Source: Balneolaceae bacterium (GTDB lineage Bacteria > Bacteroidota > Rhodothermia > Balneolales > Balneolaceae). From it: a stretch of DNA of 64,000 nt. Below, piece by piece: positions 1-64,000 of the stretch. Both the position numbers and the translations under genes were made by a program. Under the pieces are notes generated by a model that worked only from the letters and a program-made list of their open reading frames with translations, ran no database searches and was not told the DNA's origin. The stretch spans positions 1 through 64,000 of the forward strand of contig JAXHMM010000012.1 in assembly GCA_034521445.1 (NCBI GenBank), given 5' to 3'. Every line of letters starts with the position of its first letter. Within the stretch, counting starts at the first letter, position 1.

Positions 1-620
1 GCCCGCTGAACCTCAGCGTGACCGCCGCGGGCACCGTGCCTGCCGGACGCGTGCGCTACCGTTCCGGGGCGTCCGAGGATGAGGCCATCTGCGTGAGCGG
101 CGATCTCGGCGGGGCTATCGCGGGCCTGCGCATCCTGATGCGCGAGAAAGAGATCTGGCAGGAACAGGGCGAGCAGCAGGCTTTCCAGCCCGACCTGGAG
201 GAATACGAATACGTGGTGGGTCGGCAGCTGGTGCCCGCCGCCCGCCGCGATGTGGTGGAGGCCCTGGGACAGGCCGGCCTGCTGCCCGGCGCCCTCACCG
301 ACGTCTCGCGAGGGCACTCGTGGCCAGCCTGCGCCAGGTGGCCGAGTCCTCCGGGCTGGGCTGCTACGTCTACCAGGCCGCCCTCCCCGTAGCCCTGGAC
401 ACCCGGGCCGTGGCCGACGAGATGAAGGAGGAGGCGGACAAGTACGCCCTGTTTGGCGGGGAGGACTACGAGATGCTCTTCACGCTGCCCGAGGGGGAGG
501 TGGAGCGTGCTGGCCGAACAGTTCGAGGATTTCGCGGTGGTGGGCAAGATAACCGGCGACCCGGGCGTTACCATGCAGACGGCCGAAGGGGAGACGGTGC
601 GCCTGGAAGAGGAGGAGTGA
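1..620 (+). CDS. thiL: Thiamine-monophosphate kinase, C-terminal part (partial at window start)
   Basis: ThiL phosphorylates thiamine monophosphate with ATP to give thiamine diphosphate, the cofactor used by the 2-oxoglutarate dehydrogenase encoded further along. The family-typical C-terminal segment ALFGGEDYEMLFT is visible at about 450-492, preceded by a region matching the substrate-domain helices. The 5' end lies outside the window. The reading frame changes near 310 and again near 505; the last frame gives ...VVGKITGDPG... and ends at TGA 618-620. The breaks look like single-base sequencing indels rather than gene decay, because all three pieces keep family-like sequence. Identification rests on the GGEDYE motif and overall pattern. 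Confidence 0.85.
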
Positions 621-786
621 CCCGGGTATGCATGCGTAGCGGAACATTCGAGGCACGTATTCGTACGACTTCCGGTGCTACAGAAGAGCAACGCAAAGGT
701 TATAAGGGTCCCGTCGCCTGCGCAGTTCTGTAATATTTGCCGTATATTGGTATTGACCGGCTTAATACTTATTCTCTCTTTACGCG

Positions 787-2911
787 ATGTCTGATTCCAA
801 CCATTTCCCCAACCGTAAGCCCGATTCGGGGTACTCCAAGAAGGGCGGACGCAGTTCCTCGCGCTTTCCGATCTGGATCTATGTGGTGCTTTTTGTGGCG
901 CTGCTGGCTGTTCAGTTCTGGTTCATCAGTCCCGAGAATGGCGACCGCATCAAATACAGCACCTTCCTGGAGTATGTTGAGCAGGGATACATTTCCCAGA
1001 TCACCATTCGCAACGGCACCGATGTTACCGGCCAGTACAGCTCAAAGGCCGTGGAGGAGGGCATCGTCACGCCTCCCTCGCCCGAGGACAACCAGTGGTC
1101 GCTCGGAGGCGGAGCGGAGGAGAACACCTTCTCCACCACCATGCTGGAGGGCGACGAAATTCGTCCCCTGCTTGACGAACATGAAGTGATCTACGACGTA
1201 CGCATCGAGGAAAGCTGGTTCAACGGCATCCTCATTTGGCTCATTCCCATTGGGCTGGCCATTGCATTCTGGATTTACATTTTCCGGCGCATGAATCCGG
1301 GCCAGCAGGTGCTTAACATCGGCAAGAACAAGGCCTCCCTCTACGACAAGCAGGCCGACAACAAGGTATCCTTCAAGGACGTGGCCGGCCTGCAGGAGGC
1401 CAAGGCCGAAGTGGAGGAGGTGGTGGAATTTCTGCAGAAACCCCAAGAAATTCACCAGGCTGGGAGGAACCCTTCCCAAGGGGGTGCTGCTGGTGGGTCC
1501 GCCGGGAACCGGCAAGACCCTGCTGGCCAAGGCTACGGCCGGGGAGGCCGACGTTCCTTTCTTCAGCCTCAGCGGCTCCGATTTTGTGGAGATGTTCGTA
1601 GGCGTGGGCGCGGCCCGCGTGCGTGACCTCTTCAAGCAGGCCAAGGAGAAGGCGCCCTGCATTATCTTTATCGATGAAATCGACGCCATCGGCCGCAGCC
1701 GTGGACGGGGCATGATGATGGGCTCCAACGACGAGCGCGAGAACACCCTCAACCAGCTCCTCAGCGAGATGGACGGCTTCAACACCGACAAGGGAGTGAT
1801 CATCATGGCGGCCACCAACCGCCCCGACGTGCTCGACTCGGCGCTGTTGCGCCCGGGCCGCTTCGACCGGCAGATCCTCATCGACAAGCCCGACCTGTCG
1901 CGGGCGCGTGGAGGTGCTGAAAGTGCACACGCGCAACATCAAGATGTCCTCCGGACATCGACCTGAAACTGCTCGCCTCGACAAACCCCCGGCTTCGCCG
2001 GCGCCGAGCTGGCCAATCTCTGCAACGAGGCCGCCCTGATGGCCGCCCGCCGGGACAAGGAGAGCGTGGAGATGGAGGATTTCCAGGATTCCATCGAGCG
2101 GGTCATTGCCGGCCTGGAAAAAAAGAACAAGCTCATCAGTCCCCACGAGCGCAAAATCGTAGCCTACCATGAGTCGGGCCATGCTATCCTGGGCTGGTAC
2201 CTCGAGCACACCGATCCGGTGCTTAAAGTAAGCATCGTGCCCCGCGGGCTCGCTGCCCTGGGCTACACCCTGCAGACGCCCCTGGAGGACCGTTTCCTGA
2301 TGACCACCGAAGAGCTGAATGACAAGATCTGTGCCCTGCTCGGGGGACGCATTGCCGAGGAGATCATCTTTGGACGCATATCCACGGGCGCCCAGAACGA
2401 CCTGGAGCGAATCACCAACATGGCCTTCGCCATGGTGGCCGAGTACGGCATGAGCGAGGAACTGGGCTACGTATCCCTGAAAGATTCCCAGAACCCCGAG
2501 AACAGCTACGGCTTCAACAAGAAGTACTCGGAGAGGACGGCCGAACGGATTGACCAGGCCGTCAATGATATCATCCGGCGCAACTACCAGCGTACCAAGG
2601 AACTGCTGATCAAACACAAGGACAAGCTCGAAATGATGGCGCAGACCCTCCTTGAGAAGGAGGTGCTCGACCACAACGACCTGCGCGATCTGCTCGGCGA
2701 CCAGCCCGAGGGCAAGTACCCCGAAGGTATCTTCGACGACAAGAGGCGAAAGGTGAACGGCAAGTCCGTACGGTGCCCCGGAAGCGGCCGACAGCCAGCC
2801 CGGAGAGGAGGAGCCCACATCCTCGAACAGCGGCCCGGGCGGTGACCCGCCAGGGGAAGACGGACGCGCCAAGGCGGCGAAGTGCCGGCTTCGGGCGAGT
2901 CCAAGGGCTGA
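787..2911 (+). CDS. ftsH: ATP-dependent zinc metalloprotease FtsH
   Basis: Membrane-anchored AAA+ protease that degrades misassembled membrane proteins and short-lived regulators. A short cytoplasmic N-terminus is followed by a first membrane segment (about residues 28-46), a periplasmic domain and a second segment (about residues 150-167). Then come the AAA module with Walker A GPPGTGKT, Walker B IIFIDEID and the arginine-finger region [10 protein letters not shown], and the zinc site HESGH at about 2170. The frame is broken near 1450 (CCCC where CCC restores the frame) and between 1900 and 1990, without loss of family sequence. The C-terminal tail also shifts: one frame stops at 2845, and joining frames extends it to a stop at 2911, giving about 708 residues. 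Start ATG 787 keeps the usual short N-terminus. Confidence 0.95.
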
Positions 2912-3158
2912 ACATACCCGTCTTGCTCGCCATTACAGCTCTTCAACGGCGAACGTACGCCCTTTTCCCTCCCGGTTTCCGCCGCTCCGGCCTCCCAGCG
3001 CCCTCGTAACATTGCGGTAACGTCGGCCTTAACCTTCCGAATAACGTTACCGTTACAGAAGGATAACCTTGAGATAACCGTATCACAATCTGTGTGTGCT
3101 ACACTTCGCGTGTTGAACAGGAGTCAACCTCAGTCAACCGCAACCCATCAGCACACAC

Positions 3159-5964
3159 ATGGTGAATACGCTTCAAACAACACGAATCAGCAAGTTGGCA
3201 GCGATGAGTCTCGCTGTCCTGTTTCCTTTGCAACCGGGCTCCGGGCCCAGGATTCCAACGGCACTTCCGCTTCCGGTACCACCGGCCGAACGCAGGCATC
3301 CGCCGAGACCGGCAAAATCTCCCGGCAAGGTGGTGGACGCCGAAACCGGTAAGACCATCATCGGCGCGAACGTCGGCGTGGTCGGTACCAGCCTGGGTGA
3401 CGCCACCGATATCAACGGCAAGTACACCATCGCAGGGCTGCAGCCGGGCATCTACGCCCTGCAGGTGTCCTGATGTCACCGCACGCGCGCAAGACCATCA
3501 CCGGCATCGAGGTGAACGAGGGCGAGGTGACCACGGTCAACGTGGCCCTTCAGCAGAAGACGTTCGGGCTGGAGGAGATCACCGTCACTGCCCGGGCCAA
3601 CAGCAGCGGCGAGGCGGGCCTGCTCTCCCTGCAGAAGAAAGCCACCGCGGTGCAGGACGGCCTCTCCTCGGAGATGCTCTCGAAGACGGGAGACAGCGAC
3701 GTGGCCGAGGCCATGAAGCGGGTGACCGGCGTGACCGTGCGCAACGGACAGGACGTATTTGTACGCGGACTCGGCAACCGCTACAGCAACGTGCAGCTCA
3801 ACGGCGCCCAGGTGCCCTCCACCAATCCCGAACAGGAAGGAGGCTCCCATCGACCTCTTCGGCAGTGGACTCATTGATAACATTGTCGTTCAGAAGACCT
3901 ACACGCCCGACCAGAGCGCCGAGTTTTCGGGCGGTTCGGTGCAGATCACCACGCGGGAGTTTCCGGATTCGCGCAATCTCACATTCGGCTATTCGACCAG
4001 CTACAACACCGTATCCACCTTCGACAACACCCTCTCGGGTCCGGGCAGCTCCACCCGACTTCCTGGGCTTCGACAGCGGCAAGCGCAGCCTGCCCTCCAT
4101 TTTGAAGAATCAGCGGGTGAGCGACGACATTGCCCCGCAGGTGGCCCAGGCCCTGCACGACGAGTGGAACCTGGGCGAGGGCCGCCACGCCGTGCCCTCG
4201 CAGAGCTTCAGCGTGGACTACGCCAACCAGTTCAACGAGGACGCCCTGCCTATCGGCATCGTGAGCAATCTCTCCTACAAGTACAACCGGGATATGCGGC
4301 CGGACCAGACCTCGCGCTTCATCCAGTTCTTCAACGAAATGGGACCCGACTACCGTACAAACTACCAGGTGGACGAGGGACGCGAGGAGGCCGATCTCAG
4401 CGCCATGATGAACCTCTTTATGAAACCGTCGCCGCGTGACCAAGATCGGGCTGAAGAGCCTCTATTCCAACTCCACCACCAAGAGCAACAAGCTGATCGA
4501 GGGACCCTACCAGAACGGCGTGAACCGCCTGACGGTCTGGAATTCGACCGCCGCAACATCTTCTCCACCGCCCTGGAGGTGGATACCTACTTTGAGCATT
4601 TTCTCTCCTCGCGCCTGACGGGAAACATCAGCTACAGCCGCGCCCTGCGGCGTGCGACCCGACCGCCGCACCACACGATACAACCTCACCGGTCAAACGT
4701 ACCGTTTCCGTGCCTACGGCGACAACAACGGGCACTTCTTTTCCGACCAGGAGGACCACAACTACGCCGGGGAGCTGAAGTACCGTCTCAATCCGGCCGA
4801 TTATGTGGAGGTTTCGGTGGGCCTCAGCGCAACCGTCAAGGACCGCCGATTCACCGCCCGCCGCTTTGCCTACCGCGACAACGTGGCGCCTTTCGTGTCC
4901 GAAATGTCCACCCTCTCCCCGGGCGAGGTGCTCGACGACGCCAACGTGGGCAGCGGCGTGCTGGAGCTGGTCGAGTTCACCCAGTTCGGTGTGAGAACAG
5001 TCTGACTGGTACTGACGGATTCCAGACCATCTTCGCAGGCTTTGCAAGCACCGGCTGGAACCCTGTTGACCGTCTGAACCTGGAGATCGGCACGGGTGGA
5101 ACAATCCCGTGCAGACCATCGAGGTGCCCGAGTCGCTCGGCGGCGACTACGTCGAAGGCCGCAGAAGTGGCCAACACCGACTCTCCCGCCGGCTATCAAC
5201 GCCACCTACGAGCTGACCGGAGCCACCAACCTGCGCGCAGCCTATTCGCGCACCCTGGCGCGGCCGGAATTCCGCGAGATCGCCAATTTCAACTTCGCCG
5301 ACTACTTCGGCGGCCAGCGCATCTACGGCAATCCCGACCTCAAACGCACCCGCATCACCAACTACGACCTGCGCCTGGAAACCTACCCAAGCCGGGCGAG
5401 CTGTTTGCCGTCAGCGCCTTCTACAAACAGTTCGAAAACTCCATCGAGATATTCTATCGCCTGACCGACGCCAACGAGGTGTTCTACGACAACGCACCGG
5501 AGGCCGATCTCTGCGGCATCGAGCTGGAAGGCCGTAAGAACGTGACGGAACGGCTGCAGCTGGTGGGACTTCTCCTACATACTCTCCGAGTCGCGCATGA
5601 ATCCCGAAGCGGCCAGCCGCGTGCCCAACCTGGAGCGTCCCATGGTGGGGCAGTCGCCCTTCGTGGTGAACGCCTCGGCCTTCTACACCATCCCGGCATG
5701 GAACATGGACCTGTCGCTCAGCTAGGACACCTTCGGCGAGCGCATCGTCACCGTGGGCAAGAGGGAGCAGCAGTACGACGAATACGAGCAGCCCTTCCAC
5801 AGCCTGGGCGCGCGGGTGGGATTATCTGGCTGGGCCGCCTGGGCACTCAGCCTGGAGGCGTTCAACCTGCTGGCGACGAGACGGTCTACCGTCAGGGACC
5901 GGCCACCACCTTCCGCTACAGCCCCGGCAGAACCTTCAAGATGGGGATCAAACTCTCGCTTTAG
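3159..5964 (+). CDS. TonB-dependent receptor with carboxypeptidase-regulatory-like N-terminal domain
   Basis: Outer-membrane receptor for TonB-driven uptake; substrate unknown. After a signal-like N-terminus comes a carboxypeptidase-regulatory-like beta domain (GKVVDAETGKTIIGANV, GKYTIAGLQPG), then a plug domain (VFVRGLGNRYSNVQLNGAQVP, VQITTREF), then a long barrel region ending in KMGIKLSL with stop 5962-5964. This is the long receptor type that is usually followed by a secreted partner protein, as here. At least seven frame changes occur (near 3260, 3470, 3835, 4045, 4440-4650, 5000, 5380-5570), and one frame carries an in-frame TAG near 5726. All pieces still read as receptor sequence, so I treat the breaks as sequence errors; a true pseudogene cannot be excluded without reads. 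Confidence 0.85.
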
Positions 5965-6089
5965 CATGAGACGTAACGGTATCAGAACGCGCAGATAATG
6001 GTACGGGAACAAGAGCATCATAGGTTCACCGCATAGCCACGAAACCCTTCAACAAACAGCAACCCAACATAAATCACCTGCATCCTACC

Positions 6090-7434
6090 ATGAAATCCAT
6101 ATCCACCAAGTTACTTGCATTCCTGCTGGTACCGTCCATGCTCCTTCTCGCGGGCTGTTCTGATGACGGCGATCCCATCGTGGATCCGCCCGACGAGGGA
6201 CCGGAGATTCCCCGCACTCTGACGAAGACCTTCCCGGTGAGCCCATCGCCGAAGACGAGAACCTGGTCCAGCGACACCACCATCACCGGTCCCCGTTACG
6301 CGCTGCCCGGCGTGGCCCTTACCGTCGAGGAGGGCGTCACCGTCACCTTCACCTACCACAACAACGTGAACGCCGACGTGGGCACCATCATCACCCTGCC
6401 CGGCGACGACGAAAACTTTGCGGAAGACCGGCCCAGCGGTCGCCTGGTGGCCGAAGGTACGGCGAACAATCCCATCGTATTTACCTCCGACCGCAAGCAG
6501 GTGGCCAGCTGGGGCGGCATCATCCTGGCCGGCGAGGCGAGCAACAACGTACCCGGAGGTGTCGGCGAGATCGAGGGACTCGTCAGGGTGTGCAGTACGG
6601 CGTCGACCTGAACGACGGCGAAAACTTCAAAGACGGCGACGACAGCGGAACGCTCAGCTACGTTCGCATCGAGTATTCGGGCTACAGCATCGCCGACGGC
6701 TCCGAGCTGCAGGCGCTCACCCTCTACTCGGTGGGAAGCGGCACCCGCATTGACCACATCAGCCTCTTCCAGACCGTTGACGACGGCGTGGAGCTCTTCG
6801 GGGGAACGGTGGACATCAAGTACCTGGTGGCCGTGGGCGCCGCAGACGACACCTTTCGACTACGACCAGGGCTGGACCGGACGTGGACAGCTTCTGGCTG
6901 GGGCGTGCAGACGGTCCCCTCCAACCGCGGATTCGAAAACGACGGCTGCGACGATACGGCCGACTGCGACGGGGGCAACGGCGCCACCGCTCCTCAAATT
7001 TACAATGTGACCATCTACGGCAACGGCCAGGACAACGGGGAGAACACCTACGGACTCTACCTGCGCGAGAGCATCGAAGGGGAGTACAAGAACATCATCG
7101 TCTCCAACTTCCAGAAAGCCACCGGCTATCCCATCTACGTGAACGACGACGGCACGGAAGGAAACGTGGACAGACGCTGACCTTCGGCGGCAACATATCC
7201 TGGAACAACGCCGACGACGGCACCGGCCTCTCCTACTACGACCAGCTGGGACTGGAGGAGGTGGACCCGCAGTTTGTGGATCCCGCCGGATTTAACTTCT
7301 CTCTGCAGGCCGGGTCGCCCGCGCTGCAAGGCGCCGCAGATATTCCCAACGACGGATTCTTCGACCAGGTGAACTACCGCGGGGCCTTCGGCACCGACAA
7401 CTGGGCCGACGCCCCCTGGGTGCGCTTTCAATAA
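6090..7434 (+). CDS. Receptor-associated lipoprotein with repetitive beta-rich (beta-helix-like) sequence
   Basis: Predicted surface or periplasmic lipoprotein. The N-terminus has a hydrophobic segment ending in a lipobox (LLLAGC), then a long region of short beta-strand phrases: GVTVTF, ADNP-like ANNPIVFTS, SWGGIILAGEA, GTLSYVRIEYSGY, DDGVELFGGTVDIKYLVAVGA, IIVSNF. Proteins of this type follow long TonB-dependent receptors in many Bacteroidota and are inferred to hold or present the ligand. The gene starts 125 bases after the receptor stop, so the two probably form one unit. Frame changes near 6595, 6855 and 7170 are compensated by neighbouring frames; the stop is TAA 7432-7434. Function is not known; the beta-helix reading is inferred from the repeat pattern. 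Confidence 0.7.
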
Positions 7435-7490
7435 GGCTCGACACCTACAAACGTCTCACATGTAATGTGTGAGGTGTGCTGATCACAGGG

Positions 7491-7525
7491 GGGCCTTCCG
7501 TTGACCCGGGAGGCCCTCTTTTTTT
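7491..7525 (+). terminator. Rho-independent terminator after the receptor/lipoprotein unit
   Basis: A ten-base stem GGGCCTTCCG (7491-7500) pairs with CGGGAGGCCC (7507-7516), with one G-U pair and a six-base loop, followed by TCTTTTTTTATT. It lies 57 bases after the lipoprotein stop and fits a factor-independent terminator for that transcript. Confidence 0.85.
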
Positions 7526-7896
7526 ATTACGGTCTTTGGTGCCGCCTGTGATACCGCCTGGGTCCGGAAGGGTATCTCCCAATAGGCCTCGAAAAAGGTG
7601 CCTCGAAATTTCGTGAAAATTCTCACCGTAGGTATGTTCCTATGGCTATTGCTGCTTTTAGAGGAGGTTGGCTCCGCGTAACCGTGTGAAAAAATCACAA
7701 AAATGGGGAGTCGATTTCGGGGCGATGGGGGACTTTCCCGGGCGGCTTTCCACAGGTGGCCTCCCCAGTACGGCCTGCTCCGGGCGATAAACGAAAGCAT
7801 CACGGACCGCTTGATGTACCGCCGCGCAGGAACCAATAGGGGCCAGGCCGTGTTATTCCGTGCGGACCGCACAACCAAACACTGAGAATCCCCGCC
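7526..7896. other. Intergenic stretch without a supported gene
   Basis: About 370 bases between the terminator and the pterin synthase gene. I see no convincing reading frame. It contains a ten-base palindrome CGAAATTTCG at 7604-7613 and presumably the promoter of the downstream pterin genes, but no clear promoter or riboswitch fold could be assigned by eye. Confidence 0.5.
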
Positions 7897-8343
7897 GTGG
7901 TATTCGTTACCCGCAAAGCCCATTTCAATGCCGCCCACCGGCTTCACAACGCATCCAAATCGGATGCGTGGAACCGAAAGACCTTCGGCAAGTGCAACCA
8001 CGAGCACTGGCACGGCCACAACTACGTGCTGGAGGTGACGGTGGCGGGCACGCCGGACGAGGAGACCGGCTACGTCATCGACCTGGCGGTCCTCAAGGAG
8101 ATTCTCCAGGAGCGCGTGGTGGACAAGTGCGACCACAAAAACCTCAACCTGGATGTCGACTTCCTGGAGGATGTGATTCCCTCCACCGAAAACATGGTTA
8201 AGGCTATCTACGAGGAGCTGCGTGAACCGGTCGCGCGGGCCAGCTCCGCCGACGGCTTTCTCTACAAGGTGCACCTGCAGGAGACCGAACGAAATTCGGC
8301 CTATTATTGTCCCTTTCTTTTGAAAAAGGAATTTCCCGCGTAA
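7897..8343 (+). CDS. 6-pyruvoyl-tetrahydropterin synthase / 6-carboxytetrahydropterin synthase family
   Basis: Zinc enzyme that converts 7,8-dihydroneopterin triphosphate to 6-pyruvoyltetrahydropterin (tetrahydropterin route) or to 6-carboxytetrahydropterin (QueD, queuosine route). The frame is intact, 148 residues. Visible signatures are the first zinc histidine in FNAAHRL, the catalytic cysteine and zinc histidines in GKCNHEHWHGHNYV, and CDHKNLNLDV. The insertion between Cys and HGHNY and the DHKNLD-like stretch resemble animal-type PTPS more than the short E. coli QueD loop. FolE2, which supplies the substrate, starts 34 bases downstream, so the pair forms a two-step pterin operon. Whether the product feeds queuosine or a tetrahydropterin cofactor cannot be decided from this window, since no queC, queE or sepiapterin reductase is present. 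Confidence 0.9.
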   Translation: MVFVTRKAHFNAAHRLHNASKSDAWNRKTFGKCNHEHWHGHNYVLEVTVAGTPDEETGYVIDLAVLKEILQERVVDKCDHKNLNLDVDFLEDVIPSTENMVKAIYEELREPVARASSADGFLYKVHLQETERNSAYYCPFLLKKEFPA

Positions 8344-8377
8344 CTTTGAACTTCGCAGCTGAACGACCCCTGACCGC

Positions 8378-9277
8378 ATGATTACGAGCACGCTCAAGAG
8401 ATACTACGATCCCACCTTCACCGTCTCGGAGGAGTACAAGGAGAGTCTGCCGGACCTGCAGAACGGTCCCGCCTCGCTCATCGAGGGGGCCAACGTCCCC
8501 ATACAGCAGGTGGGCATCTCCAATTTCCGCCTGCCCCTGAAGTATCCCCGCCCGGATGGCGAGCTGGTCACCCTGGAGACCGCCGTGGACGGCTACGTGG
8601 AACTGGATGCCGGCAAGAAGGGCATCAACATGAGCCGCATCATCCGCACCTTCTACGAGTTCCAGGACGAGGTTTTTCATCCCGACAAGCTGGAGCAGGT
8701 GCTGCGCCGCTACCGCGAGGAGCTCGACAGCAGCAGCGCCTACCTGCGGCTGGGGTTCAGCTATCCTGTCCTTCAGCAGAGCCTGCGCTCCGACCTGGAG
8801 GGCTACCAGTACTACGATGTGAAGATGGAGGGGACCCTGGACGCTGAGGGCCGATTCCGCACCTTCCTGCATTTTGATTTTGAGTATTCCAGCGCCTGCC
8901 CCTGCTCCTTCGAGCTTTCCGAGCATGCCCGGGACAAACGCGACGTGGCCGCCATTCCGCACAGCCAGCGCAGCATCGCCAGCCTGACGGTGGAACTGGA
9001 AGAGGAGCTGTTCGTGGAGGACCTGGTGGGCCTCTGTCGCGACGCACTGATGACCGAGACCCAGGTAATGGTCAAGCGCGAGGATGAGCAGGCCTTCGCC
9101 GAGATGAACGCCGCCTACCAGAAATTCGTGGAGGACGCCGCCCGGCTGCTCTACGAGGCGCTGAACGAAGAGGAGGGGATACGCGACTTCGTGGTGCGCT
9201 GCGTGCATATGGAGAGCCTGCACAGCCACGACGCGGTCAGCCGCATCTGCAAGGGCCTGCCCAACGGCCTTCGGTAG
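8378..9277 (+). CDS. folE2: GTP cyclohydrolase I type 2 (FolE2/MptA family)
   Basis: Converts GTP to 7,8-dihydroneopterin triphosphate, the entry step to folate and other pterins. FolE2 is the metal-flexible alternative to FolE. Intact, 299 residues. Family signatures visible are VGISNFRLPL, GINMSRI, and the metal-binding cysteine segment SSACPCSFELSEHA followed by PHSQRS. It follows the PTPS/QueD-like gene with a 34-base gap and probably shares its transcript. Identification is firm on the ACPCS motif and full-length match to the family pattern. Confidence 0.93.
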   Translation: MITSTLKRYYDPTFTVSEEYKESLPDLQNGPASLIEGANVPIQQVGISNFRLPLKYPRPDGELVTLETAVDGYVELDAGKKGINMSRIIRTFYEFQDEVFHPDKLEQVLRRYREELDSSSAYLRLGFSYPVLQQSLRSDLEGYQYYDVKMEGTLDAEGRFRTFLHFDFEYSSACPCSFELSEHARDKRDVAAIPHSQRSIASLTVELEEELFVEDLVGLCRDALMTETQVMVKREDEQAFAEMNAAYQKFVEDAARLLYEALNEEEGIRDFVVRCVHMESLHSHDAVSRICKGLPNGLR

Positions 9278-9338
9278 AGGCCCTCATTGTTTCGCCCCAT
9301 ATGCATTAGCTCTTGTACATTTTGAGATAAATACGTAA

Positions 9339-9358
9339 TGTCTAGACAGTCTAGACAC
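9339..9358. promoter_or_regulatory. Likely autoregulatory operator of the Phd/PIN toxin-antitoxin pair
   Basis: The nine-base palindromic unit GTCTAGACA occurs twice head to tail at 9340-9348 and 9349-9357, ending 14 bases before the antitoxin start. Tandem palindromes in this position are typical binding sites for Phd/YefM-type antitoxins acting with their toxin. The role is inferred from position and symmetry. Confidence 0.7.
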
Positions 9359-9371
9359 AAAACAGTGACCC

Positions 9372-9632
9372 ATGAAAACACATCGCTGGCAGGTACAGGA
9401 AGCTAAAAACAGGTTCAGCGAACTTGTAAGGAAAGCAAGCGAGGAGGGTCCCCAGACTATAACCAAGCATGGAAAAGAGAGCGCTGTGGTACTTTCTATG
9501 GAAGACTACAAACGATTAAGGGATCCGAATGAAGATCTCGTTACATTTTTCGGTACATCGCCGCTCAGGGAATATTCCGATGAGCTGGACCTGAAGCGCG
9601 ATCCATCCGAAGGGCGCGACGTGGATCTGTGA
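9372..9632 (+). CDS. Phd/YefM-family antitoxin
   Basis: Antitoxin that neutralises the PIN-domain toxin encoded next and is expected to repress its own promoter with it. 86 residues, intact. The N-terminal Phd/YefM fold is recognisable in WQVQEAKNRFSELVRKA and TKHGKESAVVLSMEDYKRL; the acidic C-terminal tail would wrap the toxin. Its TGA (9630-9632) overlaps the GTG start of the toxin by four bases (GTGA), giving translational coupling. A tandem palindrome lies directly upstream. Confidence 0.9.
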   Translation: MKTHRWQVQEAKNRFSELVRKASEEGPQTITKHGKESAVVLSMEDYKRLRDPNEDLVTFFGTSPLREYSDELDLKRDPSEGRDVDL

Positions 9633-10054
9633 GTTATCTTATCGATACCTGCTGTATTTCCGAGCTCATCAAACCCCGTCCTGATGCAGGGGTCCGGGAC
9701 TGGTTTGCCGCGCAGGACGAATTCGACCTCTACCTGAGTGTCATTACCTTCGGTGAATTGCGCTTCGGAATTGACCGGTTGCCGGAATCGGCCCGCAAGG
9801 AAGAATTGAGGAGATGGGTGGCCGGGAATCTTGAAAAGAGATTCCAGAACAGAATCCTTCCTATTTCGAAACTCACAGCAGAGCATTGGGGCTCCCTGCG
9901 CGCATCCCTGGAAAAGAGGGGACGGCCGCATCCCGTACTGGATCTCTATATTGCCGCCACGGCGATGGCGAACGATCTCTGCGTGGTCACACGCAATGTG
10001 GAAGATCTCAAGCTCACCGGGGTTCCTGTCGTCAATCCCTGGAAAACGCCATAA
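9629..10054 (+). CDS. PIN-domain toxin (VapC/FitB-like ribonuclease)
   Basis: Predicted Mg2+-dependent RNase of a type II toxin-antitoxin system. Intact, about 141 residues. PIN-domain acidic residues are visible: Asp in YLIDTCCISELI, Glu in SVITFGELRFGI, and Asp in HPVLDLYIAATAMA. The GELR...GI and DLYIAATA phrasing resembles the FitB/StbB-like subgroup. It starts at GTG inside the antitoxin stop. The gene ends 27 bases from the convergent 2-oxoglutarate dehydrogenase gene. The RNA target cannot be predicted. Confidence 0.9.
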   Translation: MSYLIDTCCISELIKPRPDAGVRDWFAAQDEFDLYLSVITFGELRFGIDRLPESARKEELRRWVAGNLEKRFQNRILPISKLTAEHWGSLRASLEKRGRPHPVLDLYIAATAMANDLCVVTRNVEDLKLTGVPVVNPWKTP

Positions 10055-10081
10055 CTACCCGCCTGTCCGCGATGACTGCCA

Positions 10082-13802
<3,721 letters not shown>

Positions 13803-14046
13803 AATCGGTTGGCCTTGGGTCTGTGTGGTACGAGTGGATGTTCTGCGGCGGAACGGTTAATATGCTATGTTTTAAAGACGCCGTCAGGGGAATGATTCAA
13901 TCTCAAAGTTAACCATTGTACGGGTAAAATACGATTCCGCCAGGAGATAATTTATGCTTATACTTGGCTCTCCGGTGAGGGTAAACAAGGATTGCAGGGT
14001 GACCATTTGAATGAATATCATGCACGATAAGATTCATGATTATCGA

Positions 14047-15870
14047 ATGCTGAACAAGGAAGAAGATGCCGGTTCAGGAGGGAGTCCGGCGATTCTCCGG
14101 CCACAGGCGCCGAAGAGGTGGTATGGGACCTTTCCGAGCTGTATGGGGGACCCGACGACCCGCAGCTGGCGGCCGACCGGGAGGCGGTGCTGAAGGAGGC
14201 CGGCGAGTTTGCCTCACGGTATCGCGGCCGCGTGGTGGAGCTGGACGCCGGATCATTCCGGGAAATGCTCCGCAGTTACGAGCAGCTCCTGGATACCCTG
14301 GGCCGCATCGGCTCCTATGCCCACCTGCTCTGGACCACCGATACCACGCGGGCCGAATATGGAAAACTTCTGCAGCAGGCGCGCGAACTCTCTCGGAAGT
14401 GCACCAGCAGCTGGTATTCCTGGACGTGGAGTGGCTGCAGGTGCCCGACGAGCGCGCCCGCGAGCTGATGGAAAGCGAGGAGCTGGCCGGCTACCGCCAC
14501 TGGCTGGAATCCTCCCGCCGCTACAAGGAACATACCCTCAGCGAGCAGGAGGAGAAGATCCTCTCGGCCAAGTCGGTAACCTGCCGCAGCGCCTGGAACC
14601 GCTATTTCGACGAGACCCTCGGCGCCGCCCGTTTCGAGCTGGACGGGGAGGAACTGAGCGAGCAGGAAGTCCTGAGCAAGCTGCACGAGCCGGACCGCGC
14701 GTTGCGCCGCCGCGCGCACGCTTCCCTGACCGAGACCTTCGGGGAGCTGAGCCGTACGCTCACCTTCGTTTTCAACACCCTGCTGGCCGACAAGCACACC
14801 AACGACCGGCTGCGCGGATATGACTCGTGGATCTCCTCGCGCAACCTGGCCAATGAAATTGACGACGATACGGTGAAGACCCTTGTCGACACCGTCACCG
14901 GCAGCTACCCGCTCGTGCAGCGTCACTACCGGCTCAAGCGCGATTTGCTGGGTTATGACACGCTCTATGATTATGACCGATACGCCCCGCTGCTGGAGAC
15001 CCGCCGCGAGGTGTCCTGGGAGGAGGCCCGCGGCATGGTGCTCGATGCCTACAACGGCTTCCATCCCGAGATGGAACGTATTGCAGGGGACTTTTTCGAG
15101 GAGTCGTGGATACACGCGGCCATCCGCCCAGGCAAGCGGGGCGGGGCCTATTCGGCAAGCACCGTGCCTTCGGCCCACCCCTACGTATTTATGAATTACG
15201 ATGGCAAGCTGCGCGACGTGCAGACCCTGGCCCACGAACTGGGCCACGGGGTGCACCAGTACCTTGCGCGGCGGCAGGGCGTGCTCCAGGCCGGCACGCC
15301 GCTGACCACCGCCGAGACGGCTTCGGTCTTCGGCGAGATGCTGGTTTTCCAGCGGCTGATGCGCACGCTTGAAGAGCCCCGCGATCGCCTGGCGCTTCTG
15401 CTGGGTAAGATCGACGATACCATTGCCACCGTCTACCGCCAGGTGGCCATGAACCGTTTCGAGCACGCCATGCACACACGCCGCCGGGAGGGCGGGGAAT
15501 TGACCACCGCGGAGTTCTCCGAGCTGTGGCGGAACACGCAGGCCGACCTCTACGGCGATTCGGTAACCCTGACGGAAAGCTACGATCTCTGGTGGTGCTA
15601 CATTCCCCACTTTCTGCACACCCCGGGCTATGTCTACGCCTACGCTTTCGGGGAGCTGCTGGTGCTGGCTCTTTACGAGGAGTACACGCGCAGCGGGGAG
15701 GGCTTCGCCGACACCTACCTGGAAATGTTGAGGGCGGGTGGATCGGACTGGCCCGAAAACATCGTGGGCAAGACGGGACTGGACATCACCAGTCCCGATT
15801 TCTGGAAGCGCGGGTGAAGGCCGTCGAAAGCCTGGTCGAAGAGGCCGAGGAACTGGCCGCAAAGGTTTAG
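14047..15870 (+). CDS. pepF: M3-family oligoendopeptidase F (PepF-like)
   Basis: Cytosolic zinc metallopeptidase that trims short peptides. The M3 zinc motif HELGHG is at about 15235-15252 with the downstream glutamate in TAETASVFGEM. Other family phrases are DLSELYGG, SRNLANEIDD, GGAYSASTV, and the C-terminal Y-rich segment GYVYAYAFGELL. About 608 residues, normal for PepF. Frame changes occur near 14090-14110, 14400 and 15815. Joining the last gives a C-terminus ...LKAVESLVEEAEELAAKV with stop at 15868-15870, which fits PepF better than the stop at 15817. The start is uncertain: ATG 14047 (MLNKEEDAG) is chosen, with ATG 14011 in the same frame. Transcribed divergently from the dehydrogenase gene. 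Confidence 0.9.
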
Positions 15871-15939
15871 TAAACCGGCGCAGGCACGATAACCATAATT
15901 GGGACCGCGACACAGCACACGCACAGATACGATTCAGAC

Positions 15940-17454
15940 ATGGAAACGTACACGCAGGCACGCCATAAGGAACGCTCCAACGCAGATATCATGGGGAAGC
16001 AGCGCCAGGAGAAGTCCCTCCGTGAATTCAAGGAGGTGCTTGACGACCTGGTCTTCATGCTGCGCCGCGCCACCGGCATGCGCACCGTCTCCCTCTATTG
16101 GGTGAACCGGCAGCGCGGGCAGTTCGTGCTGGAAACCCAATCCACGGACCTGGAGAATGTTATGTTCCAGGACCGTCTCGCCTTCGGGGACGATCTTCCT
16201 GGAACCCGTGGCGGGATATCGAGGAGCCCGCCGGCCTGCGCGTGGGGGAGGAGGTGGAAGCCGGCCAGCTTGCCCATTACTACGGAGAAGTGCCGGTGGA
16301 GCACCTCTACGCTGCTGCCCTTCCTCAATAACGGGGAGACCGGTAGCGCTGACCGTGCTGGAATCCGACGCGCCCCTTTCCGAGGAGAGGGGGAGGTGGT
16401 GCACGCCTACATCAACGGCCTCCGGAATGTTCTGAACACCTATCTTGAGATCAGCGACCTCTACGAGCGGCAGGAGGAGTGGCTGGAGTACGAGGAGCGC
16501 GTAAAGGTCATCGAGACCAAGGGCCACGCCGCCAAACTCATCCATGCCGTCATGGACGAAATCCAGGAAATGCTGCACGACGGCGGAGTCTGCTTCGTGG
16601 GCAAGGCCATGGGATCGTGGTGCCACCTGATGAAATCCACGGAAGCCCGTCACGCCCCACCCCTCGGCATGCCCCTGGAGCAGCGCACGCTGGGCTACGA
16701 CGCCCTGGAGAGCGGGAGCCCGGAATTTGCCATCCATTTCAACAACAATCCCAAGCGCCTCTCCCCGCGCGAGCGAAAGACCGAAGGCGCCACCCTGGCC
16801 GTCCCCCTGCTGATGGACGACCGCCGGCAGGGGCTGCTGCTGGTCTACGACCGCAACCCGCTGGTGTTCAAGGAATCGACCAAACACAAGATCGTAAACC
16901 TGGTGCGGCTGGCGGCCCTCAAGCTGGGCACGCGACGCGGCACCCCCGAACCCGGCGAAAGCATCGTGGCCAACGAATACGGCGGGGTGCTGCCCGACCT
17001 GTGGGAGATCGTGGTGGACGGGCAGCTGCAGGCCCTGCGCCGGCAGGACAGCTCCTACCATTCCTGGTTTGGACTTCTCACCCTCTCCGACCTCTCGGAA
17101 CTGCGCACCAGGCTGCGCCTGGAGGAGCTGCAGGCTCTGCAGCGCGATCTGATTTCCGCCTGCAATCCCTCCCATTACGGCTGGTCCGGTTACATCGGCT
17201 CCCACGCCGATTACGTCTACGCCATATTTCTGCAAAGCGCCGACGAGGATGCCTTCAAACAGTGGGTGTCTTCCGTCAAAAAAGAGCTGGACGGGGGACT
17301 GGAGCTGAGTAACGGGCGTTCGTTCCGCAGCGGCGTTCAGGTGGGTTTTACCTCCCTGAAGGGCGGGCAGGAGGACTCCTACGAAGTACTCTCGCACGCC
17401 AAGACCGCCCTGTCCAGGGCCGTGAAGTCCAAGGAGGAAGAGGAGGAAGACTGA
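15940..17454 (+). CDS. GAF-like sensory protein with degenerate GGDEF-type C-terminal domain
   Basis: About 505 residues with no signal peptide, so probably cytoplasmic. The first half resembles a GAF-type module (LRRATGMRTVSLYWVNRQRG, and later ATLAVPLLMDDRRQGLLLVYDR). The last 130 residues follow the diguanylate-cyclase layout (DYVYAIFLQSADEDAFKQW, then FRSGVQVGFTS, then SYEVLSHAKTALSRA), but no GG(D/E)EF motif is seen, so cyclase activity is unlikely. Between about 16190 and 16345 the frame slips and returns; joined frames give FLEPVAGY, EEPAGLRVGEEVEAGQL. The stop lies one base before the GTG start of phosphopentomutase, suggesting co-transcription. A regulatory role is inferred from fold only. 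Confidence 0.6.
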   Translation: METYTQARHKERSNADIMGKQRQEKSLREFKEVLDDLVFMLRRATGMRTVSLYWVNRQRGQFVLETQSTDLENVMFQDRLAFGDDLPGTRGGISRSPPACAWGRRWKPASLPITTEKCRWSTSTLLPFLNNGETGSADRAGIRRAPFRGEGEVVHAYINGLRNVLNTYLEISDLYERQEEWLEYEERVKVIETKGHAAKLIHAVMDEIQEMLHDGGVCFVGKAMGSWCHLMKSTEARHAPPLGMPLEQRTLGYDALESGSPEFAIHFNNNPKRLSPRERKTEGATLAVPLLMDDRRQGLLLVYDRNPLVFKESTKHKIVNLVRLAALKLGTRRGTPEPGESIVANEYGGVLPDLWEIVVDGQLQALRRQDSSYHSWFGLLTLSDLSELRTRLRLEELQALQRDLISACNPSHYGWSGYIGSHADYVYAIFLQSADEDAFKQWVSSVKKELDGGLELSNGRSFRSGVQVGFTSLKGGQEDSYEVLSHAKTALSRAVKSKEEEEED

Positions 17455-17455
17455 C

Positions 17456-18606
17456 GTGGGCAACTGCTACCTGCTGGTTATTGACGGTCTGGGGTCGGGG
17501 CGCAGGAGGACGCCGCCGACTACGGCGACGAAGGCGCCAACACCCTCCGGCACGTCTGCGAGCGCACAGGATGCCGCCTGCCCAACCTGGGAGAGGCTGG
17601 GCACTGGGAATATCCTGGAGCTGCCCTCCGTACCTCCCGCCGAGAAACCCCTTTGCGCCTGGGGACGCATGCGTGAGGCCTCGCCCGGCAAGGATTCCAC
17701 CACCGGACACTGGGAACTGGCCGGCGTGCAGCTTCCGCATCCCTTTCCCACCTATCCGGAGGGTTTTCCCGACGAGGTGATCGAGGCCTTCTGCGAGGCA
17801 GCCGGCCTGCCGGGGGTGCTCTGCAACCGTCCCTATTCGGGCACCCAAGTGATAGACGATTACGGGGAGCGGCACCTGCAAAGCGGCAAGCCCATCGTCT
17901 GATACCTCGGCCGACAGCGTTTTCCAGGTGGCCGCGCACACCGGGGCGGTGCCCGTGGAGGATCTCTACCGCTGGTGCCGGCTGGCCCGCGGCGAGGTGC
18001 TGACCGGCGAACACAGGGTGGGCCGGGTCATCGCGCGTCCCTTTGAGGGCGAGCCCGGACACTTCGAGCGCCTGTCGCATGACCGGCGGGACTACTCCCT
18101 GGCCCCGCCCGAACCCAACCTGCTCTCCCTGCTGAAGGAGGCCGGGATCAGGCGCTATTCCATCGGGAAGATATCCGACCTGTTCGGGGAGGACTATTTT
18201 ACGCAGTACCGTAAGACGCGCGGGAATGCCGAGGGCCTATCCCAGATGCTGAGTCTCATGTCAGCCGCCGAAGACAGCTTCGTTTTTGTGAATCTCATCG
18301 ACACCGACCAGAAGTACGGGCATCGCCTGGATCCGGAGGGTTCCGCGTCGTGCCTGCAGGAGCTGGACCGCGCCGTGCCGGCCATGTTCAGCAAGCTCCG
18401 GGAAGGAGACCTGTTTATCTCTACGGGCGATCACGGCAACGATCCCACGCACCGACAGCACGGACCACAGCCGCGAGTTCGTCCCTCTCCTGGCCTTCCC
18501 GGGTCCACCTTTCGACCTGGGGACGAGGGAAACGTTCAGCGACGTGGCATGCAGCGTGGCCCGTTTCTTCGGGCTGGAACATTCCTTCCCCGGACAGGGT
18601 TTTTAA
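17456..18606 (+). CDS. deoB: Phosphopentomutase
   Basis: Interconverts (deoxy)ribose 1-phosphate and 5-phosphate, linking nucleoside salvage to the pentose phosphate pathway. Alkaline-phosphatase-superfamily signatures of DeoB are visible: N-terminal VIDGLGSG, the phospho-acceptor threonine segment GKDSTTGHWELAGV, PFPTYPEGFPDEVI, SGTQVIDDYGERH, SADSVFQVAAHTG (joined frames near 17902), and the metal-binding TGDHGNDPT followed by TDHSREFVPLL. About 383 residues. Starts at GTG 17456, one base after the upstream stop. Frame changes near 17500, 17902, 18455. The joined final frame ends ...HSFPGQGF with TAA 18604-18606, and the repeat tract follows at once. Confidence 0.92.
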
Positions 18607-18750
18607 AGTCCCATAAGTCATAAAGTCGAAAAGTCTGGAAGTCGATGGACCTTCGGACTTTATGACTTTTGAGCTTCTCGACTTGTTAGACTTTTAGACT
18701 TGTTGGACTTATTAGACTTTCTGACTTTTCGACTTTAAAGACTTATATTA
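18607..18750. repeat. GACTT/AAGTC degenerate short repeat tract with hairpin arms
   Basis: Directly after deoB, AAGTC occurs five times and then its complement GACTT about ten times, at roughly 8-11 base spacing. The switch of orientation makes an inverted repeat: AAGTCATAAAGTC (18615-18627) is the exact reverse complement of GACTTTATGACTT (18656-18668), a 13-base stem with a 28-base loop. A related tract sits at 52471-52549. No reading frame is supported here. The rest of the stretch up to the sigma factor start at 18909 holds only its leader; I see nothing else in it. Confidence 0.85.
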
Positions 18751-18908
18751 GAGAGATTGAACAGATGTATGCATATAACATCGGAAGGGACGAGGCGTTA
18801 GCATAAGGCTGCATGGAGGCAGCCCGGGTCATCCCGGCGAGCCGGTCCGGCAGGCACGGCCTCCCCGTATCCCAGGAACCAATTCCAACATAAACCCAGC
18901 ATGTAAAC

Positions 18909-19741
18909 GTGGCTAGAAGTTCAGGAAGATCGACCCGAGAGTCGGAGTCTCTCGACCGCTACCTTCAAGAGATTGGCAAGGAGAAATTAATCACCCCGGA
19001 AGACGAGGTGCGCCTGGCCAAGGAAATTCAGAAGGGGAGCCAGAAGGCCCTGGAAGACCTGACCAAGGCCAACCTGCGCTTTGTGGTGTCTGTAGCCAAG
19101 CAGTACCAGAACCAGGGGCTTTCGCTCGGCGACCTGATCAACGAGGGCAACCTCGGGCTGATCAAGGCGGCCAAACGCTTTGACGAGACCCGCGGGTTCA
19201 AGTTTATTTCCGACGCGGTCTGGTGGATCCGCCAGTCCATCCTGCAGGCCCTGGCCGAACAGAGCCGCATCGTCCGCCTCCCTCTCAACCGGGTTGGCGC
19301 GCTGAACAAGATCGGCAAGGAGCTTTCCAAGCTGGAGCAGGAGTACGAGCGGGTTCCCTCGGCCGCCGAGCTGGCCGAAAGCCTTGACATGACCGTCTCG
19401 AGGTGGCCGACACCTGAGTTCGGACGCCACTCTCGGTGGACTCCCTTTGCCCAGGGCGAGGACAACGCCTGCTGGACGTGCTGGAGAACGAAGAACTCCC
19501 GATCCCGACAACGACCTGATGGGCAAATCCCTGAAGGTGGAGATCGAACGGGCCCTTCAAGCTGACCAACAGGAAGCCGAGGTGATACGACCTACTTCGG
19601 CATCGGGCGCGAGCATTCTCTTACCCTGGAAGAGATAGGCGAGCGATTTGACCTGACTCGCGAGCGCGTGCGCCAGATCAGGAGAAGGCGCTCAAGCGTC
19701 ATCACAACAGGAGCGCCGCGCTGAGAGCCTACCTGGGCTAG
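18909..19741 (+). CDS. sigA: Primary RNA polymerase sigma factor (sigma-70/SigA)
   Basis: Housekeeping sigma factor of the short Bacteroidota type without region 1.1. Visible are region 1.2 ([21 protein letters not shown]), region 2 ([55 protein letters not shown]), region 3 ([19 protein letters not shown]) and region 4 in joined frames ([17 protein letters not shown], then ALKRLRH). About 277 residues including joined frames, usual for this group. Frame changes occur near 19400, 19470, 19500, 19560-19600 and 19680. The stop is TAG 19739-19741 after ...RAYLG. Start GTG 18909 gives the [16 protein letters not shown]-terminus. A broken primary sigma factor cannot be real in a living cell, which supports sequencing error as the cause. 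Confidence 0.95.
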
Positions 19742-19779
19742 TCATAGGGTTACCCTTTAGCATGTGAGGACTATTATGG

Positions 19780-19821
19780 AGGCTTCCCTCCGCCTACGGC
19801 GGATCGGAAGCCTTTGTTGTT
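19780..19821 (+). terminator. Rho-independent terminator after sigA
   Basis: AGGCTTCC (19780-19787) pairs with GGAAGCCT (19806-19813), and inside it CCGCC pairs with GGCGG around a TAC loop. TTGTTGTT follows. The structure starts 38 bases after the sigma factor stop. The short ATG frame crossing it is probably not a gene. Confidence 0.75.
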
Positions 19822-19940
19822 CCGGTGCGATATTGTTTGCATGTTGCAGGGTCAGTCCGGCGCGCCGTTCCAGGCCGTTAGGGGATATACATTTTGCCCA
19901 TTTTTTTCGTTACACCACCGACCAAGACGTTGTTGATATG

Positions 19941-22850
19941 GCTCGCTCGCTTCTGCCGTGCCCGCCGCAGGCCAGCAGCTTCCCTTCCGTTCCTATTCCA
20001 TCGAGCGGGGACTGAGTGAGTCGGTGGTCAACCGCATGATGCAGGACAGCGAGGGCTACATCTGGGTCGCCACCAGCTACGGGCTCAACCGTTTTGACGG
20101 GCGCGACTTTCGAACTACGACGAGGAGGACGGCCTGCTGAGCAACGACATCCAGGCCATCTACGAAGACCGCAGCGGCCGACTCTGGATTGGCACCGAGA
20201 ACGGCGTGAACGTCATGGAAGACGACTCCATACAAACCAGGACCGCCCTGAATCCCATGCGGGGCACCGTCGTTCGAAGCATTTCAGGACGATTCGGGCG
20301 ACTACTGGTTCGGTACGGAAGGACACGGGCTGTGGCACCTGGACGGATCGGGCACGCTGTCCCAGTACCTGGTGGACAACGGCCTGGCGGAACAACAACG
20401 TGCGCGACATCGTACAGGATGAGGGTATCTACTGGATTGCCACCCGCGGGGGGACACTCCCGGCTGGAGGATGGATCCTTCACCACTTTCACGGTGGAGG
20501 ACGGCCTGCCGGAGAACCTGCTCGGCGACCTGCTGCTGGACCGTGAGGGTACGCTCTGGATTGCCACGCGCGGTGGACTCTCACGCTTCGACGGCACGTC
20601 TTTTACCAACTATACCCAGGATGAGGACAGCCTGGTTAACGACCGCGTGCAGTCCTTTCCCCCGACGGGGAGGGGGGACTCTGGCTGGGCACCGAGGAGG
20701 GAGCGAGTCACTTCTCCGGCGGCAGCTTCACGAACTATTCGGTGGAACAGGGGCTCACCAACAACATCATTCACGCCACCCTTTTCGACCGCGAGAACAA
20801 CATATGGGTCGGCACTCACGGCGGCGGCATCACGGTCTTCCTGGGTGACCACATCCGCAGCTCCACGGTGGAGGACGGCCTCCCCAACAACGTCATTACC
20901 TCCATTACCCAGGACAACCTGGGCGAGCACTGGGTCACCACCTACGGGGGAGGCATCGCACATTACGAGGACCAGCGTTTCGTAACCTACAACGAGTATC
21001 ACGGGTTGGTGGACAACAAGGTCTACACGGCCGAACTGTCTGACCAGAACGACCTGCTGATTGGGGACCCGCTGGGGACTCAGCATCTACAACGGCATCG
21101 TCTTCTACAACTACGACTGAAGCGAGTTGCCTTCGCGCAAGGTGCGTGCCATTCACAACTCCTTCCCGGGCGAGGGGTTCTGGCTGGGCACCTACGGGGA
21201 CGGCCTGCTCCACTTCGACGAACGTGAATTTGTGTCTCACACCGCCGATGACGGTCTGGCCAACAACACGGTGATGGACATCACGGAGGACGAACAGGGA
21301 AGGCTCTGGTTTGCCACCTACGGAGGGGTCAGCATGCTGGAGGACGGCGCCTACGACTACACCCTGGCCGACGGCCTTCCCGACAACGGAGTGATGGACG
21401 CCTGAGGGCCCGGACGGCGATATGTGGTTCTTCACCACCAGGGCATCGCCCGTATTTCCAACGGGGAGGTCATGGCCGTGACCGCCGGGGACGGGCTGCC
21501 CGACGAGGTCTGCTATTTTATCCTGCAGGACCGTAGGCGCTACCCGGGATTGGCACCAACGGCGGGGTGGTGCGTTTCGGACGCGGAACGCGTCCGGGCG
21601 GTGGGCAGTCTGCCCTGGCTCGAGAAAGCGCAAGGCCTTCAAGCTGATTACCCAGGACCGGGGCCTGGTGGCGAACGAGATGAACGCCGGCGCCGGCGAC
21701 AGCGACGAGCGAGGGCTACGCTCTGGTTCGGTTCGGTGGGGGGACTCACCCCGCCTTGGATCCCGCAGGGGTGCGGCTGGACCGCACGCCGCCCAAGGTG
21801 CACGTGGAGGCGGTGGTCGGTATCCGGGGAGCCGGTGCCGGGCGTCCGGACGACCTGGAGATCGGCAGCAACAACCGCAACGTCGGCCTTCTCCGCTTTA
21901 TCGGCCTCGACTTCACCGGCTCCCGAGCGGGTGGTCTACGAGTACCGCATACCGCAACGCCGACGACGAGCTGGCCCGCGCCGCCGCAGCGGCAGGTGCA
22001 GCTCGCCACCTGCCTGCCGGGCGACTCAGGTCTTCGAGGTGCGCGCCCGGAACAACGACGGCATCTGGAGCACGGAGATCGGCGACGGTCTCCTTCACCC
22101 GTTCTGGCGCCCTTCTGGATGCAGTGGTGGTTTGTCGTGCTGGCCGCGCTCACCCTGGCCGGCGCCTTCTACTTCATCTCGCCATTACGACCGCACACGT
22201 AGCATGGTGGAGAATCGAGCGCATGCGCGTGCGCATGGCCAGCGACCTGCACGACGACGTGGAAGCAGCACTGACGGAAATCGCCCCTGCCGGTCGGATT
22301 TCTGCAGGACCCTGGATGTGCGGGAGGGCCTCAGGGAGTCGGCTGCAGTCAGATGCGGCGAGCAGAGCCGCAAGATCGTCTCCAGCCTGGACGACATCGT
22401 CTGGTCCATAGACGCCCGCAACGACACCCTGGGCGACCTCACCGACCGCATGCAGGATTACATCAACAACGTGCTCCCCGACCGGGAGGTGCGCTATGAG
22501 ATTCGGGGACCTGGATATGGACGAAACCCTCGACGTGCCCGTCAAGGAGAACCTCTACCTCATATTCAAGGAGGCGGTCAACAACGTGGCCAAGCACTCC
22601 GACGCCGATCGTGTGACGGTGCGCCTCGCGAACAAGGGCAGCGGCTCCTTCGACCTGGCGGTTAGGGATAACGGCAGCAGTTCCAGGAACAAGCGGAAAA
22701 GCGGCCAGGGAATGCGTAACATGGAAATGCGAGCGAAACGTATAGGCGCTGATATTGAATTTACCAACACCGAAGGATTTGCCGTGCGCGTGCATGCGAC
22801 GAGTGGGTCAGGACGGCAGCTGCCCGCCGGCCGGGCTATCGGAGACGCGA
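19941..22850 (+). CDS. Two-component-regulator-propeller sensor histidine kinase (periplasmic propeller, Y_Y_Y domain, HisKA_3 kinase)
   Basis: Membrane sensor kinase with a large periplasmic beta-propeller. A signal-like end (SLASAVPAAGQQ) precedes repeated propeller blades: GYIWVATSYGLNRFDG, GRLWIGTENGVNVMED, GTLWIATRGGLSRFDG, NNIWVGTHGGGITVF, GRLWFATYGGVSMLED. A Y_Y_Y-like segment, one transmembrane helix (WWFVVLAALTLAGAFYF), a HisKA_3 box (RMASDLHDDVEAALTEIA; His is the phosphorylation site) and a HATPase (LIFKEAVNNVAKHSDA, GQGMRNMEMRAKRIG) follow. Many frame changes; both ends approximate. A LuxR-type regulator follows directly, its likely partner. The ligand is unknown; similar propeller kinases often respond to polysaccharides, but no polysaccharide locus is seen nearby. 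Confidence 0.85.
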
Positions 22851-22853
22851 ACC

Positions 22854-23530
22854 TCGAAGGAGCTCCGCATTACGGCCTCGACCGTCGGCATCGTCGAAGA
22901 CGACAAGAAAAGATCAGGGATTCTGATCCAGACGCTACCTGGACATGCAGGAGGAGCTTGACTGCCCGGTGGCCGTCGATTCGGTGGAGGACATGCTCGA
23001 CTACCTGGAGGAGCACCCCGACGCCGACGTCATCCTCATGGACATCCAGCTGCCCGGCATGTCGGGCATCAAGGGCATCGGCATCATCAAGGATGGAGCG
23101 TCCCGAGATAGCGATCATCAGTGCTGACGGTCTACCACGACTCCCACAAGACCTCTCGACTCCCTCTGCGCCGGCGCCTCGGGTTATCTGCTCAAGCACA
23201 CCTCCCTGCCCGCGGGAAATCCGAGGAGTCCATCCTGAAGCTGCTGGAGGGCGGGGCTCCCGATGTCGCCCACAGATTGCCACGCAAGGTGATCCGCCGC
23301 TTCCAGGACGAAAGTCTCCGAAGAAGGACGCCGACTCTCCAAGCTCACCCCGCGCGAGCACGACATCGTCAACGGGCTGGTGGGACGGGCTGAGCTTACA
23401 GGATGATCGCCGACCGCTACGACATCTCCATCGACACGGTGCGGGCGCCATATCCGCAACATCTACAAAGAACTTGCACGTGAACTCGCAGGCGGAGGTG
23501 ATCGCCAAGTCGCTGAAAGGGGAGATATAG
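22854..23530 (+). CDS. LuxR/NarL-type response regulator
   Basis: Phospho-receiver with DNA-binding output, the expected partner of the kinase just upstream. Receiver signatures: acidic pocket in VGIVEDDKK, phospho-acceptor Asp in DADVILMDIQLPGMSG, and the GASGYLLK-like lysine segment in a joined frame. The C-terminal LuxR helix-turn-helix is in joined frames LTPREHDIVNGLVDG, RMIADRYDISIDTVRGHIRNIYKELHVNS. The stop is TAG at 23528-23530. Frame changes near 22905, 23095, 23160, 23260, 23390 and 23450. The start is not clear because no good ATG precedes the receiver in any frame, so 22854 is approximate. Confidence 0.85.
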
Positions 23531-23639
23531 CCCCTGCAGGCCGATTCGGCTCACTAACGTCATCATGTGATTGATGCCCGGGCCTGCGACGGGCCAACAT
23601 ATACCAACAGATTCACGTAGTGTTCCGGTAAATCGACCT

Positions 23640-25080
23640 TGGGGAGGCTCCTACGAAGACGCATCAGATCGGCACTCCTTGTTCGGCGTCGCCGTCCTGC
23701 TGTCCGGCTGCTGTACGCAGCTTGGGATGCCAGCAGGCGGCGGAGCCAGGCGCAACTCCGGCAAGCAGGCAAAGCCTCCGATGAGCGACAACCGTGAAGC
23801 CGACCGCCGAATACGGACGTCCGTGAGACGGCCGGCACCGAGGTCCGCCAGGGCGACTGCGGCCGCTCGAGCAGGGTGGGCTACTACTACACCGGAGGCG
23901 AGCGCTCCCAGCTATCCCTACTACCTCCAGGGACGCCCACCTCGCACGCCACTTCGGCTCCCGCTGGCTGGAGCTGCGAGCACTTCGTCAACTGGTCGGC
24001 CTTCCGCTCTACCGTTTCCATAATGGATTCAGGCCCTATTTTCGCACGGTGGCAGTGGGGCAGCTACTTCCGCTACGCCCACATGCCCCATCCGGGTCCT
24101 GGTTCTCCGTGAGCTTCGGCTACGGGCAGGTGCGCCGAAGCCCTACTACCCGCCTGGTACGACGCGTACGCCTTCCACCCCTGGGGCTACCGGCTACGGC
24201 TGGAACAACGTCGACGACAACAACTACTACTTCCTGGACGACGACTACCGGCGTGGTATGACGGCGGCCGCGAAGACCGCAACAACGCCCGGTACGGGCT
24301 GCGCGCCGCCGGCACCTTCGCGGCTGGGCGCCAACGGCGGCGCTGCGGGCGACGGGTCCGAGCGTGCGCACCCGCGGCGCGCTGAACAGCGGCTCCTCCT
24401 CCTCGGCGACGACCCGCATACGAGGCGGAAGCTCGGGCGCAACGCGCTCGACCGGCAACGTAGGCCGTACCCGCAGCGGCGGAACGTCCCGGAGCGGCAC
24501 GTACCCGCTCGTGCCGCGGCGACACCCGCAAGCGCGGCGGCAACGACCAGGGCGCGGCCGACGACGGACAGCGGGACCTACGCGAGGACGTCGTTCGGCA
24601 TACCCGCACGGTCTGCCTGGGCGCCACCTCATTCCCGGCCACCCTGCCCGAGAGCTCCCGCAGCACGGACCTGCTCTCCGGCGACGACACGCATGCAGCG
24701 GGTGCGTCCCATCTACACCAGCGGCTTCGACTTCGGCTGGAATGCCGCAAAACCAGCAGGACCGCCTGAAGGAGCAGCGTGTGGAGCCCATCGAAATGCG
24801 TCCCACCGTCCGTGACCGGGGCGGATTTCCTGCAGCAGCTGGGCAGGTTCTTCGAATCCAGCCGCGGCTCCTACGGGAACCATGTCCTGGTCGCCCGGCT
24901 GGCGACCGCGGCGGCGTCGACCGCGACCGTGAGCGTGACCGCGATCGCGGCACGGTGAACCGCGGTTCCACCGGCTCCGACACCCGCTCGCGTTCCGGAT
25001 CCTCGGGCAGCCGCTCCCGCGGCTCCGGGGGAGGCGATGATGACGGTGGATCGAGCAGAAGCCGCGGCGGCGGAAACTGA
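23640..25080 (+). CDS. Unrecognised low-complexity lipoprotein, Tyr/Gly-rich then Ser/Gly/Arg-rich
   Basis: I do not recognise a family. An N-terminal hydrophobic stretch ends in a lipobox-like LLSGCC (23695-23712), suggesting a lipoprotein. The middle, read by joining frames, is rich in Tyr, Gly, Pro and aromatic residues (FSVSFGYGQ, YDAYAFHPWGY). From about 24365 the sequence becomes Ser/Gly/Arg/Thr-rich (SGSSSSATTRIRGGSSG), and the last 60 residues are DRERDRDRG followed by GSSGSRSRGSGGGDDDGG, stop 25078-25080. The very high GC and repetitive codons make frame tracking unreliable. It could be a surface or cell-wall-interacting protein; extent, number of genes and function are all uncertain. 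Confidence 0.35.
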
Positions 25081-25181
25081 GCGGCGGTCCCGCCCGCCGC
25101 AGCCGGCCGGACCACGTCCGGCGGAGCAGCCTGCGGCTCCGCCTCCCGAACCCCATTTGCAACCCCTGACCTGCCGAGAGT

Positions 25182-26697
25182 ATGCATACGAAGTGGCGAA
25201 CCAGTTCAGCTCATCCCTAGGCGCCTGGCTTGCCCTCGTTCCCGCCGCTCATTCTCAGACGGCCGACGATGTGCTGCGCTACCAGCTGCAGTACCCCTCC
25301 CAGGACGCCATCTCCCTGGTCATGCCGGGTACGGCCTGGGCCAGCGGCTACGGGGCTTACCAGCAAAACCCCGCCTCCATGGCCCTCTTTGATGAGAGCT
25401 ATCTTTCGTTCAGCCTGAGCAGCCGCTATGTGAACGAGGATGGCCGGTACCTGGGCAACAGCCATCCCCACGACGCGCGCAACGAGACCAACATCAGGGG
25501 ATTTCGGCTTGGTCTTCGATTTCCCGGTTTCGCAGGGTGCGCTGGTGGTGGGAGGGGGCTACAGCCGGAGCTCGGACTTCAATCGCGCCCTGGCCGGCGG
25601 CGGATTCGACGACCGGTCAAGCTGGCTTTACCGATTTCTACAACATCACGCCGGACGACAGTCTCTTTTTCGCGGCTTTCGACACCTACGCCATCGATTC
25701 CGCCACCACCGACAGCTCGTTCGCCAACACCGCCTCCATCTTCCGCATCGGCGTACCCTACATGGGCGTGGACCAGGATTTCGAGATGAACGAGACCGGC
25801 CGGATGGGCGAGTACAGCGCGTTCGTGGCCACCGAATGCCGCGGAAAGACCTGCTGGTGGGTGCCTCCATTGGGCTCTTCGAGGGCGGCTACCACTACCG
25901 GCGGGAGTTTCTGGAGAGCGACCGGCGCAACCAGTACAACTACACCTTCATCGACACCGACGGTGACGGGGAGGCGGAGACCGACATCGACCGTATCCTG
26001 AGCGAGGACACCATCGACGCCAGCTTCACCGCTTTCAGCGCGCGCCTGGGCGTCATTTACCGTATTGCGCCCGGCCTCCAGGTAGGCGTGGGCTACCAGT
26101 TTCCCAGCACCCTGAGCTTCGAGGAGGAGTTCAACACCTCCATCCGCACCACCTTCGACAACGGGGTGGTCTTCGAGGACGGCCACGCACCCGGACGTTT
26201 CAGCTATAAGATCCATTCCGTCCCAACCGCATCAAGCCTGGGGGCGGGGGCCAAAAACCTGGGACCCCTGAACATCTCGGCATCTGCGGAATACGTGCCC
26301 TATCCGGAGGGCCGCATCGAATTCGACGAGCTGGAGCTGCGTCCCTCGCAGGAGGCCATCAACGACAACGTGAGCAGCAGCCTCGCCGACGTCTGGAACG
26401 TGCGGGCGGGCCTGGAATTGGAAATGGACCGGCGTTTCGTGCCCCGCATAGGCTACGCCCGCTATCCCAGCCCCTACAAGGGACTCGCGGCGGCGGACGA
26501 CACCCGGCAGATTTACAGCGGGGGATTCAGCGCGCAGATCTCCGACGGAATGACCTTTGACCTGGGCGTGCAGTACGCCACCTGGGAGGACCGCAACAGC
26601 CTTTACTACTGCCACAGGCTCTAACGGCACGGCCCATGAAATCGCCACCGAGGAGGTGACCCGCTGGCAGCTGATGGCCATCCGGCTGGACCTGTAG
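25182..26697 (+). CDS. FadL/OmpP1-like outer-membrane protein
   Basis: Predicted outer-membrane beta-barrel of the FadL/OmpP1/TodX kind, which carries hydrophobic compounds, or a related Bacteroidota porin-like family. Start ATG 25182 gives MHTKWRTSS..., and after one frame shift a signal-peptide end LALVPAAHSQ. The mature start includes a substrate-hatch-like phrase (GAYQQNPASMALFD), then amphipathic strands (LSFSLSSRYVN, FGLVFDFPVSQGALVVGGGY, LQVGVGYQFPSTLSFEEEF) and a C-terminal barrel (FVPRIGYARYPSP, MTFDLGVQYATW). Frame changes occur near 25218, 25500, 25620, 25850, 26220 and 26605; the joined last frame ends ...WQLMAIRLDL with TAG at 26695-26697. About 505 residues. Confidence 0.7.
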
Positions 26698-26742
26698 GCC
26701 CGTCGCCGACCAACGATCTCCCAAGCGAATACTCCGTAGACC

Positions 26743-26775
26743 AGAGGAGGTACCCTGGCAACCGGTACCTCCTCT
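26743..26775. terminator. Bidirectional terminator between convergent genes
   Basis: AGAGGAGGTACC (26743-26754) is the exact reverse complement of GGTACCTCCTCT (26764-26775), with a nine-base loop. It lies between the convergent outer-membrane protein and nuclease-fold lipoprotein genes. The T-run is short on both sides, so efficiency is uncertain, but the perfect 12-base stem in this position fits a shared terminator. Confidence 0.7.
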
Positions 26776-26798
26776 TCGATGCGCCGCCCCATGCTGAT

Positions 26799-27851
26799 CT
26801 ACCCGGGAAAGGCGTACACCGGCAAAGCCCCGAAAGGTCCAGGCGCACCCATAGCGGAAGGGGTCGAGGTGGTCTGCCAGTACACCGTGTTGATCCAGGT
26901 CTCCGGATCCCGGTACAGCCTCGGCGCTCCCGTCTACGTACCACGGAGAACTTCGTCGCTCACGGTGACATGGTCCACCATGTCCGGGTATCCCGTGGTC
27001 GAGGGGATGCCCTGCCCGGAAAGGGTGTCGGTCAGCACGTCAAGGCGGGGTCGTTCACGAAATCAAGGTAGGGCGTAGGCTCCTCCGGTGGATGGAGAGG
27101 TCCACTCGTCGTTGTAGTCGCCCTAGCAGCAGGTATCCACGCCGTCGGGCCGCTCGCCCTGCTTTGAGGTAGCCGTAGAGCGCCTGCGGCGGCTCCGGCT
27201 TCCGGCCGCTCGTAGTCGCTCGGCGCCCGTCGCCCGCCTTGGCGTGGATGACCACGGCGTAGGACGGGAACGCTGCTCGCCCTGCCAGCGGTAGTCGAAT
27301 CGGAACCAGAGGGGATAGCGTCCTCGGCCCAGTCGTCGTAGTCCTGTCCCTTCGCCGGAGCCTATCTGCGCCGGAGCCGACGATCTCCACGGCGCGGGCG
27401 TCGCAGAGCAAGCCCGTTTTCTGGATCCAGGCGATGCGGCGCGGCGACGAAGCCTTCGCAGCCCCCCGCGGGCAGGTCGGCCAGGTCATCCATGGCCTCC
27501 TGGCTGTAGACTTCCTGGAAGGCGTAGAGAGCGGCTTTCAGGGAATCCATCACCTGTTTGATGTTGCGCGTCTGCAGCTCCTCGTCGGCCGGTCCGTCGC
27601 CGCTGTCACTCCCCCGTAGGCGCATTGGATCGCCGTAGCCCACTCCAGGTTCCAGGTCACCGCCTCCAGGATGCCGTCGGCCTCCACCGGGGGCGAGGCT
27701 TCCAGGTTCGCGCCGTTGCCGGGCGGGTCGTCGCCCGTCATCCGTCGCCCGGAGTCGGACACCGCGGGTCACGCCGCCGTCGCAGGAGGCAAAGCCCAGG
27801 GCCAGGGCGAGCAGCAGGAGGGGAGCAGGGCGGGGTGGAAGCGCCTGCCAT
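26799..27851 (-). CDS. Endonuclease/exonuclease/phosphatase-fold lipoprotein
   Basis: Predicted exported lipoprotein with a DNase I-like metal-dependent phosphoesterase fold. Joined frames show a signal with lipobox (LLLALALGFASCDGG), then the fold signatures in order: AVTWNLEWA (Asn metal site), FQEVYSQEAMDDLAD (Glu metal site), a catalytic GDYND-like segment, and a C-terminal DHLPLWVRLDL-like end (His). The substrate could be nucleic acid, phospholipid or another phosphodiester; not decidable here. Frame changes are frequent (near 27720, 27450, 27330, 27120, 26950, 26850), and the stop at 26799 is the best fit. It starts 26 bases after the universal stress protein stop, so they may share a transcript. 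Confidence 0.7.
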
Positions 27852-27877
27852 GCGCGTTAAAAAGCGTCTGACTCGCT

Positions 27878-28773
27878 TCAAGGTGTCTCGGAAGATGCGG
27901 GGGCCTTGGGTTTGATGCTCAGGACCGGGACAGTCGATGTGGCGCACCACGCTGGCGGTGGTGCTGCCCATCATCAGTGCTCGACGCCGGTGCGCCCTAC
28001 GGTGGACATGACCACCAGGTCGTGGGGGTTGCTCCGTTCGTAGTCGAGAATGGCCTCGTGAGGCGAGCTGGAGGAGACCACCACCCGGGTGGTGAGTCCC
28101 GTCGCCCACCTCGTGCATTTCCTCCTTGGCCAGCACCTCCAGGCGCTGCTCGCGCAGGGAGACGGTCTTCTCGTCGGGCGCCTCCTCATGCTGGGCGTCG
28201 TAGGTAAGAATGTGCACCAGCTCCAGCTCGGCGTCCGCCCGGCGGGCGATGTCGCTGGCGTGTCCAAAGGCCGCCCGGGCGTTGTCGGAGAAGTCGGTGG
28301 TCACCATCACCCGCTCCACCCGCTCCAGCTGGCGGTCTCGGTTTACGATGAGCACCGGCTTGTGGCAGGTGCGCAGCACCTTTTCGGAGACCGAACCCAG
28401 GAAAAAGCGGGAGAAGCCGGTGCGACCGTGGGTGGACATGACTACGGCGTCGTAGCCGTCGGCTTCCTCCACGATGGCTTGCGCGGGATTGCCCACGCTA
28501 ACTACGGGAGGGGCCAGCAGGGAGGCGTCGATCTCCTTTCCCGCCAGGTCCTGCAGCCTTTCGAGCAGCACCGACTTCCATGTCGTCGAAGTTGTCGGCG
28601 GTGGTGGGACCCACTCCGAAATCATAGGGGGCATCCAGTTCGCTGACGGGCAGGTAGGAGTGGAAGGGGGTGACCGACCCGTTGTAGAGTTCGGCCATGC
28701 GCGCGGCCGAGTGCAGGGCGTTGGCGCCCAGGTCGGAAAAGTCGAGGGGAACGAGAATCTTGTAGTTTTTCAT
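27878..28773 (-). CDS. Tandem-domain universal stress protein
   Basis: Cytoplasmic UspA-family protein with two Usp domains, about 298 residues. The first begins MKNYKILVPLDFSDLGANAL and has the nucleotide-binding motif GRTGFSRFFLGS. The second begins VERVMVTTDFSDNARAAFGHA and has GRTGVEHLMMGS. Both G-x2-G-x9-G-S/T motifs are intact, so both domains probably bind ATP. Frame changes near 28580 and 28105-27975 are compensated. The joined frame ends ...KPKAPASSETP with stop at 27878. Usually induced under stress or growth arrest; no regulator is visible nearby. Confidence 0.9.
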
Positions 28774-28884
28774 AGGCGTCTCCGGCCGTTGAAGGTCCGT
28801 TGATTTGATTACGGTTGCCGCTCCGCCGCTTCTCCCGCGCGGCGGTCGTCCTTTACCCGTAAGAACAAACGGCGGGAAAATGAG

Positions 28885-30012
28885 TCAGAGCCAGTCCTTC
28901 CGGCGGAAATAGATCAGCATGCCCACCGTCACCGCCGCCATCAGGGCCATGGCGGCCGGGTAGCCCCAGTACCATCCCAGCTCGGGCATGTTCCACGGGC
29001 TGGCGCCGGGATCGAAGTTCATGCCGTAGATGCCCGCGATGAAGGTGAGGGGGATGAAGATGGTGGCGATGATGGTCAGCACCTTCATCACCTCGTTCAT
29101 TTTGTTGGAGACGTGCGACATGTACATGTCGTGCAGGCCCATCAGGATGTCGCGGTAGTTTTCCACGTTGTCGATGATGTGCACTACGTGGTCGTAGACG
29201 TCCCTCAGGAAGATGCCCGTCTCCTCGCGGATATGCGGGGAATCGTCGCGTATGGTGCTGTTGAGCACGTCGCGCAGCGGCCAGACGGTCTTGCGAAAGT
29301 AGGTAAAAGTGCGGCGAAGCTGGTGCAGATGGTGGAAGGATTCGGGACTGGGATCCTCGATCAGAATATCCTCCAGGCTCTCGGTTTCGTCGCCCAGCGC
29401 CTCCAGCAGGCTGAAATAGTGGTCCACCACCGTGTCCATCATGGCGTAGGCGAGGTAGTCGGGTCCGCGCTGGCGGATGCGGCTGTTCTCGATGCGCAGC
29501 CGGTCGAGGATGGGACCGAACCACGGCTTGTCGCTCTCCTGGAAGGAGAGCACGAAGTTATCGCCGAGTACGATGCTGATCTGCTCGGTGTCGAGCGTCT
29601 CCTCCTGGCCGTCGGACAGGTGCAGGGCGCGCAGCACGAAATAGATGCAGTTCTCGTACTGCTCCATCTTGGGCCGCTGCTGCGTGCTGACGATGTCTTC
29701 CTGGATCAGCGGGTGCAAATCGAAATAGGACCAGATGGTCTTGAGCTTTTCGATGTCGTGCAGGCCGTAGACCTTGATCCACGTCTTGGAGGGATCCTCC
29801 AGGTATCAGGGCGCGCCTCCTCGATGTCGCGGATGGCGATTTCGTCCACGTGCCCCTCACTGTAGTCGTGGATGGTGATCTGCACCTCGTCCACGCGCTG
29901 CTCGCCGATGTGCTGCACGGTACCCGGGGCGGTGCCCGGCTTCTTGCCGCTGCGCACCTTGCGCTTCTTCAGGCTGGGCAGCATGCGTTTGAAATGTTTT
30001 CCCGGGGGTCAT
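28885..30012 (-). CDS. corA: CorA-family magnesium/cobalt transporter
   Basis: Pentameric Mg2+/Co2+ channel in the inner membrane. The long cytoplasmic N-terminal domain (YGLHDIEKLKTIWSYFDLHP in joined frames, then DIVSTQQRPKMEQYENC) is followed by the pore helix with the defining IAGIYGMNFD (GMN motif), a second helix (WYWGYPAAMALMAAVTVGML) and the cytosolic end RRKDWL. About 375 residues. One frame change lies near 29805. The start is put at ATG 30012, where removing one base from a C-run restores MTPGKHFKRMLPSLKKRK, typical of the family; ATG 29984 is the alternative. Confidence 0.93.
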
Positions 30013-30272
30013 GGGGAGGGGGTTGGAGTAGCAGCTTAATAGTCACCTTAATATTGACAAACGCGTCGCATTATACAAGTCTCTTAAATGGGGCTAAACC
30101 TGAATGGGAAGTGATTTCCAGGTGTGATGCGATTTGACATTACACCTAACTAGTACGTAATAAAACCTACGTCTGTGAAAATAAAATTTTTTGAATCATG
30201 TATTTGACTTTATCAGAAAAAAAAAACAAATGTTGGATTTACGTTGCAATAAAAAATAAATCAATGTGTATT
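30013..30272. other. AT-rich intergenic leader at the start of the 30-32 kb island
   Basis: No gene is supported here. The base composition changes sharply from the GC-rich neighbourhood to A/T-rich sequence with A-runs (for example ten A residues around 30217-30226). A TTGACT at 30204-30209 could be a -35 element for the peptide gene, and the A-rich stretch just before ATG 30273 fits the Shine-Dalgarno-poor leaders of this phylum. Promoter assignment is tentative. Confidence 0.4.
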
Positions 30273-30488
30273 ATGAAATACTTTTAAACTCATCATCGGA
30301 GCGGTACTCATACTGGCCAGTCGGGATAACTGTTTCCAGTCCAGAATTCGTTATTGGGGCGAGATGGCGATGACTTGCTATACTGTGATAATCTCTGCAC
30401 GGAATTATGTGGAGAATGGGACCCGAGGGTCCTGTCGAGCGGTTTCATGCCTAAACAGCAGGGATGTAACGGTTGCATTAACCTGTAA
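30273..30488 (+). CDS. Small exported cysteine-rich peptide precursor
   Basis: Not recognised as a named family. ATG 30273 opens MKYF; removing one T from the run at 30282 gives MKYFKLIIGAVLILAS, a signal-peptide-like start. After a second slip near 30345 the frame reads NSLLGRDGDDLLYC, then DNLCTELCGEWDP and QQGCNGCINL, with stop at 30486-30488. Five cysteines are spaced C-x3-C-x3-C-x18-C-x2-C. A precursor of about 70 residues with a Cys-rich tail, followed by a terminator, a six-bladed propeller lipoprotein gene and a MauE-like gene, recalls the small NVEALA-type peptides of Bacteroidota, though the NVEALA motif itself is absent. The frame slips are probably errors; function unknown. Confidence 0.55.
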
Positions 30489-30546
30489 TGGTGAGTGGCA
30501 AGGGCCCATTGAGGATTAAGACTGCAGAAGTAATGGGTCCAGGAGA

Positions 30547-30571
30547 AGGCCCATGTATATGGGCCTTTTTA
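30547..30571 (+). terminator. Terminator/attenuator between the peptide gene and the propeller gene
   Basis: AGGCCCAT (30547-30554) pairs exactly with ATGGGCCT (30559-30566) around a GTAT loop and runs into TTTTTAT. It lies 58 bases after the peptide stop and 28 bases before the propeller start. It would let the peptide mRNA be abundant while some readthrough feeds the two downstream genes; that effect is inferred. Confidence 0.8.
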
Positions 30572-30598
30572 TATGTAAAATGGACTCATTATGGGGCT

Positions 30599-31675
30599 AT
30601 GAGAGAAATTAAAAATAGCAATAATCACAATATTTGTAATTATTGTCTCCGGTCGTTGCTTATCAATATATCTCGAGTGGACCGGGAAAGGAGATGGAGA
30701 TTATTTCGGATAAGAACGAAATCAGTGCGATCGCCGGATAGTAGAATGTGGAATAATGACATAATCTGGAAATAAAGTTAATCTGCATTCTGACACTCAA
30801 AGATTCTGTCCTGCGGGCACAAAAATTTTGAAATGATCGATGGATCGATTTTCGTCGGGGACTTTGGGAGACATGAGTTACTGAGCGGTTTCAGAATCTG
30901 GGTGGAAGGTATATCAGGATGGTCCGGAGAGGGGAACCGGCCCAGGTCCAGGTGAGTTTACACTCATTATTGATATAGAAGAATTCCACTCTGATACGCT
31001 CTTAGCAATGGATTCCCGGAAACGGGAAATAATGGGTTTTTCACTTTCCAGTGGCGAGCTTCATTTTACCCGAACGGTGAAATATGACCCTTATCGCATG
31101 GTTGCGGTCGAGAGATCAGCTTAATCAGTCCAGTTCTTCACTATCGGCTAATTTTTTCAAAAGTTCTTCCTCAAATCTCGAAGTACAGTCAGAATTCGGG
31201 CGCATAACGTCGAGCCCAGTTGCAAAATGCTATTTCTTTAACTGGAGAAGTAGTTTCCGTGGGTGATGGTGAGCATTTTATTTATTCCCCCACCAGGACG
31301 AGTTACCTATTCTATTTTAATTTGAGTGGAAATGAGATTCGCAGGATTATCAGGCCCGGATCGCATACGGTATCCGTTGAACCACAAAGAAGAAATCTGA
31401 GAATACGAAGGTAACTAGCCCACGTTTTACCGCCAGTAAGAGTATATGATCTCGATACACATAAAAACAAACTATTTTGTCAGCGCCATTAAAAGGAATG
31501 AGGATTGTACCGAGGAATACTCTTATTATTGATATATACGAATATCAGCTCGGGAATGTACCAGGAATCCATTCGAATGCCTACGATGGCGCGTAATATC
31601 ATAGTAACCGAAAACCGAATTTATTATACGGAGTTTGAAACGGAAACTGTCGAGGCTTATCAATATTCTATGTAA
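30599..31675 (+). CDS. Six-bladed beta-propeller lipoprotein (BF3164-like), heavily frame-broken
   Basis: Joined frames give a signal with a lipobox-like end (IITIFVIIVSGRC), then DGSIFVGDFGRHELLS, the hallmark blade phrase GTGPGPGEFTLIIDI followed by DTLLAMDSRKREIMGFSL, a blade HFIYSPTRTSYLFYFNLSG, and the C-terminus RIYYTEFETETVEAYQ with stop 31673-31675. The GxGPGEF phrase with D(S/T)L...D and blade repeats is typical of six-bladed propeller lipoproteins of Bacteroidota. About 358 residues if intact. More frame breaks and internal stops occur here than elsewhere in the window (30700-30800, 31100-31200 and 31410-31600 are hard to read), so it is either badly sequenced or decaying. It lies five bases before the MauE-like gene. 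Confidence 0.6.
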
Positions 31676-31680
31676 ACACT

Positions 31681-32137
31681 ATGGTCGATACTGGGAAGCA
31701 ACTTGTAACCATTATAGGCACCCTCGCAATTGTTGCTCTCTTTGGCATAGCTGCGGCGGGGAAGCTGATGGAACCGGATACCAGCCTGGAATTTTTCACG
31801 ATGGCGCTCACTGGAAGTTGTGAGGGTTGGGCGGAAAGTTGTTTGATAGTACTAATTGTACTTGAGGCATTTTTGGCATCGTCGCTTCTGTCTCATAAAT
31901 CAAAGTGGCCGTATTACTTGTCTGGAGGTACATTACTAATCATGACGACGATAGTTCAGCTCGGATATGGAATGTATCTTGATCTCGAAGCTTTATGCGG
32001 GTGTTTTGGATCGGTAATTGAAGCAACGACCGTGAATACATACAGCGTTGGTTAGAAACGGACTCTTCGCTACTCTGGCAATACTTTCATTCCGAATCTT
32101 GAATAACTCAAAGCTACTTACTAGCCCAGTTCTATAA
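31681..32137 (+). CDS. MauE/DoxX-family redox-associated membrane protein
   Basis: Small inner-membrane protein of about 152 residues with four predicted helices: QLVTIIGTLAIVALFGIAAA, CLIVLIVLEAFLASSLL, WPYYLSGGTLLIMTTIV and, after a frame slip near 32048, LVRNGLFATLAILSFRIL. The signature CGCFGS (31995-32012) is characteristic of MauE/DoxX-like proteins in Bacteroidota, which are linked to periplasmic thiol/disulfide chemistry. The joined frame stops at TAA 32135-32137; without the slip it would stop at 32055. It starts five bases after the propeller stop, so the two are one operon. A plausible job is redox handling of the Cys-rich peptide encoded upstream; that link is inference. Confidence 0.7.
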
Positions 32138-32146
32138 GACCTCCTC

Positions 32147-32567
32147 TTACACCTGTTTTTTGACTTCTGACGAATTAACCCCTTCAGCAACGGGCTCCTC
32201 GTACTCGTCCAGCATCTTGACCAGCAGGGTCATGGAGCCCTTGATGGTGTAGAACTCCCGGGCGGTGAAAAACAGCATGCCGGCCAGGCGCAGCCCAGGG
32301 CGGCAAGGGTCAGCGACAGGCGGAAGGCGGTGGGTTCGGCGCCATACTCCAAGCAGGAACCAGGTGCCGTCAGGCCAGCAGCATGAAGACCGTTGAAGGA
32401 GACCGACCCAGAAAATACTGCGGCTGCTGCTCCGAGCTGGCGTTCGGCGAAGGCGCGGTAACGGCCCTCCTCGAGCAGCTTCTTATCCTTGCTCAGAAGA
32501 GGTACCGGACGCGGTTCTCGTTGAACTGCTCTTCCAGAAATTCTTCGATCAGCGGTTGCATTGCCAT
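32147..32567 (-). CDS. Hypothetical small membrane protein downstream of the ABC permease
   Basis: Not recognised. Joined frames begin MAMQPLIEEFLEEQFNENRV, pass through KDKKLLEEGRYRAFAERQLG and a hydrophobic middle that probably forms two membrane helices, and end with AREFYTIKGSMTLLVKMLDE and VNSSEVKKQV at the stop 32147-32149. About 140 residues. It lies 78 bases downstream of the YbbP-like permease on the same strand and may be its accessory protein. The frame breaks near 32485, 32400, 32350 and 32300, so the middle is uncertain. It is convergent with the MauE-like gene, ten bases apart, at the edge of the AT-rich island. Confidence 0.5.
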
Positions 32568-32645
32568 GTGATGCGGGTTTTGGATTTCGGCCTGAACGCT
32601 AATTTATTCGTTACCTGCGAAAGGACAAAGCGTGTCAGGGCGACC

Positions 32646-35231
32646 CTACCCGTGTTCCTGGCGCAGCACCTACGGGGCGTACTTGCGGTAGACGCTGCGG
32701 CTGTTGAGCATGCCGATGGCGATGGTGAGGGCGGTGACGGCGGCGGTGCCCACGACAATCACCCATAGGGTCGGGCACGAAGTCCAGCTCGAAGTACCAT
32801 CCCGCCAGCAGCCAGGTGGCACCCAGCGAGAGAATGCAGTCCCGTAAGCGCGGACAGCAGCCCAGGAAGAGGTACTCCACCGACAGGATTTTGACAATCT
32901 GCGCCTTGCTGGCGCCCAGTGGTGCGCAGGCAGGGTGCTCTACGGATGCGCTGGTAGCGACTGGTGGCCACGGAGCTGGCCAGCACGATGAGTCCGGTCA
33001 GAATACTGAAAAGCGCCATAAACTGGATGGCAAAGGAGATCTGGTCGATGAAGTCGGTTGATGGTCTCCAGCACCCGGCTGATGTCGATGGCCGAGACGT
33101 TGGGAAAGGCCTGCGACCACCTGCCTGCTGGATGGAGGCGGCCGCCTGCCGGTCGGCCGTCCGCTGATGGTCACCCAGATCTGGGGCGCCCGCTCCAGCA
33201 CGCCGGCGGGAAAGAGCCATGAAGAAATTGGGACTCACCCGCTGGAAGTCACCTCCCGATGCTGCCCACAGTAGGCCTGCACCGGCACGCCCTGCACGTC
33301 GAACGTGAGGCTGTCGCCCAGCTCCAGGTTCAGGTCCTGCGTGATCTCGCGGGAGGCGCTCGACCGGCGGCACCTCGACGGTCGGCCTACCCGAGCCCGT
33401 AGAGGTGCCTTCACCAGGGTCTCGGTTTCGGTCGAGCGAATCGCGGTAGGTGGCGCGGTACTCGCGGTTGAGGGCCCAGCCGCTCACCCCGGTCGGTCGG
33501 TGTCGCCTGCACCGATCGGCCGGCGCTGCCCCCGCAGGTGGGAGATGCGCATGTGTGACCATGGGCACATTCTGAATGATTCGGCCCCCGCCGCCGCGAT
33601 GATCTCGCTGACGCGGTCGTTCTGGTCGGACTGAATATCAAAAAGCACCAGGTCGGGGCGTCCTCGCGGGAGGCGAATTCCAGCTCGCCCATGAGCATGT
33701 CCTGGCTGAAGTAGAGGGTGCTGACCATGCAGCATGCCGAGTCCCAGCGAGAGCATGAGCGCCAGCCGAGGTCTGGTCGTTGGGACGGTAGAGGTTGGCC
33801 AGTCCCTGTTGCGCCAGACATAGGGCCAGCAGGAGGGGAAGCGGCGCTTCACCGGCCGCATACGAGCAGCCGGCGCCACGCCGCAGAGGCAGTCCAAAGC
33901 GCCAACCAGGATGCCCAGCGCTGGGAGATGCCCTCCGACCCTCACAGCTTTGGGTCGGCGGCGTTGCGTCGGCCGGTAGACGGTGAGTGCGACGACGGCG
34001 TGCATACGGACCCGTCAGCGGGTGCGCCGGAGCAGGCGAGGTGATGAAGATCCCTTCGAGAGTGCCAGCAGGGCGTACAGGGGGGAGGCCTTGCGGAGGG
34101 CGAGCAGGGGGCAGCAGGGCGAAGACCAGGGCCACGCCCGTGCCCGTCAGCAGGCCCAGTCCAATGGCCAGCCAGGAAATAGCGCAGAATGACACTCTAC
34201 CGGCAGGAAGGTGCTGAAGAGGCCGGGCAGCATATACTGCAGGGCCGATGCCGATGAGCGCGCCTGCCAGTGCGCCCAGGAAACCGAGCACCAGGGCCTG
34301 GATGAGGAAGATGCCGGTGACCTGCCGGCCGGAGGCGCCGAAGCAGCGCAGCACCGAGGCGGTGTTGATTTTGCGGGTGATGTAGACGTGGATGGAGCTG
34401 GCAACCCCTATGCCGCCCAGCAGCAGGGCGATGAAGCCCACCAGGTTGAGAAACGTACCCAGGTTGTCCACCGCCTCGCCCAATTCCTGCTGGCGCTCCT
34501 CCACCGTGTCGTAGCCCAGGTCGTATTCGGGCTCCTGGGCTTCGGTGAAGCGGTCGTGGCCTCCTCGATCTGTTCGAAGTCGCGCTCCTCGTCGAACCGG
34601 AAGTACGGTATTGTCGTCGATGCGGCTGCCGCGCTGGACCAGGTTGGTGGAGTCCAGCCAGGCCTTGGGTATGAATATGCGCGGGCCGACCATGGAGATG
34701 GCAAGATCCTGCCGGGGATCTTGAGCAGGGAGCCTGCCGATCTCGAAGGTGACCTGTCCGATTTTCACCGAATCGCCCGGCTGCAGCCCGAACTGGGTCA
34801 TCAGGGTGTGGTCCACCAGCGCGCGCCTGCCCGCCTGGTAGGTGCGGGCGGCGGAGGCGGGCTGGGTCTCCAGCTCCCCGTAGAAGGGAAAGCCGCCCTC
34901 CACGGCGTGGATGTCCGACAGCCGCGTGCCCTTGCCGGGGAAAGAGGGCCATGGAGGGGAAGTCCACCACCGTCGACTGCTCCCCGCCGAGGGAGTCGAA
35001 GAAGGCCTGCTGTTCGGGCGTGAAGGGGTCCTCGGAGTCGATCTGCAGGTCAGCCCCCAGCAGCTCTTTGGCCTGGCGGTCAATGGTGTCAGCGTTGAGG
35101 CTGTCTCGGAAGGAGGTGATGGCCACCTGGGCGGCCACGCCGATGACGATGGCCGAGATGTAGACCAGACAGCCGCTTTTTGTTGGAGCGGCGTCCCGCC
35201 ACGCCATTTTCCATGTCCAGGTGCTGAACAT
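32646..35231 (-). CDS. ybbP: FtsX-like ABC transporter permease (YbbP type)
   Basis: Large permease, about 860 residues, of the YbbP/MacB-FtsX kind that exports or extracts substrates with a LolD-like ATPase. It begins MFSTWTWKMAWRDA followed by a first helix (CLVYISAIVIGVAAQVAI), then a periplasmic domain, and a three-helix FtsX core (NLVGFIALLLGGIGVASSIH, TGIFLIQALVLGFLGALAGA). A second core lies near the C-terminus (MALFSILTGLIVLASSVATS, VGTAAVTALTIAIGMLNSR). The C-terminus YRKYAP...VLRQEHG contains an in-frame TAG in the assembled sequence, probably an error; the end is taken at 32646. Many frame changes. The ATPase lies 51 bases upstream, and the esterase is divergent, the same order as E. 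coli tesA-ybbA-ybbP. Confidence 0.85.
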
Positions 35232-35282
35232 AGGGCTAGCGGCTCTTGGCGTCGGTTCCGACGGCAGCTTGCCGCCGTCTGC

Positions 35283-35967
35283 TCATCGCTGTCCCGGATG
35301 GCGCCGCTGCTGAAGGCGGATCGCCCGCTGGCACTTGCGGGCCAGTTCCAGGTCGTGGGTGACCAGCACCAGGGTGGTGCCGGAGGCCCGGTTCAGCTCA
35401 AACATGAGGTCTTCGATGGTGCCGCCGGTCTCGGCATCCAGGTTGCCCGTGGGCTCGTCGGCGAAGAGGATGCGCGGCCGGTTGATGAAGGCACGGGCGA
35501 TGGCCACGCGTTGCTGCTCCCCGCCCGAAAGCTGGGTGGGATAGTGACTGGTGCGTTCTCCCAGGCCCACCTGCTCCAGCAGGTCGAGGGCGTGGTCGCG
35601 CACCCTTCCGGTAGCCTCGCCCCGCAATTCCAGCGGCACCATGACGTTTTCAAGGGCGGTGAAGCGTGGGCACCAGCTGAAAGGTCTGGAAGATGAAGCC
35701 CACGTGTTCGTTACGGACCCTGGCGCGCTGGTCCTCGTCCAGCGCGCCCAGCCGCACCCCGTTGAGCACCACCTCGCCCGCGGAGGGGCGGTCCAGTCCG
35801 GCGCAGAGCCCGAGCAGGGTGGTTTTGCCGCTGCCCGAGGGACCCACGATGGCGCAGGTGGTGCCCTCCTCCACGGAGAAATCGACGTGGTCGAGCACGG
35901 TGAGCTCGCGGTCGCCGCTTCTGAATTGCTGGGTAAGATTCGTAACTTCCAGTATGGCCTTGTCCAT
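35283..35967 (-). CDS. ybbA: ABC transporter ATPase (YbbA/LolD type)
   Basis: ATP-binding partner of the permease downstream. Start ATG 35967 gives MDKAILEVTNLTQQF. Visible are Walker A GPSGSGKTTLL, the Q-loop region VGFIFQTFQLVPTL, the signature LSGGEQQRVAIARA, Walker B RILFADEPTGNLD and the H-loop VTHDLELA. About 228 residues, usual for the family. One frame change near 35665. The gene is divergent from the TesA-like esterase at 36182. Confidence 0.92.
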
Positions 35968-36181
35968 GGTCTCCAGCCGGGTTGAAATGCTGGTTGAAGG
36001 TGCTGGGTTGAATAGCAAGGTGCGAATAACGTTCCGTTGCCAGCCGGCAAATCGTTCCGCCGTACTGCAGCCTCCCGACCGGAACGCGGCAGGCGCGCCG
36101 CCTGGAGTTTTGGGCTGCCGGGGACGGCGCGGATTTCCAGCGCGGGACCGTTCGGCCTCCTACGAATATAAACGGCAAAAG

Positions 36182-36875
36182 ATGAGTCTTCCGTTAATGC
36201 ATGTTAAACCTTATGTCCTGGCGCTCCTGCTCCTGCTGGCAGGCGTGGCCGGCGCGGCCGTGGCACAGGGCGGGGAGGGGGCGTGGAGGCGGAGGGCGCG
36301 CCCAGACCGAATCCATGCGCATCCTCTTCGGCGACGGCATCACGGGCCGGATTCGGGTCGGCGAGGAGAGGCCTTCCCGCGCTGGTGCGCCGGCGCATCG
36401 ATTCGCTGGGCTGGAACTTGCCGGTCGTCAACGGGGGACTGAGCGGGGAGACCTCGGCCGGGGGACTCCGCCGCATCGACTGGATGCTGCGCCGGCACGT
36501 GGACCTCTTCGTGCTGGAGCTGGGGGGCAACGACGGGCTGCGCGGCATCGACCTGGCCTCCACGCGGCAGAATCTGCAGCAGATCATCGACAAGGTGCGA
36601 AACGCCTACCCGGAGGCGCGTATCGTGATCGCCGGCATGCAGGTGCCGCCCAACCTGGGACCCGGACTACACCGGGCGTTTCGAGTCGATGTATCCCGAG
36701 CTGGCCCGGCGGAACGACGCCACGCTCATTCCCTTGCTGGATGGAGGGTGTCGGCGGCTACGAGGAATTCCATGCAGAACGACGGCATTCACCCAACGCG
36801 CGGGGCCATGAAAAGATGGCCGAGACCGTCTGGGAGGCCATCCGGCCCATCCTGCAGGAGATGCGCGCCTCCTGA
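36182..36875 (+). CDS. tesA: TesA-like SGNH esterase/lysophospholipase
   Basis: Exported arylesterase/lysophospholipase of the SGNH family. ATG 36182 (MSLPLMHVKPYV) leads into a signal peptide (LALLLLLAGVAGAAVAQG). Block I reads LFGDGITG in place of the usual GDSIT, in a region with frame slips, so the nucleophile serine cannot be confirmed from this sequence. Block II is NGGLSGETSAGG, block III LELGGNDGLRG, and block V the Asp-His pair NDGIHP. About 230 residues. Divergent from ybbA with 214 bases between. Frame changes near 36290, 36370, 36660, 36740, 36800; the stop is TGA at 36873-36875. Confidence 0.87.
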
Positions 36876-36960
36876 GATCTTGGATCCGCCGGCAGCGGCT
36901 TTGATTTTAATACCGCTGTTCCGTACATTTCAACCGTTCTGCAACCCAATACAACGAGCC

Positions 36961-37962
36961 ATGTTCCAACGTTACAATTCCGCCTGTTCCTGACTTTGCT
37001 GCTCGCAGCCCTGCTGACCTTCGCCGGCTGGCAGGCGGGCGTACGCCCAGGCCCCCTCGCAGCCGCCTGCCGCGCAGCTTGACTACCAGCCGCGCATTCT
37101 GCTGGTGACCGCACATCCCGACGACGACGCCATCTACGCCGCTACAGTCTTCAAGACCACCACCTGCTGGACGGGGTGGTGGACCTGGCGCTGATGACCA
37201 ATGGCGAGGGGGCTACCGCTACTCCACCCTGGGCAACTACATCTACGGCAAGGAGCTGGACAAGGAGGAGGTGGGACGCGCCTGGCTGCCCAATATCCGC
37301 AAGCAGGAACTGATGGCCGGGGGTGAAATCGTGGGCATGCGCAAGTATTTCTTCTTCGAACAGCTGGACCGCCGGTACTCCCTCGACCCCGCGGTGCCCA
37401 TGGAGGAGTGGGATGCCGACTATATCGTCTCGACCCTGCGGGAAACCATCCGCCAGGAGGGCTACGACTTTGTCTTCACCATGATGCCATGCCCCGGCAC
37501 CCACGCCACCACAAGGCCTCGGCCATCCTGGCGCTTCGCGCCGTTGAGGGGATGGCGCCGGAGGAGCGTCCCCTGGTGCTTGCCACCAGCATGGCCGGCG
37601 CGGACGAGGAACCTCCTCCTTCGAGGTGCTGGAGGACTATCCGCTGACGCGGCTGGACCGCTCGGTACGCCCTTTGTCTTTGACCGGACGCAGACCTTCG
37701 GCCACGAAACACAGCTCGACTACAAGATCATTGCCAACTGGGTCATCGCCGAACACAAGTCCCAGGGCACCATGCAGCAGCTCATGAACCGGGGGAACCT
37801 GGAGCGCTACTGGTACTACGAGCTCAACGCGCCGGAAGGCGAGCCGAAGGTGCGCCGCTTCTTCGAGGCGGTCGACGCGGCCGACATCTACGCCCGCGAC
37901 GATTCCACCGCCGGCATCCGGTGGCTGAGATGCGGGCACCCTACTCCCCGCCGATGGCGTAG
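36961..37962 (+). CDS. PIG-L family (LmbE-like) deacetylase, exported
   Basis: Zinc-dependent N-acetyl-sugar deacetylase family. ATG 36961 with one slip gives MFQRYN then FRLFLTLLLAALLTFAG, a signal peptide. The zinc motif AHPDDDA follows at about 37110-37130, with the second histidine segment GTHAHHKASAILALRA in joined frames near 37500-37540. The C-terminal half is continuous (TQTFGHETQLDYKIIANWV, QLMNRGNLERYWYYELN). The joined last frame ends ...EMRAPYSPPMA with TAG at 37960-37962; another frame runs to 37984. The substrate is unknown. It overlaps the convergent SIMPL gene by about 20 bases if that end is right. Confidence 0.85.
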
Positions 37963-38650
37963 CGGATGGAGATGGAGCTGCTGACCGTCACGGTCTGCGA
38001 AAATTCCATCAGGTCGCCCGAGTCAATCGCCATCTCGCTCATCATCATGCCGCGTTCCGAAGGAAAGCAGCTCCCCCGTAGCTGATCTCGAGGATGTCAC
38101 CCAGCTCGACCCCCGCTTCCCGGGCGATGAGAGCAGCCTTCCGCCGGGCTTCCTGCGATGGCCTGGGACAGGGCCTGCGTCCGAGCCGAATCGGCCCGGG
38201 TGGAGGAGAAGTTCCCGCTGAACTGATCGCAGCCTCGCCTCTGATGAGTCCCAGTCGGATACGCTCAGCTGATCGTCGAAATCTTCGAGGGTAAAGAGAT
38301 ACTTGCTGGGCTGGTCCGCACCGGGAGGCTGCCCCGGCCGTACGGCGGGTCTACGTTCACGGAGCTGATGGAGACGGGCCGGTGACCGGATGCGGTCATC
38401 CCGCGATTCCGTACTTTCAGCAGCTCCACCAGGGCGCGTCTCCCGTTTCCTTGTAGAAGCTCGTAGCGCCTGCTGGGGCGAACTTCCCTCAGCGTTCACC
38501 TGAATGCTCGAATTGTACGAGGTTCCGCGGCACCTGCACCTCTCCAGTGGCGTTGACCTGGATGGTGGCGGCGGGCTGCCGGGATTCCTGGGCCTGAAGT
38601 GAGAGGGTCAGCAGGAGAGGAAGAGCGTGGTCAAGAAGAGAAGCGCGCAT
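37941..38650 (-). CDS. SIMPL-domain (DUF541) exported protein
   Basis: Small periplasmic or outer-membrane-associated SIMPL-domain protein. Joined frames show a signal region (LLFLTTLFLS, LLTLSLQAQES), then the family start IQVNATGEVQVPRNLVQ. Later come KYLFTLEDFDDQLS, a helix EARRKAALIARESGVELGDI followed by LEISYG, and the C-terminal strand FSQTVTVSSSISIRYAIG. That last phrase, with helix-then-L(G)xxxxI before it, is typical of SIMPL proteins. About 236 residues. Frame changes every 100 bases or so; the start is ATG 38650, with GTG 38662 possible. Function in the family is poorly known; some members are linked to oxidative stress. Confidence 0.72.
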
Positions 38651-38708
38651 GGTCTTACGCACGGTTGATTGGGGTTGCTTGTTGAACGGGAATATCGCCC
38701 GAAAAGTA

Positions 38709-39668
38709 TCACCCGCAAAGCACCTTTTTCAGCTTCTCGGCTGCAATATTGGCCCCGCAGATCACCACTGCGGTGGTCCGGCCGGCGAAGCGCTCCGGCT
38801 CGCGCAGCAGGGCGGCCACAGCCACCGCGGCCGACCCCTCCACCAGCTTGTGGTGGCGGGAAATCATCCCGCGGATGCCCTCCTCGATCTCATTTTCAGG
38901 CACCAGGATGAATTGGTCTACGTAGTTCCGGCAATAGTCGAATGTAATGGCATTGCGTTCGAAGCCGCCGGCCGAGCCGTCGGAAAGGGTGGGGCGGGTC
39001 TCCACGTCACGGTATTCTCCCGCCCGCACCGAAGCGGACATTTCGGGGGAGTTTTCCGGCTGGGCGCCGAGGATGCGCACCTCAGGGTCGCGGTCCCGTG
39101 CGTGACAGGCCAGTGCCGAGATGAGTCCGCCTCCCCCGACCGTGGCCAGGATCGGTCGTCGGGGCGGGTCCCTGCTCCCAGATTTCGGCCGCAATGGTAC
39201 CCTGCCCGGCAACCACCTGCAGGTCGTTGTAGGGGCTCACGTAGACCCATCCCTTTCTCTTCGGCCAGCTGACGATGTCGCCTTCGGCTCAGTAGGGGTC
39301 CTCGGCATAGATGCTCCAGCTCTGGCGCCCAGGAGGAGATGCCGCCTCCGCCTTCGATTCGTCGGCCCCGTGGGGAGGAAGACCTTGCCCTGCATGTCCA
39401 GCAGGTGCAGCGCGCGGGCGAATCCCTGCCCGTGGTTGCCGGTGGAGGCGGTTACCGGCAGGGCCTCGATGCCCTGCTCGCGCAGCCAGAGCAGCTTGTT
39501 GAGGGCGCGCGGGCCTCGAAAGAGCCGGTGTGCTGTTCGCTCTCCAGCTTCAGCCAGACCTCCGCCCCCGACGGCCCCGCTCAGCCAGCGGGAGTGCACA
39601 AGGGGCGTGCGGAGCACCTTGCCGCGGAGGCGGCGGTGGGCGTCGGATATTTCCCGGAGAAGAGGCAT
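38709..39668 (-). CDS. Threonine/serine dehydratase-like PLP enzyme (fold type II)
   Basis: Likely threonine ammonia-lyase or serine racemase/dehydratase. ATG 39668 gives MPLLREISDAHRRLRGKVLR. Next come LNKLLWLREQGIEALPV, the substrate loop TASTGNHGQGFA, the phosphate-binding glycines ATVGGGGLISAL, and the C-terminal KLVEGSAAVAVAALL and VVICGANI. About 320 residues. In the PLP-lysine motif (normally SFKxRG) the assembled codon at 39515-39517 reads GAG (Glu), giving TGSFEAR; a missing base five positions on shows the region is error-prone. Frame changes near 39540, 39500, 39370, 39290 and 39170. A second, intact-lysine homologue lies at 63137-64000. Confidence 0.85.
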
Positions 39669-39780
39669 AGGGGCGCCATCGCTGGATTTGGGTGTCTGTT
39701 GCAGGGCTTTCCTGCGGAATATAGGCAAATTTACGGGAGGCGTAAGGGCAGGGCACTGGGCTCTGCGCGGTAGATGGGGG

Positions 39781-39827
39781 CAATAAAGAAGGGGCACGGG
39801 AACCGTAGACCAATTTCCCCGTGCCCC
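39781..39827 (-). terminator. Rho-independent terminator of the sigma/DUF4097/DUF5916 operon
   Basis: On the minus strand GGGGCACGGG pairs with CCCGTGCCCC (39818-39827 with 39791-39800; AA/TT extend it with one bulged base) and is followed by TTCTTTATTG. It lies 86 bases beyond the DUF5916 stop, before the dehydratase gene, and closes the long minus-strand operon. Confidence 0.8.
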
Positions 39828-39912
39828 GGCCCGGGTAGAGGATCCAACCCGGAAAAGGCGACCCTGCCGGCCTTAGTGGAAGGCTCCCGACAGATGATGG
39901 TTACGAGGCCGA

Positions 39913-42624
39913 TCAGGAGCCGAACCAGTAGCTCATTTCGACAAGAAATACGTTGGTGGGCAGCGTGTCGCCGAGCCCGTCCAGGTCGCGCCGAGCCGCA
40001 GGGCTCCCTCTCGCCCGGAAGGAGGAGCGGTCCTGCTGCCGACGCAGGAAGAAGGTGGATCCGGGCCGGTACTCCCAACGGAAGACCACGTTGGTCTGTA
40101 CGGAGCGGAAGCTGAAGTCCTGCTTGGGAAGGAGAAAGCCGCCGCCGGTCCCTCGCCGTCGGGGTCCACTCGGTAACCTCCCTCTTCGGAGGCGATGGTG
40201 CCCTTGTCACGGCCGTAGATATCGAATTTAAAGGCGTCCGGCGTGCGGAACTCCTTGAAGTTGTAGTAGTCCCCGCTGTTCAGGTCAGGGACGCACAGCC
40301 TGAAGGGACAAGTCGGGCGTGAAGGTCCAGTCCACGCGCAGGCCCATGGAGAGCCGGCGCTGGTGGATGTCGGCCATGACGTAGCGACGCCCGAAGGTGT
40401 TGGTGGCCAGCTCGTCGCTTACGGCGGTCACGTACTGGTCGGTGTCCGTCTGCACGTTGTAATTGGGACTCAGCATGAGCTGGATGTAGGAGGTGGGGCG
40501 GACGGTAATATTTGCGAATAGGTCGCGCTCCTTTCGCCGGTCGGATTGCCGAACGCAGGTGCCCAAGCGACAGGGACACGGCCCGCGAACTGTTGGTGGA
40601 GATCACACCGCTGGCGTACCGGTTTTCCGGAGTGGCTGCCAGGGGGCCGCCGCGAAGCAGGCGGTCGTTCATGCGCGAGGCGTTGTAGCCCGCGTTGAAG
40701 TTGAACCTCCAGAGGTTGTGGAACTGGAAGCTGCTGATGAGGTTGTAGCTGTGGGAGATTTGGTCACCCCGAACTCCACCCATGCACGGTATAGGTGCCT
40801 ACGTTGAAGGAGCGGAAGAGGGGACCGGGGTCGTTCTGCAGGTACATGGGCGAGTTCACAAGGGCGTGGTAGTCGGAGACAATTCGGGAAGCCCAAATCG
40901 TTGGCCTCGTAGCCCGGAGTCACCACGGAGTGGTTGACCGACGCCCGCCAGTGGGGTCCCCCGAAAAGGCCGAAGGAGACCTCGGAGGCAAATCCGCCCA
41001 GTTGGGTACGGTTGGGATCCACCGACAGGTAATCGGCGTCCACGCGGTCGTAGTAGCGGGCGCTGCTGCGCTGGGTGCGCTGCAGGGCCCGGGGCTACCG
41101 TCGACCAGGGTGCCCGAGAGCACGCCGCTTACGCTCCATTTCCGATTCTGCCAGCTGTGTTCAAAATCGACGCCACCCACGTAGGCGTTCTGATGGAGAA
41201 AGTTGTCGAGGTAATCCGCGCCGGTGAAGCGGTTCACCGCGCTGAGGTATCCCCCGGCGATGGTGTTCCCCCCGTTGAAGTCCTGCTTGACGCGTCCCAC
41301 AAAGTAATTGGTGGGGGGTTCAACGGCCAGAGAGGCCTCCCGGCCGTCCCCGCCGATATAGTCGGCCTCGCGCAGGGTCAAGGCGTTCCGGCGCCGCCAG
41401 GGAGAATCCCCCGTCGGTCTTGCCGCTGAATTTTGCGGCGCTGGCGATGGTGGTCTGGTCGGGAATGTCGCGGTAGCTGCTGGCGATGCCCGCCATGCCT
41501 GGCGAGCCCTGGGGACGCCGCCCTATGCGGCGCGAATAGAAGACCTGCGGGTTGCCGTAGCGCCCGTGGGTACGGGTCTGCCCGAACTGGAAGATGTCGG
41601 TTCCCTCCAGGAAGAAGGGGCGCTGTTCGGGATAGAAGGTCTCGAAGGCGCTCAGGTTGATCACGGCCGGGTCGGCCTCCACCTGTCCAAAATCGGGATT
41701 TACCGTGGCCGTCAGGTTGAAGTCGGGCGTCAGGCCGTATTTTACGTCGGCACCCAGTCCGCCCATGAAGCTGTTGGAATGGTAAAAGGGGTTGGCGGCC
41801 TCGCCCGGCGCGCGGGTGAGGCTGGCCGAGCTGTAGGGGGTGATCTCCAGGTTGGCGGGTTTATCGAGCTGCTCGACGCCCTGCAGATGACCGTACTGCG
41901 AAACCAGGCCGGACCGGTCCTGGGGCGTGGGCGACCAGAACGAAACCTCCTCCTTGCGGGCCAGGCGCCGCATGAAGTTGATGCCCCAGTGCTGCACTTC
42001 AGTGCTCGAATGGGAACGGAGCTGGGAGAGGGGAATGCGCATCTCCACGGTCCATCGGTGTTCGGCTATGTGTGTTTTGGCCTCCCATACGGCATCCCAT
42101 CGCAGGTTCTCTTCGGAGTCGTTGTAGGTCAGCAGATCCCGACGGACGCCGCGGGGATTCACGCCGAAGGTGAAGCTGGTTCGGTCGTCGTTGTAACTGT
42201 CGATATTTACGAAAATCCAGTCGCTGTAGGCCGTGCCGTCCGGCGAAGAGGGTGGCCGCCACCGAGTCCATGGCGCTGTCGTAAACCTTTCGGCTCGCAC
42301 GTCAGAGGGCGTTGTCGGTATAAACCGCTCGCACCTCGGTGCGCTCGGTGGCGGGAGCTCCGTCGTCGGGCCTGCGCTGGGTAAAGCCGCTGGCAGCGGG
42401 AACGGTGGACCAGAAGGCTTCGTCCAGCATGCCGTCCAGTTGAAGCAGGTCGGTATTTTCAAGTCTGAACGCCCTGAGCGTCGGCAAAGGGGGATCCCCG
42501 GCGGGAACCTCGATTCGGGCCTGTTTTGTCGCCTCAGCAGGATGCTGCGGGCGGAAGATCCACATCAGGGCGTGATGCAGAGCAGGATGAAGGTCAAAAG
42601 ATAGTGGCGGTAGTTCTGATTCAG
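39913..42624 (-). CDS. DUF5916 outer-membrane protein with N-terminal CBM9-like domain
   Basis: About 900 residues. After a signal-like start (YRHYLLTFILLCITP) comes a carbohydrate-binding family 9-like domain (LDGMLDEAFWSTVPAASGF, then WDAVWEAKTHIAEHRWTVE, MRIPLSQL). The DUF5916 barrel follows: TVNPDFGQVEADPAVINLS, FYPEQRPFFLEGTDIF, FYSRRIGR. The end in joined frames is TLPTNVFLVEMSYWFGS with stop at 39913. The NPDFGQVEAD...RPFFLEG stretch is diagnostic. Function unknown; such proteins are assumed to be outer-membrane barrels. The start is uncertain because no ATG precedes the signal (CTG 42622-42624 is the nearest start-like codon). Frame changes near 42565, 42300, 41420, 41090, 40750, 40560 and 40180-39950. 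Last gene of the sigma-factor operon. Confidence 0.82.
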
Positions 42625-42810
42625 CAGGGATCTCCGGTTTTTTGGTTCAGGGTTCAGACCGGAAGAGCAACCCCGCCCTCAAGTATGATATGCGGGCTGT
42701 ACGAAGGCCCGCTGGAGACGGTTTCGGTCGAGGGAGTCGGTCCCGGAGACGGCTCCGGCCGTTGTCCCTGCAGGATAGACGAGCCTGCGCCCGATTATTA
42801 CAGGGGGCTG

Positions 42811-43622
42811 CTACTGCCGCCGGATGTAGATGTCTCCAGCGCATGGAGCGGAACTGGTATTCAGGGCCCACCGCCGTTGATGGCGCCGTTGATGCAGTGG
42901 TTGACCCGATACCTATGCAGGTGCCCGAGCCGCCGGAGCGGTCAACGCCGCTGCTGCGGTCCAGGTCCATGTCGAAGTCGGTGTAGATCTCGCCCCACTC
43001 CGAGCGCATGCGCGCGTTCGTTTGCACACCGGGGGAAGGTCGTCGTCGATGTCGCCGTTCAGGTTGGTAAAAGACATGGGCTTGCCTTCGGCCACGCTGC
43101 GGAAGGTGGCGCTGATGTCGCCGTTGACCGTGTTGGCCACCACGGAGCCGCCCACGTTGACCAGGGTGATTTTCCCGTTGACATTGCTGATCTCCATCTC
43201 GCCGCTGACGTTTTCCACGCGGATTTCCCGCCGTTCGCCGTGGAGAGATGGAGGGCGAAGTTTCGGGGAACGCTGACGCGGAAGTCCACCGAGCGCATGG
43301 GGGAGACGCCGCCGACGTGCACCTCGTTGTCATCCTCGGTGACCTCGAAGCCGATGCCGCTGCCGCTTCTGCGGCGCAGGCCCTGTCGGGTCACCTCCTG
43401 CTGGCCGGAGGAGGCGTCTTCGCCGCCGTAGTTGATCAGCACCTCATCCCCGTCGTAGCCCGTGACGGTGATGCTGCCGCGCACCACGCCCAGTTCAAGG
43501 CTGCCGGGCTGCCCGGGGTTGGAGAGGGGGATGGCGATCTGCCGGTCTTCGGAGCTCTGCTGTGCGCGGGCCTCCTGGAGGCCGGCGACCAAGAAGCAGG
43601 ATGACGAATAGGAGAGGAGTAA
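42811..43622 (-). CDS. DUF4097-family beta-strand-repeat protein (first copy)
   Basis: Exported protein made of short beta-strand repeats. A signal-like N-terminus (NFLLLS, then VAGLQEARAQQ in joined frames) precedes GVVRGSITVTGYDGDEVLI, FRVSVPRNFALHLSTANGG, VENVSGEMEISNVNGKITL, NTVNGDISATF and SFTNLNGDIDDDLP, ending GPEYQFRSMRGDIYIRRQ with stop 42811-42813 (joined frames). The alternation of VNG/NGD and hydrophobic strands is the DUF4097 pattern and resembles bactofilin-like or autotransporter-like beta-solenoids. Role unknown; members often sit downstream of ECF sigma factors. Start approximate because of a slip inside the signal region. Confidence 0.78.
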
Positions 43623-43661
43623 GAAATTTGGACGTTTTCGTTTACAGTATGGTTTTGTGGT

Positions 43662-44568
43662 TTAAATCTTTCGGATGTAGACGTCGCCGTTGAGCACCTC
43701 GAAGCGGAAGACGGGATCCACCGTCTCCTATACGCGCCGGGCTGTTCCGGTCCACCCGGTAGCGCGTTGGTGCGGCCGCTGGTGCGGGAGGACGTTGCGT
43801 CCACCGAGCCTGCAGGCGCGTGATATTTTCGAAGTCGGTGTAGAGGTCGCCGCGAAGGCTCTTGAAGTGGATATCGCGCGTCCAGTGCCATCGGGGTAAT
43901 ACACTTCAATGCGTCCGTTGCAGGGTCTGGTATTCGGAATCCTCGGAGGGACTTTGGCGGTACCGCGCGGTGATGTCGCCGCCGTTCAGGGTGCGCGCGT
44001 GGGTGGTTCCGGTCGAGGTCTTCCAGCTCCAGGTCGCCGTTCAGGTTGCCCGCCTTCACGGTGCCCCGTGTGCCGGAGACCTTGAGGTCGCCGCGATTCA
44101 TGGTGCTGGCGTCCACATGCGTGGCGCGGGGCACCTCGACGGTGAAATCGTACGAGAAATTCGTAGTCGTCGTGGTGGGAGTCGCGGTCCACCCGGTAGT
44201 TGAGAAGAGCCGTTGCCCCGCTTGCCGAAGTTCAATGAAGGGAGCGTCCAGGTCAGCGGCTTAAGCGGTCCCCTTCCTCTTCCACGACCAGCTCCATCTC
44301 GTCCACAGGCCGGGCATGGTCTGGGAGGCGCTGCGCGCGAAGGTGCGCCGGGCGGTGATGCGCACCTCCTGACCGTCATAACCGGTCACCTCCACCGAAC
44401 CGTTGATGTTGCGCAGGTCAGAGGGTGTTGGCGGCGCCGGCGGCATGGCAAATCGGGCGCTGCGGGTAAGGGTTTCCTCGGAGGTCTGCTGCCGCGGCGG
44501 CCGGTTGCCAGGCGGCAGCGACCGGCAGGATACAGGCTGTGGCGGTGATAAGACCGAAGATATTTCAT
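43662..44568 (-). CDS. DUF4097-family beta-strand-repeat protein (second copy)
   Basis: Paralogue of the next gene in the operon, about 300 residues. ATG 44568 gives MKYLR then, after one slip, a signal LITATACILPVAAAW. The body has SDLRNINGSVEVTGYDGQEV (same GYDG turn as its paralogue), VPRATHVDASTMNRGDLKVS, GTRGTVKAGNLNGDLELEDL, and ends FRFEVLNGDVYIRKI with TAA at 43662-43664. The start codon overlaps the upstream HEAT-protein stop (ATGA), so translation is coupled. Frame changes near 44430, 44280, 44160, 44000 and 43800. Confidence 0.78.
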
Positions 44569-45386
44569 AGGGCGTTACCTTCTAGCTTAGATCTGGTGAT
44601 GGTGTCCTGAATTTTGCTGCGCAGGGTGGCGTCCATATCCTCCTGCCGGAGCCGCTCGCGCAGCTCCTCGATGGCGCCCTCCTCCTGCAGCACCAGCATG
44701 GCGTCGGCCAGGGCGAGCCTGCCGCCGGGGCGAGTCCTGTCGCGCGATGGAGGCTCCCAGGGCGCTGCGAACGCCGGGGTCGGAGGCGCGCATGAGCAGG
44801 GCGTCCACCGCGGCGATGCGCACGTTGACGTTGGGGTCGCGGTTGAGCGTACGGATAAGGGCCTCCCTGACGCGGGGTTCGGGCTCGTTCAGCTCGGAGC
44901 TGATGTTGACGGCCTTGAGCCGCTCGGTGGCCGAGCCGTTGTCGATAAGGTTTAGCATCATCACCTGGCGCATCTGCGCCACCTCGCTCTGCAGGCGCTG
45001 CAGCTCGCCGGGGCCGTCCCGGAAGGGAGTGGTCCAGACTTCCGGCCAGCAGGCCGGCCAGGAAGATCGCGGCGGCAAGTCCCATGCGCAGGGGCGATAG
45101 CCGGGAGCGGAGGGCGCCGGCCCAGCGCCGCAGCCTTTCGACCGGCGAAGGCTGCATGCGGGCCTTCTCTTGGGCCAGCATGGCGTAGAAGCGGTCGCCC
45201 ATCCTGGCGGATGGCTCTCCGCCAGGCAGGCGCTCGAGGTCGCCCGAGATCCTTTCAAGTTCCTTCAGGTCGAGGATGTCGATGGCGCCCTCGTCCAGCA
45301 GCTGCTGCAGGCGCTTTTTCTCCCCGGGGTCGAGGTCGCCTTGCAGCCAGGGATAGCACCAGGGGTATGTGTTCGGAATCGATCAT
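44565..45386 (-). CDS. Membrane-anchored HEAT-repeat protein, probable anti-sigma factor
   Basis: Joined frames begin MIDSEHIP and continue YPWLQGDLDPGEKKRLQQLL, which resembles the helical anti-sigma domain layout (LxGxLxxxExxxLxxLL) but lacks the zinc-binding cysteines. After PSARMGDRFYAMLAQEKA comes one membrane helix (LGLAAAIFLAGLLAG-like, near 45075-45120), then HEAT-type repeats: LIDNGSATERLKAVNI, EPEPRVREALIRTLNRDP, NVNVRIAAVDALLMRA and LRERLRQEDMDATLRSKI. It ends ...SKLEGNAL at 44565. The start overlaps the ECF sigma stop (ATGA) and the stop overlaps the next start (ATGA). Position right after an ECF sigma factor and one TM helix support an anti-sigma role; that is inference. Confidence 0.72.
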
Positions 45387-45973
45387 GGGTGTTCCTCGTT
45401 GTTGAGCTGTGCTACGATTTCCCTGAGTTCGCCCAGGGCGCGGAAGATGCGGACTTTCACGGCGCTTTCGCTGCAGTCCATGATCTCCGCGATCTCCCGG
45501 TACCTGAAGCCCTGGTAGCGGCTGAGCACCAGCGTTTCCCTTTCAGGGGATCGAGACGTCCAAGCGCCTCCTTCAGCAGTCGGAGCCGCCGGTCGTGGCC
45601 GGGACCCGTCCCGATGTAGTCGGGATGCCCGTCGGGCGGGGGGAGGTCCCCGCTCAGGGTATCCGGGTCCACGAAATCGTCCTCCTCGCCGACCCGGCCG
45701 CTGCTCTTCCGGTAGTGGTCGATGTGCAGGTTGCGCGCGATCTGGAAGATCCAGGTCGCAAGAAAAGGCCCCCTCGTCGGAGTAGGTGTGGCGGTATGTG
45801 ATAATCCGCTCAAACACCCCCTGCACCAGGTCCTCGCTCAGGTCGCGACGCGAGGTCAGCCGGTAGAAGAAGCCGAAAAGACGCCGGTTATAGCGCTCGA
45901 ACAGCAATCCCAGTTTATCGAGATCGCCGCTTTTCACCTGCAGCATCAATGCATTGTCGGAATGTCGGTCCAA
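45383..45973 (-). CDS. ECF-type RNA polymerase sigma factor
   Basis: Alternative sigma factor, about 196 residues, first gene of the operon. Region 2 reads LGLLFERYNRRLFGFFYRL, DLSEDLVQGVFERIITYR and, in a joined frame, WIFQIARNLHIDHYRK. Region 4 reads ETLVLSRYQGFRYREIAEIM, followed by the recognition helix in CSESAVKVRIFRALGELREI. The frame slips at about 45770 and returns near 45540. It ends ...NNEEHP with TGA overlapping the HEAT-protein ATG. It probably drives its own operon; a matching promoter was not identified by eye in the 160 bases upstream. Confidence 0.9.
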   Translation of the reverse strand: MDRHSDNALMLQVKSGDLDKLGLLFERYNRRLFGFFYRLTSRRDLSEDLVQGVFERIITYRHTYSDEGAFSCDLDLPDRAQPAHRPLPEEQRPGRRGGRFRGPGYPERGPPPARRASRLHRDGSRPRPAAPTAEGGAWTSRSPERETLVLSRYQGFRYREIAEIMDCSESAVKVRIFRALGELREIVAQLNNEEHP

Positions 45974-46065
45974 GGCCGGCGGCTGATTTTCGGTTTCTTC
46001 AGTCCAGGTACGCCGAAGAGCGGCTTAGAGGTTACAGCGGGAGGGAGGAGAAAAAGATCCTGTCC

Positions 46066-46090
46066 ACTATTTAAATTTAGTCTAAATAGT
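46066..46090. promoter_or_regulatory. Palindromic operator upstream of the DUF4856/imelysin/receptor operon
   Basis: ACTATTTA (46066-46073) and TAAATAGT (46083-46090) are exact inverted repeats, and inside them TTTAGTCTAAA (46076-46086) is a second perfect inverted repeat about a central T. CTTAG follows at once. The element sits 44 bases before the DUF4856 start and between divergent genes. Its form is like sites for dimeric metalloregulators of the DtxR/IdeR/MntR type; the regulator is not in this window, so this is inference from symmetry and the iron-type operon. Confidence 0.65.
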
Positions 46091-46133
46091 CTTAGTATTG
46101 GGCCTGCACAATTTGAAACGCCATAAAATAACC

Positions 46134-47312
46134 ATGAGACTGTCAAAATTCCTCTCCACAACCTCCTTTTTCACCTGCCTTCTCGTCAGCTTTGCCTTTG
46201 TCTCCTGCGATGTCCTGAGTTCGGGAGACGATAACCTTCAACCCCCCGACACCTATGAGTTTACCCGCGACGGCGCCTCTTCGGTGGCCTACCCCGGGCA
46301 GACCGACCGGCTGAACATGCTCGGGGAAATGGACGCCTACCTGGGAAGGGGCGACGACGGGCAGACGCTCTCCGAGCAGGTCCTTCTCGATATGTACACC
46401 AACGCCGGGGGTGACGGCGGGGGAAACTTCTCTTTCACCTCCGACCGGCAACTGGCCAACAAGACCTTCGCGCCTGACCGTGATGAGCAGTTATTCGAGA
46501 ACCTCTTTGCCGATGCGGCCGCCGCCAGCCAGAACGGGGCCAACGGCGTCACCGCCTCCGACGGCACGGCCGGCCTGCTGGTACGTGAAAACAGCGGGAA
46601 TACCATCCTGGTGGACGAGAAGGGCCGTGAATTCGGCCAGCTCATTGAGAAAGGCCTGATGGGCGCCGTATTCTACAACCAGATCTTCAACGTCTACCTG
46701 ACCGACGCCCGCATTGGTCCCGATGTGGAGAACGAGGATCTGGCCGAAGGAGCCAACTATACGCCCAAGGAACACCACTTTGACGAAGCCTTCGGCTACT
46801 GGGGCGTCCCGGTCGATTTCCAATCGGACTGGCCGGAGGACAGGGAAGATGAGCCCCGCTTCTGGGGACACTACTCCGACGTGGTGGATAACGTACGCGA
46901 CGGGATGCTGGGGACCAACAGCACCATCATGGACGCCTTTATCAGGGGACGCACCGCCATCGTGAACAAGGATGAGGCAGCCCTTGACGAGCAGGTGGAC
47001 ATCCTCTACGAACAGCTGGAGCTGGTGGCCGCCGCAACCGCCGTGCACTACATCAACGACACCCTCGGACACCTGTCCGCCGGGAATACGGGCGAGGCCT
47101 TTCATACGCTTTCCGAGGCCTGGGCCTTCGTGAACGCCCTTAAATACAGTCCCCGCCGCGCCATTACCGTCGACCAGATCGAAACCATACAAAACAGCCG
47201 TTTCGGCCAGAACGGCAACTTCTGGAAGGTCACGGCCGACGGGCTCAACCAGGCCAAATCCACCCTTCTGAACGTCTATCCCGACCTTGAGCCGGTACAG
47301 GACGAGCTCTGA
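46134..47312 (+). CDS. DUF4856 lipoprotein
   Basis: Exported lipoprotein of about 392 residues, intact. ATG 46134 gives MRLSKFLSTTSFFTCLLVSF with lipobox FVSC; an upstream in-frame ATG at 46098 would put residues before the signal and is less likely. DUF4856 phrases include DGASSVAYPGQTDRLNMLGE, FGQLIEKGLMGAVFYNQI, HHFDEAFGYWGVPVDF and EAFHTLSEAWAFVNALKY. The alpha-helical HFDEAFGYW and the pairing with an imelysin gene place it with iron-regulated, imelysin-like surface proteins. First gene of a four-gene operon; metal binding is inferred from context, not shown. Confidence 0.88.
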   Translation: MRLSKFLSTTSFFTCLLVSFAFVSCDVLSSGDDNLQPPDTYEFTRDGASSVAYPGQTDRLNMLGEMDAYLGRGDDGQTLSEQVLLDMYTNAGGDGGGNFSFTSDRQLANKTFAPDRDEQLFENLFADAAAASQNGANGVTASDGTAGLLVRENSGNTILVDEKGREFGQLIEKGLMGAVFYNQIFNVYLTDARIGPDVENEDLAEGANYTPKEHHFDEAFGYWGVPVDFQSDWPEDREDEPRFWGHYSDVVDNVRDGMLGTNSTIMDAFIRGRTAIVNKDEAALDEQVDILYEQLELVAAATAVHYINDTLGHLSAGNTGEAFHTLSEAWAFVNALKYSPRRAITVDQIETIQNSRFGQNGNFWKVTADGLNQAKSTLLNVYPDLEPVQDEL

Positions 47313-47349
47313 GTTGCCCTCCGAATCGCAACAGAATATTCAACGCTCC

Positions 47350-48489
47350 ATGTTCAACACCATGCACCGACTGAAACACTTCGCCTTGCCGCTTCTGCTG
47401 CTCCTCGCCTTTGCCGTGCTGCCCGCCGGCTGTGACCTGGCGGGTTCCGGCGAATCGGAATCCGATTTCGACCGTGCGGCCATGCTGCGCAATTACGGTG
47501 AGAACCTGGCGCTGCCCGCCTTTGAGGCGCTGAAAACGGAAGCGGACGAGCTGCAGGCCGCCGCGGCCGCCTTCTCCGGGGAACAGAACGCCTCCAGCCT
47601 GGCGGACCTCAGGGAGGAGCTGAAACACGCCCGCCTGGCCTGGCAGCATGCCAGCCTCTACAGCTTCGGTCCCGCGGAAATGCGCCTGTTGCGCCCCTCG
47701 CTCAACACCTATCCCGTGGACACCGCCCAGGTGGAGGAGAACATCGCCTCGGGCGAATACGATCTGGGAGCGGTGGGCCAGCGCGACGCCGCCGGTTTCC
47801 CCGCCATGGGTTACATGCTGTACGGCCTGGAGGAAGATGACGCCGCCCTGCTCGAGCGGTACCGCGCCGGGAATGGGGGAGAGGAGGCGCTGCAGTACCT
47901 GTCGGACCTCGCCAACCAAATCCAATCGCTCGCCGGGGCCACCCTGGCGGACTGGCAGGGCTCCGGCGGCGACTACCTCGGCACCTTCCTCAGCGAGGAA
48001 CGGGCGGGCACCGACAAGGGAAGTTCGTTGGGCATGATGTTCAACGCCTATGTCCTCCATTTCGAGCGCTTCCTTCGCAGCGGTAAGATCGGCATCCCGT
48101 CCGGCGTGCTCAGCGCCGGCGTGCCTCGCCCGCGGGCGACCGAGGCCTATTACGGGGGCTATTCCGCGGAGCTGGCTCTCGCCAACCTCCGGGCGGTGCG
48201 GCGCTTCTTCAGGGGCGAGGACACCGAAGGCATCGACGGGCCCGGCCTCCGCGACAACCTGCAGGCGGCGGGGGCGGACGAGCTGGCCTCCGAAATAGAA
48301 GCGAAGATGCAGGAGGCCGAAAACGCACTGCAGGGGGTGTCCGATCCGCTCAGCGCCCAGATCGAAAACGATAACGAACCGGTGCTCGACGCCTTCACCC
48401 GGCTCCAGGATGTGGTGTCCCTGGTAAAGGCGGACATGGCGTCGGTGCTGGGCGTCACCATCACCTACCAGGACAATGACGGTGACTGA
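47350..48489 (+). CDS. Imelysin-family lipoprotein
   Basis: Imelysin/insulin-cleaving-protease-like protein, 379 residues, intact. Members are iron-regulated, helical bundle lipoproteins; the protease name is historical. ATG 47350 gives MFNTMHRLKHFALPLLLLLAF with lipobox PAGC. The conserved motif regions are LKHARLAWQHASLYSFGP and AGFPAMGYMLYG, the latter in the place of the family GxHxxE, followed by LGTFLSEE-like and MFNAYVLHFERFLRSGKIG. It follows the DUF4856 gene by 38 bases and its stop lies one base before the HTTM start, consistent with one mRNA. Confidence 0.9.
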   Translation: MFNTMHRLKHFALPLLLLLAFAVLPAGCDLAGSGESESDFDRAAMLRNYGENLALPAFEALKTEADELQAAAAAFSGEQNASSLADLREELKHARLAWQHASLYSFGPAEMRLLRPSLNTYPVDTAQVEENIASGEYDLGAVGQRDAAGFPAMGYMLYGLEEDDAALLERYRAGNGGEEALQYLSDLANQIQSLAGATLADWQGSGGDYLGTFLSEERAGTDKGSSLGMMFNAYVLHFERFLRSGKIGIPSGVLSAGVPRPRATEAYYGGYSAELALANLRAVRRFFRGEDTEGIDGPGLRDNLQAAGADELASEIEAKMQEAENALQGVSDPLSAQIENDNEPVLDAFTRLQDVVSLVKADMASVLGVTITYQDNDGD

Positions 48490-48490
48490 G

Positions 48491-49981
48491 ATGTCTTCCA
48501 TCATGAGCGGCACCGGGATGCGCTCGCGGGCGAAGGCCCTCAGGGAGAGGGCCGGCCGGTTTTTCCTGAAGCCGGTCTCCATTGCGCCCCTGGTGGTTTT
48601 CCGCGTGCTTTTCGGAGCGCTGATGCTGGCCGGCACCCTTCGTTTCGCCTGGAAAGGCTGGATCCGGGACCTGTACATCACGCCGGAATATTTCTTCCGC
48701 TACTACGGTTTCGAGTGGCTGCCGGTTCCCGGTGATCCGGCCATCTACGGGCTGTTCCTGCTGATGGGACTGTCCGCTCTCGGGATCATGCTCGGATACC
48801 GCTACCGGTGGTCCGCCCTCCTCTTCTTTCTCAGTTTCACCTGGGTGGAACTGATCGACAAGACCAACTACCTGAACCACTACTATTTCGTCAGCCTGGT
48901 CAGTTTTCTGCTGATCCTGGTGCCGGCCCACCGGAGCTTTTCCCTGGACGTGCGTCGCCGCCCCTCGCTGAAAAGGGCATCGGTTCCCGCCTGGTGCGTC
49001 CATATCTTCAAGCTCCAGCTGGGAATCGTCTATGTTCACGCCGGCCTGGCCAAACTGAACGCCGACTGGCTGATGGAGGCGCTGCCCCTGAAGTTGTGGC
49101 TTCCGGCCCGCGCGCACCTCCCTCTCATCGGCGGATGGCTGGACGAGACCGTTACAGCCTACCTGTTCAGCTGGGGAGGGGCCCTGTACGACCTGTCCAT
49201 CCCCTTTCTCCTGCTCTATGGCCGCACACGCGCCTTCGCCTACGCGGCCGTCGTGCTCTTTCACGGCATGACCGCCCTGCTCTTCCAGATCGGCATGTTC
49301 CCCTATATCATGACCGGCTGCACGCTGATCTTTTTCTCCCCGGCCTTTCATGAACGACTGCTGGGCGTGATGCGCGCGGCAGGGCGGAAGCTGGCGTTCC
49401 GGCGCGGGGGAGGGGGGAAGGCGGCACGCTCCCTTTCGGGCGCTGGCTTCTCCCGCGACCCGGTCGAAGGGAGCGCAGGGGTACGCACCACGCTGCGGGG
49501 CGGCTTGCTTCATGCCGCCCTGGTGATCTTTTTCATGCTCCAACTGTTGGTTCCCCACCGCCACCTGCTCTACCCGGGCAACGTGTTCTGGAACGAGGAG
49601 GGCTACCGCTTTTCCTGGAGGGTGATGCTGATGGAGAAGGCCGGCCATGCCGTCTTTCACGTGAGGGACCCGGATACTGGGCGGGAGTGGCAGGTGTCCA
49701 ATTATGAGTTCCTCACGCCCAACCAGGAAAAAATGATGGCCACCCAGCCGGACATGATCCTGCAGTTCGCCCACTACCTGGAAGACCATTACCGTTCGGA
49801 GGGGTACGGTGACGTGGCCGTCAGCGTGGAGGCGCGGGTGACGCTCAACGGCCGCAGAAGCAGTCTGCTGGTGGATCCCGGGGTCGACCTGACCGAAAAG
49901 GAGAGGGGCCTCGCCCACAAGGAGTGGATCCTGCCCTATCCCCGAAACGCACAAAGCTGGATGGGAGGGAGGAAGCAATGA
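48491..49981 (+). CDS. HTTM-domain membrane protein (vitamin K-dependent gamma-carboxylase-like)
   Basis: Inner-membrane protein of about 496 residues with several helices and a C-terminal soluble part, related to vitamin K-dependent gamma-carboxylase (HTTM family). Start ATG 48491, with ATG 48476 overlapping the imelysin stop as an alternative. Helices include SIAPLVVFRVLFGALMLAG, IYGLFLLMGLSALGIMLG and VSFLLILVP, with the family phrase DKTNYLNHYYF, then KLQLGIVYVHAGLAKLNADW and LYDLSIPFLLLYGRTR. The end segment FSWRVMLMEKAGHAVF and DPDTGREW is typical. Its stop overlaps the receptor start (ATGA). Bacterial members have no proven reaction; in iron operons the role is unknown. Confidence 0.9.
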   Translation: MSSIMSGTGMRSRAKALRERAGRFFLKPVSIAPLVVFRVLFGALMLAGTLRFAWKGWIRDLYITPEYFFRYYGFEWLPVPGDPAIYGLFLLMGLSALGIMLGYRYRWSALLFFLSFTWVELIDKTNYLNHYYFVSLVSFLLILVPAHRSFSLDVRRRPSLKRASVPAWCVHIFKLQLGIVYVHAGLAKLNADWLMEALPLKLWLPARAHLPLIGGWLDETVTAYLFSWGGALYDLSIPFLLLYGRTRAFAYAAVVLFHGMTALLFQIGMFPYIMTGCTLIFFSPAFHERLLGVMRAAGRKLAFRRGGGGKAARSLSGAGFSRDPVEGSAGVRTTLRGGLLHAALVIFFMLQLLVPHRHLLYPGNVFWNEEGYRFSWRVMLMEKAGHAVFHVRDPDTGREWQVSNYEFLTPNQEKMMATQPDMILQFAHYLEDHYRSEGYGDVAVSVEARVTLNGRRSSLLVDPGVDLTEKERGLAHKEWILPYPRNAQSWMGGRKQ

Positions 49982-52470
49982 TAAACCCGGGCAAAACGGC
50001 CGCCGCACTCCTCCTCCTGCTGGGATGCTGCCATAGCCTGGCCGCCCAGCATGCCACCCTCAGCGGGCAGGTCTCCGGCCCGGAGGGGGAACAGCTGGCC
50101 GGGGCCACCCTCTACCTGGGAGCGGCGGGCGACAGCACCGTCATTTTCGAGGGCGGCCTGCGCGTGGCCGGGGCGCGGAGGGCCACCACGGACGCGGAGG
50201 GGCGGTACGCTTTTGAAAAGCTGGAACCGGGGAGCTACCGCCTGGTGATCTACTATCCGGGCATGGAGATCGTCAGGGACTCCCTCCGCATGCCGGGCCG
50301 GGATCTGCGGCGGGATTTCAGGCTGGAGATGATCCAGGGCACCCTGGGCGGGATCACCGTGGGAGACCGCCGGCAGCAGGCCTTCGGCCTGGAAAGGCTT
50401 CGTTCGGTGGAGGGGACCGCCATCTACGAGGCCAAAAAGAACGAGGTGGTGGTCATGGAGGACCTGGCGGCCAACCTGGCGACCAACAACAACCGCCAGG
50501 TATTTGCGCGTGTGGCCGGTCTTAATATCTGGCAGAGCGACGACGCGGGCGTGCAGACCAGCATCGGGGCGAGGGGACTCAGTCCGAAGCGGAATTCCCA
50601 TTTCAACACGCGTCAGAACGGCTACGACATCGCCGCCGACGCCCTGGGCTATCCCGAAAGCTACTACACGCCTCCCACACGGGCCCTGGAGAGCATCGAG
50701 GTGGTGCGCGGCGCGGCCTCGCTGCAGTACGGCACCCAGTTCGGGGGCATGCTCAACTATGTATTCAAGGACGGCCCGCCGGACGACCCCTTCCGGCTGC
50801 GCTCCATCCAGACGATCGGCTCCCACGGCCTGCTGAACACCTTCAACAGCGTGGGGGGGACGGCTGGAGCATTCAACTACTACGGTTTCTACCAGTACAA
50901 GACCAGCGAGGGATGGCGGCCCAATTCGGGACTGGACCAGCATGTGGCCTACGGTTCGGTGGCGTACCGGCCCAACGCGCGCCTGACGGTCCGTCCCGAA
51001 TTCACCCGCATGTATTACCTGGCGCAGCAGCCCGGGGGACTGACGGACACCCAGTTCGAGCGGGACCCGCGGCAGTCGAACAGGGAGCGCAACTGGTTCC
51101 GGGTAAACTGGAACCTGATGGCGCTGAAGGCGGACTACCGGTTTTCCGGGAACACCCGGCTGAACACCCGCTTCTTCGGCCTGCTGGCCGGCCGCGACGC
51201 GGTGGGCAACCTGAAACGAATCGACCGGCTGGACCTGGGTGGGAACCGCGACCTGCTGAAAGACGACTACGCCAACTGGGGAAATGAGACCAGGCTGATA
51301 CACCGCTACGATTTCCTGGACGGCATTTCGGTTTTCCTGGCCGGCAGCCGGATCTACAACGGCTTCACCCACCGCCGCCAGGGAGAGGGGAGCGACGGTG
51401 CGGGACCCGATTTCCGCTACCGGAACCCCGGCAACCTGACGGGCTCTGATTTTGACCTGCCCAGCCGCAACCGCGCGCTCTTCGCCGAAAATATTTTCAA
51501 CCTCACCTCCCGGCTCAGCCTGACCCCGGGGGTGCGCTTCGAATACATACGCACCGAGGCGGAGGGCTATTACCGGAATATTGTGAAGGACCTGGCGGGC
51601 AACGTGATCCTGGACGAGCGCATCGAGGAGCAGCGGCGGCGGGAACGCTCCTTCCTGTTTTACGGACTGGGAATCTCCTACCGTTTTGACGAGAGCACGG
51701 AACTTTATGCTAACTACTCCCAGAATTACCGGGCGATCAACTTCAACGACATACGGGTGGACATCGGCAGCCTGGAGGTCGACCCGGACCTGAGGGATGA
51801 GCGGGGATTCAACGCGGACCTGGGCCTGCGCGGCAGCCATGAGAACATCTTCCAGTACGACCTCACCCTTTTCTACCTCTCCTACGAAGACCGGATCGGG
51901 ACGGTGCTCAGAACCGAGCCCAATCCCCGCTTCAACAACCTGGTGGACCGTACCTTCCGCTACCGGACCAATGTGGCGGACGCCGCCATTTTCGGACTGG
52001 AATCGTACGCGGAAGCCGATCTCTGGAAGCTGGCCGCCGGCTTATCCTCCTCCACGCGGCTCTCTCTCTTTCTGAATCTGGCCCTCCTGGAATCCGGCTA
52101 CAGGAATTCCCGGGTGCCCGGCGTGGAGGGCAAGGAGGTGGAACATGTGCCGCCGGTCAACCTGAAGGCCGGCCTGACCTTCCGGCGGGGGGAATTCCAG
52201 GCCAGCCTGCAGTACTCCTACACAGCCAAACAGTATTCGGATGCCACCAACGCCCGGCGCACGCCCTCGGCCATAGAGGGCATCATCCCGGCCTACTACG
52301 TCATGGATTTCTCGGCCGAATACCGGCTGGGACGCTTTCTGCTGGAGGGGGGAGTGAACAATCTTACCGGACACTCATACTTCACCCGCCGGGCGACCGG
52401 CTACCCGGGTCCGGGCATCATCCCCGCCAAGGGACGCACCGCCTACCTCAGCCTGGGCGTCACCCTCTAA
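49978..52470 (+). CDS. FecA-like TonB-dependent receptor
   Basis: Outer-membrane receptor, 830 residues, intact. Signal MINPGKTAAALLLLLGCC...AAQ, then a carboxypeptidase-like beta domain (LSGQVSGPEGEQLAGATLYL, YAFEKLEPGSYRLVIYYPG). A plug follows (NNNRQVFARVAGLNIWQSDD, GARGLSPKRNSHFNTRQNGY, LESIEVVRGAASLQYGTQFG), then a 22-strand-type barrel ending AYLSLGVTL. The plug with GARG...RQNG and YPESYYTPP resembles FecA-type ferric-citrate receptors. Last gene of the DUF4856-imelysin-HTTM-receptor operon, coupled to HTTM by ATGA. Iron or iron-chelate uptake is the likely job, by family and context. Confidence 0.93.
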   Translation: MINPGKTAAALLLLLGCCHSLAAQHATLSGQVSGPEGEQLAGATLYLGAAGDSTVIFEGGLRVAGARRATTDAEGRYAFEKLEPGSYRLVIYYPGMEIVRDSLRMPGRDLRRDFRLEMIQGTLGGITVGDRRQQAFGLERLRSVEGTAIYEAKKNEVVVMEDLAANLATNNNRQVFARVAGLNIWQSDDAGVQTSIGARGLSPKRNSHFNTRQNGYDIAADALGYPESYYTPPTRALESIEVVRGAASLQYGTQFGGMLNYVFKDGPPDDPFRLRSIQTIGSHGLLNTFNSVGGTAGAFNYYGFYQYKTSEGWRPNSGLDQHVAYGSVAYRPNARLTVRPEFTRMYYLAQQPGGLTDTQFERDPRQSNRERNWFRVNWNLMALKADYRFSGNTRLNTRFFGLLAGRDAVGNLKRIDRLDLGGNRDLLKDDYANWGNETRLIHRYDFLDGISVFLAGSRIYNGFTHRRQGEGSDGAGPDFRYRNPGNLTGSDFDLPSRNRALFAENIFNLTSRLSLTPGVRFEYIRTEAEGYYRNIVKDLAGNVILDERIEEQRRRERSFLFYGLGISYRFDESTELYANYSQNYRAINFNDIRVDIGSLEVDPDLRDERGFNADLGLRGSHENIFQYDLTLFYLSYEDRIGTVLRTEPNPRFNNLVDRTFRYRTNVADAAIFGLESYAEADLWKLAAGLSSSTRLSLFLNLALLESGYRNSRVPGVEGKEVEHVPPVNLKAGLTFRRGEFQASLQYSYTAKQYSDATNARRTPSAIEGIIPAYYVMDFSAEYRLGRFLLEGGVNNLTGHSYFTRRATGYPGPGIIPAKGRTAYLSLGVTL

Positions 52471-52549
52471 CCCGACTCCCCGACTCCCCGACTTTCCGAC
52501 TCCCCGACTTCCCGACTTCCGACTTATTAGACTTTAAGACTTAAAAGAC
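52471..52549. repeat. Second GACT(T) short repeat tract
   Basis: Ten units of about eight bases between two convergent genes: CCCGACTC-type units first, then CCCGACTT, ATTAGACTT, TAAGACTT and AAAAGACTT. The core GACT(T) is the same as in the tract at 18607-18750. It directly follows the receptor stop, and the last unit runs into the stop of the MutS-like gene on the other strand. Possible roles are a transcription end or a degenerate dispersed repeat. Confidence 0.8.
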
Positions 52550-54393
52550 TTATTCCGTCGGCAGGCCTTCCATCTCCATTATGGTGAGGGCGTTGGTGGT
52601 AGGGCAGGGGCCGGGCTTGAGTTTGTATTCGAAGCTCATGCGTCCGTCGCGGATGGTCTCCTCGAAGTGCCAGTTGGTGAGGGAGGGGATCTCCTCCTCC
52701 AGGGCGGCCAGCTCCAGGTCGTGGGTGGATACCAGTCCGATGGCGTGGCGTCCGGCGACGGTTTTCAGGAAGGCGGTGCTGCCCTGCATGCGCTCGCGGT
52801 TGTTGGTGCCCTTGTAGATCTCGTCCACCATAAAGAAGAGGGGCGGCTCGCCGGGGCGCTCCAGCTCCTCGAGCAGGCGCCTCAGGCGCTTGACTTCGGC
52901 GTAGAAGTGGGAGAGTCCCTGGTCGAGGGAGTCGGTGACGTTGATGCTGCTGAAGATGCGGAAGGGGACGGTCTCCAGACTCCGCGCGTTGACGGGTCCC
53001 CCGGCGAAGCAGAGCGCCAGGTTGATGCCCAGGGTGCGCAGGAAGGTACTCTTGCCCGACATGTTGGAGCCGGTAATCAGCAGCAGATCGCCCAGGGATC
53101 CTATTTCCACATCATTGGTGACCCTCTGCCCGGCGGGAATGAGGGGATGGCCGATGCCCTCGGCCCGGAAGGGAGGCTTGCTGTCCTTCTCCTCCAGGTC
53201 TCGGGGCAGGGCGAAGGTGTAGTCGGGATTGAGCCAGGCCAGGTTGGCCAGCGAGCAGAGCGCCTCCAGGCTGTAGAAGCGGTCCATCCAGCTTTCGAGG
53301 CGGGGACGCAGGTCTTCCTTGTAGCGTTCCAGCTTGCGGGTGAACCAGAGGTCCCAGGGCACCATGGCGTTGACGACCACCCAGCCGAGCTGGCTCTTCT
53401 GGAGGGCACCGGCCGCCGCCAGGCGGACGATGCCGCGCAGGTAGCGGGAGGGACGCTGCTCCCCGCTGCAGAAGGGGGCACAAAAGCGCTTCAGCTCCGA
53501 ACCCTCCCGGTAGCGGAAGGACTCCAGGTAGCCCAGGATGGCGTGAAAGCGGCTCAGCAGCTTCTCCATCTGGTAGGACTCCTCGAAGAGCCCGCGCACC
53601 TTGCCGCTGTGAAAATTGTAGAGCAGCAGATAGGTCACAAAAGAGAGGATTACCCAGGGGGCTGCCAGTCCGGCAAGCCAGAGCGCGAGCAGCAGCCAGT
53701 TGAGTGCGGCCAGGCCACCCAGCTGGAGCAGGGCGGGTCCAAATCGCACCTCGCGCGGGTGTTCGAGATGCTCCAGGAGCTGCTGCATGTCCCAGTCGGT
53801 GTCCTCGCGACGGCTGCGGGCGCGCCGCGCGTTGAGGGCCAGCCGGTCGCGAAAATGGGGCAGTTCGCGCAGTTCCCGCACCAGGGCGGTGCGCCGGGGC
53901 AGTTCGTCCTCCGGCGGGCGGCCCGCGGTCAGCCAGCCCAGCAGCCTCTCGCTGCCCCCCGGTAGATGGTAGTGTCGGACAGGTGGTGCAGGGAGTGAAG
54001 GCCGGCCAGGTTGAGGTCCCGTGCAAAAGGATGGTCGGCATCGGGATCCGTCGCCTCGGGCGCCGGAATACCCTCCCAGTCCAGTTCCATGCGGTGCAGG
54101 TGTTTTTCGCGCAGCTCCTTCCAGATGCGTGCCTTCTCGCAGGCGTCGTCGACGGCGCGGTGGCGGAGGACCAGCGCCGCAAAGCTCCCTGCAAAGGCCA
54201 GGCAGCAGAGCACAAAGAGCCAAACCAGATCCGTGCGCGCGGCCACGTAAATAAGTCCCATTCCCCCGAGAAAGGTTAGCAGGCGCAGCGTGGAGAGGCG
54301 CTTGCTGCGCTCCTCCAGGGTCTGCACGGCCTCCGAAAGGCGGCGTACCTGGTTTTGAAGGGCCTTCTTCAGGCTGTGACGGGAATAGGACAT
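52550..54393 (-). CDS. Membrane-anchored MutS-family ATPase (MutS domain V only)
   Basis: About 614 residues. The N-terminus has a coiled-coil-like start (LKKALQNQVRRLSEAVQTLE) and two hydrophobic helices (LLTFLGGMGLIYVAA, LVWLFVLCCLAFAGSFAALV). Two more membrane helices lie mid-protein (LGGLAALNWLLLALWLAGL, PWVILSFVTYLLLYNF). The C-terminal third is the MutS ATPase: Walker A GSNMSGKSTFLRTL, Walker B PPLFFMVDEIYKGTNNRER, and STHDLELAALEE. No mismatch-recognition domain (no FxE motif) is present, so it is not a repair MutS. One frame slip near 53955. A Smr-domain gene lies 16 bases upstream, and the stop abuts the repeat tract. Confidence 0.88.
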
Positions 54394-54409
54394 GCGGTAA
54401 TGGGGGTTC

Positions 54410-54685
54410 TTAGTCTTCCGGTACTTTCAGCTCAACCAGGGTGGCGCCCCAGCCGCTGCGGTCGCCCGCCAGGCTGTAATTGCGCACATGCGGGCTGCGC
54501 TCCAGCAGGGCATGTACGCCGCGGCGAAGCGCCCCTGTGCCCTTGCCGTGGATGATGCGCAGGCGGTAGATGCCGCGCTCCCGGCAGGCGTCGATGTATT
54601 CGGGGATCAGGCTTCCCAGCTCCTCCGGACGGAAGTGGTGGAGGTCCAGGCTGCCGTCAATGGGATATTCTCGGGGTTCGTCCAT
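54410..54685 (-). CDS. Stand-alone Smr-domain protein
   Basis: 91 residues, intact, almost only a Smr domain: LDLHHFRPEELGSLIPEYID, then RIIHGKGTGALRRGVHALL, then GWGATLVELKV. The HGKGTGALR segment is the Smr nucleic-acid-binding/nicking loop. In MutS2 a Smr domain is fused to the C-terminus of a MutS ATPase; here the two functions are separate genes 16 bases apart. The start ATG 54685 lies inside the 3' end of the upstream amidohydrolase gene (29-base overlap), so they are probably co-transcribed. Confidence 0.9.
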   Translation of the reverse strand: MDEPREYPIDGSLDLHHFRPEELGSLIPEYIDACRERGIYRLRIIHGKGTGALRRGVHALLERSPHVRNYSLAGDRSGWGATLVELKVPED

Positions 54686-55883
54686 CGCTGACTACGGCTC
54701 CGTCCACCAACACGCGGGTGACGTGTGTGGTGTATTCGAAGGGATCGCCGTCGTAGAGCACGAGGTCGGCGTCCTTGCCGGGTGCCAGGGAGCCCACCCG
54801 GTCGGCGATGCCCAGAATCTCGGCGGCGTCGATGGTCAGGGCCCGCAGGGCGGCCTCGCGGGACAGCCCGTTGGCCGCGGCAATGGCGGCCTCGAAGAGG
54901 ACGATACGCGTCTTGGGCACGTAACCCTCATAGCCGCTCTGGAAGGCGAAGGTAATGCCCGCCTCGGCAAGTTTTCCGGCGGTTTCGAAGCTGGCGTTGC
55001 GCGTAGAGCCGCCGGTGCGCACCTTGGTGGGGTGAACAAAGACGGGCACGTCCGCATCGCGGATATGGTCCATTACCAGGTAGGCCTCGGCGGCCCCGTC
55101 GAGCACCATGGGAAAGCCGAATTCCTCCTGCAGGCGCAGGGCGGTCATGATATCGTGTGCGCGCTGCGCGGTGATCATGGCGGTGACCTTGCCTTCCAGG
55201 ATGTCGGCCAGCACCTCCATGGTCAGGTCGCGGGAGGGGGGATCCTCGCTGTTGCGCTGCTCCAGGTACTCCTGCGCCTTAATAAACTGCTGCCGAAGCA
55301 TGGACATGGCCTTGGCGCGGGTGCCGGGCGAGCTGAAAGCCCCCGAGATGTCGGATCCCAGTGTGAAGGCCACCATGGTGATTGAGTCAACCACCGCCTC
55401 CTCTACGGTGTTGTAGGGGGTCTTGGCGATCATGGTCTGGCCGCTGGCCAGCGCACCCGGCCCGTGGCCGGTATGCACGGTGGTCACGCCCATGTCGAGG
55501 ACGTACTTGACCAGGTCCTCCCTGGCGTTGTAGGCGTCCAGGGCCCGCAGCTCGGGCTGCAGAGGGGAGGAGGTCTCCAGCTGGTCCTGGTCGGCGTCTA
55601 CGTTGAAGATTCCCGCCAGTCCCACCACGGTGTGGGCGTCGATGAGTCCGGGGGTGACCACTTCGGCCTCGTGGACGGTCCAGCCTGAGGGAATGTTTAC
55701 GGAGGAGGCGGGTCCCACCTCCTCGATCAGGCCGTCACGGATCAGCACCACCCCGTCCTCGATGGGGTCGCCATCCATGGTGTAGAGCGTGCCGGCGCGG
55801 ACGGCGGTCTGGGCCTGCAGGGCCTGTCCGCCGGCCAGCAGGACCAGCAGCGACAGGCTAATGAGTTGTTTTAAACGTTTCAT
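54657..55883 (-). CDS. Amidohydrolase-family protein lacking canonical metal ligands
   Basis: Exported amidohydrolase fold, about 408 residues, intact; ATG 55883 gives MKRLKQLISLSLLVLLAGGQ, a signal peptide (ATG 55913 is a longer option). The metal-dependent HxH motif after strand one reads PGLIDAHTVVGL, so the second His is missing. The region that is NHTHRHDD in its neighbour reads ITAQRAHDI, and the catalytic Asp region (HTDDG in the neighbour) is FQSGYEG. The C-terminal family frame GSLAPGKDADLVLYDGDPFE is kept. It is therefore probably not a normal metal-dependent hydrolase. It follows an intact paralogue by 39 bases; a partner or regulatory role is possible. Confidence 0.85.
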   Translation of the reverse strand: MKRLKQLISLSLLVLLAGGQALQAQTAVRAGTLYTMDGDPIEDGVVLIRDGLIEEVGPASSVNIPSGWTVHEAEVVTPGLIDAHTVVGLAGIFNVDADQDQLETSSPLQPELRALDAYNAREDLVKYVLDMGVTTVHTGHGPGALASGQTMIAKTPYNTVEEAVVDSITMVAFTLGSDISGAFSSPGTRAKAMSMLRQQFIKAQEYLEQRNSEDPPSRDLTMEVLADILEGKVTAMITAQRAHDIMTALRLQEEFGFPMVLDGAAEAYLVMDHIRDADVPVFVHPTKVRTGGSTRNASFETAGKLAEAGITFAFQSGYEGYVPKTRIVLFEAAIAAANGLSREAALRALTIDAAEILGIADRVGSLAPGKDADLVLYDGDPFEYTTHVTRVLVDGAVVSDGRTPRISH

Positions 55884-55922
55884 GGCGTCGGAAATTGATG
55901 GTAGAGTGTGCATGGATAGGGG

Positions 55923-57218
55923 TCAGTGTCCGTGGGAGTAGACATGCCCGCGGAAGACGTCGTAGCCTCCCGTGGCGTAGCCGCGCTGGTCGGGGTCGGA
56001 GCGGTCGAAGCGCTTGACGCCCTCCACCCAGGTCTGCTCCACATGGGTGTAGACGCTGAGGGGATCGCCCGAAAGCACGATGAAGTCGGCGTCTTTGCCG
56101 GCTTCCAGGGTGCCGGTGCGCCGGTCGATGTCCATCATCTTCGCCCCGGCGATGGTCATGGCCTCCAGGGCTTTATCGCGGCTCATGCCGGCGCGCACGC
56201 CGAAAGCGGCCGAGCGCAGGAAGAGGCGCGAGTCGGTGATGCCGTCGTCGGTGTGGTAGGCCGTCAGCACGCCTGCGTTCTCGAGGGCGGGTCCGTTGTC
56301 GTAGGAGATATCCACCGCCTCCAGCTTTCCGCCGGGAGAGTCCAGGGTGATGATGGAAGCGGGCACACCCGCCTCGGCAATTTCGTCGGCCACCTTCCAC
56401 GCCTCGCTGACGTGCTGCAGCACCAGGCGGTAGCCGAACTCCTGGGAGAGGCGGATGGCGGTGAGGATGTCGTCGTGGCGGTGGGTGTGGTTGTGCACAA
56501 TACGCTCGCCGTTGAGCACCTCCAGGAGGGTCTCCATGCCCAGGTCGCGCGTGGGCATGTCCTCGGGGCTTTCGGCGGCCTCCTTCTTGCGCTTGTACTC
56601 CTGCGCCTGCAGGAAGAGCTCGCGCACCATGGCGGCCGATTTGGCCCGCGTACCCGGACCGCTGCCGCCCAGCGGATTGGTGCCGTTGGCCATTTTGAGT
56701 CCCCCGGCCACCTCGGTCATGGGATCATCCACGAAAAGCATGCCCTCAATGGTGTCCGATTTCCGAAGTTTCAGGTAGACGGTGCGCCCGCTCATCAGGT
56801 GGCCCGAACCGGGCATCACGTTCACGGAGGTGATGCCGCCGGCCAGCGCCTTGTAGAAGCTGTCGGAGTTGGGATCGATGGCGTCCAGGATGCGCACGTC
56901 GGGATGCAGGGAGGCCGAACCGTCTCCGCCGTCCCCCTCGCCGATGTGCGAATGGGTGTCGACCAGTCCGGGCATGATCACCTTGCCGCTCATGTCGTGC
57001 ACCTGTGCGCCGGAGGGCACCGATACGGAGCCCTCCGCGCCCACGGCCACGATGGCGCCGTCCTGCACGACCAGGGTGCCGCTGGGGATGACCTCCCCGG
57101 CGATGGGAATGATGCGCGCGCCCTGGAAGACCTGGGCCTGCTGCTGCGAGGAGGCCTCGCCCGGGACCAAAAGGAGTCCCGTGAGCAGCGCCAGGCTGAA
57201 TACGAGTAGTTTTTTCAT
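55923..57218 (-). CDS. Amidohydrolase, exported, intact metal site
   Basis: About 431 residues with signal peptide (MKKLLVFSLALLTGLLLVPG...ASS). Metal-site features visible: HxH in PGLVDTHSHIGEGDG, a Lys-containing segment YLKLRKSDT, histidines in VHNHTHRHDDILTA and LVLQHVSEAW, and Asp in AYHTDDGITD. The C-terminal GTLEAGKDADFIVLSGDPLS is the usual amidohydrolase end. Substrate unknown; exported members of this type include imidazolonepropionase- and dipeptidase-like enzymes. It ends 39 bases before the metal-site-less paralogue, so both are translated together in similar amounts. Confidence 0.9.
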   Translation of the reverse strand: MKKLLVFSLALLTGLLLVPGEASSQQQAQVFQGARIIPIAGEVIPSGTLVVQDGAIVAVGAEGSVSVPSGAQVHDMSGKVIMPGLVDTHSHIGEGDGGDGSASLHPDVRILDAIDPNSDSFYKALAGGITSVNVMPGSGHLMSGRTVYLKLRKSDTIEGMLFVDDPMTEVAGGLKMANGTNPLGGSGPGTRAKSAAMVRELFLQAQEYKRKKEAAESPEDMPTRDLGMETLLEVLNGERIVHNHTHRHDDILTAIRLSQEFGYRLVLQHVSEAWKVADEIAEAGVPASIITLDSPGGKLEAVDISYDNGPALENAGVLTAYHTDDGITDSRLFLRSAAFGVRAGMSRDKALEAMTIAGAKMMDIDRRTGTLEAGKDADFIVLSGDPLSVYTHVEQTWVEGVKRFDRSDPDQRGYATGGYDVFRGHVYSHGH

Positions 57219-57296
57219 AGTAATGCCGATTGTGTTGGCGATTGCATGTATGAACCTTCGAAGACAGTGGAGGCCGCCCGGCGTACCTGTGCCGGC

Positions 57297-57623
57297 CTAG
57301 GTATCCACCTTGTAGTCCACAAAATACCGCTCCTCAATGACGGAGTTGATAAAATCCACCGCCTTCTTGTGGTGGGCGTTGCGGGTGTACATGGTGTAAT
57401 CCAGCTCGGTCTCAAAATCGGAGATCAGCACGACGTCAAAGGCGGTACCGGGCTCTTCGTCCTCCTCGTTTTCGGTGATGTTGATGCCCACCTCCACGTT
57501 TTTGATCTCGTCGATGGTGGTCTTCAGTCCCTCCAGGATGAGTTTCATTTTTTCCGCGTTCTTTTGCCGGGAGGCGCCTTCCGCCTCCTCCTTCAGTTTC
57601 CACATTACAACGTGCCGAATCAT
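57297..57623 (-). CDS. Dabb-domain protein (stress-responsive A/B barrel)
   Basis: 108 residues, intact, one dimeric alpha/beta-barrel domain: MIRHVVMWKLKEEA at the start, LKTTIDEIKNVEVGIN, FDVVLISDFETELDY, and the final HHKKAVDFINSVIEERYFVD. Such proteins bind or process small hydrophobic or phenolic compounds or are stress-induced. Located between the HU-LysM gene and the amidohydrolases on the same strand, 78 bases from the latter; no specific role can be assigned. Confidence 0.9.
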   Translation of the reverse strand: MIRHVVMWKLKEEAEGASRQKNAEKMKLILEGLKTTIDEIKNVEVGINITENEEDEEPGTAFDVVLISDFETELDYTMYTRNAHHKKAVDFINSVIEERYFVDYKVDT

Positions 57624-57707
57624 GCTACACTCCTGGTTTTGAGGTTCGTTTGTAGGACGTCTGGTAATCTGTCGATTGGCAGGGGATTTTGCAAGCCGCC
57701 CCGCGTG

Positions 57708-58914
57708 CTACCGGGGCCGGGTGGCGAAGGCCAGGTCATCCCGGTCGATTTCGACGCCGGTGTGGTCCAGCACCTCCCCGTGGTACTGCCTTGCGGCATA
57801 GAGAAAGTATTTGGCCTCCTCCCGGTCGCGGTCCTTGTACCAGCGGTAGGAATCCACGTAGCCCATGGCCACCGAGAGGGAGTCCGATCGCGAGAGCGTT
57901 TCCCCGGCTCCCTCCGGCAGGGGCACCGTGAGAGAGGTGCCCGCATAGATGAGGTCGGGATGGTCGATGCCTCCCGTATTGGTGCCGTAGATCCAGGGCC
58001 ACAGGTAGGGATCGCCGTATTCCCGGCGGGCCATGCTCCAGAGGGTCTGTCCATCGTCCTACCTGCCGGCTGACGGTCTCGTTGTCGCCTGTGATCTCAT
58101 TGAGGGCCTCTTCCGATTTGCCGGCGGGGGCGGGGGATTCGCCGGTCTCTTCCACCTGGGTCACGGAGGGGGAGGCGGGCTCCTCGAAAACCTGGTCGAA
58201 TACCTCCGAGCTGAGCATCCAGGTGGCCGCCACGATCACCATAAGCACAAAGGCGGCCGCAACGATCAGGGGCCAGTTGGCGTCGGAGCGCCTGTGCCGG
58301 CGGCTCTTGCGGAAGCCGAAGCGGTCTTCTTCTGCTTCGCCGTCCTTCTCTATTCGAGAGGAAGAGGCCGGAGGATCAAAATCTTCTTGTTTCTTGCTGC
58401 TATCTCCCTGGCCGCCAGAGTCTTTAGACTGGTCAGTATCGTTCATTTCAGGCGCATATTCCACCACCGAGCTTGGCGCGGGACGGGCCTCATCGCCGCT
58501 CCCGCCGTCCGGTCCCCGGCCGCCGGACCGGGTGGGAGGGGCGGTGGGAATAAAGTCGGACTGCCGGGAGGTGGTATCCTCCTCCGGCTCATCATCGTCC
58601 AGCAGCTCCGGCTCGCGGTGGGCGTAGGGTGCGTTGACACGCTCTCGCAGCTCCTTGTAGGCTGTGAAGGTCACGCGGTTGTGGGCCGGAATGGTCATGG
58701 GCTCCCCGGTCTGGGGATTGTAGCCCTCGCGCTCGTCCACTTCCCTGAGCCCGAATTTGCCCAAGCCCGCAATATTCACCTTGCGGTCCTCCTCCAGTCC
58801 CCGGTGGATCACCGACACCAGTCCCTTCATGAAGTCGTGCGTGAACTGCTTGGAGCGGTCGGTCTCCTCGGACATGGCGTCGATCAGCTCCTGGAATGTT
58901 ACTTTTTCGCTCAT
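57708..58914 (-). CDS. HU-like DNA-binding domain - membrane helix - LysM fusion protein
   Basis: About 402 residues. Residues 1-95 are an HU/IHF-like domain (MSEKVTFQELIDAMSEETD, VNIAGLGKFGLREVD, YNPQTGEPMTIPAHNRVTF). A long acidic, Pro/Ser-rich linker follows, then a basic stretch RKSRRHRRSD before one transmembrane helix (WPLIVAAAFVLMVIVAATW). A periplasmic linker leads to a LysM-like domain in joined frames (SMARREYGDPYLWPWIYGTN, HPDLIYAGTSLTVPLPEG). One frame slip near 58050. Its ATG overlaps the stop of the upstream HU gene (ATGA). By layout it could tether DNA inside to peptidoglycan outside; see findings. Confidence 0.85.
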
Positions 58915-59201
58915 GACGTCTCCTCCAGCTCTTTCATTTCCTCCTTGAGGCCTTTGCTGGGCGAAAATCTGACCACCCGCTTGGGCGGGAGCCTCATGTA
59001 GGATTCGTGATGGGGATTGTAGGAGCGGCGGGCATCCCGCGTGTGCGTCTCGAAGGTTCCCAGTTCGGGTATGCTGTAGCCCCGGCCTTCGGAGAGATTC
59101 CTTTTCAGGGTCTCCACGGCGGTATCCAGCAGACGTCGCGTTTCGGCCTTGCTCAGGTCCCGGCTTTCCGCCAGGGCTTCTACCACGTCACGGGTGTTCA
59201 T
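58911..59201 (-). CDS. HU-family DNA-binding protein
   Basis: Small nucleoid-associated protein, about 96 residues: MNTRDVVEALAESRDLSKAE, LLDTAVETLKRNLSEGRGYS, IPELGTFETHTRDARRSYNP, and LPPKRVVRFSPSKGLKEEM. The beta-arm phrase RRSYNPHHES replaces the common GRNPxTGE. ATG 59201 is chosen because it starts at the usual helix; ATG 59222 adds seven residues. The stop overlaps the HU-LysM start by four bases, so the two are translationally coupled. The 208 bases before aconitase hold divergent promoters that I could not resolve. Confidence 0.9.
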   Translation of the reverse strand: MNTRDVVEALAESRDLSKAETRRLLDTAVETLKRNLSEGRGYSIPELGTFETHTRDARRSYNPHHESYMRLPPKRVVRFSPSKGLKEEMKELEETS

Positions 59202-59409
59202 AACCGAAGGTTTGGGTTCCAATGGGCAGGGATCATACTATTTAAGAAAAAAACGGTAAAAAGCTAAGCGGGAATTGGAAAGCCTCTTGTGCGGATTCGA
59301 TATAAATTAGCGCCTCTTCCCGCGCAGTTGAAACGATAAGCCACCGTAATACTATTGAGTGTAGTGGATGGAACCCTTCAATCACTAACCTAATGCTGTC
59401 AAAGAACTT

Positions 59410-61374
59410 ATGAGTCAACCGCTGAACGTAACCCAGAAACTGATCAAGAGCCACCTGGTGGAAGGAACCATGGAGCCGGGTGAGGAGATCGGCCTGAAAA
59501 TCGACCAGACCCTTACCCAGGACGCTACGGGCACCATGGTGATGCTCGAGCTGGAAGCCATGGAGCTGGATGAGGCGCAGACCGAGATGTCCTGCCAGTA
59601 TGTGGACCACAACCTTCTGCAGACCGATTTCAAGAATCCTGACGATCACGTCTTCCTGCGTTCGGCGGCCGAACGGTTCGGCATGTGGTTCAGCCGACCG
59701 GGCAACGGGGTAAGCCATCCCATCGAAACCGAACGCTTCGCCATTCCCGGCAAGACCCTGGCGGGTTCCGACAGCCACACCCCCGCCTCCGGCTGCATGG
59801 GCATGCTGGCCATCGGCGCGGGGGGACTCGACGTGGCCTTCGCCATTGCCGGCGAGCCCATGTTCATCAAGATGCCCAAGGTGCTGGGCGTGGAGCTGAA
59901 GGGCGAGCTGCCCGACTGGACCAGCGCCAAGGACGTGGTGCTGGAGATGCTGCGCCGCTACGACGTGGACGGCGCCACAGGCTACGTGATCGAGTATTTC
60001 GGGGAGGGCCTGAAGAACCTGGACACCATGGACCGCCACGTCATCGCCAACATGGGCACCGAAATGGGGGCCACCACCACGGTCTTCCCGGCCGACGAGG
60101 AGATCCGCCGCTTCATGCGGGGACAGCGCCGCGAGGAGGAATTCGTGGAGCTTCTGGCCGACGAGGGCGCCGAATACGACGCCTACGAGGAGCTGGTGCT
60201 GGACGAGGTGGAGCCGCTGATTGCCCTGCCCAGCAGTCCCGGCAACGTGGTTCCCGTGCGCGAGGTGGAAGGCAAACCCATCTACCAGTCCTATGTGGGC
60301 TCCTCCGCCAACCCGGGCTACCGCGACTTCTGGATGGCCTCGGAAATTGTCAAGGGCCGGACGGTGCACGAGGACGTCTCCTGGGATGTCAATCCCACCT
60401 CACGGCAGATTATTGAGAATATGGTCAGCAACGGCGTCATGCTGCACCTGGTGCAGTCGGGCGCCCGCATTCACCAGGCCGGCTGCAACGGCTGCATCGG
60501 CATGGGACAGGCCCCGGCGAGCGGGCAGAACAGCCTGCGTACGGTGCCCCGCAATTTCCCCGACCGTTCGGGCACGCCCGAGGACTCCGTCTTCCTGGTG
60601 AGTCCCGAAACCGCGGCCGCTTCCGCCCTTACGGGCAAGATCACCGACCCGCGTGATCTGGAGGAGCTCTACGGCATGAGCTATCCGAAATTTCAGCCGC
60701 TGGACCATCCCATTGTCAACATGGACATGCTGCAGGCGCCCAAACCCAAAGAGGAGCGCGGGGAGATCAAGAAGGGGCCCAACATCTCCACCATGCCCGA
60801 TTTCGACCAGCTGGAGGACTTCAAGGTGCCTGTGCTGCTCAAGATGGGCGACGACATCTCCACGGACGAGATTCTGCGCGCGGGCGCCGAGGTGCTGCCC
60901 TTCCGCAGCAACATCCCCGAGATCAGCAAGTTCACCCTCGACGTGGTGGACAAGAACTTCTACGACCGCGCCATGAAATCGCGTGATGAGCACGGGGGAC
61001 ACGTGGTGGTGGCCGGCGAGAACTACGCCCAGGGCTCCAGCCGTGAGCACGCCGCCATTGCGCCCCGCTACCTGGGCCAGCGGGCGGTCATTGCCAAGAG
61101 CTACGCCCGCATCGGCTGGCAGAACCTGGTCAACTTCGGCATTCCCCCGCTTGAGTTCACCCGCGATGAAGACTACGAGGACATCGACCAGGGTGACGTG
61201 CTGTCGGTGAGCGGCATCCGCGAGGCCATCGAGGAGGGCGACACGGTGACCCTGGTCAACGAGACCAAGGGCAACTCCTACGAACTGGCCCACACCCTCA
61301 GCGACCGCCAGAAAGAGGCGGTGCTGGCCGGCGGCGTGATCAACCGTTACAAGCTCAGGAAAAACGGCGCCTGA
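59410..61374 (+). CDS. Aconitate hydratase (Aquifex-type, about 650 residues)
   Basis: Isomerises citrate and isocitrate in the TCA cycle with a [4Fe-4S] cluster. Intact, 654 residues, starting MSQPLNVTQKLIKSHLVEGT. Family signatures: AGSDSHTPASGCMGML (first cluster Cys), GARIHQAGCNGCIGMGQAPA (the other two cluster cysteines), the swivel-domain DISTDEI, and ENYAQGSSREHAAIAPRYLG. The length and LysR-like layout match the shorter aconitase group seen in Aquifex, Thermus relatives and Bacteroidota rather than the 890-residue AcnA. With the Kgd-type dehydrogenase in this window it documents two TCA steps. Confidence 0.95.
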   Translation: MSQPLNVTQKLIKSHLVEGTMEPGEEIGLKIDQTLTQDATGTMVMLELEAMELDEAQTEMSCQYVDHNLLQTDFKNPDDHVFLRSAAERFGMWFSRPGNGVSHPIETERFAIPGKTLAGSDSHTPASGCMGMLAIGAGGLDVAFAIAGEPMFIKMPKVLGVELKGELPDWTSAKDVVLEMLRRYDVDGATGYVIEYFGEGLKNLDTMDRHVIANMGTEMGATTTVFPADEEIRRFMRGQRREEEFVELLADEGAEYDAYEELVLDEVEPLIALPSSPGNVVPVREVEGKPIYQSYVGSSANPGYRDFWMASEIVKGRTVHEDVSWDVNPTSRQIIENMVSNGVMLHLVQSGARIHQAGCNGCIGMGQAPASGQNSLRTVPRNFPDRSGTPEDSVFLVSPETAAASALTGKITDPRDLEELYGMSYPKFQPLDHPIVNMDMLQAPKPKEERGEIKKGPNISTMPDFDQLEDFKVPVLLKMGDDISTDEILRAGAEVLPFRSNIPEISKFTLDVVDKNFYDRAMKSRDEHGGHVVVAGENYAQGSSREHAAIAPRYLGQRAVIAKSYARIGWQNLVNFGIPPLEFTRDEDYEDIDQGDVLSVSGIREAIEEGDTVTLVNETKGNSYELAHTLSDRQKEAVLAGGVINRYKLRKNGA

Positions 61375-61467
61375 TCGGCCGCTTCACCTGCCGGCGGTTT
61401 TCCCTTGGGGGCGAAGTGCGTATATTCGGTCCCGCACCGCCACTGCTAACCCGCCTGGAGCTCCGCC

Positions 61468-61845
61468 TTGCAAAAAACCTTCTGGGACCGTCTCGGTATA
61501 GGCCTGTCCGGCCTTTGCGCCATTCACTGCCTCCTCTTTCCCGTACTGGTGGCCCTGCTGCCGCTGGTGCCTTGGGCAGAATCCGTGCATGCGTGGACCC
61601 ACCCGGTGCTTTTCCTGCTGATCGCACCCACCGTATGGCTGGCTCTCCGTGAGAAGCGTCCCGGGCGCCGTCCCATCGCCCTGCTGCTGTGCAGCGGACT
61701 GGCGGTCATCGCCCTAGCCTGGTTTCTGCACGACGTGGTGGGCATGTGGGGCGAGGCGATAATCACTCTGGCGGGCAGTGCGCTGCTGATACGGGGACAC
61801 TGGCTTAACTACAGGGGCCACCGGGCCCGCGAACGTCACGGATGA
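61468..61845 (+). CDS. MerC-domain membrane protein
   Basis: 125 residues, intact, TTG start at 61468 (MQKTFWDRLG; no in-frame ATG fits). Four hydrophobic helices: LSGLCAIHCLLFPVLVALLP, PVLFLLIAPTVWLAL, IALLLCSGLAVIALAWFL and EAIITLAGSALLIRG. The first helix carries the MerC-like CAIHC metal-thiol motif. MerC transports mercury in mer operons, but no other mer gene is present, so general metal handling or an unknown role is more likely. Convergent with the FAD enzyme gene, 18 bases apart. Confidence 0.85.
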   Translation: MQKTFWDRLGIGLSGLCAIHCLLFPVLVALLPLVPWAESVHAWTHPVLFLLIAPTVWLALREKRPGRRPIALLLCSGLAVIALAWFLHDVVGMWGEAIITLAGSALLIRGHWLNYRGHRARERHG

Positions 61846-61863
61846 GCGCTGCCGCCCGCCGTG

Positions 61864-63090
61864 TTATTCGGGCAGGCGCTGCAGGGCGTCGGCCAGCTGC
61901 AGGCAGACCTCATTGAGGCCCTCCTGCCAGCCGCTCCCTGCCTCCCTGCGTGTCATGATGGCGGAGGCCAGCGCACAGCCCCATGATAGGGTCACACCCG
62001 CACCCCCGTGGCCGTAGTTGTGGATAACCTTGTGGCCCAGCTGACGTCGCGAGGATAGCTCCAGTCCCCCGCTTTCCGGGTGCCCCAGGTAGCGGTAGCC
62101 CATGCGGGCGGAGCGCTCGGGAAAGCGGTCCAGATCGAGTCCCCATCCCCCCAGAATATCGCCGTTCAGTTCCAGGATGGAACGCGGCACCTGCAGCCCG
62201 TCCACCTCCACCGTATCTTCGGTGGAAGGCCCCTCAAAGGTGCCATCCCCGGCTAGTCGGCCTTCGATGCGACTGCCCCCGATCACCCACCCGTCGCGGC
62301 GGGGATAGAAATAGACGTCGCAGGCTTCGCCGGTGGGATCGGCATAGATGTCGGGCGCCGGAGTGTAGTTGTAGGAGAGGATGCGTCCCTCGGCGTCGCG
62401 GTGCAGCGGCGCACCGGGAAGGGTGAGCAGGTGCCCCAGTATTACGGGACGGCCCCGCTCCCCGGAAGCGTGGGCGGGGCGGCCGAAAAGTCCCGGACTC
62501 CAGACGCCCGTGGCGTTGACCAGGGTGTCCTGGGGGAGGTCACGCAGCCTCCGGCGATCGAGCTCGCGGCGGACCAGCCTGCCGCCGGACTGCCGGTAGG
62601 CGCGGCAGAGGGCGGGCATATAGCGCGGCCATTCGGTGAACCAGCAGTCGAAGACCCAGCCGTGCAGTCCGCCGGCACCTTTGCGTCGCGGCAGGCGGGG
62701 ATCGTCGGCTTCCACTGTTTCCGGCCGGTCGAGCAGGGAGACATAGCCGGGCATCTCCCGGGGTTCTTCAAATATCTCGTAGTGTCGGTGGCGGACCACC
62801 CCGGGGAAGCCGCGGCCGGCCAGTCGTGCAAATATCTTCTGCGTGGCGGTGAACAGCGGCTTCAGCCGTCCCCCCGCCTTGATGGAGTGGGGAATAGCCG
62901 AGGCGGCGGGATAGAGGCTGGCAAAACGGGGATCGCCGGGCGTTTCGCCGGCATGCTCCCCGCATCCCGGCACCAGGTCGCGGGTGTAGCAGGTGGTGGG
63001 AAAGCCCAGCAGCTGCAAGGTAAGGGCGGTGGTGAGTCCGGTGACGCCCCCGCCCACTACGGCTATCTGCTTGTTGAACATGGGCTGCAT
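61864..63090 (-). CDS. FAD-dependent D-amino-acid-oxidase-like oxidoreductase
   Basis: About 408 residues, intact. The N-terminus has the FAD dinucleotide-binding motif IAVVGGGVTGLTTALTLQLLG. Further DAAO-like features are DLVNATG-like TLVNATGVWSPGLFG, DVYFYPRRDGWVIGGS, the C-terminal HNYGHGGAGVTLSWGCA (contact to the flavin) and a substrate-side R-rich segment RMGYRYLGHPE. Likely oxidises D-amino acids or a similar amine. Start ATG 63090, with ATG 63081 possible. The downstream-facing neighbour upstream is a threonine/serine dehydratase, suggesting amino-acid breakdown or racemate clearing. Confidence 0.9.
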   Translation of the reverse strand: MQPMFNKQIAVVGGGVTGLTTALTLQLLGFPTTCYTRDLVPGCGEHAGETPGDPRFASLYPAASAIPHSIKAGGRLKPLFTATQKIFARLAGRGFPGVVRHRHYEIFEEPREMPGYVSLLDRPETVEADDPRLPRRKGAGGLHGWVFDCWFTEWPRYMPALCRAYRQSGGRLVRRELDRRRLRDLPQDTLVNATGVWSPGLFGRPAHASGERGRPVILGHLLTLPGAPLHRDAEGRILSYNYTPAPDIYADPTGEACDVYFYPRRDGWVIGGSRIEGRLAGDGTFEGPSTEDTVEVDGLQVPRSILELNGDILGGWGLDLDRFPERSARMGYRYLGHPESGGLELSSRRQLGHKVIHNYGHGGAGVTLSWGCALASAIMTRREAGSGWQEGLNEVCLQLADALQRLPE

Positions 63091-63136
63091 CAATGAGTTG
63101 CGGGCTTTCAGCGTTCCGGCGAGGCGCCGTCCGGAC

Positions 63137-64000
63137 TCACCAGGGCAGGTGGTCCAGGTCCACATTTCCCCCGGAGATGATAATTCCCACCGTGGCGCCC
63201 TCCGCCTCCACATGGCCGCCCAGCAAGGCCGCCACAGGGACGGCCGAGGAGGGCTCGATGATGATTTTCATGCGTTCCCAGACATATCGCATGGCCTCTC
63301 GGATCTCCTCCTCGGAGACGGTGACCATGTCGTGCAGGTGGCGCTGCATGCAGGCGAAGGGCAGCTCGCCCAGGGAGGTGCGCAGCCCGTCGGCGATGGT
63401 GTCGGGGTTTTCCACGGGCTGAAGCCGCCCGTCGCGGAACGAACGGAAGGCGTCGTCTGCCCGCTCGGGCTCGCATCCGACCACGCGGGCCGAGGGGGCC
63501 ATGCCGGCCGCGGTGACGGCCGTCCCGCTTATCAGTCCCCCGCCCCCCACGGGGGCCAGGATAAGATCCAGGGGAGGGGCGTCCTCCACCATTTCCAGAG
63601 CGGACGTGCCTTGTCCGGCAATAATGCGCGGGTCGTTGTAGGGATGGATGAAGGCGGCCCCGGTCTGCTCCACCACTTTGAAGGGCGTCCTCGCGTCCCT
63701 GCTGGGTGGACTCGCAGAGGGTGATCCGGGCCCCGTAGCCCTCCACGGCGCGCCTCTTCACGCCCGGGGCATTTTCTGGCATGACAATGTGGGCGGAAAT
63801 GCCTTTCATGCGCGCAGCCAGGGCTACCGCCTGGGCGTGATTGCCTGAGGAGTGGGTGGCCACGCCCCCGCGGGCCTGCCCCTCTTCCATGGAGAAGATG
63901 GCGTTGGAGGCCCCGCGGAACTTGAAGGCTCCCACCTTCTGGAAGTTCTCGCATTTGAGCAGCACACGTGCGCCGGTCCGCTCGTCCAGCTGGCTGCTGC
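63137..64000 (-). CDS. Threonine/serine dehydratase or serine racemase-like PLP enzyme (partial at window end)
   Basis: Fold type II PLP enzyme cut at its N-terminus by the window edge. The PLP-lysine motif is intact (KVGAFKFRGASNAI). Then come THSSGNHAQAVALAA, the phosphate-binding LAPVGGGGLISGTAV, and the C-terminal IIEPSSAVPVAALLG and VGIIISGGNVDLD. One frame slip near 63680 (DAL...KVVEQTGAAFIHPYNDP). The EPSSAVPVAAL and GGNVDLD ends are typical of serine racemase/threonine dehydratase. It lies 47 bases upstream of the FAD oxidase gene on the same strand; a shared operon for hydroxy-amino-acid and D-amino-acid metabolism is a fair inference. Confidence 0.88.

What the first reader, a model, noticed from the sequence alone, without database searches (positions are those of the whole stretch)
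57708..59201. HU protein coupled to an HU - transmembrane - LysM fusion
One polypeptide joins an HU-like DNA-binding domain, a basic pre-membrane stretch, one helix and a periplasmic LysM-like domain. HU-SPOR fusions are known in Bacteroidota; a LysM version would physically link nucleoid and peptidoglycan. The ATGA overlap with a stand-alone HU gene suggests the two act as a heterodimer or in fixed ratio, possibly in chromosome anchoring or segregation.
Basis: partly seen in the sequence, partly recalled or inferred. Interest (0 to 1): 0.7.

Follow-up and report, generated by a model that had tools for sequence, protein, structure and literature searches.

The report
HU pair anchored to cell wall
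Next to a small DNA-packing (HU) gene lies a second HU gene fused to a membrane helix and a cell-wall-binding (LysM) domain; this two-gene set recurs in two distant branches of the bacterial phylum that contains Bacteroides-like gut bacteria, and could physically tie the chromosome to the cell wall.

Summary
The architecture is real, but in this assembly the fusion ORF carries a +1 frame break at about 58055-58065, so the table-11 protein does not contain the LysM part. Relatives settle it. 74 of 92 genomes of the window's family encode the fusion, and nearly all in one uninterrupted frame of 340-584 aa. The layout is HU, long acidic linker, one transmembrane helix, LysM, then a short helical tail. 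The break is most likely an assembly error, because other genes in the window are broken too.
The LysM call holds by profile (E. coli Kbp LysM, E 5.5e-11) but stays below Pfam's cut-off.
A stand-alone HU gene sits directly upstream in all 54 pairs examined, start/stop overlapping in 47. Across the family the two genes are kept or lost together: 72 both, 18 neither, 2 cut by contig ends. Bacteroidales-like genomes carry the same pair, and an HU tree groups fusion HU with fusion HU and partner HU with partner HU. It is therefore an old two-gene Bacteroidota module.
The basic DNA-binding arm is mostly on the partner, which favours a heterodimer.
Best reading: a heterodimeric HU tether linking DNA to peptidoglycan; DNA and wall binding are untested. 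The same genome also has an HU-SPOR protein.

The parts
58911..59201 (-). HU-A: stand-alone HU-like protein, 96 aa, first gene of the pair
   Evidence: PF00216 74.4 bits over cut-off; family profile A4 137 bits
58911..58914 (-). ATGA overlap: stop of HU-A and start of the fusion gene
   Evidence: sequence; overlap of 1-11 bases in 47 of 54 pairs across the phylum
58633..58896 (-). HU-B domain of the fusion (residues 7-94)
   Evidence: PF00216 81.8 bits, 85.5 bits on the genome
58288..58632 (-). cytoplasmic linker, acidic overall (residues 95 to about 209)
   Evidence: 29 D/E against 17 K/R in residues 96-215; the same bias in nearly all relatives
58288..58323 (-). basic juxtamembrane stretch RFGFRKSRRHRR (residues 198-209)
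   Evidence: 7 K/R in the 20 residues before the helix, 0 in the 20 after it: N-in, C-out by the positive-inside rule
58213..58269 (-). single transmembrane helix (residues 216-234)
   Evidence: Kyte-Doolittle mean 2.69 over 19 residues; one clear peak in every relative
58055..58065 (-). frame break (+1): one base too many or two too few between the TM frame and the LysM frame
   Evidence: GC3 switch; continuous read with GTAG as one codon; absent from relatives
57921..58062 (-). LysM-like domain, predicted periplasmic
   Evidence: profile A2 against PDB: Kbp LysM E 5.5e-11; Pfam LysM 17.4 bits against cut-off 20.9 in relative L006
57711..57920 (-). C-terminal helical tail, conserved in the family, TPR-like by eye
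   Evidence: alignment A2; only weak TPR-type hits, E 0.15 and worse
57708..57710 (-). stop codon of the fusion gene in the LysM frame
   Evidence: ORF list

Best explanation
The two genes make a membrane-anchored HU heterodimer. The stand-alone HU (HU-A) pairs with the HU head of the fusion (HU-B); HU-A brings most of the positive charge of the DNA-gripping arms, HU-B brings the anchor. A long flexible acidic linker and one transmembrane helix connect the head to a periplasmic LysM domain that holds peptidoglycan. The result would be a tether between nucleoid DNA and the cell wall, by analogy with HU-SPOR proteins probably used in positioning or segregating the chromosome. Shown here: the architecture, the conserved pairing and joint inheritance, and the uneven arm charge. 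Inferred: heterodimer formation, topology, DNA binding, peptidoglycan binding and the cellular role.
For: Architecture intact in 15 of 15 relatives read in full and found in 74 of 92 family genomes. HU-A lies directly upstream in 54 of 54 pairs, overlapping in 47. Joint presence/absence: 71 both, 18 neither, 0 HU-A alone, 3 fusion without a scored HU-A; of those 3, two sit at contig ends and in the third HU-A is present with a diverged arm. Absences fall in 10 genera, so the pair was lost together several times. The pair keeps together in at least three gene neighbourhoods. HU tree: fusion HUs of the family and of the Bacteroidales-like genomes form one side of a branch (99/92), partner HUs another (97/89). 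Arm net charge, medians: partner +3 and +5, fusion -1 and 0, canonical HU +4. LysM by profile. Positive-inside pattern around a single helix.
Against: Fusion HU lacks R55 and R61 everywhere, and P63 in the Bacteroidales-like clade. In one genome (G099) both HUs have lost the usual arm, so DNA binding may be weak or dispensable there. LysM does not reach Pfam's cut-off, and LysM domains also act outside peptidoglycan (Kbp is a potassium-binding protein). 18 family genomes, several of them 98-99% complete, lack the pair, so it is not essential; nearly all genomes also have HU-SPOR, so the role may be redundant. No usable structure model was obtained (single sequence, pLDDT 41).
Confidence: 0.45

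Rival explanations
1. Membrane-integrated sensor-regulator: the LysM and helical tail sense wall state or a ligand and change DNA bending or transcription by the cytoplasmic HU heterodimer, like ToxR/CadC-type one-component regulators (these from memory).
For: Same order of parts: cytoplasmic DNA-binding head, one helix, periplasmic domain. The best LysM match is Kbp, an ion-binding protein. Conserved helical tail after LysM.
Against: HU heads bind DNA with little sequence specificity (general knowledge); no conserved regulon-like neighbours, since the surroundings change while only the pair stays.
Confidence: 0.2
2. The HU heads are protein-protein modules, not DNA binders, as proposed for CCDC81-type HU domains and seen for the HTH of RodZ (both from memory); the complex would scaffold wall or division machinery.
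For: Neutral to acidic fusion arm, loss of R55/R61, of P63 in one clade, and of the arms of both partners in G099.
Against: R58 in 41 of 42 and P63 in 42 of 42 fusion HUs of the family; the partner arm is basic with P63 in 38 of 39; a fold without DNA binding would not need these.
Confidence: 0.2
3. In this particular strain the frame break is genuine and the gene makes an HU-TM protein without LysM, so the module is decaying here.
For: The break is in the assembly, also when the whole genome is searched.
Against: The LysM frame still shows strong coding bias up to its stop (GC3 0.84) and a good match to the family (E 1.8e-39). Other genes of the window are broken in the same way, e.g. two PLP-enzyme genes split into complementary halves, which points to indel errors in the assembly.
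Confidence: 0.07
4. A programmed frameshift makes both an HU-TM protein and the full HU-TM-LysM protein.
For: The shift is confined to a short stretch (58055-58065) by a stop in the LysM frame just upstream.
Against: No relative has a shift; all encode the fusion in one frame.
Confidence: 0.03

Closest known systems
HU-SPOR proteins of Bacteroidota (HU/CCDC81-type HU domains, TM, SPOR)
   Same: HU head, TM helix, periplasmic peptidoglycan-binding type domain; one is encoded in the same genome (G000:C6:176108-177235; SPOR 39.8 bits); matches to that protein in 123 of 129 genomes of the order
   Different: The C-terminal domain is LysM plus a helical tail, not SPOR; the HU-B head is a full-length HU of another clade; it has a translationally overlapped HU partner; patchier distribution
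HU/IHF family (HU-alpha/HU-beta, IHF heterodimers)
   Same: Two paralogous HU chains that appear to work as a pair, as in IHF and E. coli HU
   Different: One chain is membrane-anchored with a periplasmic domain; arms are unequal in charge
Kbp (YgaU), BON-LysM potassium-binding protein of E. coli
   Same: Closest solved LysM domain to the tail (E 5.5e-11)
   Different: No HU, no membrane helix; BON domain instead
RodZ and ToxR-type bitopic proteins (from memory)
   Same: Cytoplasmic nucleic-acid-binding-type fold, single TM helix, periplasmic domain
   Different: HTH or winged helix instead of HU; no LysM

Membership tests
HU/IHF (PF00216) | HU fold by profile above the curated cut-off, both genes | tested here: met
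   81.8 and 74.4 bits, cut-off 22.4; all 15 fusions match
HU/IHF (PF00216) | DNA-contact arm residues (R55, R58, R61, N62, P63) | tested here: inconclusive
   Fusion: R58, N62, P63 kept, R55 and R61 lost; partner: R/K55 and P63 mostly kept, R61 is Y
HU/IHF (PF00216) | dimerisation and DNA bending | not testable with these tools
   Only indirect: joint inheritance and core residues F50 and F79 kept in both chains
LysM (PF01476) | match above Pfam's gathering score | tested here: not met
   17.4 bits in L006 and 16.6 in L109, cut-off 20.9; the window's tail does not ring
LysM (PF01476) | homology to solved LysM domains by family profile | tested here: met
   Kbp LysM 5.5e-11, phage LysM protein 8.4e-9, TsaP 2.1e-5
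LysM (PF01476) | binding to peptidoglycan | not testable with these tools
   Needs pull-down with sacculi
HU-SPOR / HU-CCDC81 | C-terminal SPOR domain | tested here: not met
   No SPOR hit in the fusion or its relatives
HU-SPOR / HU-CCDC81 | HU-CCDC81_bac profile above cut-off | tested here: not met
   HU-CCDC81_bac_2 at 25.2 bits against cut-off 35 for HU-A; no match for the window fusion

The most novel reading that the evidence does not exclude
A previously undescribed, old Bacteroidota two-gene system in which a heterodimeric HU head is fixed through the inner membrane to peptidoglycan, a direct mechanical link between nucleoid and cell wall that runs in parallel to HU-SPOR.
Probability: 0.35. 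Interest if true: 0.8.

Novelty: new variant of a known kind. Interest (0 to 1): 0.6.

Why it matters
How Bacteroidota position and segregate their chromosomes, and whether bacterial nucleoids are physically held by the cell wall, is poorly known. A conserved heterodimeric HU with a wall-binding anchor, present also in Bacteroidales-like genomes whose relatives can be manipulated genetically, would make that question directly testable. It would also give HU proteins a structural role at the envelope, and it makes a clean test pair: two genes, kept or lost together.

Tried and rejected
Ten paper searches found nothing on HU-LysM (most with three or more terms, in an open-licence library only), and the paper I remember on HU/CCDC81 clades is not held, so novelty against the literature is not proven. 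Mirror-tree correlation of the two HU chains (0.86 and 0.85) was not used as evidence because shared species history gives the same. A complementary L/F swap at core position 47 (partner L with fusion F in the family, the reverse in the Bacteroidales-like clade) is suggestive but rests on about two events, and the window itself has L in both. A real lesion and a programmed frameshift were considered and judged unlikely. An IS-like or phage origin was not pursued: the pair sits among housekeeping genes.

Full report
WHAT IS THERE. On the minus strand of the window, 59201-58911 encodes a 96-aa HU-like protein (HU-A) and 58914 starts a second gene whose first 94 residues are another HU domain (HU-B); both score far above Pfam's cut-off. 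The genes share ATGA. After HU-B come an acidic linker, a basic patch (RFGFRKSRRHRR) and a single strong hydrophobic helix, residues 216-234.

FRAME BREAK. The table-11 ORF of the fusion does not contain the LysM part; it runs 392 aa in the wrong frame. Third-position GC is 0.78 in the HU frame before the junction; after it, 0.45 in that frame and 0.84 in the frame that carries DDGQTLWSMARREYGDPYLWPWIY.... Reading one four-base word, GTAG at 58059-58062, as one codon gives a 401-aa protein. Relatives are uninterrupted here. Other genes of the window are broken similarly: two PLP-enzyme genes are each split into complementary halves of PF00291, one at 63.1-63.9 kb and one at 38.7-39.8 kb, and a MutS-like gene looks split at about 53.9-54.2 kb. 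The break is therefore most likely an assembly error.

FAMILY. Of 92 genomes of the same family, 74 carry the LysM tail at E below 1e-27, and a full-length profile finds the HU-TM-LysM protein in open frames of 340-584 aa, apart from copies cut by contig ends. Genomes of the same order outside the family, and of the same class, show only separate HU or generic LysM proteins. In the phylum, clear relatives appear in other families: most lie between rimO and moxR/DUF58 in Bacteroidales-like genomes, again with a stand-alone HU directly upstream and LysM at the C-terminus, and 36 of 295 sampled genomes of that order match at E below 1e-24. Names of these genomes are not shown by the tool; 'Bacteroidota' and 'Bacteroidales-like' are inferences from gene content and neighbourhood.

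PAIRING. In 54 of 54 pairs HU-A precedes the fusion; in 47 the genes overlap by 1-11 bases. Within the family, 71 genomes have both, 18 neither, none HU-A alone, three the fusion alone. Two of the three have the fusion at a contig end; in the third, G099, HU-A is there but with a diverged arm. So there is no true exception. The absences lie in 10 genera, so several joint losses are needed; the Fisher value (2e-16) ignores relatedness, and about a third of the genomes without the pair are incomplete. The neighbourhood changes between clades (aconitase and Dabb in one; a HemW-like gene and others in another) while the pair stays. The HU tree puts fusion HUs of both clades on one side of a branch (99/92) and partner HUs on one side of another (97/89), with canonical HUs apart: the module is orthologous, by descent or transfer.

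DNA ARM. Against canonical HU, the fusion HU has lost R55 and R61 but in the family keeps R58 (41/42), N62 (38/42) and P63 (42/42); the Bacteroidales-like fusions have V in place of P63 (13/15). Median net charge of the arm: canonical +4, partner +3 and +5, fusion -1 and 0. The partner thus carries most of the basic surface, which fits a heterodimer in which the fusion supplies the anchor. In G099 both chains have lost the usual arm, a warning that DNA binding may not be universal.

LYSM. Pfam's LysM model stays below its cut-off (17.4 and 16.6 against 20.9), but the family profile matches the LysM of E. coli Kbp at 5.5e-11 and other LysM proteins. After LysM comes a conserved helical tail of about 60-70 residues that looks TPR-like but has no significant hit.

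RELATION TO KNOWN THINGS. The same genome encodes a true HU-TM-SPOR protein; that protein has matches in 123 of 129 genomes of the order, also in those without the LysM pair. The LysM pair is therefore an additional, not a replacing, system. No paper on an HU-LysM fusion was found in the open-licence library, but the searches were narrow and the one remembered review of HU clades is not held.

MECHANISM. Most likely a membrane-anchored HU heterodimer tethering DNA to peptidoglycan. Shown: parts, order, pairing, joint inheritance, arm asymmetry. Inferred: dimerisation, topology, binding at both ends, role in chromosome positioning. Rivals are a wall-sensing regulator and a protein-protein scaffold.

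Noticed in passing
G000:C6:176108-177438 (L036, L037, L143): A true HU-TM-SPOR protein in the same genome, preceded by a 64-aa second HU piece that overlaps it; matches in nearly all genomes of the order.
   Followed up: partly
L151 (G099:C125:26564-27950 region): Both HU-A and HU-B have lost the usual DNA-binding arm in the same genome, while the pair, helix and LysM remain.
   Followed up: partly
window 38709-39797 and 63108-63965: Two PLP-dependent (PALP) enzyme genes, each split into complementary halves by a frame break; signs of indel errors in the assembly.
   Followed up: yes
window 52550-54393: MutS-like gene (MutS_V) split into two overlapping ORFs; a relative (L113) has it in one frame of 614 aa.
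   Followed up: partly
window 32700-36200: ABC transporter permease and ATPase genes look broken into several frames.
   Followed up: no
L109 4369-5607: A transposase-like gene (IS256-type by eye) sits between the HU-TM-LysM gene and moxR in one Bacteroidales-like genome.
   Followed up: no
L152 (G053:C22:170021-170395): A BON-LysM protein of Kbp type occurs in a family genome that lacks the HU-LysM pair.
   Followed up: no
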